Part shown: piece by piece, positions 1-64,000 of the stretch
How positions within the stretch are numbered: the stretch's first letter is position 1
Layout: the number at the start of each line of letters is the position of its first letter
Assembly: GCF_036711975.1 (NCBI RefSeq)
Contig: NC_091971.1
Location: 1,309,501 to 1,373,500, forward strand
DNA length: 64,000 nt
Reading direction: 5' to 3'
Origin: Onthophagus taurus
Lineage: Eukaryota > Arthropoda > Insecta > Coleoptera > Scarabaeidae
Position numbers and translations under genes: made by a program
The notes under the pieces: generated by a model
Databases searched by the model: none
Told to the model about the DNA's origin: nothing
The model's input: only the letters and a program-made list of their open reading frames with translations

Positions 1-833
1 TCCAGTAAGTTCATCATTTTGTCGTCGTATTCTTTCCTCTCCATAACAACGGTGGTATTCCCCTTGTCTGCTGGTAACACTACGATTTCTGATTTTTCTT
101 TTATAGATCGGAGTGCCTTCTTTTCACCAATCGTCAAGTTGGATTTTGGTGGTTTTGCTGACTTCAATACTCTCGCAACTTCTTGTCGGATCTCTTCGGT
201 TTTCAGTGCAGGCATCCCTCGAACAGCTGCTTCCACTTCGCAGATGATTTCCTCCTTTGGGACCTTCTTCGGGGCGATTGCGTAGTTCAATCCTTTGGCG
301 AGCACAGTGGTTTAGTCTTTCGTTAGTGGGACATTTGATCTGTTAATGACGATTGTTTCTACTGGTAAACTATTACCTTTCTTCTTTTGCGACCGGCGTT
401 CCAGAGATTCAAACTTCTTGATGTGTGTGTCACGGGTCTTCTGAAATTCGCGATTAGCCTTCTCCATTGTTAGTCTGTCCACTTTGTCCCAGTCTTCTCC
501 GGATATACAATTGGAAAGTGAGAGGTGGAGTCGTAGTAACTTCTCACTTATATTTTGTAGATCATTGAAGGTCTTGTGGATTCTTTCTCGTAGCAGTGCT
601 TGTTCTGTCCTAATCAAAATTCTACGTGCTGCAGCGGAGTCGATGTGGTGCTTCAACTTCAAGAAGGTTGGCGTTACTTTCTTCTCTCTGCATCTTCGTA
701 GAAAGGCTAAACTGCTCAACAGCTTGCGTTGTCTAATTCGTGAGTTATCCAAATCCTTGATTTGTTTGTTGATATCCTCCCCATAAAGGTTAATAATATA
801 AGTACGAAGGCTTTCACGGCCGGTGTGAATTAA
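1..833 (-). pseudogene. Penelope-like retroelement, N-terminal part (truncated by window edge)
   Basis: Read on the minus strand, one frame runs from about 810 down to 1, broken by a single TAA codon near 313-315. Upstream of the stop is a basic, helical region (FLRRCREKKVTPTFLKLKHH; ALLRERIH) of the kind that precedes the reverse transcriptase in Penelope-like elements. Downstream, in the same frame, comes the hallmark VVLPADKGNTTVVMERKEYD, the start of the RT region. The catalytic fingers and palm and any GIY-YIG domain would lie beyond the left edge of the window. The frame continues upstream of the TTG codon at 752 through residues ESLRTYIINLYGEDINKQIK. The single nonsense codon suggests a fairly young, inactivated copy. 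The 5' boundary near 808-833 abuts the dispersed CTAGAACTAACACTAG satellite. Class assignment rests on motif recognition only. Confidence 0.75.
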
Positions 834-905
834 ACTAAGATTAGAACTAAAACTAGAACTAACACTAATTCTAGTGTTCTAAATTAGACTTTGACGTTTA
901 TCAAT
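834..905. repeat. Fragment of the dispersed CTAG-rich palindromic satellite
   Basis: Contains AGAACTAAAACTAGAACTAACACTA and its near reverse complement, the motif that forms the 127-bp array at 22.8-25.1 kb. It abuts the 5' end of the Penelope-like element. Confidence 0.7.
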
Positions 906-1387
906 AAGTCATTAAACATTTGTTTTCCATGGCACACTAGGTTAATATCCATATGATATGTGAGCATTTTTCAAAAAACCCTAATTATTTCTCAAACTAG
1001 TAATGTTAGGCATAGGACATATGGAATATAAAAGATGTAAAATGAGACGCCGAAGACGACTAAGTAATAAAATATGGGGGGTGCCATTTAAAAAAATGAA
1101 GATATGGTGCTGTCAAATTTCGAAAAGTTAACGTATCATAGTAAAGTGACCAAACGATCTAGACAGCCGTTCTCGGCACCAAAACATACTCCACCATGTT
1201 ATTTAAGCGTATTCTGAATCCTAAATTGATAACTCAAAAATTGAGTGTTCTATGATTTTTTGAACAAATGTCCGCTGGAGCAAATATTTCTAGAAAAATT
1301 CGAATAACTCGAGAATTGCTGGTTCAAATTGCAAAAAGTAAAGTTATTTATAAACCTTCAAAACAGACAAATCCAAATATGTAAAAA
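906..1387. other. AT-rich noncoding DNA
   Basis: No open frame, splice-site chain or repeat of length was recognised here. The tract looks like old transposon-derived DNA, but no boundaries are visible. Confidence 0.4.
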
Positions 1388-1578
1388 TATACAGGATGTT
1401 CCATTTAAAAAATCAAGTAGGTGGCGACTTCCGGTATAACCGGAAGTGCTAGAAATCTGAAAATATTTTAGATGAAGAGAATGTAATTGATAATACTTAA
1501 GTCTGCATTCTCAAATTTTTTATTTGGCCAGAACCCCAGAAACGTCTAATGACCGGTCTCGCTCAGACACCCTGTATA
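1388..1578. mobile_element. Small MITE-like element with TATACAGG...CCTGTATA ends
   Basis: The left end reads TATACAGGATGTTC and the right end, reverse-complemented, reads TATACAGGGTGTCTG, giving an imperfect terminal inverted repeat of about 14 bp around 190 bp of noncoding DNA. An internal palindrome (ACTTCCGGTATAACCGGAAGT) is near the left end. TACAGGGTG-type ends recur at about 3378, 18296, 37352 and 38551. No transposase is encoded. The target duplication was not resolved. Confidence 0.5.
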
Positions 1579-3377
1579 TAATTTTTTGAATATTAAATGA
1601 TAGTAAAAGTTAAAAAAAAGTATTTGGTTTCTAGCAGGTAAAATATAACGGGAGATTTAATTAAGACATTGTAAGTAAAAATTGAAAATAAGTAAACACT
1701 GGCAAAAAATTATTCACTCTTACACAACCGGGTTTAAAAGCGTGTCGACTTTTTGTTGTATTTCTATTCATACCTGATGCTGAAAATTAGTATTTTATGG
1801 CTGCCAGCGTTTTTAAAATAAATGAGTTACTCGTTGTTTAACATTTCCCGTTGTGTTCCGTTCGTTTTCGGAATCGAAACGACACAAAAATCTGCCTTTT
1901 TAATCCTGTTATCTCACGATTTTGTGCTTTTTCTTTCCCCATCAAACTTGACTTTAATTATTTTTCCTTTTTCGCCCCATTCTGTATTCTTTCAAACCGT
2001 ATTTATTTTTTTCAAAAACCAAATTGAGGATGTTTTCGTTGAAAAAATTTCAACCGAACCTTATAAAATGAATTTTGATTTATTTTTTTTTTGTATTTTT
2101 GGGTAAACGACAGCTGTTGAGTGTATGGTTACTTCATTTTTGTTAAAGGGTCACTTAAAGCAAAAACCCCTTTGGCGATTGTCCACGCATTCAGAATCTA
2201 TTATGACGAGTTTTGGACAAAATGGAAAAATCTGTGGCAGCTTGCCAAAGTTTAATTTTTTTGTTGTCGTTGATGGAAACATTTTTGGATGGTTTCTCTA
2301 AATATGTAAGGTTTTTATCCCGGGGCGATAACTTATCGCTGTGTTTGCCAGGCAGAAACCAAAGGGCAGCGAAAAAAATACTAGTTATTTTTAGATAACG
2401 TGTTTACTTCTTAACGTGTTTGCCAGGGTCCTAAAATGTGTGTGTTTTCGTCAAAAATTTGTTTGCAATTGACCTCTTTTTGTCTATTTACTTATTATTT
2501 TTTTCATTTTGGTTCTTTTCTTATTTCCGGTTATTTTTAGAAGTTTAAATCATCAATGTTATTGTTAAAAAAGTAACCATGACTAATTACAAAAAAAATC
2601 TTTCACATTTCTCTAATTGAAAGTGTTTAAGTGCAGGTAGATCAACAATAAAAATTTTATTGCGCTGTCGTAAAATTCGCACAAATTCTAACAATTGCGG
2701 TTGTTTTTAGAAAAATCTTTGTCACCACAACATTGAAATTCTTTGTGCGATTTTTGTGTGGCTTCACGGTTAATGACCCAGCTACCTCACTTTACATTAT
2801 TTAAACAAAGATACATTTAAATTCTCAAATTTATTCATTATTATTTTTTTGGCTAAAAACTTTCCAAATAAAACCTTCACCCCCTTGTAGTTGCTTTCGT
2901 TTTCGGCCTGATTCACCCTCGCCCAAATCTCATTGGTCACTTCTAACCATTCGCAACACCAGGACTTTCTGCACCCTTTGGTGCTTTTGTATTATTTTCT
3001 AGGAAAAAAAAACCAAAAAGTTTTCTCAATCTTTTAGAATAGAGAGTTTTTAGCCAAGGATGTTTGAATTCTAAAATAAGCTAAAAAGACACTTTTTTGT
3101 GTTTGGACGTTTGAAAAATGAACAAGAATTTTTTGTGAAAACTGCAAGGCTTTTAAAATGAGTAGTTTTCATAGAATCTTTTTCTAATTTGGACCACGTT
3201 ATGCATCACTTGACTAAGCGACAAATGAATAATGTCGAGAAAAACGGGATTTTCGTTTTTATCTCTCTAAAAATATAAGACTTCTCAGAATAAACAAGCT
3301 CAAACTATTGGATATTGTTTGGTGCCTGTCCATTTTTATCACAGAACACTGATGACAGCTATCACAAGCACAGAGAA
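1579..3377. other. Noncoding flank upstream of the hunchback pair
   Basis: T-rich runs and single-copy-looking sequence, with no gene supported; the 94-codon open stretch at 1822-2106 lacks protein-like composition. A CAGGTAG heptamer, the core bound by the early zygotic activator Zelda in Drosophila, is at 2634-2640. Whether this tract regulates hunchback cannot be told from sequence alone. Confidence 0.35.
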
Positions 3378-3663
3378 CATACAGGGTGTTTTTGTAAGTC
3401 GTGGCATAAATTTAATCACTAAAACTAGAGATAAAATGATGAAGATTCGTGTAAAAATTTTTGAAGTTAATAATCTAGTTTGATTTTGTACTTTTAAACT
3501 AGTTTTTATTTTATATAGAATTTAAGTCTAACCAGTTTCGGCCCTTGGCCATCTTCAGAGACTCTACAAATAGATTAACATCTCTCATCTTATCCATTTT
3601 ACAAACAAGTTTCTTAATATTTCTTTTTATTTTGTTAAAAAACTTCTTTGTTAAACATCATGT
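3378..3663. mobile_element. Remnant of a TACAGGGTG-ended repeat
   Basis: Begins with ACAGGGTGTTTTTGTAAG, the terminal motif shared with other elements here, and includes the segment GTTTCGGCCCTTGGCCATCTT around 3527-3552. No coding capacity and no matching right end. It leads directly into the 854-bp tandem array. Confidence 0.35.
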
Positions 3664-6560
3664 GGCTTAAAAATCGATGATTTTTTCTTTATCAATGTGA
3701 AATGACCCAAAAACACGTTAAAAATAAAAAGAAAGTGCTGCAAAGTGACTAACACTAGATTAACTTCAGTTATAAAACTTCTATTATATGATAACTAACT
3801 TCAGGATTAAAATGTCAACCTCAATTTTGACATATTTGTAATCTTCATTAAAAATCCTTTAAAATGAGTACAAACACGACATATTTATCTTCAATATTAA
3901 TAAAGTTATGGTCAACTTCCGGTTAAGAATGTCAACCTCAATTTTAACATATTTGTAATCGTCGTGAAAAATCCTTTAAAATGAGTCCCAACATGATACG
4001 TTTAATTCCAATATTACTCGAGATATAAGCAACTTCCGATTTGAAATGTCAATGTCATTTTGACATATTCTTAATTTTTATAAAATGTCTTAATATTTGT
4101 CACAAAAACAAAATTACAATAAAAAAAAATAAAAAATTAAGGTTGGTATTAATATTTAAAAATTAAATTGCCATCTTCATTGTTGCTAACTTCGGGTTTA
4201 ATGTTTTTTTTTTCTAACTTTTTTGTTTTTTGAGATAAGTGCGTCATCTTTGGACTCATTTTAAAGGTTTTTAAATGAAGATGACAAATATGTCAAAATT
4301 GACGTTGACGTTTCAAACCGGAAGTGATTGTATTTCCATTAATATTGAAGTTAAATATGTCGAGTTTGGACTCATTTTAAAGGGTTTTTTATGAAGTTGA
4401 CATATATGTCAAAATTAAAGTTTAAAAAGTTGTAAAATGAAATTAAGGACGAAGTGTTACAAGTTTACAGGTTAAAATTTAAGAACGGTCTTTTTTAACA
4501 AAAGAAATATTAAGAAAGGCTTAAAAATCGACGATTTTTTTTTAATCAATGCAAAATGACCTAAAAACACATTAAAAATAATAAGAAAGTGCGGAAAAGT
4601 GACTAACACTAGATTAACTTCAGTTATAAAACTTCTATTATATGATAACTAACTTCAGGATTAAAATGTCAACCTCAATTTTGACATATTTGTAATCTTC
4701 ATTAAAAATCCTTTAAAATGAGTACACACACGGCATATTTATCTTCAATATTAATGAAGTTATGGTCAACATCCGATTAAGAATGTCAACGTCAATTTTG
4801 ACATATTTGTAATCGTCGTGAAAAATCCTTTAAAATGAGTCCAAACATGATACGTTTAATTCCAATATTACTCGAGATATAAGCAACTTCCGATTTGAAA
4901 TGTCAATGTCATTTTGACATATTCTTAATTTTTATAAAATGTCTTAATATTTGTCACAAAAACAAAATTACAATAAAAAAAAATAAAAAATTAAGGTTGG
5001 TATTAATATTTAAAAATTAAATTGCCATCTTCATTGTTGCTAACTTCGGGTTTAATGTTTTTTTTTTCTAACTTTTTTGTTTTTTGAGATAAGTGCGTCA
5101 TCTTTGGACTCATTTTAAAGGTTTTTAAATGAAGATGACAAATATGTCAAAATTGACGTTGACGTTTCAAACCGGAAGTGATTGTATTTCCATTAATATT
5201 GAAGTTAAATATGTCGAGTTTGGACTCATTTTAAAGGGTTTTTTATGAAGTTGACATATATGTCAAAATTAAAGTTTAAAAAGTTGTAAAATGAAATTAA
5301 GGACGAAGTGTTACAAGTTTACAGGTTAAAATTTAAGAACGGTCTTTTTTAACAAAAGAAATATTAAGAAAGGCTTAAAAATCGACGATTTTTTTTTAAT
5401 CAATGCAAAATGACCTAAAAACACATTAAAAATAATAAGAAAGTGCGGAAAAGTGACTAACACTAGATTAACTTCAGTTATAAAACTTCTATTATATGAT
5501 AACTAACTTCAGGATTAAAATGTCAACCTCAATTTTGACATATTTGTAATCTTCATTAAAAATCCTTTAAAATGAGTACACACACGGCATATTTATCTTC
5601 AATATTAATGAAGTTATGGTCAACATCCGATTAAGAATGTCAACGTCAATTTTGACATATTTGTAATCGTCGTGAAAAATCCTTTAAAATGAGTCCAAAC
5701 ATGATACGTTTAATTCCAATATTACTCGAGATATAAGCAACTTCCGATTTGAAATGTCAATGTCATTTTGACATATTCTTAATTTTTATAAAATGTCTTA
5801 ATATTTGTCACAAAAACAAAATTACAATAAAAAAAATAAAAAATTAAGGTTGGTATTAATATTTAAAAATTAAATTGCCATCTTCATTGTTGCTAACTTC
5901 GGGTTTAATGTTTTTTATTCTAACTTTTTTGTTTTTTGAGATAAGTGCGTCATCTTTGGGCTCATTTTAAAGGTTTTTAAATGAAGATGACAAATATGTC
6001 AAAATTGACGTTGACGTTTCAAACCGGAAGTGATTGTATTTCCATTAATATTGAAGTTAAATATGTCGAGTTTGGACTCATTTTAAAGGGTTTTTTATGA
6101 AGTTGACAAATATGTCAAAATTAAAAGTTGAAATTTCGAACTTTTTTGTTTTTTGAGGTAAATGCGTCAAGTTTGGACTCACTTTAAAGGTTATTTTATA
6201 AAAATTAAGAATATGTCAAAATGACATTGACATTTCAAACCGGAAGTTGCGTATATCTCGAGTAATATTGGAATTAAACGTATCATGTTTGGACTCATTT
6301 TAAAGGATTTTTCACGACGATTAAAAATAAATAACAAATATGTCAAAATTGACGTTGACATTCTTAACCGGAAGTTGACCATAATTTCATTAATATTGAA
6401 GATAAATATGTCGAGTTTGGACTCATTTTAAAGGGTTTTTAATGAAGTTGACAAATATGTCAAAATTAAAAGTTGAAATTTCGAACTTTTTTGTTTTTTG
6501 AGGTAAATGCGTCAAGTTTGGACTCACTTGAAAGGTTATTTTATGAAAATTACGAATATA
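3664..6560. repeat. 854-bp tandem repeat with internal inverted halves
   Basis: The anchor GGCTTAAAAATCGA occurs at 3664, 4518 and 5372, exactly 854 bp apart, giving two complete units, a third that is nearly complete, and a rearranged tail to about 6560. Inside each unit, modules such as TGACATATTTGTAATC and TTTAAAATGAGTCCAAAC in the first half recur as reverse complements in the second half, so each unit can fold back. A related single copy is at 56.26-56.95 kb. The module GAGTTTGG..TCATTTTAAAGG is shared with the 324-bp array at 16.1-17.3 kb. Noncoding. Confidence 0.9.
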
Positions 6561-6755
6561 CGTCTCTCAGGACGGCTAAACCCGAATGATTCTAGTTCTC
6601 AGTCTAATGTTAGTTACTAGCACTATCACTAGATCTAACGCAAGACCTAGAACTAGAAACATTCGGATTTAGCCGCACGTCTCTCAAGACGGCTAAACCC
6701 GAATGATTCTAGTTTAGGTCTTGTGTTAGTTCTAGTGATAGTGCTAGTAATTTTA
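6561..6755. repeat. Palindromic satellite, about 1.5 units
   Basis: Carries ACGTCTCTCAGGACGGCTAA, CCCGAATGATTCTAGTTCT and the inverted counterpart GATAGTGCTAG, i.e. the same hairpin-rich unit as the 127-bp array at 22.8-25.1 kb. It directly caps the 854-bp array. Confidence 0.8.
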
Positions 6756-7628
6756 AAATGTACTCTCTTGATTTAACTAGAATTTCTGATTATTCGCGAA
6801 TTCTCTTCCTTAAGAGATCAACTAGTGACCAAGGTGATAAGACAACAGATTGTCTGCAACCCTAAGCTGAGCGTGAAGTACGCACATCTAAGCTCAATAT
6901 ATCACAATAGATATGACTTCATCAAATCTAATATGTGTAGAACCATCTTAAAACCTGTTTAATCCCATGAAAGATTTAACTTTTTTGATATTGAATTAAA
7001 AAGAAATAAGAAAAATTAAATTTGTTACATTGTTTTGAGGTTGAGAAAATATGAGCTTTCTTGAGAATAAAACAAAGAGATTTTGAAGTTACGATCAAAT
7101 GTTATATTATGAAATTAAATGACTCGTATACACTACATTGAATATTAATTTATTCAACTTAAACATTACAACGAACGATATAGAACTGATTCTCGACCTG
7201 GCTCTTACGAATAATACAAAAAAAACTTGCCTTTAATGTGTTCGACAAACGTAATAAACAACGAAATAAATTCAAAATGCAAATCTCAAAATACAAACTT
7301 TAAACATAATTAAATAATGATTAATTTCATTATTTACAGGTTTCCGTCATAATAAATCGATAATCACCCTTCTAAAAACAGCTTTTTAAATCTTTTTTAA
7401 ACACTTATCGATAATCACTGTTTATTGTGTCCTTTAAAAAGCTCTTTTGCAAAATCTCCCAATTAAAAACGCATTATAAATATTAAAAGTACCACAACAA
7501 TAAATAGTTTTGTTCTTCCGGGAACGTTTTAAAAACGCGAAGAACTGTCCAGAAAAACCACATAATAGAAGTGGGGAGACTTAAAACTCTCCCCTCATTG
7601 GACGGTCGATCGAAAGCACAACTTGGAG
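6756..7628. promoter_or_regulatory. Upstream region of the first hunchback-type gene
   Basis: Non-repetitive AT-rich DNA. A 12-bp motif ATCGATAATCAC occurs twice in direct orientation, at 7356-7367 and 7407-7418. The second lies within TATCGATA (7406-7413), a perfect DRE core, and both contain TAATC, a half-site for K50 homeodomains such as Orthodenticle or Bicoid. The spacing and position, about 300 bp upstream of the start codon, are suggestive, but no function is shown. Confidence 0.4.
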
Positions 7629-7660
7629 TATTTAACTTGTCACTAAAGAAGTCAGTGTGC
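7629..7660 (+). promoter_or_regulatory. Candidate core promoter of the first hunchback-type gene
   Basis: TATTTAA at 7629-7635 is followed about 25 bp downstream by TCAGTGTG at 7652, close to the arthropod initiator TCAKTY. The first ATG of the gene model is at 7701, which would give a leader of about 45 nt. Confidence 0.4.
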
Positions 7661-7700
7661 GTAGAAATATTGAACGCTAAAGATTAATTTGAAATTAAAA

Positions 7701-8866
7701 ATGATTCCAATTGGATTTCAACAACAAAAAGAAGTGGTAATATTAAATTATTATTTTTTAAAACTTAATTAATTAATTATTTTTTTAAATTAATTTGTAT
7801 ACAGATACATGATGATGAACCTAAAGATCTTTCAAAAACATCTTTATCAAAAAAAATTCCATTAATGAAGTTTTCAAAGTCACCGATTTTAGAGGAATCT
7901 CAAGAAGATAAAAATGATATCAACGGTATAAGAGTCCCTAAAATGAATTCGCACGGAAAATTAACAACATACAAATGCAAACAATGCGATTTTGTCGCAA
8001 CCACTAAAGTTGATTTTTGGCAACATTCAAAAGACAAACATTACCGCCCAGAAAAAACTTTTTATTGCAAATTTTGTCCTTTCGTAACCGAATTAAAACA
8101 TCATTTCGAATACCACGTGAATGGCCACACAGGAACTAAACCCTACAAATGCGAACAATGCGATTATTCTTGCGTAAACAAGTCGATGTTGAACTCACAC
8201 ATGAAATCGCATTCGCAAATTTATCAATATAGATGTAAAGATTGTCTTTATGTTTCGAAATATTGTCATAGTTTAAAAAATCATTTAAGAAAATATAATC
8301 ATCGACCGTCAGTTGTGCTTAACGTTGATGGAACGGAAAATCACCATCAAATTATTGACGTTTATGGAACGAGAAGAGGACCAAGACCTAAATTGAAAAC
8401 GAATTCAGAAAAAAATTATAATTCGATTGAAAATTCGAAGATTCCCAAAATTTGTGAAATTACTCCTCCTCAAATTCCTTTTCCTTTAAATCCGGCTATT
8501 TTAAATCCGTTTATGATGAACGAAATGTTTATTAGGATGGCTTTGCAACTCCAACAACGAACTTTAATTGCTCAAAATAATAATTTAATTATTTCATCGG
8601 CTAACTCAATTCATAGCAATGAAAATACGAGCGACGACGAAGATAGTATTAGTGAGGTTTCCGACGAAGAAGAAAACAAAAATCGATTATTTTCATTAAA
8701 TAATAATCTTCAATGTAAAATTTGCGAAATTAGTTTTAGTAATAAGGAAATTTTTGATATTCATATGAGCAATCATAATCCCGAAAATCCTTTACAATGC
8801 ACTCGATGTGATATAATTTGTGAGAATGGAGTTAATTTTTTTAAACATATTCACGAAAAACACTAA
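7701..8866 (+). CDS. Hunchback-type C2H2 zinc-finger transcription factor, paralog 1 (two exons)
   Basis: Gene model join(7701-7736, 7805-8866), about 365 residues. Exon 1 starts ATGATTCCAATTGG and ends before a GTAATA donor; a 68-bp T-rich intron ends in ATACAG; both exons are phase 0 and the frame is open across the junction. An internal ATG at 7865 would omit exon 1. Four clustered C2H2 fingers lie at about residues 68-178, followed by the hunchback-specific basic stretch [14 protein letters not shown], an acidic linker ([15 protein letters not shown]), and two C-terminal Ikaros-type fingers (about 314-365) that in this family mediate dimerisation. The protein lacks the long N-terminal region of its neighbour. 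Hunchback proteins are nuclear DNA-binding repressors/activators of segmentation and neuroblast timing. It lies 4.3 kb upstream of, and in the same orientation as, the second copy, so a local tandem duplication is likely. Confidence 0.88.
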
Positions 8867-9339
8867 AATAAAACAAATGTTTTGTATTTTTGTGTTGCTC
8901 TAGTCCTTCTAGTGCAATGATTATAACATAATAATTTTATTTTTGTATAATTAATAATTGTAAATGTGAAGTATGGTTTTTTTTAGGAGTTTAAGACTGA
9001 TTTGTAATAGAAAAATGATCTCAAATCAAAATAAAATGATTGATCAATAAAAATTAAATATAATTTTATACCAATTTTTTGTAGTATTTTTTTTAATGTT
9101 GTATTTAGCAAAAATGGCTTGAATATAAAATCTCCCCAATTTTTTAAATGAAATATTTTAAGTTTTTCGAATTTTTTCAACATTCACAAAATGTCACAAA
9201 GCAAAGTATTAAGGAAAACACTTTAAGTGATATATTTTGCAAGAGTATAAATCTCCTTTATGTAATTTTTCATATATCATTGAACTATACTTACTGTGAT
9301 GACGTATCTTCATCAAATCATCAACCACGATGCTAGTTT
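8867..9339 (+). other. 3' untranslated region and flank of hunchback paralog 1
   Basis: An AATAAA follows the stop codon almost at once (8868-8873), and further AATAAA signals occur near 9029 and 9046. The later signals would include the AAGACTGA site at 8993-9000. No gene is supported between here and the start of the satellite array. Confidence 0.55.
8993..9000 (+). promoter_or_regulatory. Candidate miR-14 8-mer site
   Basis: AAGACTGA complements nucleotides 1-8 of insect miR-14 (UCAGUCUU...). It sits in a 14-nt block GAGTTTAAGACTGA (8987-9000) that is identical at 14714-14727 downstream of the second hunchback gene, although most of the surrounding 3' sequence has diverged. Confidence 0.5.
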
Positions 9340-12275
9340 AGTGAAAATTAGATGAAATCGTGGTTTTACATCTTGTTATTGGCAAAGCACGGGATTCGGA
9401 ATGTTTTAGAAAAAATGTTTTAGTATAAAAGTTGTAGCAAACTTAATACTAAACAATATTGCTCTTTACACTTTTGCACTCAGATTCATAAATATCGAGA
9501 AAAATGCGTAAAAGTGAAAATTAGATGAAATCGTGGTTTTACATCTTGTTCTTGGTAAAGCACGGGATTCGTACGATTTGGAAAAAAAGTTTTAGTATAA
9601 AAGTTGTAGCAAACTTAATACTAAACAATATTGCTCTTTACACTTTTGCACTCAGATTCATAAATATCGAGAAAAATGTGTAAAAGTGAAAATTAGATGA
9701 AATCGTGGTTTTACATCTTGTTATTGGAAAAGCATGGGGTTCGGAACGATTTAGACAAAAAAATTTAGTATAAAAGTTGTAGCAAATTTAATTTTAAACA
9801 GTATTGGTCTTTACACTTTTGCACTCAGATGCATAAATATCTAAAGGAACGGGTAAAAGTGAAAATTAGATGAAATCATGGTTTTACATATTGTTATTGG
9901 TAAAGCACGGGATTCGTACGATTTAGAAAAAAAGTTTTAGTATAAAAGTTGTAAAAAACTTAATTTTAAACAATATTGTTCTTTACACTTTTACACTCAG
10001 ATGCATAAATCTCGAGGAAAATGCGTAACAGTGAAAATTAGATGAAATCGAGGTTTTACATCTTGTTATTGGTAAAGCACGGGATTCGTACGATTTAGAA
10101 AAAAAGTTTTAGTATAAAAGTTGTAAAAAACTTAATTTTAAACAATATTGTTCTTTACACTTTTACACTCAGATGCATAAATCTCGAGGAAAATGCGTAA
10201 CAGTGAAAATTAGATGAAATCGAGGTTTTACATCTTGTTATTGGTAAAGCACGGGATTCGTACGATTTAGAAAAAAAGTTTTAGTATAAAAGTTGTAAAA
10301 AACTTAATTTTAAACAATATTACTTTTTACACTTTTGCACTCAGATGCATAAATATCGAGAAAAATGCGTAAAACTGAAATTTAGATGAAATCGTGGTTT
10401 TACATCTTGTTACTGGTAAAGCACGGGATTCGGATCGATTTAGAAAAAAAGTTTTAGTATAAAAGTTGTTAAAAACTTTATTCTTAACAACATTGCTCTC
10501 TTCTACTTTTGCTGTCAGAGGCATAAATATCGAGAAAAATGCGTAAAAGTCAAAATTAGATGAAATCGTGGTTTTACATTTTGTTATTGGTAAAGCATTT
10601 GATTTGTACGATTTAGAAAAAAAGTTTTAGTATTAAAGTTGTAACAAACTTAATTTTAAACAATATTGCTCTTTACACTTTTGCACTCAGATGCATAACT
10701 ATCTAGAAAAATGCGTAAAACTGAAATTTAGATGAAATCGTGGTTTTACATCATGTTACTGGTAAAGCACGGGATTCGGATCGATTTAGACAAAAAGTTT
10801 TAGTACAAAAGTTGTAACAAACTGTATTCTTAACAACATTGCTCTCTTCTACTTTTGCTGTCAGAGGCATAAATATCGAGAAAAATGCGTAAAAGTCAAA
10901 ATTAGATGAAATCGTGATTTTACATCTTGTTATTGGTAAAGCACGGGATTCGTACGATTTAGAAAAAAAGTTTTAGTATAAAAGTTGTAAAAAACTTAAT
11001 TTTAAACAATATTGCTCTTTACACTTTTGCACTCAGATGCATAACTATCTAGAAAAATGCGTAAAACTGAAATTTAGATGAAATCGTGGTTTTACATCAT
11101 GTTACTGGTAAAGCACGGGATTCGGATCGATTTAGACAAAAAGTTTTAGTACAAAAGTTGTAACAAACTTTATTCTTAACAACATTGCTCTCTTCTACTT
11201 TTGCTGTCAGAGGCATAAATGTCGAGAAAAATGCGTAAAAGTCAAAATTAGATGAAATCGTGGTTTTACATCTTGTTATTGGTAAAGCACGGGATTCGTA
11301 CGATTTAGAAAAAAAGTTTTAGTATAAAAGTTGTAAAAAACTTAATTTTAAACAATATTACTTTTTACACTTTTGCACTCAGATGCATAAATATCTAGAA
11401 AAATGCGTAAAACTGAAATTTAGATGAAATCGTGGTTTTACATCTTGGTACTGGTAAAACACGGAATTCGTATCGATTTAGACAAAAAGTTTTAGTATAA
11501 AAGTTGTAACAAGCTTTATTTTTAACAACATTGCTCTCTTCTACTTTTGCTGTCAGAGGCATAAATATCGAGAAAAATGCGTAAAAGTCAAAATTAGATG
11601 AAATCGTGATTTTACATCTTGTTATTGGTAAAGCACGGGATTCGTACGATTTAGAAAAAAAGTTTTAGTATAAAAGTTGTAAAAAACTTAATTTTAAACA
11701 ATATTGCTCTTTACACTTTTGCACTCAGATGCATAAATATCTAGAAAAATGCGTAAAACTGAAATTTAGATGAAATCGTGGTTTTACACCTTGTTATTGG
11801 TAAAGCACGGGATTCGGATCGATTTAGACAAAAAGTTTTAGTACAAAAGTTGTAACAAACTTTATTCTTAACAACATTGCTCTCTTCTACTTTTGCTGTC
11901 AGAGGCATAAATATCGAGAAAAATGCGTAAAAGTCAAAATTAGATGAAATCGTGGTTTTACATCTTGTTATTGGTAAAGCACGGGATTCGTACGATTTAG
12001 AAAAAAAGTTTTAGTATAAAAGTTGTAGCAAACTTAATTCTAAACAATATTGCTCGTTACACTTTTACGCTCAGATGCATAAATATCGAGAAAAATGCGT
12101 AACAGTGAAGATTAGATGAAATCGAGGTTTTACATCTTGTTATTAGTAAAGCACGGGATTCGGAACGATTTAGCCAAAAAGTTTAAGTATAGAACTTATA
12201 GTAAACTTCATTTTTAATAATATTGCTCTTCTATACTTTTGCTCTCACAATCAGATGCATAAATATCGAGGAAAA
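9340..12275. repeat. 173-bp satellite array with a 346-bp higher-order unit
   Basis: The motif ATTAGATGAAATCG recurs at 9347, 9520, 9692, 9865, 10037, 10209 and onward to 12111, about every 172-173 bp, giving roughly 17 monomers. From 10501 to 11885 a second monomer type (TTCTACTTTTGCTGTCAGAGG, compared with TTACACTTTTGCACTCAGATG) alternates with the first: the type-2 motif is at 10501, 10847, 11193, 11539 and 11885, exactly 346 bp apart. The array fills most of the gap between the two hunchback genes. Short open frames inside it are not conserved between monomers and are not coding. Confidence 0.93.
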
Positions 12276-12837
12276 TACGAATTTAAATTAAAACAGCGCC
12301 AAACACGGTGTCATTCTGAGATTTGTACAAGGTTAACGGAAAAGAATTGAGATCGGGGATTTTATAATTTCTTAATAATAATCTTTTAAGTCTTAATAAT
12401 CGAGTACATCGTTTACAAGTTATTTCCACCAAAAGATTCAGGCATTTTTGTGTTATATTCGTTTTGTTGTTGATAACGAACGTTATAGCCAGAACAACAA
12501 TTTACTATAAAAGACCACCATAAGGAATCTTATAAAAAATTCTTGTCGCTACAAGAAGTTAAGTTAACCCAACCCAACCTAAAAATCAATTTATAGTAAC
12601 AATTTTAATTAATTTTTATAAATTGTTAATAAAATATCTCCTTTAAATTTCCATTTTGTTTAAAAATTAATAATAAAACGATAAAATTTTACTTATTACT
12701 TTAAGTAAAAACCCCAATCCCTTTTTTTAAATTATTAGTTACGGTTGAGGTTAAAAAAAGAACTAAAAATAGGAAGCCTTTTATTCTCCTCTTTTTCCTA
12801 GCCTTATTTATTTTTTTTTAATACATCTTGGGCAAAT
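12276..12837. other. Noncoding DNA between the satellite array and the hunchback promoter
   Basis: Unique-looking AT-rich sequence with no coding potential. It includes GTTAAGTTAACCCAACCCAACC near 12555. Confidence 0.35.
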
Positions 12838-13157
12838 AGCCAATATTCCACCCAATTGTCGACGAGGAAAAGGGGCAGTCAATAGGGAGGAAGAGGAAGA
12901 AATCCCCACCACCGCTGACCGTTAGGGATGCTTTTAAGGGTGGGTAGTGGGGGTTCAAATATAGAAGGTAATTTCTAAAGTTCAACACCAAGTCTGTGTT
13001 CTGTGCTCGTCTTGTAAACACGAACTTATAATTATAAAAAGTGAATAATTTTTAGTGAATTTAAGGATAAATTTTTAATAATATATTAAAAGTAAGTAAC
13101 CAAATTTAAAAAATTAATAACAATTTCGGTATTAATTTTTTTCTTTTATTTAAATAG
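12838..13157 (+). promoter_or_regulatory. Proximal promoter, noncoding exon 1 and 5'UTR intron of hunchback
   Basis: A block of higher GC and complexity (12838-12960), including GGGGCAGTCAATAGGGAGG and GGGTGGGTAGTGGGGG, precedes AAATATAG (12956-12963), a possible TATA box, and GTTCAAC around 12980, a possible start region. A donor GTAAGT at 13092 and an acceptor TTTAAATAG ending at 13157 enclose a 66-bp intron that stops 2 nt before the ATG. A leader intron is also a feature of Drosophila hunchback transcripts. Confidence 0.5.
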
Positions 13158-13159
13158 TT

Positions 13160-14578
13160 ATGGCAATCGCACTTCAAAATTATTCGTTACCTTCAATGGT
13201 AACACCACCAAGAACACCTCAATTTCAACTTAAACCTGACTCCTTCGATCAACGCCATCAAGAAACGCCGAGAAACAACGAAATTCATCACCAAAATATT
13301 CAAAATCATAATCATCCGGTGATTAAATCAGAACCAATGGATGATTATGAAAGTATTCCTCACCATCACCAATACAACCCTCACTTTCCAGTTTATAATT
13401 TCCAACAAATCCCAACATCGTTTGGAGAAAATCCATTAGGAAATTTACAAACTCGATTTGGACAACTTTCACCAACAAATTTATCAACGAGCCCACAAAT
13501 TTCAACGCCCCGTCCAGAATTACCTGTCACCCCTGAAAGTCCTTTAAGAACAACCCCTAATTTGCCGTCGGGATGTGAATCGCCAACCAGATTAAGCGAT
13601 ATAGATTTAGTTGGAACGCCAAAAAAGAACTCGTCGAAACCAAAATCTTTTAAATGTCGAATGTGCGAATACGTTGCAACAACAAAAGAAGAAAGTTGGA
13701 TTCATTTAAAAACACATTTAAAACCAGAAAAGATGTTGTGCTGCCCAAGGTGTCCATTTGTAACCGAATATAAACATCATTTAGAATACCATCTTTTAAA
13801 TCACGATGGTTCAAAACCGTTCGTTTGCCCCGAATGTGAATACATGTGCGTTAACAAATCAATGTTGAGATCCCACTTAAAATCACATTCGCAAATTTAT
13901 CAATATAGATGCAAAGATTGTGATTACGTATCAAAATATTGTCATACTTTTAAGATTCATTTAAGAAAGTATCGCCACGAACCTGGACCAGTTTTAAATC
14001 CGGATGGAACTGAAGATATTACGAAAATTATCGATGTTTATGGAAGCCGAAGAGGACCAAGAAAACGTACCGTTTCGATCGATAATTTACAAAATCCTAT
14101 TAATAATTTAAAAACCTTAACTAATCAAAATCTTATCCCAAATCAAAATTTAATTTCGAATCAAAATCTAATTCCAAATCAAGTATCGAATCAAAATCAA
14201 ATTACAAATCAAATTCAAAATTTATCGATTCCTAAACTTCCTCAAATAATTCCCGAAGAAAATGTGGCAACGCAACCACCGTTGGCTAATCCACTTTTTA
14301 ATCCGTTCCTTGTAAATTCGATGGTTTTAGCACAATTTATGAATTTACAAAGATTCGTCGCTGAGTTAAGAAATCGAAACGTTGAATCAAATTCTGAAAG
14401 TGAAAACAACGATGATTATACCTGTAATGTTTGTGGGGTTTCCTTCAAGACTGAAACGTTGTACGGTATTCACATGGAATACCATGATAACGAAAATCCT
14501 TTAAAATGTACGTCTTGTGGAAAAACCAACGAAAACGGGGAGAATTTCTTTATACATTTAACGCGCGAAAGGCATTAA
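13160..14578 (+). CDS. hb: Hunchback zinc-finger transcription factor, paralog 2
   Basis: A 472-residue protein from a single coding exon; the start is the first ATG after a T-rich acceptor at 13157. The N-terminal region is rich in Q, H, N and P, with SP/TP motifs (1-160). Four C2H2 fingers lie at about 164-186, 192-214, 221-243 and 249-273, with [14 protein letters not shown] and [14 protein letters not shown] typical of Hunchback. The basic box [14 protein letters not shown] follows at about 290-303. An NQNL-rich low-complexity run covers 320-353, then a hydrophobic segment [20 protein letters not shown]. Two C-terminal Ikaros-type fingers lie at 420-442 and 448-472. Hunchback binds A/T-rich sites and patterns the insect axis and neuroblast lineages. 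This copy has the fuller N terminus and the 5'UTR intron, so it is the better candidate for the canonical gene. Confidence 0.93.
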
Positions 14579-14719
14579 TTAAAACGTTTATTTTTTTTAT
14601 TTTTAGAAATATTAAAATTTCTAGTCGATTTCTTTTTGTATATTTTTGTATCATAACTGTTTGTTTAGATAAGTTTTCATTTCTTTGTTATTTTCGTAAA
14701 AACGTTACTTTAAGAGTTT

Positions 14720-14727
14720 AAGACTGA
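14720..14727 (+). promoter_or_regulatory. Candidate miR-14 8-mer site 1 in hunchback 3'UTR
   Basis: AAGACTGA within GAGTTTAAGACTGA (14714-14727), identical to the block downstream of the neighbouring paralog. It lies about 140 nt after the stop codon and upstream of the first plausible poly(A) signal. Confidence 0.5.
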
Positions 14728-14820
14728 AATTAACAAAAAAAAATTATCCTTTGTATCCATATTTTGTTTCATTTCTTTGTTTTTTTCTTTTTTTGTGTAA
14801 CGAGGTTTTTAAGACTGAAA

Positions 14821-14828
14821 TCAACAAA
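14821..14828 (+). promoter_or_regulatory. Candidate miR-14 8-mer site 2 in hunchback 3'UTR
   Basis: A second AAGACTGA, 101 nt after the first, in the context TTTTTAAGACTGAAATCAAC. The first site reads GTTTAAGACTGAAATTAAC, so the two may be a local duplication. Confidence 0.45.
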
Positions 14829-15306
14829 GAAACGAATAAAACGTTTGACGTTTGTAAATTGATATAAAAATCGTATTGGAAATGTTGGTTTTCTGAGCGA
14901 AAAATCAAAAAACTTATTGTATTTTATTGGAAGATGTGACCTTTAAAATATTTTGTAGAGAACAATAACGAACCCAAAACCTTAGATTTAAGCATATTTA
15001 TTTATGTACTTAAGAAATTTTATATTCAGTAGGTGCGTTAATAAATTTATAACTTACTTAAAAATAATGCTTTTTTAATTAATCTGTCCTGATTGGTCAT
15101 ATAACACACTTCTTTGTTCATATTTTAGCAAGCCAAGAGATATTTTGTAAGAATTTCCAAGATGCAATCAATTTTTATGCCAAATTGAAGCTAAAATCGT
15201 GCTCTTCATGACCATATATTTATTTTTAATATCTTATAATGACGTATAATGATGTTACAAAAGTACATCATTATTAATTCAATTAATTCTGTTAAACAGT
15301 ACATTT

Positions 15307-17433
15307 CTATACTCTATTTTTTAATTCGGAGGAGTGTTTTCAAATTGTAGCCCCAAAAAGAAGGGTTGCTATTAGTCAGTTTCACATTCGGGTTTAGCCG
15401 CACGTCTCTCAAGGCGGCTAAATCCGAATGATTCTAGATCTTGTGTTAGTTCTAGTTTTAGTTCAATAAAAATATGCAACATAGTAATCTTAATAAGAAT
15501 CAAAAATGCTTTCATTTGATACCAAACATGATATATTTGAGTTAAAAAATAAGACTGTTAGGTTAGAATTTGTCAAATGTCAAAATTAAATATAACGACT
15601 TGTCTATAAATATTGAAATGATCTGAATAAGAATCAAAAATGCTTTAATTTGATACCAAACATATTATATTTGAGTTAAAAAGTAAAAAAGTTAGGTTAA
15701 AAAATGTCAAATGTCAAAATTAGATATAACAATTTTTTGATAAATATTGAAATGATCTTAATAAGAATCAAAAATGCTTTCATTTGTTACCAAACATGAT
15801 ATATTTGAGTTAAATAATAAAAAAATTAGGATAGAAACTGTCAAATGTCAAAATTAGGTATAACGCTTTCTTGATAAATATTGAAATGATCTTATCGTTA
15901 ATAAGAATCAAAAATGCTTTAATTTGATACCACATATGATATATTTAAAAAATTAAATGTTATAAACTGTCAAATGTCAAATAATCGCCATTTTTTGCTA
16001 ATAATTAAGATATCTCGATAACGGTTGGTGATATATAAATCAGGTTTGGGTTCATTTTAAAGGGTTTTTAATTTTTTATCCATTAATGTTAAAAAAAGAA
16101 CAGCTTTATAACCAAACATGATATATTTGAGTTAAAAAATAAAAAAGTTAGGTTAGAAAATGTCAAATGTCAAAATTAGATATAACGATTTTTTGATAAA
16201 TATTGAAATGATCTTAATAAGAATCAAAAATGCTTTAATTTGATGCCAAATATGATATATTTAAAATATAAAAAGTTAGATTATGAACTGTCAAATGTCA
16301 AACAATCGCCATTCTTTTGGTTAAAAATTGAGATATCTCGATAACGGTTGTAAATAAATAAGTCGAGTTTGGGTTCATTTTAAAGGATTTTTAATTTTCC
16401 ATCGATTAATGTTAAATAAAAGAACAGCTTTATAACTAAACATGATATATTTGAGTTAAAAAATAAAAAAGTTAGGTTAGAAAAAGGCAAATGTCAAAAT
16501 TAGATATAACGATTTTTTGATAAATATTGAAATGATCTTAATAACAATCAAAAATGCTTTAATTTGATATCAAATATGATATATTTAAATAATAAAAAGT
16601 TAGATTATGAACTGTCAAACGTCAAATAATCGCCATTTTTTTGGCTAAAAATTGAGATATCTCGATAACGGTTCTAAATAAATAAGTCGAGTTTGAGTTC
16701 ATTTTAAAGGATTTTTAATTTTCCATCGATTAATGTTAAATAAAAGAACAGCTTTATAACTAAACATGATATATTTGAGTTAAAAAATAAAAAAGTTAGG
16801 TTAGAAAATGTCAAATGTCAAAATTAGATATAACGATTTTTTGATAAATATTGAAATGATCTTAATAAGAATCAAAAATGCTTTAATTTGATACCAAATA
16901 TGATATATTTAAAAAATAAAAAGTTAGATTATGAACTGTCAAATGTCAAATAATCGCCATTTTTTTGGCTAAAAATTGAGATATCTCGATAACGGTTGTA
17001 AATAAATAAGTCGAGTTTGGGTTCATTTGAAAGGATTTTTAATTTTCTATCGATTAATGTTAAATAAAAGAACAGCTTTATAACCAAACATGATATATTT
17101 GGGTTAAAAAATAAAAGAGTTAGGTTAGAATCTGTCAAATGTCAAACTTAAATATAACGACTTTTTAATAAACATTGAAATGATCTGAATAAGAATCAAA
17201 AATGTTTTAATTTCATATTAAACATGATATATTTGAGTTAAAACATAAAAAAGTTAGATTAGAAACTGTCAGATGTCAAAATTAGATATATCTAACGATT
17301 TTTTGATAAATATTGAAATAATCTTAAAATCCTTTCTGGTTTTAAAGCTCCCGTCAAAAAATAGCTTTAAAAAATTAAACTGTGTAAACGTGACTTTTCA
17401 TTTTACTCCTCCGAATTAAAAACTAGAGTATAG
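15307..17433. mobile_element. TIR-bounded non-autonomous element (about 2.1 kb) packed with internal repeats
   Basis: The left end CTATACTCTATTTTTTAATT (15307 on, continuing CGGAGGAGT) matches the reverse complement of 17405-17433 with one mismatch over 29 bp. Inside, left to right, are a short unique stretch, one copy of the palindromic satellite (about 15386-15480) and degenerate then regular 324-bp repeats. There is no transposase frame. The target duplication is ambiguous because the ends are flanked by TA. This is a non-autonomous DNA transposon or foldback element. Confidence 0.75.
15480..17400. repeat. 324-bp tandem repeat array inside the TIR element
   Basis: AACATGATATATTTG recurs at 16115, 16439, 16763 and 17087, exactly 324 bp apart. 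More divergent half-units with ATCAAAAATGCTTT and CTGTCAAATGTCAAA precede it from 15480. The units share TCGAGTTTGGGTTCATTTTA with the 854-bp array at 3.7-6.5 kb, so the two arrays contain a common ancestral module. Confidence 0.9.
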
Positions 17434-18295
17434 ATCCAATTAGTAACCGATGGGGTCATTACGAGAAAAAGTTACGCCCAACCCAACCTCCAAACTAAAA
17501 AAAAAGATGCGAAGGAAGCAAAAACCTAAATTACAGCACTCAGAAAACAATACCACAACCAGAAAAAAGGAACTGGTCGCGAATCGATAATTACAGAGTA
17601 AAGTGGGGCGGTAGCCCCTTATACGTTTTTTTTGTTCTTTCGGGGTGGCGCGGAAACGTCCGCCACGTGCTCGAAACCGAAATATCAATCATACCATCGA
17701 GACAGGAGAAGAAACACCTCCAGGGTTCATTATAACCACCATCCAAAAACCTGAAGAAGATCGATTTTTTTAAGGTAGCTAACCTTTTCTCAAGTGGCAA
17801 ATGGATCGTATCTAAACCATTTTTATACAACAACAGAAAAGGAAGAAAGAAACGCAATCGTCATTTTTGAATCATCATTTACCATAACGGATTTTAAAAA
17901 TGATTTTGATTGTGGGTTTTTTTGAATGACCCCAAAAAATACGTTTGGGGGTGTTTGTTATCGTTTATAGTAGTATTTTGTATTGACTAAGATTGATCTT
18001 TTTTTTTTTTGACTCCCATTTCTAAGTTTAATTTTATTTCATTTGAATCAATTCTAAAATTGTACAAATTTCCACCCTCACTTACAATTAAACGACTTTC
18101 ATTTTCGGGGCATTGTTCGGCGAGAATCGTTAATAGCATGTAATATTTTCGCGTGGGGGTGAATTTCTGTCAAATCGAATCGGACCGAATCATTTATTTC
18201 GTTTCAACCCCCCAAAGATCATTGGAGAACTGACCATTGGTCAGTAATAGTGAGTCATATTGTAGAAAATAAAATATTCTTTTCTGTATTATGTA
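17434..18295. other. Non-repetitive noncoding island 3' of hunchback
   Basis: Higher sequence complexity than the flanking repeats, e.g. CATTACGAGAAAAAGTTACG near 17457, GCGGAAACGTCCGCCACGTG near 17650 and ATTGGTCAGTAATAGTGAG near 18234. Overlapping open stretches on the minus strand lack protein-like composition. It could be regulatory DNA for the hunchback pair. Confidence 0.35.
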
Positions 18296-18549
18296 CAGGG
18301 TGATTCAAATGCGATGACAAAATTACGCAACCTAAATTTGCAAAATAATTAAATGCTTGACATGCTTGAAATGCAGGAATTCAAGTTTAAAAACGAGTGG
18401 CGAAGCCACGAGTTTTTTAATGAATGGGTGCTTTAAAAATAAAATAAATTTTGACAATGTAGGGAAACAGGTATGTAGCAGTTGGTAACACAGTAACATT
18501 TGAAAATAAAAATTTGAATTGACAATTAGAAATTGTCAAAACATAAAAT
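18296..18549. other. TGTACAGGGTGATTC repeat remnant
   Basis: Begins with the terminal motif of the TACAGGGTG family and contains the hairpin GTGGCGAAGCCAC near 18397. It has no coding capacity. It is interrupted by the transposon that starts at 18550. Confidence 0.4.
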
Positions 18550-21120
18550 GAAGGGGTTGGGAGAAAAAGTGCCAAGCATCATGTTTGTTGTTTTGAGATA
18601 TAGCAAGTTGAAAGTTTGACTAAATCCATAAATAACATTTTAGTGCAGACAACAAACCAAAGTTTTTTAATACAAAGGTCATGTATCTATATACCGTTAA
18701 AAGTGAAGATGTAGGTAAAAAAACGCTATTATAAGATAAAAATGGTTGTATAGAAAAATATGCACTGAATAATGTTGCTTGGCATTTTTTCCCCAAAAAT
18801 CGACAAAAAATACTCTTAACCAAAAAGGTACTTTCCAAATAGGCCTATATTACCACAACATCTTCCTTTTGGTCGTCTACTTCAGCAGAAGACTGTAGGC
18901 CATTGTAATATCCATGGTAGATGGGAGGAATGTATTGCATCAAGGATTTGACATCATCTAATTTTTTCTTATTGATTCTTTTTAAATGTAGTGCTGGAAT
19001 AGAACTCCTTCCACGTTTCTTTAGGTTCAACACTAAAAACTCTTCGTTCATCAAGCGTTTGAGTTTCATTTGAAAAGGTTCTTCGCTGTCAAATTTAAAG
19101 CAAATAGCTTTGGAAAATCGTGGAGGAGTAACACCATCTGTACAAAACTTGCTTTTTGTGTTAAAGTAGGTCTCTTGCACCCTAGACAAATCGAGGAAAT
19201 CCTCGCTCATCATGCATGTTACGATGAACTTGTGTTTTGTTCCACACTTTGCTACTATCTCTCTCCATTGCCCAGGACTGTACACATTTTGGCAGTGCTT
19301 GGTATGATACTTTTCTATTTTTGAAAAGTCACGGTCTGATGGGGTGATAAGTATGCCCAGTTATCAGGAAGTAATGTTCTATTGTTTCAAAACGTCTACT
19401 AGCTACAAGGTGTGACCAAAGCGACATTGTTCCAATTTTTATTTTGTCCTCCGCAGTTGTCGGTAAATATTACCAACTTCTTTGCGTGGACATTTGCTAC
19501 TAATAAGTACTTTACAATACAGCTTCCTATTTCATCACTACCCCTTTTTCCAACTGATTCATCCCACATGAACATAAAACCTTGTCCAGAAGTGCAGTTA
19601 TGGATACCTACGTTATAGGTCCACAGTTTCCTGCAGTAAAATGCAGGTCCACATGACAGTTTTGGTGGCACCTTACCGGGTGTCTCTTTACTTTCAGCAG
19701 TGTAATTTTGCAATTTTTCTCTGGCACTGTCAGCCTTACGTAAATGGAGTTCTTTTTGTATTTTTGCATTTTGTTTTTGTTCGTTACTAGCATTAGCATC
19801 ATCAATGATAATTTGCAAGCTGTCACATTTACTGCATGTGTCTGATTTTGGAAGTTTGAAGCCGATGTTGTACTTTTCACAAAATATTCTTCTGTACTTA
19901 TCCTCACTAACTGTGCGGAGTTCGTTTTCTTCACAAAAGTTTAGGTAATAGTCATTGTATGAACTTCTAATGGTCATATCAGAAGCCAGATAGACTTTAT
20001 TTGGGTTTTGTTTGCTACTATATTGCGATTGATATTTCGGTATCGCTTTGATGTGCTTATGCACACCATTTTCTGCTTCAGCAGAAATCTTGTTCGGCCT
20101 TGTATCATGGGTGCCCCTTTTGTCACAAGATGGATACTTCTGAAACCATTTTTCTAATAATGTTGTTGATTCTACCTCTTGAATTTTGTAGACCGTGAAT
20201 GCTCATAAAGGATTTTTTGCAAACTCTGAGAGATGAACCATTTTTTAGTTTAATCTTAAAAATAAAAGTGTTTTGTTTGTAAGAACCCTCTGGATTTTGG
20301 CAGTAACGACGTTTGATTGGTATTTTTTCTATGCATCCAAAAAGATACGCGTTTTGCATAATTATTGAATTCCCCATATCCCAAAATGCATTAAAGATAG
20401 TAGATTTTTCATCCTCAGTGACTTTCTCATGACATTTTAGGGGGCATTTGCACATCTCACCTAAAGTTCTGCCTGGTACATTCTTTCCTAATTTTGTCTG
20501 GTACGATTTTGGTATTTCAACTTTTTTCATGTGTGACTTACGTTTCCTTTTCCTTGGGCTTTTTACCGGAGTCAGAAGTGGACACAGTGCCAACCATCAA
20601 AAATTACTTTTTGATTTATTTCTATTAGAAACACTTTTCCAACATGGTTACACTTGTTTATGCTTAAAAGTACTATAATACTTATATGCATGCACTTATA
20701 ACACATGATGCTAACCTACATTACGCAAAGTTATATGTTAGGATTTAAATAATGCTAAGCAACACTCACCTCAAAACGTGAAACATCATTTTCCTCATCA
20801 TTTGCTAAATAAGTGGAATCGCTGTCACTGTCATCAAATTCTTCATACAAGTCTTCTAGGTTTTCATAATAATCTTTAAGATTTCTAACACATTTCCTCT
20901 TTCCCTCCATTTCTCATGAGGAGCTTGACACTGTCTTCCCCAAAACTTTGCAAACAACCAGTTGAGGTAATAAAATGCAATGCAAATACAGAGCAATCTA
21001 ACGGCAATCATTGAAATCTAAACAGTGCTGCTTGTAGTCTGTTCAATTTACTCATAGACAGCACTGCTAAATTCGGTTAGGCCAAAATGATGCTTGGCAC
21101 TTTTTTCTCCCGACCCCTTC
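18550..21120 (-). mobile_element. DNA transposon with 35-bp TIRs and AAAT target duplication
   Basis: GAAGGGGTTGGGAGAAAAAG (18550 on, continuing GTGCCAAGCATCATG) is the inverted counterpart of 21085-21120 over about 35 bp with two or three differences. The 4-bp sequence AAAT flanks both ends (18546-18549 and 21121-21124). The 2.57-kb element carries a single degenerate transposase gene on the minus strand. A 4-bp duplication and this type of transposase suggest a Sola-like superfamily, but that assignment is from memory and uncertain. Confidence 0.85.
18845..20910 (-). pseudogene. Degenerate transposase of the 18.55-21.12 kb element
   Basis: Minus-strand fragments read in order. An acidic N terminus starts at 20910 (MEGKRKCVRNLKDYYENLED), with a possible donor GTGAGT after 20770. 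A 20593-20123 frame follows (KSYQTKLGKNVPGRTLGEMC). A 20064-19399 frame has DTCSKCD, KLWTYNVGIH and FTDNCGGQNKN, whose Asp is a likely DDE-type catalytic residue. A 19285-18845 frame has YSPGQWREIVAKC. The fragments join by homology only with frame changes near 20140, 19440 and 19345, so the gene is inactive. The layout resembles the large insect transposases annotated as uncharacterised proteins with a DTC..CD motif. Confidence 0.75.
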
Positions 21121-21124
21121 AAAT

Positions 21125-22814
21125 GTATTCACCTGAAAAAAATGTTTCATGTACAACTCCCGAAATAGAAGTCCCGAACGAAAGGTATGAAATACGAAAT
21201 ACGCTAAACTTAAAGCGTGGTTCAAATTGTCATATTGGCAACTAAATAATTAATAACCCAATATCACCAACTTGAACTGGTTCCATAAAATATTACTAAA
21301 ATCTCATTACAGCGTCGGATGCTGTAAGGAGTCTCATTACAGCACCTTTTTCTAGAGCAGCCGTTTGAGTACTGTAATAGCTTTCATTACCGTCGCGAAT
21401 TACAAAAAAAAATATTTACAAAGAAAATATGGAACAAATAAAAATCCATTGAAAAAATATTAAGCTCTACATAATCCGCTTACCTGCCCTTATTCTCATA
21501 AAATTATCCCTTTTAAAAATATATTTAACACGCTTTTTAAAATATTCACCTGCAAAACATTTTTTTACACAAAAAAAATCTTTACAAACTTGAATAAAAA
21601 AAATGAAAAGCAACAAAAAACGTTTAAAAAAGATATCGCCCCTAATTTAATAGGAACCCTCGTAAATAGGACATCTATCCAATTAGAAAGGGGATTGGTT
21701 TTAGAATCGTTGAACACGCGCCAATATAAAAAAATCGGATGGGGATGTTTTTTTTAACTATGGAGGTCCCGCTTTTGTTTAAGGATGAAGGGGGAGAAAG
21801 GTAAAGGGGGTGAAAAAGTGGAGGAAGTTTTTTAGAATCGATCCCTTACACGGTTCTAGGCGGAGCTTTTTTAAAGACCCACCCATGGAGCTTAAAAAAC
21901 CTTGTCGATGTATACGATAGGGAGTCGGGAGCTTTTTATATACAGGGATTTTTTAACTCCGCCTGTTAAAAAAAGGAACGAACTTAGAAAATGGAGAATC
22001 AAAAAGAAAAATTTCAAATAATCTTGTTTTAGTTTCGTTTATTTGTTACTTCCTGTTGGATTTTTAGAAACTTAGAAAGTTGTTAAATTCCAACCTCTAA
22101 TTTTTTTCCCATCTCCTTTATTTTCTCGTTGCGAGATTTCTTAAACCAGGCTAATAAACGTGCAGCCTTATTTTATTTCTTTTTAGCTGGAGTAGGGTAT
22201 ATTTTTTCTTCGTATCGTCGAAGGTTTAGCAAAAAGTTTGCCGCTTTTTTGTTACCCAAATTGAATAACTACACCCAGGTTTTAGACAAAAAATAGGTCC
22301 ATTCACAACAACTTTATTGCAGGCAACCACAAAAAAATGCATATTTTAAAAGACTTTACTATTTTGGTCCTTTACTTTTTTTGTGTTTAGGTTCAAACCC
22401 TTTTTAAATAGGTAAACAAAATTTTAGAAACTTTTTTTGCTGGGGTTTGACAATTTTTATGACTCGATGGGTTAAAGCAAAAAATGAGATGGTTGACGTG
22501 TTTCTCTTTTTCCTGTTAAGGAAATCTTAAATTCAAAATCTGTTTATATACCTTTACTTTTTTGCTTGCATCTTCAGTAGTTGCATTTAGCATGTTAGAA
22601 CTTTGACCGGGTGTGTTTCCAGCTTTTTGGAAGTAGTTCTGGCGTTCCTAGTCTCTCCATTTGTAAAACGTGCTCATTCCAAAATCTCCTGCGTGCTCGT
22701 TTTCATCTTACCATATCTTCCATCTCGCATGCCTGCCGAATTTCGTTGCTTCTTCCCTAATCTCATAGTGTGTTTCTAGTGACTCTCAAAGTCGCCATCT
22801 CATAAAATGTAACA
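21125..22814. other. Noncoding DNA with a GC-richer core
   Basis: 21640-21990 is unusually complex for this window (ACGGTTCTAGGCGGAGC; GTATACGATAGGGAGTCGGG), with many T6-8 and A6-8 runs of the kind Hunchback itself binds. No exon chain was found. It is a candidate regulatory element. The rest is AT-rich and featureless. Confidence 0.35.
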
Positions 22815-25140
22815 TGTCTGAATGTTTCTAGTTATTGGTCTAATGTTAGTTCTAGTGACAGTGGTAGGTAGCGCATATCTTGCATATTTGTATTAAATTA
22901 AAACTAGAACTAACACAAGACTTAGAACTAGAATCATTCGGGTTTAGCCGTCTTGAGAGACGTGCGGCTAAATCTGAATGTTTCTAGTTCTAGGTCTAGT
23001 GTTAGTTCTAGTTTTACACTAGCACTATCATTAGAACTAACACAAGACCTAGAACTAGAATCATTCGGGTTTAGCCGTCTTGAGAGACGTGCGGCTAAAC
23101 CCGAATGGTTCTAGTTCTTGATCTAGTGTTAATTCTAGTATTCCGATAGCACTATCACTAGAACTAACACAAGACCTAGTACTAGAATCATTCGGGTTTA
23201 GCCATCTTGAGAGACGTGCGGCTAAATCCGAATGTTTCTAGTTCTAGGTCTAGTGTTAGTTCTAGTTTTACATTAGCACTATCACTAGAACTAACACAAG
23301 ACCTAGAACTAGAATCATTCGGGTTTAGCCGTCTTGAGAGACGTGCGGCTAAACCCGAATGGTTCTAGTTCTTGATCTAGTGTTAATTCTAGTATTCCGA
23401 TAGCACTATCACTAGAACTAACACAAGACCTAGAACTAGAATCATTCGGGTTTAGCCGTCTTGAGAGACATGCGGCTAAATCCGAATGTTTCTAGTTCTA
23501 GGTCTAGTGTTAGTTCTAGTTTTACACTAGCACTATCACTAGAACTAACACAAGACCTAGAACTAGAATCATTCGGGTTTAGCCGTCTTGAGAGACGTGC
23601 GGCTAAACCCGAATGGTTTTAGTTCTTAATCTAGTGTTAATTCTAGTATTCCGATAGCACTATCACTAGAACTAACACAAGACCAAGAACTAGAATCATT
23701 CGGGTTTAGTCGTCTTAAGAGACGTGCGGCTAAATCCGATTGTTTCTAGTTCTAAGTCTAGTGTTAGTTCTAGTTTTACACTAGCACTATCACTAGAACT
23801 AACACAAGACCTAGAACTAGAATCATTCGGGTTTAGCCGTCTTGAGAGATGTGCGGCTAAATCCGAATGTTTCTACTTCTAGGTCTAGTGTTAGTTCTAG
23901 TTTTACACTAGCACTATCACTAGAACTAACACAAGACCTAGAACTAGAATCATTCGGGTTTAGCCGTCTTGAGAGACGTGCGGCTAAACCCGAATGGTTC
24001 TAGTTCTTGATCTAGTGTTAATTCTAGTATTCCGATAGCACTATCACTAGAACTAACACAAGACCTAGAACTAGAATCATTCGGGTTTAGCCGTTTTGAG
24101 AGACGTGCGGCTAAACCCGAATGTTTCTAGTTCCAAGTCTAGTGTTAGTTCTAGTATTCCGATAGCACTATTACTAGAACTAACACAAGACTTAGAACTA
24201 GAATCATTCGGGTTTAGCCGTCTTGAGAGACGTGCGGCTAAACCCGAATGGTTCTAGTTCTTGATCTAGTGTTAATTCTAGTATTCCGATAGCACTATTA
24301 CTAGAACTAACACAAGACCTAGAACTAGAATCATTCGGGTTTAGCCGTCTTGAGAGACGTGCGGCTAAACCCGAATGGTTCTAGTTCTTGATCTAGTGTT
24401 AATTCTAGTATTCCGATAGCACTATTACTAGAACTAACACAAGACCTAGAACTAGAATCATTCCGGTTTAGCCGTCTTGAGAGACGTGCGGCTAAACCCG
24501 AATGGTTCTAGTTCTTGATCTAGTGTTAATTCTAGTATTCCGATAGCACTATCACTAGAACTAACACAAGACCTAGAACTAGAATCATTCCGGTTTAGCC
24601 GTCTTGAGAGACGTGCGGCTAAACCCGAATGGTTCTAGTTCTTGATCTAGTGTTACTTCTAGTATTCCGATAGCACTATCACTAGAACTAACACAAGACC
24701 TAGAACTAGAATCATTCGGGTTTAGCCGTCTTGAGAGACGTGCGGCTAAATCCGAATGTTTCTAGTTCTAGGTCTAGTGCTAGTTCTAGTTTTACATTAG
24801 CACTATCACTAGAACTAACACAAGACCTAGAACTAGAATCATTCCGGTTTAGCCGTCTTGAGAGACGTGCGGCTAAACCCGAATGGTTCTAGTTCTTGAT
24901 CTAGTGTTAATTCTAGTATTCCGATAGCACTATCACTAGAACTAACACAAGACCTAGAACTAGAATCCTTCGGGTTTAGCCGTCTTGAGAGACGTGCGGC
25001 TAAACCCGAATGTTTCTAGTTCCAAGTCTAGTGTTAGTTCTAGTTTTAATTGTTATTTAGCGTTAGATTGTAGTATATTTTTATTGAACAAAAAGTAGAA
25101 TTAATACTAGACCTAGAAACAGAAACAGAAACATTCGGTT
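22815..25140. repeat. 127-bp palindromic satellite array (17 units)
   Basis: GGTTTAGCC marks each unit: the first four copies are at 22941, 23068, 23195 and 23322, and the last is at 24973, a span of exactly 16 x 127 bp. Each unit contains two inverted repeats. One is GGTTTAGCCGTCTTGAGAGA, closed by CGTGCGGCTAAACC. The other is a CTAG-rich hairpin (TCTAGTTCTTGATCTAGTGT pairing with the ACACAAGACCTAGAACTAGA side). Units alternate irregularly between two subtypes (TATTCCGATAGC and TTTTACACTAGC centres). Partial or single units are scattered at 0.84, 6.6, 15.4, 33.8, 38.6-39.2, 46.3, 56.2, 57.1, 59.3, 61.4, 62.8 and 63.7 kb. Confidence 0.95.
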
Positions 25141-27813
25141 TTAGCTGTGCGTCTTTTAAAACGGAAACTTTTCCAAGCAAAACTTTTCCTTTGCAAAACT
25201 ACCCAATGCCTGTACTATTAAGTTATGTTGCATTTTATGTGGGACAGTGCAAGTGCATAGTACATAACTATATATAATTCTCTCCCATCCAATTGGACAT
25301 CTACTCAGAACTTACCATACATTTGTAAACTTGCAAAAGTATACAAAAGATGGTAAAAATGTAAAAATTTTATAAACCCTCATTAATAATTCAACTTAAT
25401 TCATTAATTTAAGCAAATTATAATAGATACGTAACGATTTCCGTTAAAACTTCACATCATATGTCACAACTAAAACTATTATAAAACGGGAAGATCAAAA
25501 GTGTGAAATGGAACAAAAGTAGTTCAAAAAGAGAATGGACAATGGGCAGTTTGTGTATGTGTAGGGTGGAGACTTGGCCCATTATATTCCCTGAACGTTA
25601 CACATTTATCACCAATGCGTTTCAACTATTAAGACGGTCTGTAATCCGGGATTATTAACGTATTGCAACTGTAATTGCCGAGTGTGGGTTGGCTTTCGGG
25701 ACAATGCGGAAGCGACGTGGTCATCGAAAAGAGTTTTTCCAAAATTCGAATCCCCCTCCAGAAATCTTTTGTATTTAACACACCCGATCGCGTGGGTCGT
25801 TTCTACAATTGTTATCCATTTCGAATTTCGATTTTAATTACGTGGGAATGGTCAATTTCCAAGTTTGAAAGGAAGAATCATTGTTGTAAAATTGGGGGAA
25901 AGGAAATTGTTGAAGAACCGTTATATTTTTAAATTACTTTTATGATGTGATATTTTGATGAAGTTATTTGGAAATGTTTTCAGGTAGGGAAGCAAAAAAT
26001 GAGCGTAAAATATTTATTAATAAAGCCCCTAAAAGGCACACGTCAGAAACCCATCAAAATACGTTAGTTTCTTGTCAAGATCACGCGACAAAAAAATAAA
26101 AATGAAAAATCCATTGTTGTTGACTTGCTTCCGTTTAGTATAAAAAGGATCTATCAAAAAAAATCCTCCACTTCTTCATCTCCTTTCCTGTCCATCCAAC
26201 AAATGGACTATTTTTTCGCTTTTATTCGACATTCGTCTACCATAAAATAATCTCAGCCCAAAAGATCCGAAATGTATCGATGAAAAAGTGCCGAATTGCG
26301 GCTATTTCTTTAACCTCAAAACATGTGGCCATGTAAAGGGATCGTGGTAAGGCCACTTCCTTTCCACTTTTAAGACTTTCGGGTACCTTTTTTAGTAGTG
26401 AGGTAGGCCGCTGCGGCTAACTATTTTTTTCTTCCCTAAAGTAAATAATATAGACGTTTTCACGGTACTCGTTCGGGCCAAGAAGAGATTAAGTCTTCCG
26501 GAGGTTACTATTAAAGGTGATTAGGACGGCGAACGGCTATTTTCTGTAATCCGAGACGATCTTTTACGTAAATATACTGTAATATCGTTGTTGGTTATCT
26601 CTTTTTCGACCTCGTTTTTTTTGTTGTTGAAAAAGATCGTCAGATAAAGATGAGTAGGTTACATGGGGTATTAGATAAGTATTTACAAGCCATTAGTTAT
26701 GAATAAGGTTCTTTTAAGTGAAAATTGTATCATGTTTTTGATTCACACTTTCAATAAATAATTAAAATATTCCCACAAAAAAAATGTATTCCCACGATCT
26801 TTTGTATAAAACCTCACAACTAAATTTTTAACCCCTAATAAAAATCTCCCTATATACTAAACTTTTTTTTCTAATTCCCAGCACACGAAGGGCACGCGAA
26901 AGTTCCTTCGAATTTGAATACTCACACATAGTACTTTTTTTTCAACAAAACGTCACCATTTTCTACTACTAAGGGAAAAAAAAGACGAAACCTATCCAAC
27001 AACAAAAAAAAACTCAACGTCCCCTCGTTTTTACGTGAACACAAATAGCGCACCCTTCGCCTTCTCTCTAAAAATAATGTAAAAAGGGGCCGTGCTCAGC
27101 GCGTGCTCTCTTCCTAAAAACCCGGAATCCACGAGCGGATCGCCTAAAACTCACAAAAAAAAGGGAGCCCACGTGCGTTTTTTCCAACCATACGTATATT
27201 TTCTATTTCACCCCAATATGGGGTACGGAAATAGAATCGGAATGAAGGAAGGGCGGACCTTTTCGCGTCCCCTATGAATTTGAGACAACATTTTTTTTTA
27301 TTTAACTTTCACCCGGCGGTGGCGAGTGATTGCGTTGATTTTTTCTGTACTATTTTTTTGTGGGTTCGTTTTTTTAATCGCATTTTTTAAGGTGTTAGGG
27401 CGTCGACAACGTTTAACCTATGAACTAATGAGGGGTTGGAAAGTTTTTTTTTAGAGTAAAGTAAGGTGGTTTCACAGGTTGGTGTTTTTTATGGAGGGTT
27501 TTTTTATTGGAGGGAGGACGAAAACAAGTGTGTTATAAAAAATTGGAATTTCACGTGTTAAATGGGTGGTTTTTTATAAACCACTGATATATTTTGAGTA
27601 ATTTTTAAACCTGAATTTCCTTATAGACATAGGGGAGAGTAGTTAGAATGGACCGTTATGACGTTTTTTAATTTTATGCGAATATGCACATATTTTTGAT
27701 GAAAATGATAATAGAAATACATGTGTGTTTTTGTCCATCAAGGCAATCAATCTCCCAAGTTAGACCATTACATACAGTTAATGCAATAATATTTCTTGAC
27801 ATTTGGACTCACT
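25141..27813. other. Gene-free unique DNA, candidate regulatory tract
   Basis: Several islands (25660-25930, 26260-26640, 26880-27270) have higher GC and complexity than their surroundings, for example GCGTGCTCTCTTCCTAAAAA, CCACGAGCGGATCGCC and TCGGGCCAAGAAGAG. CAGGTAG occurs at 25981-25987. Open stretches here have no recognisable domain and no splice partners. Distal enhancers of hunchback or TFIIF-beta, or exons of an unrecognised noncoding RNA, are possible. Confidence 0.35.
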
Positions 27814-28300
27814 TCAGCACATTTTGTCTGCTTCTTTTTCTTCCTTACACATAAAACAAGACCATGTTGTCTTAATTTGTCTCTTTTGTTTTTCTGTTCC
27901 AAATTCTGTTGGTTTTTGCTTGTTTTGTTGCAGTTTTAAAAGATTTTTCTTGCTTGTTATTAATGTAGTTTTCTGGGCAATTCCTGTAGCTCGAAAAGAT
28001 GATGGTCCTGGCAGTGGATTCAGTTTTGGAGGAGGTGACACTTCATGAAGAGCTTTCTCAAAATTTTCGATTGTTCTAGTTTGACATATATCAACATTCA
28101 TTGTTACTTGATGACATCTATATTGGCTCAACCTCAGTACTTGGTTTAGGCTGCAAAATATCTGATCGTGCAAATTGCCTATCTTGGACATGTCGATTAA
28201 CAAGCCAAATACCAGAGGCGCCGAAAGCATTCTCTACAGTTGCAACATTTCAAAAAGCCGGATCCATTGGATCCAAGATACAAAATAAACTTTTTTGATG
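27814..28300 (-). pseudogene. C-terminal remnant of a pogo/Tigger-type transposase
   Basis: On the minus strand, one frame reads VENAFGASGIWLVNRHVQ then FARSDILQPKPSTE, matching the conserved tail that follows the DDE domain in pogo-type transposases. After a stop and frame change near 28120, the second frame continues ALHEVSPPPKLNPLPGPSSF and ends with a WSCFMCKEE zinc-knuckle-like motif. The DDE core is absent. The fragment abuts the 363-bp satellite array. Confidence 0.6.
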
Positions 28301-28319
28301 CTGATTTAAGTAACGAAGC

Positions 28320-31300
28320 AACTCTAAAAAGAGGATACTTCAATTCATAATTTTATTGGTAATATTTCCACGAGGATCCTTCAAGAAAGTAATTTCATAG
28401 CAAATTTTGCAAGTTATCGATGAAAATTACAACATCCAAAATTTTATCAAAACTTCAAATATTGTTTTCTAAAAAACTAAAAGTTATTTTTCAAAACGGG
28501 TTGGTTCATTGGAAAGAGGACACTTTTATTAACACTTTGGGAAATTTTCATACTTATATTCCAAGAAATGGATTTTATACGAATTTTTAAAACTTAATCG
28601 GCGAAAATTGAAAAATTCGAAAAAATTTTCGATCATTTCAAAAATATATTTCTCAAGAACTGAAAGTAATTTTTGAAAACGGGTTTTTGCATTAAAAAGA
28701 GGATACTTTAATTAATAATTGGTGATATTTCCACAAGGATCCTTTAAGAAATTTATTTTATAGCGAATTTTGCAAGTTATCGATGAAAATTACAACATCG
28801 AAAATTTTATCAAAACTTCAAATATTGTTTTCTCAAAAACTAAAAGTTATTTTTCAAAACGGATTGGTTCATTGGAAAGAGGACACTTTTATTAACACTT
28901 TGGGAAATTTTCATACTTATATTCCAAGAAATGGATTTTATACGAATTTTTTAAACTTAATCGGCGAAAATTGAAAAATTCGAAAAAATTGTCGATCATT
29001 TCAAAAATTTATTTCACAAGAACTGAAAGTGATTTTTGAAAACGGGTTTTTGCATTAAAAAGAAGATACTTTAATTAATAATTGGTGATATTTCCACAAG
29101 GATCCTTCAAGAAATTAATTTCATAGCGAATTTTGCAAGTTATCGATAAAAATTACAACATCGAAAATTTTATCAAAACTTCAAATATTGTTTTCTCAAA
29201 AACTAAAAGTTATTTTTCAAAACGGATTGGTTCATTGGAAAGAGGACACTTTTATTAACACTTTGGGAAATTTTCATACTTATATTCCAAGAAATGGATT
29301 TTATACGAATTTTTAAAACTGAATGGGCGAAAATTAAAAAATTCGAACAAATTTTCGATCATTTCAAAAATTTATTTCTCAAGAACTGAAAGTAATTTTT
29401 GAAAACGGGTTTTTGCATTAAAAAGAGGATACTTTAGTTAATAATTGGTGATATTTCCACAAGGATCCTCCAAGAAATTAATTTTATAGCGAATTTTGCA
29501 AGTTATCGATGAAAATTACAACATCGAAAATTTTATCAAAACTTCAAATATTGTTTTCTGAAAAACTAAAAGTTATGTTTCAAAACGGGTTGGTACATTG
29601 GAAAGAGGACACTTTTATTAACACTTTGGGAAAATTTCATACTCATATTCCCAGAACTGGATTTTATACGAATTTTTAAAACTTAATCGGCGAAAATTGA
29701 AAAATTCGAAAAAATTTTCGATCATTTCAAAAATTTATTTCTCAAGAACTGAAAGTAATTTTTGAAAACGGGTTTTTGCATTAAAAAGAGGATACTTTAA
29801 TTAATAATTGGTAATATTTCCACAAGGATCCTTCAAGAAATTAATTCTATAGCGAATTTTGCAAGTTATCGATGAAAATTACAACATCGAAAATTTTATC
29901 AAAACTTCAAATATTGTTTTCTCAAAAACTAAAAGTTATTTTTCAAAACGGATTGGTTCATTGGAAAGAGGACACTTTTATTACCACTTTGGGAAATTTT
30001 CATACTTATATTCCAAGAAATGGATTTTATACGAATTTTTAAAAATTAATCGACGAAAATTGAAAAATTCGAAAAAATTGTCGATCATTTCAAAAATTTA
30101 TTTCTCAAGAACTGAAAGTGATTTTTGAAAACGGGTTTTTGCATTAAAAAAAGGATACTTTAATTAATAATTGGTGATATTTCCACAAGGATCCTTCAAG
30201 AAATTTATTTTATAGCAAATTTTGCAAGTTATCGATGAAAATTACAACATCGAAAATTTTATCAAAACTTCAAATATTGTTTTCTCAAAAACTAAAAGTT
30301 ATTTTTCAAAACGGGTTGGTACATTGGAAAGAGGACACTTTTATTAACACTTTGGGAAATTTTCATACTCATATTGCAAGAACTGGATTTTATACGAATT
30401 TTTAAAACTTAATCGGCGAAAATTGAAAAATTCGAAAAAATTGTCGATCATTTCAAAAATTTATTTCTCAACAACTGAAAGTGATTTTTGAAAACGGGTT
30501 TTTGCATTAAAAAAAGGATACTTTAATTAATAATTGGTGATATTTCTACAAGGATCCTTCAAGAAATTAATTTCATAGCGAATTTTGCAAGTTATCGATG
30601 AAAATTACAACATCGAAAATTTTATCAAAACTTCAAATATTGTTTTCTCAAAAACTAAAAGTTATTTTTCAAAACGGATTGGTTCATTGGAAAGAGGACA
30701 CTTTTATTAACACTTTGAGAAATTTTCATACTTATATTCCAAGAAATGGATTTTATACGAATTTTTTAAACTTAATCGGCGAAAATTGAAAAATTCGAAA
30801 AAAATGTCGATCATTTCAAAAATTTATTTCTCAAGAACTGAAAGTGATTTTTGAAAATGGGTTTTTGCATTAAAAAAAGGATACTTTAATTAATAATTGG
30901 TGATATTTCCACAAGGATCCTCCAAGAAATTAATTTTATAGCGAATTTTGCAAGTTATCTATAAAAATTGTAACATCGAAAATTTTATCAAAACTTCAAA
31001 TATTGTTTTCTGAAAAACTAAAAGTTATGTTTCAAAACGGGTTGGTTCATTGGAAAGAGGACACTTTTATTAACACTTTGGGAAATTTTCATACTCATCT
31101 TCCAAGAACTGGATTTTATACGAATTTTTAAAACTTAATCGGCGAAAATTGAAAAATTCGAAAAAATTGTCGATCATTTCAAAAATTTATTTCTCAAGAA
31201 CTGAAAGTGATTTTTGAAAACGGGGTTTTGCATTAAAAAGAAGATACTTTAATTAATAATTGGTGATATTTCCATAAGGATCCTCCAAGAAATTAATTTT

Positions 31301-32350
31301 ATAGCGAATTTTGCAAGTTATCTATGAAAATTGTAACATCGAAAATTTTATCAAAACTTCAAATATTGTTTTCTGAAAAACTAAAAGTTATGTTTCAAAA
31401 CGGGTTGGTTCATTGGGAAGAGGACATTTTTATTAACACTTTGGAAAATTTTCATACTTATATTTCAAGAAATGGATTTTATACGAATTTTTAAAACTTA
31501 ATCGGCGAAAATTGAAAAATTCGAAAAAATTGTCGATCATTTCAAAAATTTATTTCTCAAGAACTGAAAGTGATTTTTGAAAACGGGTTTTTGCATTAAA
31601 AAAAGGATACTTTAATTAATAATTGGTGATATTTCCACAAGGATCCTCCAAGAAATTTATTTTATAGCGAATTTTGCAAGTTATCGATGAAAATTACAAC
31701 ATCGAAAATTTTATCAAAACTTCAAATATTGTTTTCTCAAAAACTAAAAGTTATTTTTCAAAACGGGTTGGTTCATTGGAAAGAGGACACTTTTATTAAC
31801 ACTTTGGGAAATTTTCAAACTTTTATTCCAAGAAATAGATTTTATACGAATTTTTAAAACTTAATGGGCGAAAATTGAAAAATTCTAAAAAATTTTCGAT
31901 CATTTCAAAAATTTATTTCTCAAGAACTGAAAGTAATTTTTGAAAACGGGGTTTTGCATTAAAAAGAGGATACTTTAATTAATAATTGGTGATATTTCCA
32001 TAAGGATCCTCCAAGAAATTAATTTTATAGCGAATTTTGCAAGTTATCTATAAAAATTGCAACATCGAAAATTTTATCAAAACTTGAAATATTGTTTTCT
32101 GAAAAACTAAAAGTTATGTTTCAAAACGGGTTGGTTCATTGGAAAGAGGACACTTTTATTAACACTTTGGGAAATTTTCATACTCATCTTCCAAGAACTG
32201 GATTTTATACGAATTTTTAAAACTTAATCGGAGAAAATTCAAAATTTCGAAAAAATTGTCGATCATTTCAATAATTTATTTCTCAAGAACTGAAAGTGAT
32301 TTTTCAAAACGGCTTTTTGCATTAAAAAGAGAATACTTTAATTAATAATC
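28320..32350. repeat. 363-bp dimeric satellite array (11 units)
   Basis: TTTTGCAAGTTATC recurs at 363-bp steps: its GCAAG is at 28409, 28772, 29135 and 29498 and, ten periods after the first, at 32039. Each 363-bp unit is itself two diverged half-units of about 181 bp. Both contain TCTCAA.AACT.AAAGT, AAAACGG.TT and AAAGAGGA.ACTTT; one half has GGACACTTTTATTAACAC and the other GGATACTTTAATTAATAA. Repeated 63-codon open stretches arise because 363 is divisible by three and are not genes. Confidence 0.95.
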
Positions 32351-33740
32351 GAAAGTGATAACAGCGACAGTTCTGTTAGTAATTAATGTGATGTGATGAT
32401 GAATTACAAGCGAAGAGAAGAAAACTAGACAGATATATCGTATTGGGATTGTTGCAATGAGGTTGCTAATGACTATTGAGGTTGAACTTGATTATTATCT
32501 GCAACGATTTCTGGATTTATATTCTTTAAATGCTTTTGGAAATTTTATTACTAAAAGATTAAGCTCATGAAAATAAAGTTACAAAATACTTGTGTTTTAA
32601 AAATGTTGTCAATCATCTTCATAACGATTCTAAATAAAGCATAAAGATTGATTTTGATATCCCAATATCGCCCGTGTTAAAAAAATAAGAAAAGATGAAA
32701 GCAATCTTTCGACAGAATCTATACAGCTCATCAAAATCATGACACGTCCTCTTCGGAAGCGAACAAATTTACTGAAAACCGTAAAATACCCAATTACGAT
32801 CTAGGATTTCTTAGGCGACCGCTACCGTGGGGTTCTTTTTATGGCGCGGCTTTTTTTTTGGTGCCTTAATTCTTGTACCGTTTCGGTGTGTGTGTCCGGG
32901 TGCAGCCTGTAATCCATAGAGTGACCAGTGCGATTATTATTTGAGCACGAGAGAGCCTGATGTCCGTGCACCTGGTTTTTTTTTGGGGTTCTGTCGTTGG
33001 ACGAACGCCGTTTATACGTGCGCCCTGCGCCAAACAAAGAACCAAGAAGAGGACCAAACTCCGATTGTCAATGATATGTTATTTATTGGCCAGGTTCTTC
33101 AACAATCAAAAATGTAATTTTTTTAAAAGGTGAAAATGAAAAGAATGAAACTTTGATTTGTGGAAAAAGTTAAACACTAAAGAACCAAAATGAAGAGGAC
33201 GTTTTTGGCATGATAAAAATTAATGATACCCACGAGATGTTATTTTCGCGTGGGTGGCACTTTCTTTTATATCCATTGCAGTTTTATTCGTGACTCCCTC
33301 TTCGATATATAGGAAGGGGAAAAGAGAAAGGGTCCCGAAAGTATGTATACCTACGCCTATTCCGCAGAAAAACCAACAATGACTGGCCGTTTCGTGAGTC
33401 CCTTCCGCTGCCCACTATTATTCCTTCTAAAATTCCGAACAGTTTTTTTTAAATTCCGCCCCGATGATGCAGAAATGCGCATCGACTACTTCAGAGGCCT
33501 CAAGGCTCATTCAAGAAAAACGCTAAGTACCTCTTCCACTGGATTATTTTGACCGCACAATAGAACCAAAAGATTTTTTTTTTTCAATACGTATTTTTCT
33601 CAATAACGTTTTACGTTTTTACAACTACACAAAGAAACTTGTAACAATAACCATTTAAACTCAAAAATTTAAAATACTATTTTATTAAATTTTTACTATT
33701 AACCCTCTTCAATTTCTTTCAATGCGGCTATTTGGTCCAC
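32351..33740. other. Noncoding unique DNA with two complex islands
   Basis: 32740-33060 (GACCGCTACCGTGGGGTTC; GGTGTGTGTGTCCGGGTGC) and 33225-33560 (CGTGGGTGGCACTTTC; TATATAGGAAGGGGAAAAG) stand out from the AT-rich background. No coding exon can be assembled. These are candidate conserved noncoding elements; comparison with another beetle would decide. Confidence 0.35.
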
Positions 33741-34190
33741 TAATGCTCATTATAGTGCTAGTGCAAAACTAGAACTAACACTACACCTAGAACTAAAGTT
33801 TAGCCGTGCGTGTGAAGACGCAGACCTACAACTAGAAAGCGTTAAATTGTTGTATATTTTTAATAATGAACTAAAACTAAATTCTGATTTTTTAAATGAA
33901 TTTGACATACAAGTGTCATCGTAACGTTAAACGTCATTTTGACGTTTAAATTGACAACCCATTTTCCTAAAATGATACCAACCTAAATTTTTGGAAATTT
34001 TTTGATGAATGTCGAATATTTCTTAGCAGTTTTTTCATAATTTTTTTGATTTATAGTATTTCGCTACTTTTAATATTTTAATAAGATTTTTTTTCATCAA
34101 ATTAACTGATTTTTGGGTTTTTTTAATATCTACTTTTTTTAACGATGTTGACGTTTAATTGTCAAATTGACTTTTAAAAATATTTTTTTG
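33741..34190. repeat. Dispersed repeat with satellite head (copy 1)
   Basis: A short CTAG-rich palindromic satellite piece (about 33755-33845) is followed by about 320 bp beginning AACTAAATTCTGATTTTTTA. The same arrangement recurs at 38745-39130 with few differences, including the TCATTTTGACGTTTAAATT run. Confidence 0.85.
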
Positions 34191-34989
34191 TAATTTTTTT
34201 GTAATTAAATGTAATTCAATAAAATTAAAAAAAAATTCATTAAATTACATTTCAGGAGCTGTGATATTATCATTTTCTGGGGTGTAAGTAGACTTTATTG
34301 TATCACTGTATTTTTAGTCAACTAAAACTAGAAAGAATCAATAAGATTTCATTTGAGACGAAAACTGAATTCGCAATTTCCAACGGAAGAAATCGTTGTA
34401 TCTACTTTACTAATAGAACTTTAAGAAAGATTTCTATAAGGGAATGGTGCTTTTTTCTATTTCATCTTGAGCGAACGTTGCCGCAGCTGCGTCTCGAGAC
34501 GCTCAAGATACGTGGGGGGACGAGAGGGTGCCGAAAATCGACGTCTGCGGTCAATAAAACTAAATCTCCGACAGAACCCCATATTTCAGAAGTTTGTTTC
34601 CGTGTTTCGCTATTTTTGCCGCGAAGGGTGCCAGACAACCGGGAGAATAATGATTTTTTCTGTATAACGATCGTTTATTTTTACGACTTCGAATGGTTAT
34701 TTTCACTCAAAGGATTTAAAACGAAAATAACTCATTAAATTTCCGATAAATTCTAATTAATAACGAATCTTTTATTAATTTAATGTAATGTTAAAATTAA
34801 AAATTAATTTAAAATTTAAATTTTTAAGCGCCATCTAACGGTTTTAATCCAAACTATAAATACAAAAAAATTAACTTAGATGTCGTTAGTTGTACTGACT
34901 TTAATGTGTCAATTTAGAAATAAAACTTAACCTCAAAAATAATTGTGACGTCTTATTTATTTGTTAATAAGGTTAATAAGCTCGTGATT
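34191..34989. promoter_or_regulatory. Region upstream of TFIIF-beta
   Basis: A GC-richer block at 34465-34640 (GCCGCAGCTGCGTCTCGAGA) is flanked by AT-rich sequence. The TFIIF-beta start codon is at 34990, and no TATA box is obvious. A 146-codon open stretch at 34298-34738 has no recognisable domain. Confidence 0.35.
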
Positions 34990-35910
34990 ATGTCTAAAGA
35001 AAATCATATTGATCGTGATTTAGATTTAAATAATGCTTCGAGAGGTGTTTGGTTGGTTAAAGTACCTAAATACATAGCGAATAGATGGGAGAAAGCCCCT
35101 GGGGATATAGAAGTTGGAAAATTGAAAATAACTAAAGTTTTAGGTCAAAAACATCAAGTGTCTTTGTCTTTATCGCAAGCTGTGTTAAATTTACCCGATT
35201 GTAAAGGTGAAAATATACCAAAGGATCATAGATTAGACGTTTCGACTGTAACCCAACAAACGTTAGGGGTGTTTTCTCATATGACTCGTAAGATGGTTAT
35301 TCTTTTTGAATTAATGATAAAAATCAGAAATTTTATTCCTTTGATTTTAGCTGTTAATAAAGACTCCGTCGTACCTGAAAGTGAAAAATTATTTTTGGAA
35401 GGAAAAATAGTTCAAAAACTTGAATGTAGACCGTACGCTGATAATTGTTACATGAAACTAAAATTGGAATCAATTAAAAAGGCATCTATGCCTACGAGGA
35501 AAGTGCAACAACTTGATCGTGTTGTGCAAACTTATAAACCAGTTTCAGATCATAAAAATAATGTAAAATGAATCACAATTTGCTTTAAAATCTTTATAAA
35601 TGAAATTTATTTTTAGATTGAGTATATTGAACGGAAGAAAGCTGAAGGTAAGAAAGCGAGGGATGATAAAGAACATGTTTTGGAAATGTTATTTGCTGCT
35701 TTTGAAAAACATCAATATTACAACATAAAAGATTTAGTTAAGATAACAAAACAACCAATTACTTATTTAAAAGAAATTCTTAAAGATGTTTGCAATTATA
35801 ATTTGAAAAATCCTCATAAAAATATGTGGGAGTTAAAACCTGAATATCGACATTATAAAGAACCTACTGAACCTAAAAAACCTGAAACTGATGAAGAAGA
35901 TGATGATTAA
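34990..35910 (+). CDS. TfIIFbeta: General transcription factor IIF subunit beta (RAP30), three exons
   Basis: Model join(34990-35287, 35351-35562, 35617-35910), 267 residues. Intron 1 is 63 nt (GTAAGA...TTTTAG), has no stop and a length divisible by three, so it reads as open sequence; the insertion MVILFELMIKIRNF is foreign to the family, and removing it gives FSHMTPVNKD. Intron 2 (GTAAAA...TTTTAG) joins DHKNN to IEYIERKKAEGKKARDDK. The N terminus (SRGVWLVKVPKYIANRWEKA) forms the TFIIF dimerisation fold with RAP74, and the C terminus (FEKHQYYNIKDLVKITKQPI, then KNMWELKPEYRHYK) is the winged-helix DNA-binding domain. It recruits RNA polymerase II to promoters. Length matches insect orthologs (about 270). 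A short acidic tail ends the protein. Confidence 0.95.
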
Positions 35911-36125
35911 TTTATTTTTTCATGTTAATTTTTAAGTTTTACTGAATTAATTTCAAAGTGTCTATGTGTATATTAATTTTGACAAAGAAATTAAAATAAA
36001 TAAATCTTTTCTTTACACAATTTGCGTCACTTCAACTATGTTGTTCCCCCAATCATCTTCTCCACTAGATCTTTTGGAATTATAAAGTTAAAATTAATAA
36101 ATAAAGTAGTTTTTTAATTTTGTAT

Positions 36126-36509
36126 TTAATTTATTGTTAAATCAATTTCTTTTTGAATTGTTAGTGGGTTATTATTACAAATTTGGGCTTCTTTGATAAG
36201 ATCCTATTTTAAAAAAAATATATATAAAATTGTAATTTACATCAAATGATTTCATAATACCTCTAAAGATTTTCTTTTAATATTCTCCAATTTCTCTGTT
36301 AATCCGGTAGGATTACTTACAGCTTCTGAAATGTAATCTAAAAAAATATAATTCTTATAATGAGATTGAGAAATGTTTTATCATTTACCTTCCACGAAAG
36401 AAGTCACGTTTTGAATTATATCAGTTTCAAAGTAATTAATTTTTTCTTCATACAATAATTGGTTCAAAACGTGGTGGATTATTTCAGACTTATCCTTGTT
36501 TAAAGACAT
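36126..36509 (-). CDS. Small three-exon gene, 91-residue protein of unknown function
   Basis: Model on the minus strand: exons 36509-36389, 36337-36261 and 36203-36126. Donors are GTAAAT and GTATTA; acceptors are TTTTTTAG and TTAAAATAG. Exon lengths of 121, 77 and 78 nt keep one frame from ATG to TAA. The product begins MSLNKDKSEIIHHVLNQLLY, continues NYFETDIIQNVTSFVEDYIS, and ends NNPLTIQKEIDLTIN; it is predicted largely helical, with no signal peptide or membrane segment. The family was not recognised. Three consistent splice junctions and maintained coding over short exons argue that it is real. It is convergent with TFIIF-beta, about 215 bp between stop codons. The alternative is chance open sequence. 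Confidence 0.6.
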
Positions 36510-36639
36510 TTTAATAAATACTTAGTGTTCACATCATTTTTTTAGGTTAACTTAGCAACAATTAAATGCCCAACTAACTTTGATTTTAAGCAAATAACTT
36601 TTATCGAATTATTATTATTGCTCGTTACCGCGACCTATA

Positions 36640-37340
36640 AGATCTATTGTAGCTTTAGCCCTCCAATAGCTTAGGGCAAATGTAGGTCCTTAATGAACCT
36701 TATTGGTCCAAGGTGTTGTGCAATTACATGTATATGTTCAACCGTTTCTGACTCGTCGTTGCAAAGTTGACAAGTTTGATCCTCAACTTGTCCAATGGTT
36801 CCCAAAGGAATGGTTCACGAACAACTGCCTGAAACTAAATGAAATTAAAATTAGACGTCTCAGCAAATTTTGCCTATTTTGCAAATTTTCATGCTGTTGC
36901 AACATATGGTAAGAGGAATTTTTGGTTTACTGAAGAAAGCGGTGAGAGCTTTATGCAATCTTAAAACTACTGACAGCTGTAAAAATTTATTCAAAAAAGA
37001 ATGTATAATTAGATAATTACCGTACCAAGTGCATACATTTTAGCTACCTTGATGTATGTTTATGACAATATAAGTAAATTTAATGCGAATGCAAACTTTC
37101 ACACATACGACACAAGAGGCAAAGAAGAACTGAGTTTACCGTTACATAGGATAGAAGCGACTAAAAGATATGCTGACTTCTGGAGAATTAAATTTTTCAA
37201 CAAGTTGCCAGAAGAAATCAAAACTATGGAACGAGGACACTTCAAAAAATATGGGAAGCCGAATCTGGCCAAGAAAGCCTAGGTACTATGTATGGTCTGA
37301 TTATATGCAGGATCAATGTGAGGAGTAACAAAGTTAATTT
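36640..37340 (+). pseudogene. Degraded non-LTR retrotransposon fragment
   Basis: Scattered RT-like pieces: WFTNNCLKLNEIKIRRL near 36790-36860 resembles the WF..N.L.LN..KT motif downstream of the RT palm. The 37049-37282 frame reads HTYDTRGKEELSLPLHR and then RIKFFNKLPEEIKTM, typical of the C-terminal tail of jockey-superfamily ORF2. Frames are broken and the active-site region is missing. Confidence 0.6.
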
Positions 37341-37351
37341 GTTTTATTACT

Positions 37352-38551
37352 GTACAGGATGGTTCAAATTCGATGTCCGAATAGGCTAACTCGGAAACTA
37401 TAAGAGTTAGAAAAAAAGTAGCTTACATGTCATGATCTCGTTTTTCGAGAAACTGCTAATGCCGAAAACCTCATAGCGCTATCGTCTTTTGTTTTTCCCC
37501 TAGAGACCAAAATTGGAAATATCGTAAAACCAGCAAGTGCAATTATCTTCGTTATTATTATAGGTGGAGTATTATAACTAAGACATTATATGGACACTTT
37601 TTTACAGAGAATTGGATGACGTAGTCAAAAAAATTTTTTCGGTTTTAGATTTTGAGATATCATCACAATTTTCGTTTTTTTAAATGGAAACAACCACTGA
37701 TTATTCGCTTATTAAATTCGTTATTTTTTTCTGATTACAAAAATATAGGGTTCGACCGGTCTATTTCTTATTGTTTTAGAATAAAGCCAAAAATAAACTT
37801 TTTTTTAAAATTTCCATCTAGTGTCATCGACGAAATTAAATTTACAGTTTCCTGTAAATTATGGTACTATAACTAAAAATTAAAAAAACAAATTTCTGAT
37901 GTTTGAAACAAATAAATTTGTTGAACTATTTAATTTATATATGTTTTACACAAAAGTTGGAATAGATTGCATTATTTCACATTTTTTATTAATATTTAAT
38001 ATTATTATTAAATGACTTAATAAATTATTGATAGATGGCGCTCATATATTTGAATTCAAAAGAAAAATATATGAGCGCCATCTATCAATAATTTATTAAG
38101 TCATTTAATAATAATATTAAATATTAATAAAAAATGTGAAAGACCTGTCGAACCCTATATTTTTGTAATCAGAAAAAAATAACGAATTTAATAAGCGAAT
38201 AATCAGTGGTTGTTTCCATTTAAAAAAACGAAAATTGTGATGATATCTCAAAATCTAAAACCGAAAAAATTTTTTTGACTACGTCATCCAATTCTCTGTA
38301 AAAAAGTGTCCATATAATGTCTTAGTTATAATACTCCACCTATAATAATAACGAAGATAATTGCACTTGCTGGTTTTACAATATTTCCAATTTTGGCCTC
38401 TAGGGGAAAAACAAAAGACGATAGCGCTATGAGGTTTTCGGCATTAGCAGTTTCTCGAAAAACGAGATCATGACATGTAAGCTACTTTTTTTCTAACTCT
38501 TATAGTTTCCGAGTTAGCCTATTCGGACATCGAATTTGAACCACCCTGTAC
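37352..38551. mobile_element. 1.2-kb foldback palindrome with GTACAGG ends
   Basis: The left end GTACAGGATGGTTCAAATTC and the right end (reverse complement GTACAGGGTGGTTCAAATTC) begin two long, nearly identical inverted arms. The arms meet at a short loop (about 38051-38065) flanked by GATAGATGGCGCTCATATAT. The left arm has about 210 extra bp (roughly 37765-37975) missing from the right, so the outer 410 bp and inner 65 bp of each arm pair. A related single arm lies at 42.55-42.99 kb. No coding capacity. Confidence 0.9.
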
Positions 38552-38584
38552 TTATTATACATTACATTTTTAATTTTTTTTTCT

Positions 38585-39245
38585 AGTTTTAGCTATGATT
38601 CAGTGCTAGGTTGTATATTTTTATTGAACTAACACTAGATCTAGAAACATTCGGGTTTAGCCGTCTAAAGAGACATCCGAATGTTTCTAGTTCTAAATCT
38701 ATTACTGTTAGCTTCGATGTCAGAACTAAAACTAGAACTTTTACTTCAATGAAAAATAGATCTAGAACTAGAAAGCGTTAGATTGTTGTATATTTTTATT
38801 AAAATAAAACTAAATTCTGATTTTTTAAATGATTTTGACATACAAGTGTCATCGTAACGTTAAACGTCATTTTGACGTTTAAATTTACAACCCATTTCCC
38901 TAAAATGATACCAACCTAAATTTTTGGAAATCTTTTGACGAATGTCGAATATTTCTTACCAGTTTTTTCATAACTTTTTTTGATTTATAGGATTTCGCTA
39001 CTTTTAATATTTTAATAAGATTTTTTTCATCAAATTAACTGATTTTTGAGTTTTTTTAATATCCATTTTTTTTAACGTTGACGTTTAATCCGTTTAATTG
39101 TCAAATTGACGTTTAAAAGTATATTTTTACATATTTTTGATCAACTAAAACTAGAACTTTACACTAGACCTAGAACTAGAAAGACGTAGAACTAACACAA
39201 GACTTAGAACTAGAATCATTCGGGTTTAGCCGAACGTCTCTCAAG
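38585..39245. repeat. Dispersed repeat with satellite ends (copy 2)
   Basis: CTAG-rich palindromic satellite at 38585-38790, then about 320 bp nearly identical to 33870-34190, then another satellite piece (39135-39290) with TCATTCGGGTTTAGCC. This copy therefore has satellite pieces on both sides of a unique core, suggesting the satellite forms the ends of a mobile unit. Confidence 0.8.
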
Positions 39246-39249
39246 ACGG

Positions 39250-39620
39250 CTACACCCCAATAAAATTCTAGGTCTAGGTCTTGTATGTCTTCTTCATTTG
39301 TACGTCTTCTCATTGCCGGCAATGTTTCTGTGACCTAGAACCCACCATAGAGTAACATCATTGCTCCTAGCTAGTTCTCTCAGGTTGCTGGTATACTGAT
39401 CAGTGCAAAACCACATGTGTAAGCCTAAATTGTCTTTAGAGCGGCCCGACTGTCTCTGAAAATATTTATGGATGCACCTTTCTGTCCATTTTGTAGGTTC
39501 AAAGTGGTTATGTCAAGCTGAGGAGCAATTTAATTTGGTCCACTAATGCCCATGCCTACTCTGGATCCAACTGTCTTCTCTTTTTAGTTGAAGCCCACCC
39601 TTCGCCCAATTATTCCTGCT
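39250..39620 (-). pseudogene. RNase H-domain remnant of a non-LTR retrotransposon
   Basis: Minus-strand translation shows LRELARSNDVTLWWVLGHRN followed by IAGNEKTYK, matching the C-terminal RNase H signature (VTL.WVPGH..I.GNE.AD) of I/R1-type LINEs. Upstream in the same direction is TVGSRVGMGISGP. Frames are interrupted and no RT is attached. Confidence 0.6.
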
Positions 39621-39911
39621 TTTAAACATGACCTTATACGGCTGATTGAACAGCATAGAATATATTTATCAAATTAAAAAGAAACATATTAAGAAGAAAT
39701 TCTTATTCTTTATTTAGAAAAAATAAAATATGTGGTATACATTATACCAAGTCTTAAATAAATGTACAAAAAAAAATGGTATTAATTGCATAAACAACTT
39801 AACCTTTTTAATATTTAAGGTTATGCGAATTAAATAATTATTAATTAATCGTCATAACCTCATTTAGGTACTTCAAACTTACATAAATATTATTAAAAAA
39901 TATAAAACAAA

Positions 39912-40943
39912 TTAAATAACAAGAGTTTTATCTCCGTCCCAATCAAATTTTTTTGATTTTCCTTTACGTTCATGTTCCCTCAAAGCACCGGGGGGTGTAT
40001 TTTCACATTGAATGCCAAACTTGTTCTTTGTATTCACTTTAGAAATGGGAATTTTGCTCAAACGATTATTGAGCTTCTTTGGTTTATCAGCCACTTTTAA
40101 TTTAGGCAATTTTTTAGTTTCAACATTAATGTTTCTAGCTGCCAATGGAGTTCTATTTGTTAATCTCAAACCGTTATCTTCTTTTTTATTTACATCTTCA
40201 GTTTCTTCATCTTCATAAATAAGATTCATCAATTTTTTATCGAAATCTTTTACTGTGTTCATCACAACAGTCAAATCTTTTGGTAAAGTTTCAATTTTTG
40301 GAATTAAATCATTTTCAGATTCTTGAAGGTCATTATCAACTATGTCTTTTATTTCTTCTTCTTCCAATTTAATCTCATCAACTTCTTTCTCAATTTCAAT
40401 AATTTCTTTTTCTTGAATACTTACATTAATTTCTTTTACCATGTTTAGCTTTAAAGGTGATTTTTCTTTAAATGCCACGTCAATATCAGTTTCAACATAA
40501 TCTAAATTAGTCTCTAACAGCCCAGATTTCCTTTTGTTTGCCTCAAAACTTTTCTTTTTATCACAAATTTCGTCAAGTTTCTCCTCAGTGTCTTCAACAA
40601 GTATAGGAGTCCTATTAAAATCTACTGTTGGTGATCTTGGATCAACATTTAAATACTTTAATCTCGGAGCATATTGAACAGCGCTTAAAACCCCATCCAA
40701 AGATGATTTATGTTTCAACATAATCGTCTTAAAACATGAAATAAACTTTATTTAATAATTAAACGCAATAATTAATTACTTTACCTCAATTGGAGTTCTA
40801 ACAACATTATTACTTGGAGATCGAGGATCAAGATCGCGAATAAGATTTGTTTTAGGGGTTAAAATTGGAGTTGAAGGTACACTTCCTTCAGGAACGATTT
40901 CTTCCTTGACATCTTCTTGTATTTTACTCGCTTCTGTTCCCAT
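39912..40943 (-). CDS. CDCA3/Tome-1-like mitotic-entry protein, two exons
   Basis: Model complement(join(39912-40727, 40785-40943)), 324 residues. Exon 1 starts MGTEASKIQEDVKEE and holds DLDPRSPSNNVVRTPIE; a GTAAAG donor and a GTTTTAAG acceptor (57-bp intron, phase 0) lead to exon 2 with a second repeat, NVDPRSPTVDFNRTPI. Paired DPRSP...RTP repeats near the N terminus characterise CDCA3 (Trigger of mitotic entry 1), the vertebrate F-box-associated factor that promotes Wee1 degradation and is itself an APC/C target. RTPLAARN (minimal destruction-box form) and CENTPPGALREHE lie near the C terminus, and the middle is a long acidic E/D/K-rich low-complexity region. The ATG at 40721 alone would drop the first repeat, so the two-exon model is preferred. 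Orthology is inferred from the repeats only. Confidence 0.75.
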
Positions 40944-41420
40944 GATTTAATTAAGTTTGACTGAGAATCGTTAGAATGTAATGAGATGATGATAATTTCT
41001 TAGTAAAAATGTAATTGAATGAGTTTTAAGACGTTATTTTGAACGAAATCGAAACTAATTCAGAATTGACGTTTACCAAATACGTTGAATTGAATATAAC
41101 CGTTAAAAAGAATAAACGAAATTAAGTACCAACTTTAGAAGTTAAAAAGAAACTAAAATTATAGAAATGTTTTTTTAGCGAAAACTCAAATTTAATTATT
41201 TAGATTAAGTTGATTTTTTATTAGTGGATATATTGTGTTTTCAATATTTTCAATATTATTACAAAAGCAATTTTCAAATTTGACTTATAATTACCAACTT
41301 GACGTACAAATCAACATAACCTAAAAATGTTTTAATTTTTATTCTGAGTAAGTGTATTACTAAATAATTAAATAAATATTTTTGTATTATTATTTTTAGA
41401 TATGATATAAACCAAAAATA
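40944..41420. promoter_or_regulatory. Divergent intergenic region between CDCA3-like and GT31 genes, with a 5'UTR intron
   Basis: The two genes diverge from this segment of about 480 bp. On the plus strand, a GTAAGT donor at 41348 and a TATTTTTAG acceptor ending at 41399 define a probable 52-bp leader intron just before the GT31 start codon. No TATA box is clear. Confidence 0.45.
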
Positions 41421-42241
41421 ATGGCAAGACACTTAATTAAATTTAGATGGAAAATTATTTCAATATCACTTTTTTTCTTCTTGTTAGGAAACTTGGTATC
41501 ATTATTTTTCATACCAATAAACCAAAAATGCTATGTTAAAACCGATGAAGTCGCTCAAAAAGTGATAAATTTAGCACCACAATCACCTAATTTAGTCATA
41601 CTGATCTTATCAGCACCTAATAATATCTTAAAAAGAAATTCGATAAGAAACTCTTGGTTAAATCTAATTAAAAATATACGTAAAGATCAAGAACACGTTC
41701 TAATTAAGTATTATTTCGTAATTGGTCATTTAAATTTACCAAAAATTGATATAAAGGGCATTCAAAATGAAAATAATATATACAACGACGTTTTAAATTT
41801 GCCGATTCAAGATTCTTATGGAAATCTGACATTGAAACTTATCACATCCTTTGAGTGGTTATTTAAAGACTCTAACATTGATTTTAAATACGTATTAAAA
41901 TGTGATGATGATAGTTTTGTAAGAATAGATCATTTAATTCACGAATTAATTCATTTGGAAGTTATTTATTTAAAATCATCCATTGATGATGTTCGAAAAA
42001 TTAATGAACACACTGCGCCATATATTAGTGTTAATATTCAGTCAAATAATGTTTCTTCACATGGAAATAGAGAATTATATTGGGGATACATGAATGGGGC
42101 AGCTACTGTTTTTAAAAAAGGCAAATGGAAGGAACCTTCATGGATTTCTTGTGATCATTATTTACCATACGCTTTAGGAGGTGGTTATTTAATTTCAAAG
42201 GAGATGGTTGGATTCATTTCGAGGAGTAAATATTATTTAAG
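41421..42241 (+). CDS. B3galt6: Beta-1,3-galactosyltransferase (GT31, B3GALT6-like), 5' coding exon A
   Basis: 273 codons plus two bases, ending in a strong donor AG|GTATGT. Type II Golgi topology: a short basic cytoplasmic tail, then a membrane anchor at about residues 11-31 (IISISLFFFLLGNLVSLFFI). GT31 motifs follow in order: KRNSIRNSWLN, IKYYFVIGH, the DxD motif LKCDDDSFVR, LYWGYMNG and YALGGGYLIS. The last two are specific to B3GALT6, which adds the second galactose of the proteoglycan linker tetrasaccharide. The C-terminal EDV motif and DWS..P..CC tail are absent here and in the following kilobases; the read-through frame ends at 42323 within repeat DNA. The only suitable phase-2 acceptor exon seen is at 47528. 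Either this exon splices there across 5.3 kb, or its own last exon has been lost. Confidence 0.85.
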
Positions 42242-42309
42242 GTATGTTAATTTCTTAATTACATGCAATAAAGTAAAAATAGGAAGTGTACAGAATAAAG
42301 CTAAAAATA

Positions 42310-42990
42310 AAGTTTTTTTTTAGTGTCGTTACAGTTTCCTGTAAATTATGGTACTTTAACTAAAAATTAAAAAAACATATTTCTCCTATCCAAAACAATG
42401 CAATCCATTAAATATTTCCGTATTAACAGTTGGTGTAATAAACATAATTATTTGTTTTTAAATACCAGAAAAATAATACCCCGTAATTTAAATACCGGCC
42501 CGTAATTTACAGGAAACTGTAAATTTCATTTCTTCGACGACACTAGACTTCCGTGGCGTTTAGAAATTTTATAAAAAAAGTTTATTTTTAGATGTATTCT
42601 AAAACAATAAGAAATAAACCTGTCGAACCCTATATTTTTGTAATCAGATGGTTGTTTCCATTTAAAAAGACGAAAATTTTCATATCTCAAAATCTAAAAA
42701 CGAAAAAATTTTTTTGACTTCGTCATCAAATTCTCTGTAAAAAAGTGTCCATATAATGTCTTAATTGTAATACTCCACCTCTAATAATAACCAAGATAAT
42801 TGCATTTGCTGGTTTTACAATATTTTAAATTTTGACCTCTAGGAGAAAAACAAAAGACGATAGCGCTTTGAGGTTTTCGATATTGGAATTTATTTAAAAA
42901 AATAGATCAAGACATGTAAGCTACTTTTTTTCTAACTCTTATAGTTTTCGAGATAGCCTATTCGGACATCGAATTTGAACCACCCTGTAC
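42310..42990. mobile_element. Single arm of the GTACAGGGTGG foldback family
   Basis: The right end GAATTTGAACCACCCTGTAC and the 42560-42980 sequence match the arms of the 37.35-38.55 kb palindrome. The left part contains its own inverted pair, CAGTTTCCTGTAAATTATGG (about 42331) and ATTTACAGGAAACTGTAAAT (about 42503). It is inserted directly downstream of galactosyltransferase exon A. Confidence 0.8.
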
Positions 42991-43106
42991 ATACTCAAAA
43001 GTGTTTTATTTAATTAAGATTTATAAAGTGTAAGAAACTCTCTGCTTAGTATGCTTAGTATTATGTTATTAGAAGTCATTTGTAAATTTTTTTGTCATTT
43101 TTAGAA

Positions 43107-43900
43107 ATGTCCCAAAATAATAGAAAAATAATCAATTTTTTAACAAAATCCAATATTTGGAGAATTTATATTTTAATGGTTGCTATTATTATTATTGGAA
43201 TGTCTTTAATTCCTATTTACATATGGAAAATGACTTACTGTTCAAACACTATTATTGTATTAATTTTAACAGCTCCAGAAAATGAGATTAAAAGGGATGC
43301 GTTAAGAAATACTTACATGGAGATTAAAAAAGTATATCATAAAAAATATGAAAAAATTATCTATTTAAAATATTATTTCATAATTGGCGACGAAAATTTA
43401 CCTAAAAACGTTACAGAAAAATTAATTTTGGAACAATCAACCCAAAAAGATATCATTTTTGTCCCTGTTAAAGATAATTACGATAATTTAACATTAAAAA
43501 TGATGGAAGCTTTTTGTTATTTACATAATCGTTTAAGTTTTTATTTCGATTTTAACTACATTATGAAATTTGATGATGATATTTTTGTTAATGTGGAAGA
43601 ATTAGGACAAGAATTAATTCAAATAGAAGCAAAATATTTAAAATTAAAACTAAATTCGTATAAAAAATTAAATACTAAATATTTAAGTGTTAATCTTCAA
43701 AGTAATGGGAGAAATATCGGAGAAAATTATAAATTATATTGGGGTTTCATGATTGGGAATTCACAAATATATAAAAACGGAAAATATAAGGAATCTAATT
43801 GGATTTTATGTGATTATTATATTCCTTATGCTTTAGGAGGTGGATATATATTATCGAAGGCGATTATTAACTTTTTTGTTAAAAATAAAAATGATTTAAG
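43107..43900 (+). CDS. B3galt6: Beta-1,3-galactosyltransferase (GT31), 5' coding exon B
   Basis: The start is ATG 43107, two bases after the acceptor CATTTTTAG, so an upstream noncoding exon, possibly shared with exon A, is expected. 264 codons plus two bases end at a strong donor AG|GTAAGA. A membrane anchor lies near residues 18-40. GT31 motifs are intact: KRDALRNTYME, LKYYFIIGDENLP, the DxD motif MKFDDDIFVN, LYWGFMIG and YALGGGYILS. As with exon A, the EDV-containing terminal exon is not found before the 47.5-kb locus. Codon use and length match a functional enzyme half, with no stops or frameshifts. A divergent tandem copy of exon A. Confidence 0.82.
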
Positions 43901-43973
43901 GTAAGAATAAAACATATTTATAAGTTTCTATTTATCAATTTTGGGGATATTCTCTTGTACAATTTGGTATATG

Positions 43974-46300
43974 TAATAATAATAATAATAGTACTTTATT
44001 GACCGCAACAACCAACATAAAAAAGTTAAATAACAATATAAAGAAAAAAAATATATATAAATGAAAAATTCATTCTATATGTGAAACTAATTACAATCTG
44101 CGACCAATAGGCGGAGTCCAGATTGGCATCCATCGCGATGGAAGCCATCTGTTCAACTCAACCTAGAGTTGAGAATGACTAATAATTACATATTCAATTG
44201 TTTTCCGCAATTAAATTAATCAATTCAAATGATTCCCTATATAACCAATAAATAGATAACAACCCAATGTCAGAGCACTGAGGCAGAATAAGGATTATGT
44301 TGACCTATCTGAAGCCGAAACAAGGTGTTACGCAAGTTAACTTTAAAAACGGATAGACTTTTATTTTTAAATTCAGGAGGACAGGAATTATACTCCTTGG
44401 CCACATTATATGAAAAAGAGCGCCTAAAAAGAGCTTTCCTGTGAGCAGGAACGGCGATAGTATTTTTGTGTCTAAGATTCAAGTTATGAACATCGGTCCT
44501 ATAGGTGATTTTATTATATAAGTAAGGTGGAGTCCCCGTAGTAATTAACTTGTGCACAAGACACAAGAACTGATGTTTGAATTTGTTTCTGATATTTAAC
44601 CATTTTGCAGTAACCAATGTGTGACTAATATTTTCACGCTTACGAACGCCATACATAAAACGAAGACAGCTATTTTGAACCCTTTGAATACGATGAAGTT
44701 CATACCCAGTTAAACATGGACAATACATGGCAGCACAATGCACAAAATTTGACAGAACAAGTGTTTCGCACAAACGTTTCTTTGTAATTATATTTAAAAT
44801 GTGTCGGTGTTGATAGAGGCAACTAAGAACACCATATACCTTTTTCACGCAAGCAGTGACATGACTGCTGAATCGCAGATTGCTGTCGACAAGCACACCC
44901 AGATTTTTTGACTTAGGGTACACTACCAGCCTCTCTCCACCCAAAAATATACCGACACTATCAGAGTCCAAGTTACCAAAGATGACTACCTTAGATTTAG
45001 TGGCATTGAGAGTTAGTGCCATCTTGTGCGAGCAATCTAAAATAGCGTTCAGATCTGCATTTATTTTTGAGCAAGCAGAAGCGAGGTGTTCCTTTGGAAA
45101 GGTTATGTAAATTTGGGTATCATCTGCGGACATGTGTATCGACGAATATTGAATGCACTTAGGCAACTGGGATGTATACAAGGAAAACAATAGAGGAGCC
45201 AGAATAGACCCCTGTGGCACTCCCACTCTCGCAGGCAGTGATGATGAAGATACATTGTTCAATTTTACTATCTGAGCACGATTGGATAGGAAACTTTCCA
45301 AAAGCAAAACCGCTGAGTCGGACAGACCAACATAGCGCAGAAGAGCTAAAAGCATGGAATGGTTAACCTTATCAAAGGCCTTACTGTAGTCCAGCAGTAC
45401 AAGTATCCCACATAGACCGCCATCACGAGCTCTAATAATATCGTCTGTTACCTTTAATAGAGCCGTTGTACAGCTATGGTTAGGTCGAAAACCAGACTGA
45501 GAGGTGGGCAAGATGTTATGATCACTAATATATTTACGCAATTGGACCTCCATGCACCTTTCAAGGACTTTTGAGATAACTGGCAGGATAGTAATTGGAC
45601 GCAGGTCCGCCAAACCTGCTGGATTTGGTTTTTTAGGCAACGGCATTACCAAAGCAATCTTCCAGGCTTCCGGGAAAATAGACTGTTCAAGACAGGTATT
45701 TATAATATGTACAATGTAGGGCAATATTTCAGGGAGACACATTCTTATAAATGTGATGTTCAATTCGTCTGCAACTTGGATAACAGCCGCCAACTACTCT
45801 TTACATCACTAGTCACAAATGTACTATTTAAGAAAGATTTCTTTTCTCGTCGTATTGCAGAAGTCGTTAAATTGCGTAAGGACTTGTAGTAGTCGAAGTG
45901 CGCTATTAATTTAGTTCTTTTATATCGAGATAAGGCTCTATCCCTCAGCGACATCATTAGTTTTATTGTGTCCGTTAACCATGGTGCAAATGGCCTATGT
46001 AATCTGAGTGACCGAACCGGTGCATGAAAATCTAGAAGTGCCAAAAGATGAGTGTTTAAAAAATGTACTTTCTGATTAACATCAGTTATATGATAGATTG
46101 CATAGAGTGGTAACCGGGATAAATCACCCTTCAGACTATAGGCATCTATGTTTGATATAGGTCTACAAAATTTGGTAATCCGAATGGGCCTTGAATCAGA
46201 AATAGTAATGTCACATTAAACAAGATTGTGGTCTGACATATGCATCGGTATGCTTGCCTGGTTAATACAACCGTCCGGGTAATTCAATAATCCGAATATT
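43974..46300 (-). mobile_element. 5'-truncated jockey-superfamily LINE in the GT31 cluster
   Basis: Minus strand. From the 5' side: the end of an AP-type endonuclease (IPMHMSDHNLV, followed by one stop), an endonuclease-RT linker (FHAPVRSLRLHRPFAPWLTD), and, after a frameshift near 45770, a 507-codon RT frame. The RT has SGFRPNHSC, LDYSKAFDKVNH, VPQGSILAPLLFSL, MSADDTQIYI (Tyr of the usual YADD replaced by Ser) and the C-terminal domain. The 3' end is a short TAA/ATT repeat near 43976-43990. The 5' side abuts palindromic satellite at about 46285. It lies in what would be the intron between GT31 exons B and C, in the opposite orientation. Confidence 0.9.
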
Positions 46301-46440
46301 TCTAGTTCTCGGTCTAGTGTTAGTTCTAATATTGCACTAGCACTATCACTAGAACTAGTCGTCTTGAGAAACGTGCGGCTAAATCCGAATGTTTCTAGTT
46401 TTCGGTCTAGTGTTAGTTTTAGTGATAGTGCTAGTGTAAA
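46285..46440. repeat. Palindromic satellite, about one unit
   Basis: CCGAATATTTCTAGTTCTCG and GTCTTGAGAAACGTGCGGCT identify the 127-bp family. It lies immediately at the 5' truncation point of the LINE at 43974-46300. Confidence 0.8.
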
Positions 46441-46692
46441 ACATAACAACCAAGTCTGAAATTCTGCCAAAACTTGCAATGCAACATTTGACACAATTGT
46501 ACAAACTGATACTATTGCCAGCGAAATCATAAACGTCCATAAATTATGAAACGTATCCTTAAAAGAAAAGTCAATTACTTTTTGCTGTGTCAAGATCATG
46601 AAAGTTACAAATTTCATTATTTATATATAAATATGTGTCAAAGTCATTTTTTTAATTTTACACGAATTGATTATTTAATGTTTTAATTAAAA

Positions 46693-47459
46693 ATGCCCAA
46701 AATTAACTCCAGTGATGAACGTTCACAAAGCCGTAAATTGAAAACTTCAAAACAAATTCTAGCGGTGTCGATTTTTCTAATCCTAACGTTTAGTTTTTCC
46801 GTTCTCTTCGTGGAATATCGCACGCCAAAAACTGGGTTGTACAATCACATAAATTCGTATTGGATGAAAAGATCCGATCAAATCGATTTGGCCGTTCTGT
46901 TAAAATCGGAAATAAATCATACCAAACAACGCGATGTTATAAGAAAAACTTGGGCCAAAATAAATGGAAATTTATCACTCAAAGTGATGTATTTTTTCGT
47001 GATTGGTTATAAAAACGTTTCGGAGTCGGATTGGAACGAATTACAAGAAGAAAACAAAAAATTCAAAGATGTTTTAACGTTTTTATCGAACGATGATTTT
47101 TCAAGAATTTTTTGGGATTTTATTTGGTATTACGATGTTGGTTTTGTAAAACACGGATTTAAATATTTATTGAAATGCGATGATAGTTGTTATGTTAGAT
47201 TAAAAGCATTAACTAGAGTTTTAAAAGGATTTGAAACGAATTATTTAGAAGGAAATTTAGATAAAATTAACGAAAGTAATTCTGTTTTTGAATCGGTCGA
47301 AATTAATAATGTTAAAAACGATAATTACGGACAATTAAAAAAAGATTTATATTGGGGATATTTCAATAATTTTGAAATGATTTCTTACGCTTTTAATGGG
47401 GGTTACGTTTTATCTACACAAATTGTGGGATTTTTGGCAAATAATAAAAATTATTTGAG
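46693..47459 (+). CDS. B3galt6: GT31 5' coding exon C, with damaged catalytic motifs
   Basis: 255 codons plus two bases from ATG 46693, ending at a weak donor AG|GTACCT. A membrane anchor lies near residues 23-41 (ILAVSIFLILTFSFSVLFVE). GT31 similarity is clear (TKQRDVIRKTWAKI, KVMYFFVIGYKNV, LYWGYF, NGGYVLS). However, the DxD motif reads LKCDDSCYVR instead of CDDDSF, losing the metal-binding third Asp. About 17 residues around the conserved WISCDHYLPYALGGGY block are also missing (YWGYFNNFEMISYAFNGGYV). It is nearest to the intact terminal exon at 47528 and phase-compatible with it. The product would probably be catalytically inactive, or the exon may be decaying while its terminal exon is used by exons A and B. 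Confidence 0.78.
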
Positions 47460-47527
47460 GTACCTATTCTATTAAGTCAAAGCAGCGTCTATTTCGGTGT
47501 ATAAATAAATTGTATTTTTTTTTATAG

Positions 47528-47804
47528 ATATTACCACTCTGAAGATGTAAGTGTTGGGGCTTGGTTAGCTCCAGTTAATAACATCGTAAGGATACACGAT
47601 CGGCGTTTCGATACAGAATACGTAAGCAGAGGGTGCCAAAATTATTATTTAATTAGACACAATGTTTCGCCGGATGAAATGATGGAAATGTATAAAAATT
47701 TGAAAGAAAAACGACAACTTTGCACGAAAGAACAACGTAACGTTAAAGAATATCTTTATGATTGGTCTGTAGCACCGACTAAATGTTGTAATCGGGTTTT
47801 ATAA
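47528..47804 (+). CDS. B3galt6: GT31 terminal exon carrying the EDV motif and CC tail
   Basis: The acceptor TTTTTTATAG ends at 47527, and the exon starts in phase 2 (completing an Arg codon) then reads YYHSEDVSVGAWLAPVNNIV, FDTEYVSRGCQNYYLI and ends EYLYDWSVAPTKCCNRVL. EDVS is the conserved acidic motif of GT31 enzymes; DWS..P.KCC is the B3GALT6-type C terminus. All three upstream coding exons (A, B, C) end in phase 2 after a Leu-Arg context and can join here, giving predicted proteins of about 365, 356 and 347 residues. AATAAA follows at about 47851. A partial duplicate lies at 52783-52923. Confidence 0.85.
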
Positions 47805-49028
47805 AAAAATTGTTGTATTTATTTTTATTTGTATATTATTTACTTTATAATAAAACTTAGATTATACACATTTTTGTGTCTTCAAGGACATTGAGACAGT
47901 GGCAGAGAGGGAAGGTAGAATAGGGAGCTGAAGGAAAAGTAGGCTGAGAAGATTAAGGAGTTGAAAGAGGAAAAGGAGGTGTGGTGATACTTAAAGAGGA
48001 TGAGGAAGGGAAGAGAGGAAATCAGCAGAGATATACAAATGACTGAATGGAGAACCTACTTCATGGGCTTGTTGGGAGGGGTGGAAGAGAGAAGACTGGG
48101 AGAGGGAGAGCGAGGGGTGCAAGGAGGAGAAGAGATAACAATGGAAGAAATGGAAGCAGTGTTGATGGCGCCAGGAGAGGATGAGATCCAGAATGTGGCA
48201 TGGTTGGAGGCGACGGAGACAGTGAAGAAGAACTTATAGAAGGTAATAAACGACGACGTAGGGATAGGGGAGAGGTTTCCGGACAGGTGGAGGATGGCGA
48301 TAATATGCCCACTGTATTAAAAGGGTAGTGAGCAATTATAGAGAGATCATCCTGTTGGACACAACTTTCAAAATTTATGCAAAGATACTGCTGGGGAGGT
48401 TGGAAGAGGAAATGTAGAGGGGGGAATTGGTGCCGAATGTGCAGGCGGAATTCAGGAAGGGAAGGGGGGAAATTGACAATATATACATACTGAAATACCT
48501 GGTAGATAGGGAGTTGCACAAGAAGGGAGGAAAGTTGTATGGATTGTTTATTGCCCTGAAGTCTGCATTCGATAACGTGGATAGAGAGAAGTTGTGGGAG
48601 AAAATGAGGAGGAGAGATATCACAGAACAACTGATAGAGAGGGTGAAAGAGATGTACAGGAAAACGATGGCCAAGGTTAAATTGGGGGAAGAGTTAAGCG
48701 AAATATCCTGAACGACAAAGGGATTGAGACAGGGGTGCCCGCTTAGTCCCACACTATTTGCAATATATACGGCGGACCTGGAAAGGAGACTTGTGAAGGA
48801 GCAAATGGGTGGGGTGGTGATAGGAGGAACAAAGGTGTACGCCTTGGCGTATGCGGACGATTTGGTGGTCGTGGCTAGAGAGGCGGTGGAGATGATGAGG
48901 TCCCTGGAAAGATATTTTAAGGCGAAGGGGTTGGAGGTAAATGTCGAGAAAACAAAGATAATAAACTTCTGCAAAACCCAGCTGGGTAGCCGTGGTGTTA
49001 AGCACTCGACTGGCCAGTCTGGGGGTTA

Positions 49029-50388
49029 CAGTGATGGGCGCTGGATAAATACCCGGCGGGTAGGTATTTCTAAAATGTGTATTTATACGGGTATTTACCC
49101 CGGCCCAGGGTAAATACCCAAACAGTGGGTATAAAAGTGTACTCACTGTATACCAGTAAAAATATATCAGATTCCAAAAAAAAATGAAGAGGAAGATGAT
49201 GAGGGCGTTGACTACGAGGAATTGTCAACAATCAAAGACGTATTATCATTAGACGAATCTGTCGTAATTTAGATTAGATCAAGTTATTATGATTATTGTC
49301 ATCAAGCACCCTCTGCGTCCAATGTTGGACATAGACCTCCCCCATTCTATTCCATTCGATTGTATTCTGTGCTGTCTGAATCCAATTGTTGGTCATTCTT
49401 TTGATGTCTACTTCGTCTGTTCGCTCGCGGTCTCCACTCAAGCAACCTTTTTGTCCACTGCTCATTCTTCATTCGCGCGACATGACCCGCCCAGTTCCAC
49501 TTAAGCTTTGTGATAATGTTGACCACATCATTTACGCCACTTCTTCTTCATAGGTCTTCATTTCGTATGTAGTCACTCAGAGTTAGACCCAGGATCGACC
49601 TCTCCATCTATCTTTGCGGTACCTTGGACCCTCCTGGCAGTGGCTACCGTTAATATTAAAGTTTCGGAGCCTCATGTCATAACCGGAAACACGCATTGAT
49701 TGAAAGCCTTTTCTCTTGAAGATGTCTCTAAGTTTCCCGTAGGCTGTCCATACGAGTGTGACCCTTCTGTTTAGTTCGCTTGTTTGATTATCTCTCGATA
49801 AACGAACCTCATAGCCAAGATATACATAACTGTCAACCCTCTCAATCTCATTATTTGTAGATGTTAGAGTTGGAAACGAGATTTATCATAAATTTTGATT
49901 TCTCCTCGTTGATATTTAACCCGACTCTTGCACACACCTCCTTTAAGTCGTTCAAAATTAGTTTAATCTCTCCAAGGCTATCCGATATAAGAACTATATC
50001 GTCCCCGTAGCGCAAATTACTTAAACATTTGCAATCAATGTTTATGTCTTTTTGGGTACAATCCAGTTGTTTAAATGTACTCTGACGACTGTGATGAACA
50101 ATTTGGGTTCAACAGTGTCTCGCCTTGTTTTATTCACAATAAGTATTTTACTACTTTTACTCTCTTCAGTACTTTCATGCAATTTTACCGTCATTGTAGA
50201 TGTTATAAATAAGTTTGGTATATCGATAATCGACTCTGCATTCTTGAAGTGCTTGCCAAACTGCCATCAACTCAATGTAAATTAAATTTTATAAATACCT
50301 CTAAATACCCATCTTGGGTAAATACCCCCAGGTATATATCCAGGAAATTTACCCTTGAAAATAAATACCCGGGTATTTAACAACACTG
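49029..50388. mobile_element. hAT-type DNA transposon remnant inserted in the SINE
   Basis: Ends are CAGTGATGGG...(left) and, reverse-complemented, CAGTGTTGTTAAATACCCGG (right), the CAGTG start typical of hAT elements. 8-bp target duplications are GGGGGTTA (49021-49028) and GGGGGTCA (50389-50396), one mismatch. Subterminal GGGTAAATACCC motifs occur at both ends. An acidic coding-like shred (KMKRKMMRALTTRN or alternative frame, 49190-49270) may be transposase debris; nothing definite was recognised. Confidence 0.8.
49285..50290 (-). pseudogene. RTE-type LINE fragment inside the hAT element
   Basis: On the minus strand, pieces of an RTE reverse transcriptase are readable in shifting frames: CRVDYRYTKLIYNIYND, a RQGDTVEPKLF-like box, CLSNLRYGDDIVLISDSLGE (active site YGDD), VCARVGLNINEEKSKFM, then KWNWAGHVARMKNEQWTKRL and the C-terminal tail. 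Many frameshifts make it non-functional. It is the innermost layer of a four-level nest. Confidence 0.8.
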
Positions 50389-51506
50389 GGGGGTCACAGG
50401 TTCGATTCCCGCCGTGGCACTGTTTACGGAATAAAAAATTGTGTTTATGTGGTGATGGTCTATCCTTTGTTTCTTCTGTGTTGTCCATCCCCTTTCTGTA
50501 AGGGAATCATATCCTGAAATATTTATAAATATACGCAGTAACTGGGCAATAAGGACTAAAGTTTCCAAAGCCCAAATCCATCCTTCCTAGTTTATCAAAT
50601 CCAATCCAATCCAACTTCTGCAAAGGGGGGGAAGAAAGAAGGAGGAATGGAGGTAGCAGGGAAGAGAGATAGAGCAAGTGAAAGAGTACACGAACCTGGG
50701 ATATGGGTTCGCGGAAAATAATACGGTAGGGGCGCACGTGAGGGCGATGGCAAAAAGAGCGAAAAGAACTCTTGGAAGGGACGTGGGAAAAAGAAAAGTT
50801 ATGTTTGATGGCTTGGTAAGGAGCACAATGATGTACGGCGCAGAAGTATGGGGATGAAGAGAACAAGGATTGCTGGAGGGTATACAAACACGGTATTGGA
50901 GATGGGTATTAGGGTTGGCAAGGGAGACTCCAGGGTATGTAGGGAGAGAGGAGGTTAAGGTGGATACAGTAAGGGTGGAGGCTGGGAGAAGAGCAGTGAA
51001 GTATGAGGAAATGATAGACGCAAGATCCTGGGAGAGTGCTGCAGGGAAATTAAGGAGAGGAGGCTGATCTATGGATAAAGAGACAGGGAAGAATATTATA
51101 GAAGGATATTCACTAACTGGGATCGAAAACAGAAGAGCGGAAAGAGGTGAAACTGAGAGATAAGGACAGGGACATACAGTGGCAGGAAAGAAGGTCACAG
51201 ATACGAGAAGGGAGATATAATGAAAGATATGGGGTGATAGTGACAGTGAAACTGCTAAACTAATTCTTGATGGAAGGGGATGATGAAGGGAAGAGATTGG
51301 TGACCAAATTACGCTGTGGCAATGAGTGGAGTGTGGTATAGGCTATGTGGAGAGGATTAGGAGACGCTGGAACATATGTTGAGAGGGTGTAGTAAGCTAA
51401 GGGAGGAGGCAAAGGACAGGAAGCAGATTTTGGGAGAGGGGGCGAGGGCAAAAGATGGATGAGGGAGGTGAAAGGACCCGAAAGTTTCTAGCATTAGTTC
51501 TAATTT

Positions 51507-52993
51507 TTGATTTCTTATGATTTTAATGGGGGTTACGTTTAATCAGACACAATATTTTGGGGATAGATTCAGGGGTTCCGCAGGGAAGCAATCTGGGACC
51601 TTTATTGTTTCTATTATTCATAAATAATTTACCTTTGCTAATTAATCCATCTAGATGCTTACTCTTTGCGGACGATCTGAAAATATTCACATCTGTTCGT
51701 GATATGTGACTGCCAGTCCTTACAGTCTGATCTGGATAATGTATGCGATTGGTGTCGGCTGAACAAACTTCACTTTAACGTGGCCAAATGTGAATCAATG
51801 ACATATTTTTTGGGGAGGAAGCCGATAGAATTTGTGTACAGAATAGATAATATAAATTTGAAATCAGTTGTCAGAAAGAGGGACCTAGGTATTATTTTTA
51901 CCAACAATTTATGCTTTGCCGAGCACGTGAAAACCATAACTTCCGCAGCACTTCGACTCTTAGGATTTGTTATAAGAAATGCTTATAGTTTTTCAAATGT
52001 GGAGACGTTAAAATTATTATTCAATTCATTGGTGCGATCTAAATTAGAATACGCGGTAATTGTATGGGATCCTGGATCAGACCTTTATTCAAACTTAATC
52101 GAAATTATTCAAAATAAGTTTATTCGGTATACTTATTACAAACAATTTAATGCCTTTATCGGGTTCAGATCGTACGAATTTGCGCGTACATTATTTGATA
52201 TAACTAAGTTATCTATTAGAAGGAAAATCATATCGCTTTGTTTTCTATGTAAAATATTAAACAATAAAATAGATGCACCTTTAATCTTGGAAAAGATTGG
52301 TTTTTACGTGCCGGCATATTATGGACGATTGAAAAATCTATTTTACATTCCCCGCTTTACCACTGAACTCAGAAGAAATTCTCCTTTTATTAGAATTCTC
52401 TTGCTACATAACAAACTATCTATGGCTTCCTTCATCCCACTATTTGGCGTTGATGTAAAAACAGTAAAAAAGAATTTGATGTCTGTGATGAACGTTGCAA
52501 CCGCCCAGTGCAGTGGCTGATCTTATAGAATCTTATTATAGTTCATAATTCTTCGCGCATTCTGTTCCATTCCTCTGTTCTGTTTTACGTTATTGTTTTA
52601 TTTTGTATCATTTTTTTTCTTTTTACTTATTTGCTTTTTTATTGTTTGCTTACAAATCGAGTACGGCTTAGTTTAATATTTAATTTAGTTTAATATTTAG
52701 TTCAATTTTGTTTAATTATTATGTAGTAATTCCGAAATCTGTAATTAGGGGAAACCCTGTTTATTTTGGAAATAAATAAATAAATATTTCACCGAATGAA
52801 ATGATGGAAATATATAAAAATTGAAAAAAAAAAGCGACAACTTTGCACGAAAGAACATAACGTTAAAGAATATCTTTATGATTGGTCTGTAGCACCGACT
52901 AAATGTTGTAATCGGGTTTTATAAAAAAATTGCTGTAATTATTTTTATTTATATATTATTTACTTTATAATAAAACTTAGATTATACACATTT
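51507..52993 (+). pseudogene. Remnant of a fourth GT31 copy, interrupted by a LINE
   Basis: 51507-51540 (TTTCTTATGATTTTAATGGG, then GGTTACGTTT) matches the end of exon C (47385-47409). It jumps directly to AATCAGACACAATATTT, matching terminal-exon positions 47649-47667. After the LINE insertion, CACCGAATGAAATGATGGAA (52790 on) resumes the terminal exon through the stop equivalent and 3' flank (ATTATACACATTTTTATGTC), which runs into the PAXBP1 gene. Most of the coding sequence is deleted, so it is inactive. Confidence 0.8.
51558..52782 (+). mobile_element. 5'-truncated jockey-like LINE in the GT31 remnant
   Basis: Flanked by the 7-bp duplication AATATTT (51551-51557 and 52783-52789). The RT starts in domain 4 (DSGVPQGSNLGPLLFLLFIN), has LLFADDLKIF (catalytic FADD), a frame break near 51705, and then a 273-codon frame with CDWCRLNKLHFNVAKCESM, RKRDLGIIFTN, LEYAVIVWDPG and the C-terminal region. 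The 3' end is an AAATA repeat. Recent enough that the target duplication is perfect. Confidence 0.88.
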
Positions 52994-55333
52994 TTATGTC
53001 TTTAATGTTTTTAAAATATTAGCGAGAGTTTCAATACTTTCTAAATGTAACGGATTATTTTTATCCAACTGTTGAGCGAAATTCGTGATACAACTACTAA
53101 ACATTTGTAATTGCTGAGTATCGTTTTGTAACCAAACTCTGGGTAAAATCAAACTAATTAACCCAATCTTAGCGACGGCATCAGTTAACGGACAGATTTT
53201 AACCGCAGAAAGCAAATAGCGATTTAACAAAGAATTTAAAGCAATATCTTTTATAATGTTATCATTTATAATTCCCTGCCAACTCGTTATATTTCTTAAC
53301 AATTTTAATCCGCTCGCAAATTGTCTTTGAAAGAACACATTTTTAGACTCAACCAATTTCGGAACAATCGGAATAAAAACGTCGTTCTCCAACGAACTCT
53401 TCAATTTATGTAAAATTGCATTGAAAAGATTCAAAAGTGATTTACTTTCAGGGCCTAACGTTGGAAAGCGACGAATATAACGACTTACAACGCTTAATAA
53501 TCGTAAAGTTTGTGTACTGGATAGTGGATCCCAACATTTATCAACTAAGATTGTTAATTTTGGGATAACAACTTTTTCAACAACGCTTGGAAGTAAAGTT
53601 ATATCAGGATCTCGAGATAAACTGGTTTCAGTTTCGCCTTCGTGAAGACCGTACATTGCTAAAATTCGATACCAATCTAATTTATCAATATCTCCCGTTT
53701 CAGTTAAAGGATCCCAAAAAATCATGTTTAACCGAACTAAAGGGCTTACAACTTTTGGCAAACAAACCGTTGCGTAAGCTTCAGTGTAAGCGCTAACATC
53801 GGTTTCCCTCCATTGTTCAAATTTAATTAAAATATTTGAAACGGACGAAAAGTCTTCAACTACATCATCAAAAACGGTTTGAGCTTCAACCTCAATTTGT
53901 TCTCGTTCTTTAATTAACGTTAAAATATCTTGTTGCGAAATCTCATCGTCGCTAGACATTCCTTCAACGTGTTTTATTTCTTCGTTAGCTTCTCGACATC
54001 GCCTTCTCCTTGTTCTTCGACCTTCTCGCTCAACAGCTCTTCGATTTTTTTCTTCATCTTCACTTTTTCGAACGATATTTCTACTTGGCATATTTGTGAC
54101 TTCTTCAGCTTGATCACGAACGTCTTGCCGCCGTCTTTCAATTAACCAGTCTGATTTTTTAGCCATAACATCGATAGCTCTTTGTTCCAAAGAATGAATC
54201 ACCTCAATTTTCTCATCTAAACATTCAACTAAATCAGTTATATATCCCCTAAGTTCCTGATAAAATCGAAAACGACTTGCAGCTTTTGGAGCTTCAAGTT
54301 TTAACGCTTCGATTTCATGTGCTGTTGATTCAATCTCATCACGGATTTCTTGTAGCTTCTTAATATTGTTGTTTCGTGATTTAATAACATTTTCGTGGTG
54401 CTCGGTGAGTTTTTCGAGAATTGCTTGAGGTGTGCGAGGTATGTCGGGGTTAATTTTTGGGATATTTTCTTGTACGATTTGAGGTGGATTATTTAATTGG
54501 TACTCGTTATACAATAATTCTTGATTTAAAGCAGCTGCTGTAACCCCTTTTCTTATTTGTTGATCCTCCCACTCATCTGCTTCTTCTAAATCGGAAGTTT
54601 GAGCTTCAAAAAATTGTTCTCTTCGCCTTTCTTGGTCTCGAATAACAGGATTCGCTCCCATATCTATTCTTTCTTCGTCACTTCCATCGTGTTCATCTTC
54701 TCGTAGTAATCGCCCTTTATCTTCCATTTCCTCCTCTTCAAATGGGATGTGGTCACCTAATTCTCGAGCACGTTGACGACGTTTTCTTGCTGCGTGAATC
54801 ATCGCTGCATCGGGAATAGCTCCAGATTCTAAAACGTGTTTAAAATTGTCAGGTTTTGAAAATTTATAACTTGGTTTTCCTGGATTATCATCATCTTCGG
54901 AACTTAAATCATCTTTTCCGGCACATAAAGCATCTCTTCCACTTAAAATAGGTATTTGAGGTGGAGATGGGGGTTTATGGCTTGAATTTACCACCAAAAT
55001 TAAATCATCTGTTACAATTTCGGTTGGTTTATACTCTTTAAATTTTTCTTTAACCTCCTCTTTTTCTTTTAAATCCTTTTTACGGCGTTCTTTTTCGTAC
55101 ATTTTCATCAATTTCTTACTATGATTTGATTTTTTTACTTGGAAAACTTCACCTTCCTCTTCAGTTTCAAAACTAAGAAGGGATTTCGGTTTGTGTTTAG
55201 CCGTTTTCTCTTTCGATTTGGATTCCTTTTCTTTTTTTGGGACGTCCACTTCCATTTCTTCGTCATCTTCATCGTCTTTTTCAGAAAATACTCTTCTTTG
55301 AATCGACTTTTTTGGTTTTCTAAAAAGGGACAT
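52994..55333 (-). CDS. PAXBP1: PAXBP1/GCFC (GC-rich sequence DNA-binding factor) homolog
   Basis: A 779-residue single-exon protein. The N terminus MSLFRKPKKSIQRRVFSEKD matches the conserved start of PAXBP1/GCFC proteins, followed by acidic and lysine-rich low complexity, EHVLESG-like FKHVLESGAIPDAAMIHAAR and KRRQRARELGDHIPFEE. A coiled coil covers roughly residues 300-390 (LEKLTEHHENVIKSRNNNIK onward). The GCFC/TTF11-type helical domain follows from about 490 (FEQWRETDVSAYTEAYATVC; PLVRLNMIFWDPL) to the C terminus. Human PAXBP1 is somewhat longer, about 900 residues. Family members associate with the spliceosome disassembly/intron-lariat machinery, and PAXBP1 links PAX3/7 to histone methylation. 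The start is the first ATG of the frame, with a conserved N terminus. The stop lies within 75 bp of the GT31 remnant on the other strand. Confidence 0.9.
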   Translation of the reverse strand: MSLFRKPKKSIQRRVFSEKDDEDDEEMEVDVPKKEKESKSKEKTAKHKPKSLLSFETEEEGEVFQVKKSNHSKKLMKMYEKERRKKDLKEKEEVKEKFKEYKPTEIVTDDLILVVNSSHKPPSPPQIPILSGRDALCAGKDDLSSEDDDNPGKPSYKFSKPDNFKHVLESGAIPDAAMIHAARKRRQRARELGDHIPFEEEEMEDKGRLLREDEHDGSDEERIDMGANPVIRDQERRREQFFEAQTSDLEEADEWEDQQIRKGVTAAALNQELLYNEYQLNNPPQIVQENIPKINPDIPRTPQAILEKLTEHHENVIKSRNNNIKKLQEIRDEIESTAHEIEALKLEAPKAASRFRFYQELRGYITDLVECLDEKIEVIHSLEQRAIDVMAKKSDWLIERRRQDVRDQAEEVTNMPSRNIVRKSEDEEKNRRAVEREGRRTRRRRCREANEEIKHVEGMSSDDEISQQDILTLIKEREQIEVEAQTVFDDVVEDFSSVSNILIKFEQWRETDVSAYTEAYATVCLPKVVSPLVRLNMIFWDPLTETGDIDKLDWYRILAMYGLHEGETETSLSRDPDITLLPSVVEKVVIPKLTILVDKCWDPLSSTQTLRLLSVVSRYIRRFPTLGPESKSLLNLFNAILHKLKSSLENDVFIPIVPKLVESKNVFFQRQFASGLKLLRNITSWQGIINDNIIKDIALNSLLNRYLLSAVKICPLTDAVAKIGLISLILPRVWLQNDTQQLQMFSSCITNFAQQLDKNNPLHLESIETLANILKTLKT

Positions 55334-55588
55334 TTTAGAAGTGTCAAAGACGTAAAGTTAGGTTATGTTTAGACCAAAATCTAGGGGAATTTCAGTCTGT
55401 TGAGTAAACATACTGTTGTTATGAACGTATCCCTCCGCAAAGGCCTTGTTGTAACGTCATTGGAAGAATTGACATTTCTATGTTTTTATTTATACAGTGT
55501 ATTTCACTTAAGAAGCAATATACAAAAATATAAAAAAAAAGAAAATAAAATATAAAGCGAAATATTAACGGTTATAATTTTATTATTG

Positions 55589-56105
55589 TTAGGTTATCCA
55601 ACTTGACGCGGTTACCATGGTGATTAAGATCCAAATATTGCAGGTACTTGTCAAAATTGAAATTGAATTTAAGTTTTTTTAAGGGAAAAGTCTTATTTAA
55701 TTGGTTTAAAAGGCTGTATTTAACTCAAAATTGGTTTATCTAGGGTATTATAAACAAGGTAAGTGGATTAAATCAAAAAGAGATGTTTTTAATTTATTTC
55801 TCTTAATTAGAATCGATTTAAATTCACTACAATTAACGAATTTGTTATGAATGCGAGATAATCTTAGAAAATTCGAATTGTTTTAAAATTAATAAAAATT
55901 ATAATCGGAATAAAATTCTTTTATTTTAAGGTTATCCAACTTGACTCGGTTACCATGGTGATTAAGATCCAAATATTGCAGTTGCTTGTCAAAATTGACG
56001 TTGAATTTAAGTTTTTTTTAGTGAAAACCACATAATTAATGGGATTTAAAGGTTGTATTTAATTCAAAATGGGTAAATGGATGAAATTATAAGCAAGGTA
56101 AGTGG
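55589..56105 (+). repeat. Tandem duplicate of a noncoding exon-like segment with X-box-like motif
   Basis: AGGTTATCCAACTTGAC followed by GCGGTTACCATGGTGATTAA occurs near 55592 and again near 55930, about 338 bp apart. Each copy continues with CCAAATATTGCAG, a T-rich stretch and an AAGCAAG-type end followed by GTAAGTGGATTAAA (donor-like) near 55761 and 56099. GTTACCATGGTGAT resembles the RFX X-box GTTRCCATGGYAAC. The duplicated unit may be an alternative first exon plus promoter; which gene it serves is unclear. Confidence 0.6.
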
Positions 56106-56165
56106 ATTAAATAAAAAAAAAATATTTTTAGATCAATTAAAATGTACAAGAATTTAGGGTTAAAT

Positions 56166-57215
56166 AACAATTAAAACTAGAACTAACACTAGACCTACAA
56201 CTAGAAAGTTTTAGGTTTAGCCGGGCGTCTGAGACAAGAATTAGAAAAGTATTAGTTAAGGTGAGTCCAAACTTGACGCATTTATCTCAAAAAACCAAAA
56301 AGTTCCAACTTTCAAGTTTTAATTTTGACATATTTGTCAACTTCATAAAAAATCCTTTAAAATGAGTCCAAACTCGACATATTTAACTTTAATATTAATG
56401 GAAATACAATCACTTCCGGTTTGAAACGTCAACGTCAATTTTGACATATTTGTCATCTTCATTAAAAAACCTTTAAAATGAGTCCAAAGATGACGCACTT
56501 ATCTCAAAAAACAGAAAAGTTAGAATAAAAAACGTTAAACCCGAAGTTAGCAACAATGAAGATAATAATTTAATTATTAAATATTAATACCAACCTTAAT
56601 TTTTAATTTTTTTTTATTGTTTTATTGTTTTTGTGATAAATTTTAAGAAAATTAAGAATTTGTCGAAATGTCATTGACATTTCAAACCGGAAGTTGCTTA
56701 TATCTCGACTAATATTGGAATTAAACGTATCATGTTTGGGCTCATTTTAAACGATTTTTCACGACAATTACATATATGTCAAAATTGACGTTGACATTTC
56801 TAATCGGAAGTTGACCATAACTTCATTAATATTGAAGATAAATATGTCGTGTTTGTACTCATTTTAAAGGATATTTAATGAAGATTACAAATATGTCAAA
56901 ATTGAGGTTGATATTTTAAATCTGAAGTTAGTTATCTTATAATAGACAAATTGACAACTTCATGGTGTTCTTTTATGATGTATTCTTTATTTAAAAAAAA
57001 CCATTAACATGAGTCCGATCATAATGTTGCTAGATATCACTATGTTGTATATTTTTATTGCACTAAAACTAGAACTAACACTAGACCTAGAACTAGAAAG
57101 CTTTTTTTCCAATTCTAGGTCTAGTGTTAATTCTAGTTTTAATTGTTACTAAGCGTTAAATTCTATTTTTACTGAAATAGAACTAACATTAGACCCAGAA
57201 CTAGAATCATTCAAT
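56166..57215. repeat. Single copy of the 854-bp-family repeat flanked by palindromic satellite
   Basis: CTAG-rich satellite at 56166-56235 and 57060-57210 flanks a core (56265-56950) that carries TTTAAAATGAGTCCAAA, TGACATATTTGTC and AACCGGAAGTTGC in both orientations, as in the 3.7-6.5 kb array. The satellite-core-satellite organisation parallels the 38.6-39.2 kb copy. Confidence 0.8.
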
Positions 57216-58062
57216 TTTTAATTTTTTTTCAAAAATTATCTGTTATAAGAGTACTAAAATTTTACGTTATCGTAACGAGTAAACAAATCTCTATCAAATG
57301 AGCCTAACGAAATATCACAGTATTTTTATTGCAATACGTGATTTGCGTATGATGTGTGATATTGGTTGCATACTTGTAATGATGATGTCGGGTACGATAA
57401 TTAATTAACACACTGTATTATATTCCATACATAATGGGCATTCTGTATATTATATTATACTTTTCCTCCAATGACGTCACGTTTCCGACCTCAGTTGGAT
57501 AACCTTATAACCAATGCTGAACAGACCTTGGGGGAATTTGTTGTATTATTTATTTAAAAATAATTTATATTTACTTTTTTATTTTAAATTTTGATTAATC
57601 GAAAAAGTTTGTTTCAATTGATATATAACAATTTAAAGTTTTATTATAATAAATAATTGTGTCAAATTTGACATTTAATACATAACCTATTTTTATATCA
57701 ATTAAGGTTAATTTATTTGACAATATTCCGTACAATAAATAATTACGTAACTTAGGTAGGAATTTAATTCGGCGTTTATTTATAATTTTTATCAGGACTT
57801 GAACCTTTAACCTTATGCATCGTAATCAACGTAATATTGTATGTAAATGTTTGTTTATTAATCGCACCTTATGACAGTGCCTTAAGGATAGAAAACGACG
57901 AGTCAGCAATTACATTTTAAATTTTCCGTGAATAACATTAATGAGAAAACCAGTTTCGAAGGAAGACACACTTTTAAAACGCTTTTAGTGTTCAAGGATC
58001 GCGTTATCATTGCGTTACGTCAACAATTTGTATATTTTGAAGTGATTTTAAGTGATTAAAAA
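57216..58062 (+). promoter_or_regulatory. Upstream region of the HACD gene
   Basis: Unique AT-rich DNA. A perfect CRE palindrome TGACGTCA lies at 57472-57479, and TTGGATAACCTTAT nearby is an inverted copy of the AGGTTATCCAA motif of the 55.6-kb duplicates. No TATA box can be assigned with confidence. Confidence 0.4.
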
Positions 58063-58932
58063 ATGCCGAAACCGAATCAAGTAGAAAGTAAAAAGCCAAT
58101 TAGAAGTCCGGCGAAAGAGATGTTAATTAAAGCGTATTTACTTAGTTATAATTTTATACAAACTTTAGGGTGAGTATTTGTAAAAGGGATATTGAGAGAT
58201 TTTGTTTTTCTAATTTGTAGTTGGTCCTATTTATTGTATCAAATATTTGAGTTTTATTTATTGAAACGTGAGGGGACCTTATATGATCAAGTTGGAACAA
58301 CTTTATTAATATTTCAAAATGCTGCTATCCTAGAAGCTGTTAATGCGATATACAAATTAATAAGTTCAAATCCTGCAATAGTTATCCCACAGATTTATTC
58401 AAGAATTTTTGTCGTTTGTGGCATTTTATTACCTTTATCGGATTCTCAAAGTACAATCGGATTCCCACTTTTATTATTCGCATGGAGTATAACTGAAATT
58501 ATACGATATTCTACTTATACCTTGAACTTGATTAATATTCAATTGTATATTTTAAAATGGTTAAGGTGAGTTTATAATATTTAATGATTGGAGTAATTTA
58601 GTAATAACATTTTTTGTAGATATACATTGTTTATTGCTTTATACCCTATTGGTGTAACTGGTGAATTATTATGTATGTATTGGGCTGTAATGGAAGTATC
58701 AAGAACAAAGTTATGGTGCTGGGAGCTTCCAAATAAGTACAATGTAGTGTTTTATTACCACTTTTACATTGTCTTCAATATGATTTTATATATCCCAAGT
58801 AATTTTTTAATACATAACCTCAAACGTCAAAATATAACCTTACTTTTTGTTGTAGTTTTCCCTCAATTATATTTACATATGTTTTCGCAAAGAAGAAAAG
58901 TCTTAGGGGCATCTACAAAAAAGACAAATTGA
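58063..58932 (+). CDS. Very-long-chain (3R)-3-hydroxyacyl-CoA dehydratase (HACD/PTPLA), three exons
   Basis: Model join(58063-58169, 58221-58565, 58620-58932), 254 residues; donors GTGAGT twice, acceptors TTTGTAG and TTTTGTAG. Junctions restore TLG-WSYLLYQ and KWLR-YTLFIALYP. It is a multi-pass ER membrane protein with about six hydrophobic helices. The catalytic pair of this family (Tyr and Glu seven residues apart in YPxGxxGE) is present as YPIGVTGE, about Tyr159 and Glu166; EIIRYSTYT precedes it in the usual place. The enzyme dehydrates 3-hydroxyacyl-CoA in the third step of very-long-chain fatty acid elongation. A basic C-terminal end (FSQRRKVLGASTKKTN) fits an ER-retained protein. Length is typical (human HACD2 254). 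No defects seen. Confidence 0.93.
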
Positions 58933-59309
58933 AGTGTATTAAAGACAGTAACGTTTTATGGGCAAGGGGTCAACTTAATACGTAATTTTTTATAAATATA
59001 TCCATTCCATTTCAAACAACTATTTTACAACTACTTTTTTTTGGTATTAATTTATTGGAGTGTATTTCTATAAAATCATTTTCATAAAAGATATTTATTG
59101 TTTAATTTCATTTTTCCTTGTAAATATGAAAATAGTCAATAAACAATTACATCAATGGAAAACTTATTTGTTATTTATGCAGTTTTTAAATTAATTGATT
59201 GACGCAATTGGCTTTTTATTCAAACAAAAAATCAATAAACACACTACCTAGAATTTCTCACATTAAATGCAACATAGTTTAATAGTGCATTGGGGACTTT
59301 TGGAAAAGG

Positions 59310-59392
59310 TGACGTCCTAAACCCGAATACTTCTAGTTCTAGATCTAGTGTTAGTCCTGGTTTTACACTAACACTGTCACTAATAATAATAA
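59310..59392. repeat. Left half of a palindromic satellite split by a LINE
   Basis: CTAAACCCGAATACTTCTAG and ACACTAACACTGTCACTA belong to the 127-bp family. The matching other half resumes at 61327 beyond LINE copy B. Confidence 0.75.
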
Positions 59393-61326
59393 GCATTTTA
59401 TTGCTTTTAATATTTACAATTTTTATCCCCTTAATACATTCTAATATATATATTATTACTATATTATTTTCACCCTCTACCCTCTTCCGCCATTTCCGTA
59501 CCCTCGGCTCCACGGCCCAATCATCCCCTCATCCTTCCCTTTGTCTCCTTACCCCCACAACCATTCTCATCCATCGTTTCCCCTCTCCCCCCTCTCCTAA
59601 GATCTGCACTCGGTCCAACTCCTCCTCCCTCAACTCACTGTACCCATTCAACATATGTTCCAACGTTTCCCATTCCTCCCTGCATAGCCTACACCACCTC
59701 TCCTCATCAGCCATCCAGTATCTGTTAGCTCTCTCCTCGTTTCCACAACGGAACCTAGCCACCAACTTCTTCCCTTCCTCATCTCCTTCCAATAACAAGT
59801 ATCTAGGCAGCCCCTCCGTTATTATGTCCCTGTACCTTTCGTTATACCTCCACTCTTTTATTTGTGTCCTTCTTTCCTGTCTCTGCACATCTCGGTCCCT
59901 ATCTCTCAACTCCCTCCACATCTCCCTACCCACCCTTCGTCTACTATTTATCTCAGTAACCGAGTAGCCCGCTCGTCTATAATAGTTGTCTCTGTCTCCT
60001 TTCCCATATCTGATCTTTCCCTCTCTAATTTCCCTCCAACACTCCCCCAAGATCCCGCAGTTTGGCCTCCCTTCTATTCTTTCTTCATATTTCACTGCTC
60101 TCCTGTCCGCCTTCACTCTGATCTTGTCCACCTTTACCTCTTCCCTCACTATATACCCCGGTGTTTCTCTCGCCACCCCAAGCACCCATCTCCAGTATCT
60201 AGCTTGCACGTCCTCCAGCATTGCCTGCTCTCTCCATCCCCATACCTCTGCTCCATACATCATCGCACTGCTAACCAGGCCTTCAAACATAATCTTCCTC
60301 GCTGCCACATTCCTTCCAAAAACTCTCTTCCCCCAACTCCATACTTGTCCCATCACCTTATTCGCCTTTTTTGCCATAGCTATCACATGCGACCCCTCCC
60401 TGTTGTCCTCACTGAACACATACCCCAAGTAAGTATACTCCCTAACCTCCTCGATTTCTTTTCCCTCCCATCTCCAGTTTTCTGTTCTTTTTCTCCCACC
60501 CTTACAAAACTTCATCACCCTTGTCTTCCCCACATTCACTTCCAGCCCCTTCCCCCTAAAATATCTTTCCAATGTCTTTATCATATCTTTCATCTCCGCC
60601 GCTTCTCTCGCCATGACCACGATGTCATCCGCGTATGCTAACATATGCACTTTTCTACCTCCCACCACCAACCCTCCCATTTGCCCCTTCCCCAATCTAT
60701 CCTCCAGGTCCGCCGTATACAGTGCAAACAGACTTGGGCTCAGCGGACATCCCTGCCTCAGTCCCTTCGTCGTCCAGAACACGTCGCTCAGCTTATCTCC
60801 CACTTTTATCCTAGCCATAGTCTCCATGTATATTTCCTTCACTCTCGCAATTAGGTGTTCCGTGATCCCCCTCCTCCCACAACTTTCCCCTATCCACCTT
60901 ATCAAAAGCCGCCTTCAAATCTATAAATAGGGCGTACAATTTCCCTCCCTTCTTATCCAGCTCTCTAGCTGCCAGATGCTTCAACACGTACATGTTGTCG
61001 ATTGCTCCCCTTCCCTTCCGAAAGCCTGCCTGCCCATCCGGCAAAATTCCCCCCAACTCCATCTCCTCCTCCAGTCTTCCCAGCAGTATCTTCGTGTATA
61101 CCTTGTATGCCGAGTTTAGTAGGATAATTCCTCTGTAGCTCTCTACCCTTCCCTTATTACCCTTTTTATATACTGGGCAAATTACCCCCACTTTCCATCC
61201 CTCCGGAAACCCACCCCCTCTCCATACGCTATTCATCCCCTCCAACAACTTCACTCTCACCACCCTTGATGCTTCCAACCATGCCTCGTTCTGGATCCCA
61301 TCTTCCCCTGGCGCCTTTCCCTTCTT
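59390..61326 (-). mobile_element. LINE copy B (minus strand), one frameshift, 5'-truncated
   Basis: RT frame from 61326: KGKAPGEDGIQNEAWLEASR, FPEGWKVGVICPVYKKGN, SYRGIILLNSAYKVYTKIL, GQAGFRKGRGAIDNMYVLKH and LFIDLKAAFDKVDRGKLWE; a frameshift near 60840; then GLRQGCPLSPSLFALYTADL, MLAYADDIVVMAREAAEMKD (YADD) and YTYLGYVFSEDN. The long C-terminal domain has RYWRWVLGVARETPGYIVRE and the zinc-knuckle-like RWCRLCREEWETLEHML, ending at 59529. The endonuclease is missing. The 3' end has TAATAATAA. It is inserted in a satellite unit, with TCACTA at both borders as a likely target duplication. The clade is not resolved; it is strikingly purine-rich on its coding strand compared with host genes. Confidence 0.9.
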
Positions 61327-61490
61327 CACTAGAACTGTCACTAGAACTATCACTAGAACTAACACTATACCTAGAACTAGAATCATTGGGGTTTAGCCAC
61401 ACGTCATTAAAGGCGGTTAAACCAGAATGATTCTAGTTCTTGGTCTTGTGTGAGTTCCACTTTTAGTTCAATAAAAATATACAACAATCT
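61327..61490. repeat. Right half of the LINE-split palindromic satellite
   Basis: CACTAGAACTGTCACTAGAA, GGGGTTTAGCCACACGTCAT and GCGGTTAAACCAGAATGATT mark a diverged unit of the 127-bp family, ending in TTCAATAAAAATATACAACA, the usual flank of dispersed copies. Confidence 0.8.
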
Positions 61491-61559
61491 AGCGCTGCAC
61501 AACAATTAAAACTATTTAGAAACCAGTTAAACCACTTACAGGTTGCTTCCCGGCGCTTT

Positions 61560-62690
61560 GTGATCCACCGCGATCTTTTAAATATAGATTACAGGTTATT
61601 GACACATACTGGCACCTTGGCTGAATGATGAAATCGGGAACATTATCGTGTGCTGTACAATCGTTGTAATCATCGTTGCAAAAACGCTAAAAGATTGCAC
61701 TACTGTCAGAGGTTGTCTAGAGCTACTCATAAGACATTTTGGAAAACAATGCGATCATTTGATGTTATAGAGTCTCCCACAGATCAACCCACTTTTGATG
61801 CTGCTGCTCTGGCGGAGTATTTTGCGGATCCTCCTGTGTTGGTTGGTAACATAACTAGGCACAATACTATTAATGAAATCCTTGCATCTACCAACCTGCT
61901 TTTCTTTTCATTCAGCTTGGTTACAGATGCTGAGGTCCGGGATGCTTTAACTTACTCCAAGTCCATTAGTGTCGGAGCAGATGGTATTGGTCTCAGATTC
62001 CTCTTACCCATTCTGGATATAGTTATTACTCCCCTAACTCATATTTTCAACTGTTCTTTTGAATAATCTATATTTCCGTCAATTTGATGAATCGCCCATG
62101 TTATTCCTATCCCAAAAATTAAATCTCCGTCCCATGTTGGTGATCCATTTCTATTCTATCTATGTTCTCAAAAGCTATTGAATGTTTAGCTTATTTACAG
62201 ATTCAGAAATATCTTGAGCAGTTTAATGTGATTCACAAGTTCTAGTCTGGTTTTCGTGACAACCTGCAGATGATGACTTGCCAGAGTTGTAGATCATTTC
62301 GTATGCTTACTATGTTGTACAAAATTGTCCATGCCCACACTTCTGCTTATTTGTCTGATGCCTTTCACTTTTTAGCATCACATGACTTGCCCACTCGATC
62401 AATGTCGGACTCTACACTTATGTTTTCAGTCCATAGTACTGAAATCTACCACAGGTTTTTTACAGTGCAGTCGATTGCGTTGTGGAACGATTTGCCTGCC
62501 GTTGTTCGCAATGCAGCTAGTTTAATAAGTTTAAAAAATGCCTTGAGGCGCCATGTGCTATCTCTTCAACTATCTTCTTCTTGACCTATACGTGTTTGTT
62601 TTCTTCTCTAGTCTACCTTTCATCTATTTTTTGCTGCACTCTTTTGTGTCTATTTCCTTCCTTGTAATAACTGACTGTCGATCCGTTACA
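61560..62690 (+). pseudogene. Internally deleted non-LTR retrotransposon
   Basis: The plus-strand frame 61650-62066 carries the pre-RT region (RLSRATHKTFWKTMRSFDVI) and SKSISVGADGIGLRFLLPIL, the start of the RT. A frame near 62110-62270 has remnants of domains 1-2, and then the sequence jumps to the C-terminal tail (62270-62584: LTMLYKIVHAHTSAYLSDAF; SIALWNDLPAVVRNAASLIS). The palm domain with the active site is deleted. It resembles jockey/I-superfamily ORF2. Confidence 0.75.
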
Positions 62691-62769
62691 TAATTCAAAT
62701 ATGCTCATTCGCTCAGTTTTATTAGTATATCATTTAGTATTACTTTTTTGGTAGCCATAATTATTTGTT

Positions 62770-62975
62770 AGTGCGTCTTCAGACGCACGGCTAAACCCGA
62801 ATGTTTCTAGTTCTAGGTCTAGTGTTAGTTTTACACTTGCACTGTCACTACAACTAACCCTAGATCTAGAATCAATTGGGTTTAGCCGCACGTCTCTAAA
62901 GACGGCTAAACCCGATTAATTCTAGTTTTAGTAGGTATAGTGTTCGTTCTAGTTTTAGTTCTATAAAAATATGCA
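62770..62975. repeat. Palindromic satellite, about 1.5 units
   Basis: GCGTCTTCAGACGCACGGCT, AAACCCGAATGTTTCTAG and CCGCACGTCTCTAAAGACGG identify the family; the right flank is again CTATAAAAATATGCAACATA. Confidence 0.85.
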
Positions 62976-62983
62976 ACATATAA

Positions 62984-63410
62984 GGAATGTTACGTAAGGT
63001 TAGTTCTGTTTACAAACATTAATTATAGCGTGAAGTTTTCTTTAGTAATTAGTAATGCCAATTATAGCGTGAAGTTTTCTTTTGAAATGCCAATTACACC
63101 GTGAAGGAATGTTAAGTAAGGTTAGTTCTGTTTACAAACATCAATTATAGCGTGAAGTTTTCTTTAGTAATTAGTAATGCCAATCATAGCGTGAAGTTTT
63201 CTTTTGTAATGTCAATTATAGCGTGAAGGAATGTTAGGTAAGGTTAGTTCTGTTTACAAACATTAATTATAGCGTGAAGTTTTCTTTAGTAATTAGTAAT
63301 GCCAATTATAGCGTGAAGTTTTCTTTTGAAATGCCAATTAAACCGTGAAGGAATGTTAGGTAAGGTTAGTTCTGTTTACAAACATTAATTAATGTTTGTA
63401 CATACGTTCA
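62984..63410. repeat. 122-bp tandem repeat, about 3.3 units
   Basis: GGAATGTTA..TAAGGTTAGTTCTG starts at 62984, 63106, 63228 and 63350, exactly 122 bp apart. Each unit holds two or three sub-repeats of ATTATAGCGTGAAGTTTTCT. It directly follows a palindromic satellite unit. Confidence 0.92.
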
Positions 63411-64000
63411 CAGGTGCTGAAGATATTCCAGACATGTTTCAGACACATTTGTAGCGAAATGTTTCAAATGAAATGTTTCTGCTACATATTTTAATGATAT
63501 TTCATAAATATTTCTACTGAAATGTATTTGATACATATCTTTAGATACGTTTCGTAAAAATCGTATCTGTCACGTATATGAAACGTAGTTCTAAGATGTT
63601 TCATTTAATTCACTGTACGTTAAAATTGAAATGTTTCACAGAGGTTTCTTGTTTACTGGGTAGTGATATTTTATGCTAACTAGCGCTACCTACCAGCCGT
63701 CTTAAGAGAGGTACGACTAAATGGAATGTTTCTAGTTGCAGTGTTAGTCTAGTTTTATTTGTTGACACTACATTTCCCGTATTGATCCGTTACATAGAGG
63801 TTACATACTGTAATGTCAAATTATATTGCACTTCATATCAAACAGAGTAAGTAGGTACGCCCTAATTTTTATGGAAACATATTTTTGTATATTGCGTCTC
63901 AACTGAAAATCACTGTAGAATGAGGTAAATTAAATTTTAATTGTGGGATAATTGTGAAGAGAGGAGATATTAGTGTCCATTTATTGCAATTAAAATGAAA
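63411..64000. other. Noncoding DNA with ATGTTTC-type motifs and a satellite fragment
   Basis: GAAATGTTTC/GAAACGT-type words recur between 63440 and 63640. A diverged palindromic satellite piece (CCGTCTTAAGAGAGGTACGA) lies at about 63697-63760. No gene is seen up to the window edge. Confidence 0.45.

What the first reader, a model, noticed from the sequence alone, without database searches (positions are those of the whole stretch)
41421..47804. Three GT31 coding exons, one terminal exon: possible alternative-exon galactosyltransferase gene
Exons A (41421-42241), B (43107-43900) and C (46693-47459) each encode the anchor and N-terminal two-thirds of a B3GALT6-like enzyme and stop at phase-2 donors after Leu-Arg. 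Only one exon (47528-47804) carries the EDV motif and the conserved CC tail. No terminal exon was found between A and B or between B and C. A and B have intact catalytic motifs and good donors (GTATGT, GTAAGA). C, the copy next to the terminal exon, has lost the third Asp of DDD, lacks about 17 conserved residues and has a weak donor (GTACCT). Yet the terminal exon is well preserved. The simplest explanation is that A and B splice onto the distant shared exon, giving one gene with alternative 5' catalytic exons. The alternative is that A and B are decaying halves that lost their ends to transposon insertion.
Basis: partly seen in the sequence, partly recalled or inferred. Interest (0 to 1): 0.8.

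Follow-up and report, generated by a model that had tools for sequence, protein, structure and literature searches.

The report
Sugar-transferase gene with swappable front exons
An animal genome seems to make a key proteoglycan-building enzyme by joining one of several duplicated front halves to a single shared back half, because only one intact back half was found in the whole genome and the front half beside it looks broken.

Summary
The three B3GALT6-like coding exons (A 41421-42241, B 43107-43900, C 46693-47459) and one intact terminal exon T (47528-47804) are real. Their donors share phase and position, and each joins T in register. A, B and C are the only B3GALT6-like front exons found; of 12 other GT31 places, 11 fit human B3GALT5 better and one matches neither. 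C departs from 23 residues that A, B and human share (9 of them deleted), A from 4. C lost the metal-binding Asp; T carries the catalytic-base motif. Other linker-pathway families are present. No transcripts were available. The layout resembles UGT1A or Gr39a, here in a GT31 enzyme: a new variant of a known kind.

The parts
41421..42241 (+). Exon A: start codon, hydrophobic anchor, DDD and GGGY motifs; ends phase 2 at GTATGT
   Evidence: 69 of 177 aligned residues identical to human B3GALT6
43107..43900 (+). Exon B: same layout, DDD and GGGY intact; ends phase 2 at GTAAGA
   Evidence: 57 of 177 aligned residues identical to human
46693..47459 (+). Exon C: open frame, but DDD changed to DDS, W..CD.YL stretch lost, donor GTACCT
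   Evidence: 23 departures (14 changes, 9 deleted positions) from residues shared by A, B and human; 48 of 152 aligned residues identical to human
47528..47804 (+). Shared terminal exon T: SEDV (catalytic base), RH (candidate metal His), DWS..P..CC tail, stop
   Evidence: sole intact copy found in the genome, 52% identical to human over 88 columns
47460..47527 (+). 68-nt intron between C and T with T's acceptor (TTTTTTTTTATAG)
42242..47527 (+). Proposed 5286-nt A-to-T intron
   Evidence: inference
43901..47527 (+). Proposed 3627-nt B-to-T intron
   Evidence: inference
42292..42993 (.). Old dispersed foldback-type repeat filling most of the A-B spacer; lacks left-hand sequence that other copies have
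   Evidence: 175 matches with 40 of 1363 candidates scored; terminal branch 0.054
43974..46280 (-). Young non-LTR retrotransposon (RVT_1 on the minus strand) filling most of the B-C spacer
   Evidence: (first eight partner copies listed 95-99% identical; 40 of 2091 candidates scored)
41348..41399 (+). Putative 52-nt 5'UTR intron before A (GTAAGT ... TTTTTAG)
   Evidence: consensus match only
43030..43104 (+). Putative 75-nt 5'UTR intron before B (GTAAGA ... CATTTTTAG)
   Evidence: consensus match only
47849..47854 (+). AATAAA signal 45 nt after the T stop codon
   Evidence: read
51501..51561 (+). Decayed copy D: scrap of exon C (83% to 47367-47429)
52783..53005 (+). Decayed copy D: 3' half of T plus UTR (93% to 47661-47885); frame broken, no SEDV half

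Best explanation
This is the only B3GALT6 (galactosyltransferase II) locus found in the genome, organised as a complex gene. Paralogous 5' coding exons each encode the membrane anchor, the nucleotide-sugar site (DxD) and the glycine-rich loop. They are spliced alternatively, at one conserved phase-2 junction, to a single 3' exon T that encodes the catalytic base (SEDV), the candidate metal-binding His and the Cys-Cys tail. A+T, and probably B+T, are the active enzymes. C+T is at best a catalytically dead product. C's weak donor and the lack of a visible acceptor before C would let A or B transcripts skip C. Shown: the exons, the junction register, the single intact T, and the degeneration of C. 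Inferred: use of the A-T and B-T junctions, separate promoters, and enzyme activity.
For: T's only other genome match is a broken copy. Only A, B and C are B3GALT6-like among the GT31 places found. T keeps 52% identity to human, while C carries 23 unique departures against 4 in A and 10 in B, including the third Asp of DDD. In the GT31 enzyme B3GNT2 that Asp binds the metal, and the xED Asp is the base (PMC7948508, passages). A, B and C donors are at one homologous place and phase and continue in register into T. Long-term purifying selection between A and B: omega 0.018 against 1, 2dlnL 70.1, synonymous changes saturated. Xylo_C and Glyco_transf_43 families are present.
Against: No transcript evidence. 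The A-B repeat lacks left-hand sequence and the B-C LINE has no detectable target-site duplication, so deletions that removed private terminal exons are possible. The LINE is young, and at 0.02 neutral changes per site A and B would still be open in 28.5% and 26.8% of runs, so recent orphaning cannot be excluded. Counting aligned residues only, C (48 of 152) is about as human-like as B (57 of 177). AATAAA occurs at base 26 of the A intron and base 6 of the B intron, which could end transcripts early, though such AT-rich DNA holds it often by chance. If B's putative upstream acceptor is real, A could splice into B out of frame.
Confidence: 0.74

Rival explanations
1. A works with T, but B is a recently orphaned exon. 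B lost a private terminal exon, perhaps with the young LINE insertion, and is now decaying.
For: The first eight LINE partner copies listed are 95-99% identical, so the insertion is recent. No target-site duplication was found, so a deletion is possible. B has more unique departures than A (10 against 4). A weak protein-level terminal-exon-like stretch lies at 46498-46626.
Against: That stretch is not supported at DNA level (105 of 300 shuffles) or by the human query (96 of 500), and it holds two stop codons. If it were a real remnant, B would have stayed open long after losing its end. B keeps DDD, GGGY and a donor close to consensus.
Confidence: 0.15
2. C+T is the only working gene, and A and B are recent pseudogene halves. 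Loss or change of B3GALT6 activity is tolerated through a shorter linker.
For: C+T is a complete open reading frame with an ordinary 68-nt intron. C shows past constraint too (2dlnL 39.9 against A). b3galt6 knock-out zebrafish still make a small amount of proteoglycan with a trisaccharide linkage (PMC7758351, abstract).
Against: C lost the metal Asp, a Gly of the glycine-rich loop and the W..CD.YL stretch, while A kept all of them. Neutral simulation gives a 4.2% (A) and 3.0% (B) chance of staying open at 0.05 changes per site, and 0.3% and 0.2% at 0.1 (600 runs each, substitutions only).
Confidence: 0.08
3. A and B encode short truncated proteins that end in the intron, with a role that does not need T.
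For: Intronic AATAAA signals shortly after both donors.
Against: Without T there is no catalytic base. Phase-2 donors are kept at the homologous place.
Confidence: 0.03

Closest known systems
Human B3GALT6 (GT31, PDB 9sp7)
   Same: Best solved match for A, B, C and T; same motifs in the same order
   Different: Here the active site is split over alternative front exons and one shared back exon. That human B3GALT6 is a single-exon gene is recalled, not checked.
Drosophila Gr39a and beetle gustatory-receptor loci
   Same: Several large alternative 5' exons spliced to small shared 3' exons, with exon duplications, losses and pseudogenised exons (PMC2204066, abstract; PMC6720082, passages)
   Different: Those are receptors; this is a glycosyltransferase of a core pathway, with only two or three front exons
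Mammalian UGT1A locus
   Same: Unique first exons with their own promoters joined to common exons, giving a set of sugar transferases (PMC9209448, passages)
   Different: Unrelated enzyme family (recalled); four common exons instead of one

Membership tests
B3GALT6 (GT31) | Galactosyl_T domain, best solved match B3GALT6 | tested here: met
   (T alone has no Pfam match)
B3GALT6 (GT31) | DDD metal motif and GGGY loop in the front exon | tested here: met
   Met in A and B; not met in C (DDS, NGGY)
B3GALT6 (GT31) | xED catalytic base and Cys-Cys tail in the back exon | tested here: met
   T only
B3GALT6 (GT31) | Galactosyltransferase II activity | not testable with these tools
   needs an enzyme assay
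Alternative-first-exon locus (UGT1A / Gr39a type) | Paralogous front exons in tandem with same-phase donors at a homologous position | tested here: met
Alternative-first-exon locus (UGT1A / Gr39a type) | One shared intact 3' exon and no private ones | tested here: met
   weak protein-level hint in 46498-46626 reported; past private exons not excluded
Alternative-first-exon locus (UGT1A / Gr39a type) | Transcripts joining each front exon to the shared exon | not testable with these tools
   no RNA data held
Alternative-first-exon locus (UGT1A / Gr39a type) | Own promoter for each front exon | tested here: inconclusive
   Only putative 5'UTR introns before A and B, and no CAG or TAG acceptor candidate in the scanned stretch before C

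The most novel reading that the evidence does not exclude
One core-pathway glycosyltransferase is assembled from interchangeable donor-binding halves (A or B) and a shared catalytic-base half, while a third, metal-site-dead half (C) with a weak donor makes a pseudoenzyme that competes with or chaperones the active forms. Splicing would then set the balance of active and inactive galactosyltransferase II.
Probability: 0.2. Interest if true: 0.68.

Novelty: new variant of a known kind. Interest (0 to 1): 0.52.

Why it matters
B3GALT6 makes the third sugar of the linker that carries glycosaminoglycan chains (PMC7758351, abstract), and here this would be the only locus found for that step. If alternative front exons are used, one animal makes two active galactosyltransferase II enzymes, plus perhaps a dead one, from one gene. 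That gives a natural test of how donor-site and base-site halves coevolve and whether isoforms differ in tissue or substrate. It also warns that automated annotation might report the dead C+T model as the B3GALT6 of this species.

Tried and rejected
Hidden private terminal exons: tblastn of T over the window and shuffle tests found no convincing one apart from the dead copy D. The tests covered 46443-46692 and 42994-43106 at DNA level and those two plus 46281-46692, 43901-43973 and 42242-42291 at protein level. With T, 42994-43106 was reached by 41 of 500 shuffles. A protein-level hint at 46498-46626 was kept as weak evidence.

Dating loss by transposon age: the A-B repeat is old (terminal branch 0.054, low branch supports, 12 copies) and the LINE is young. 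Neither dates loss of a terminal exon, because the repeat lacks left-hand sequence that L039, L040 and L041 share and the LINE has no visible target-site duplication. I did not use these ages as proof.

Synonymous divergence values (30 to 147) are saturated and were not read as times. Relatives in viral contigs: none confirmed. Paper searches: B3GALT6 with insect and exon listed 2 papers, neither on such a locus by title and abstract start; B3GALT6 with beetle and splice listed 8 of 2,160 papers that hold two of the terms, none of the 8 holding B3GALT6. That covers only this open-access library.
Full report
Observation. Exons A, B and C are open reading frames of 273, 264 and 255 codons up to their donors. 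All three match the Galactosyl_T family, with human B3GALT6 as best solved relative. The terminal exon T encodes 91 residues. It has no Pfam match on its own but matches human B3GALT6, and nothing else in the PDB up to E 1, at E 1.4e-26. The donors lie at one homologous position and phase. Joining any of them to T gives L-R-Y-Y-H-S-E-D-V, in register with the human protein.

A search of the window with T finds a second, broken copy. Window 52783-53005 is 93% identical to 47661-47885 (210 of 226 aligned columns), and 51501-51561 is a scrap of exon C. Between them lies a stretch with a 279-codon open frame that has no Pfam match; by eye I take it for a retroelement. No one frame of the copy reads as T throughout: T's frame meets a stop, and the tail of T continues in another frame. 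Nothing aligning to the SEDV half was found there. It is a dead duplicate of the C+T unit, next to a convergent gene with a GCFC domain.

Genome test. The window's assembly has 290.8 Mb in 33 contigs. T has two matches in it: itself and the dead copy (4 of 4 candidates scored). Searching with A gives 14 matches at E up to 10. A, B and C score 613, 183 and 70 bits, and the other 11 score 45 bits or less. The family search gives 15 places, 12 of them outside the locus. Against human fragments, open frames at 11 of these 12 places score higher with B3GALT5 than with B3GALT6, and the twelfth (L031) matches neither at E 0.01 or better; L028 and L030 gave the same best frame. A, B and C score higher with B3GALT6 (116 against 53 bits, 96 against 46, 47 against 34). 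The two human fragments differ in length (178 and 115 residues), so this is a ranking, not a tree. The locus is thus the only B3GALT6 found. The xylosyltransferase domain Xylo_C is present at one place. The glucuronosyltransferase family PF03360 is present as two adjoining pieces, whose matches run through stop codons that may be introns; I take it for GlcAT-I, which acts after B3GALT6 (pathway order recalled). PF02709 gave 12 places that I did not resolve to B4GALT7.

Which exons can work. In human B3GNT2, a GT31 enzyme, the last Asp of DxD binds the metal, the xED Asp is the proposed base, and a His also binds the metal (PMC7948508, passages). By alignment the DxD and glycine-rich loop lie in the front exons, and the xED and a candidate His lie in T. 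A and B keep DDD and GGGY. C has DDS and NGGY and an 18-column gap over the W..CD.YL motif. C departs from 23 residues that A, B and human share (14 changes and 9 deleted positions), B from 10 and A from 4. Aligned identity to human is 69 of 177 for A, 57 of 177 for B and 48 of 152 for C, so outside its gaps C is about as human-like as B. BLAST gives 33%, 27% and 23% with gaps, and 52% for T over 88 columns. So the only intact T stands beside the front exon whose active site is broken, and the intact front exons have no back exon of their own.

Constraint. Pairwise codon models reject neutral evolution for A-B, A-C and B-C (2dlnL 70.1, 39.9, 24.4), with synonymous sites saturated. This shows long past constraint, not present constraint, and it holds for C too. 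In neutral simulations without indels (600 runs per value), A stays open in 28.5%, 4.2% and 0.3% of runs at 0.02, 0.05 and 0.1 changes per site, and B in 26.8%, 3.0% and 0.2%.

Spacers. The A-B spacer holds 50 non-repeat bases, an old dispersed repeat (42292-42993) and 113 further bases. The B-C spacer holds 73 bases, a young antisense non-LTR element (43974-46280) and 412 bases that include a common short repeat. No terminal exon is detectable at DNA level in the two flanks tested (46443-46692 and 42994-43106). A protein-level hint in 46498-46626 (5 of 500 shuffles; 5 of 808 window segments) is not supported by the human query (96 of 500) or at DNA level. The A-B repeat lacks left-hand sequence that three other copies share, and the LINE shows no target-site duplication, so deletions are possible and I do not claim clean insertions.

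Mechanism. Most likely A and B are alternative front exons spliced to T. Putative small 5'UTR introns precede A (41348-41399) and B (43030-43104). B's acceptor-like site has 12 of 14 pyrimidines; sites with 11 or more occur in 93 of 3831 comparable AT-rich 25-nt segments. A's site has 10 and does not reach that mark. No CAG or TAG candidate was found in the stretch scanned before C. C therefore cannot easily be included as an internal exon, and its donor lacks the usual +4 and +5 bases (consensus recalled), so A and B transcripts could skip it. Weak points are the AATAAA signals just inside the A and B introns (42267-42272 and 43906-43911, read) and a possible out-of-frame A-to-B splice.

Comparison. 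The layout matches Gr39a (PMC2204066, abstract), beetle gustatory receptors that share a C-terminal exon with unique N-terminal exons (PMC6720082, passages) and UGT1A (PMC9209448, passages). I found no report of it for B3GALT6 in the listings. It is a new variant of a known kind.

Noticed in passing
7769-8866 and 13154-14578: Two C2H2 zinc-finger open frames, 41% identical over 381 columns, that look like two hunchback paralogues (name recalled, not tested).
   Followed up: partly
22945-25044: Array of a unit repeating about every 127 bases (spacing of matches), related to the short repeat at 46289-46442 and to scattered copies on both strands.
   Followed up: no
37351-38554: Foldback element with long inverted arms (at least 350 bases) that are almost identical to each other (branches 0.007 and 0.003).
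   Followed up: partly
39912-40751: Minus-strand open frame of 279 codons without a Pfam match, head-to-head with exon A about 670 bases away; a shared two-way promoter is possible.
   Followed up: no
46498-46626: Weak protein-level similarity to T residues 36-77 with two internal stops; probably chance.
   Followed up: yes
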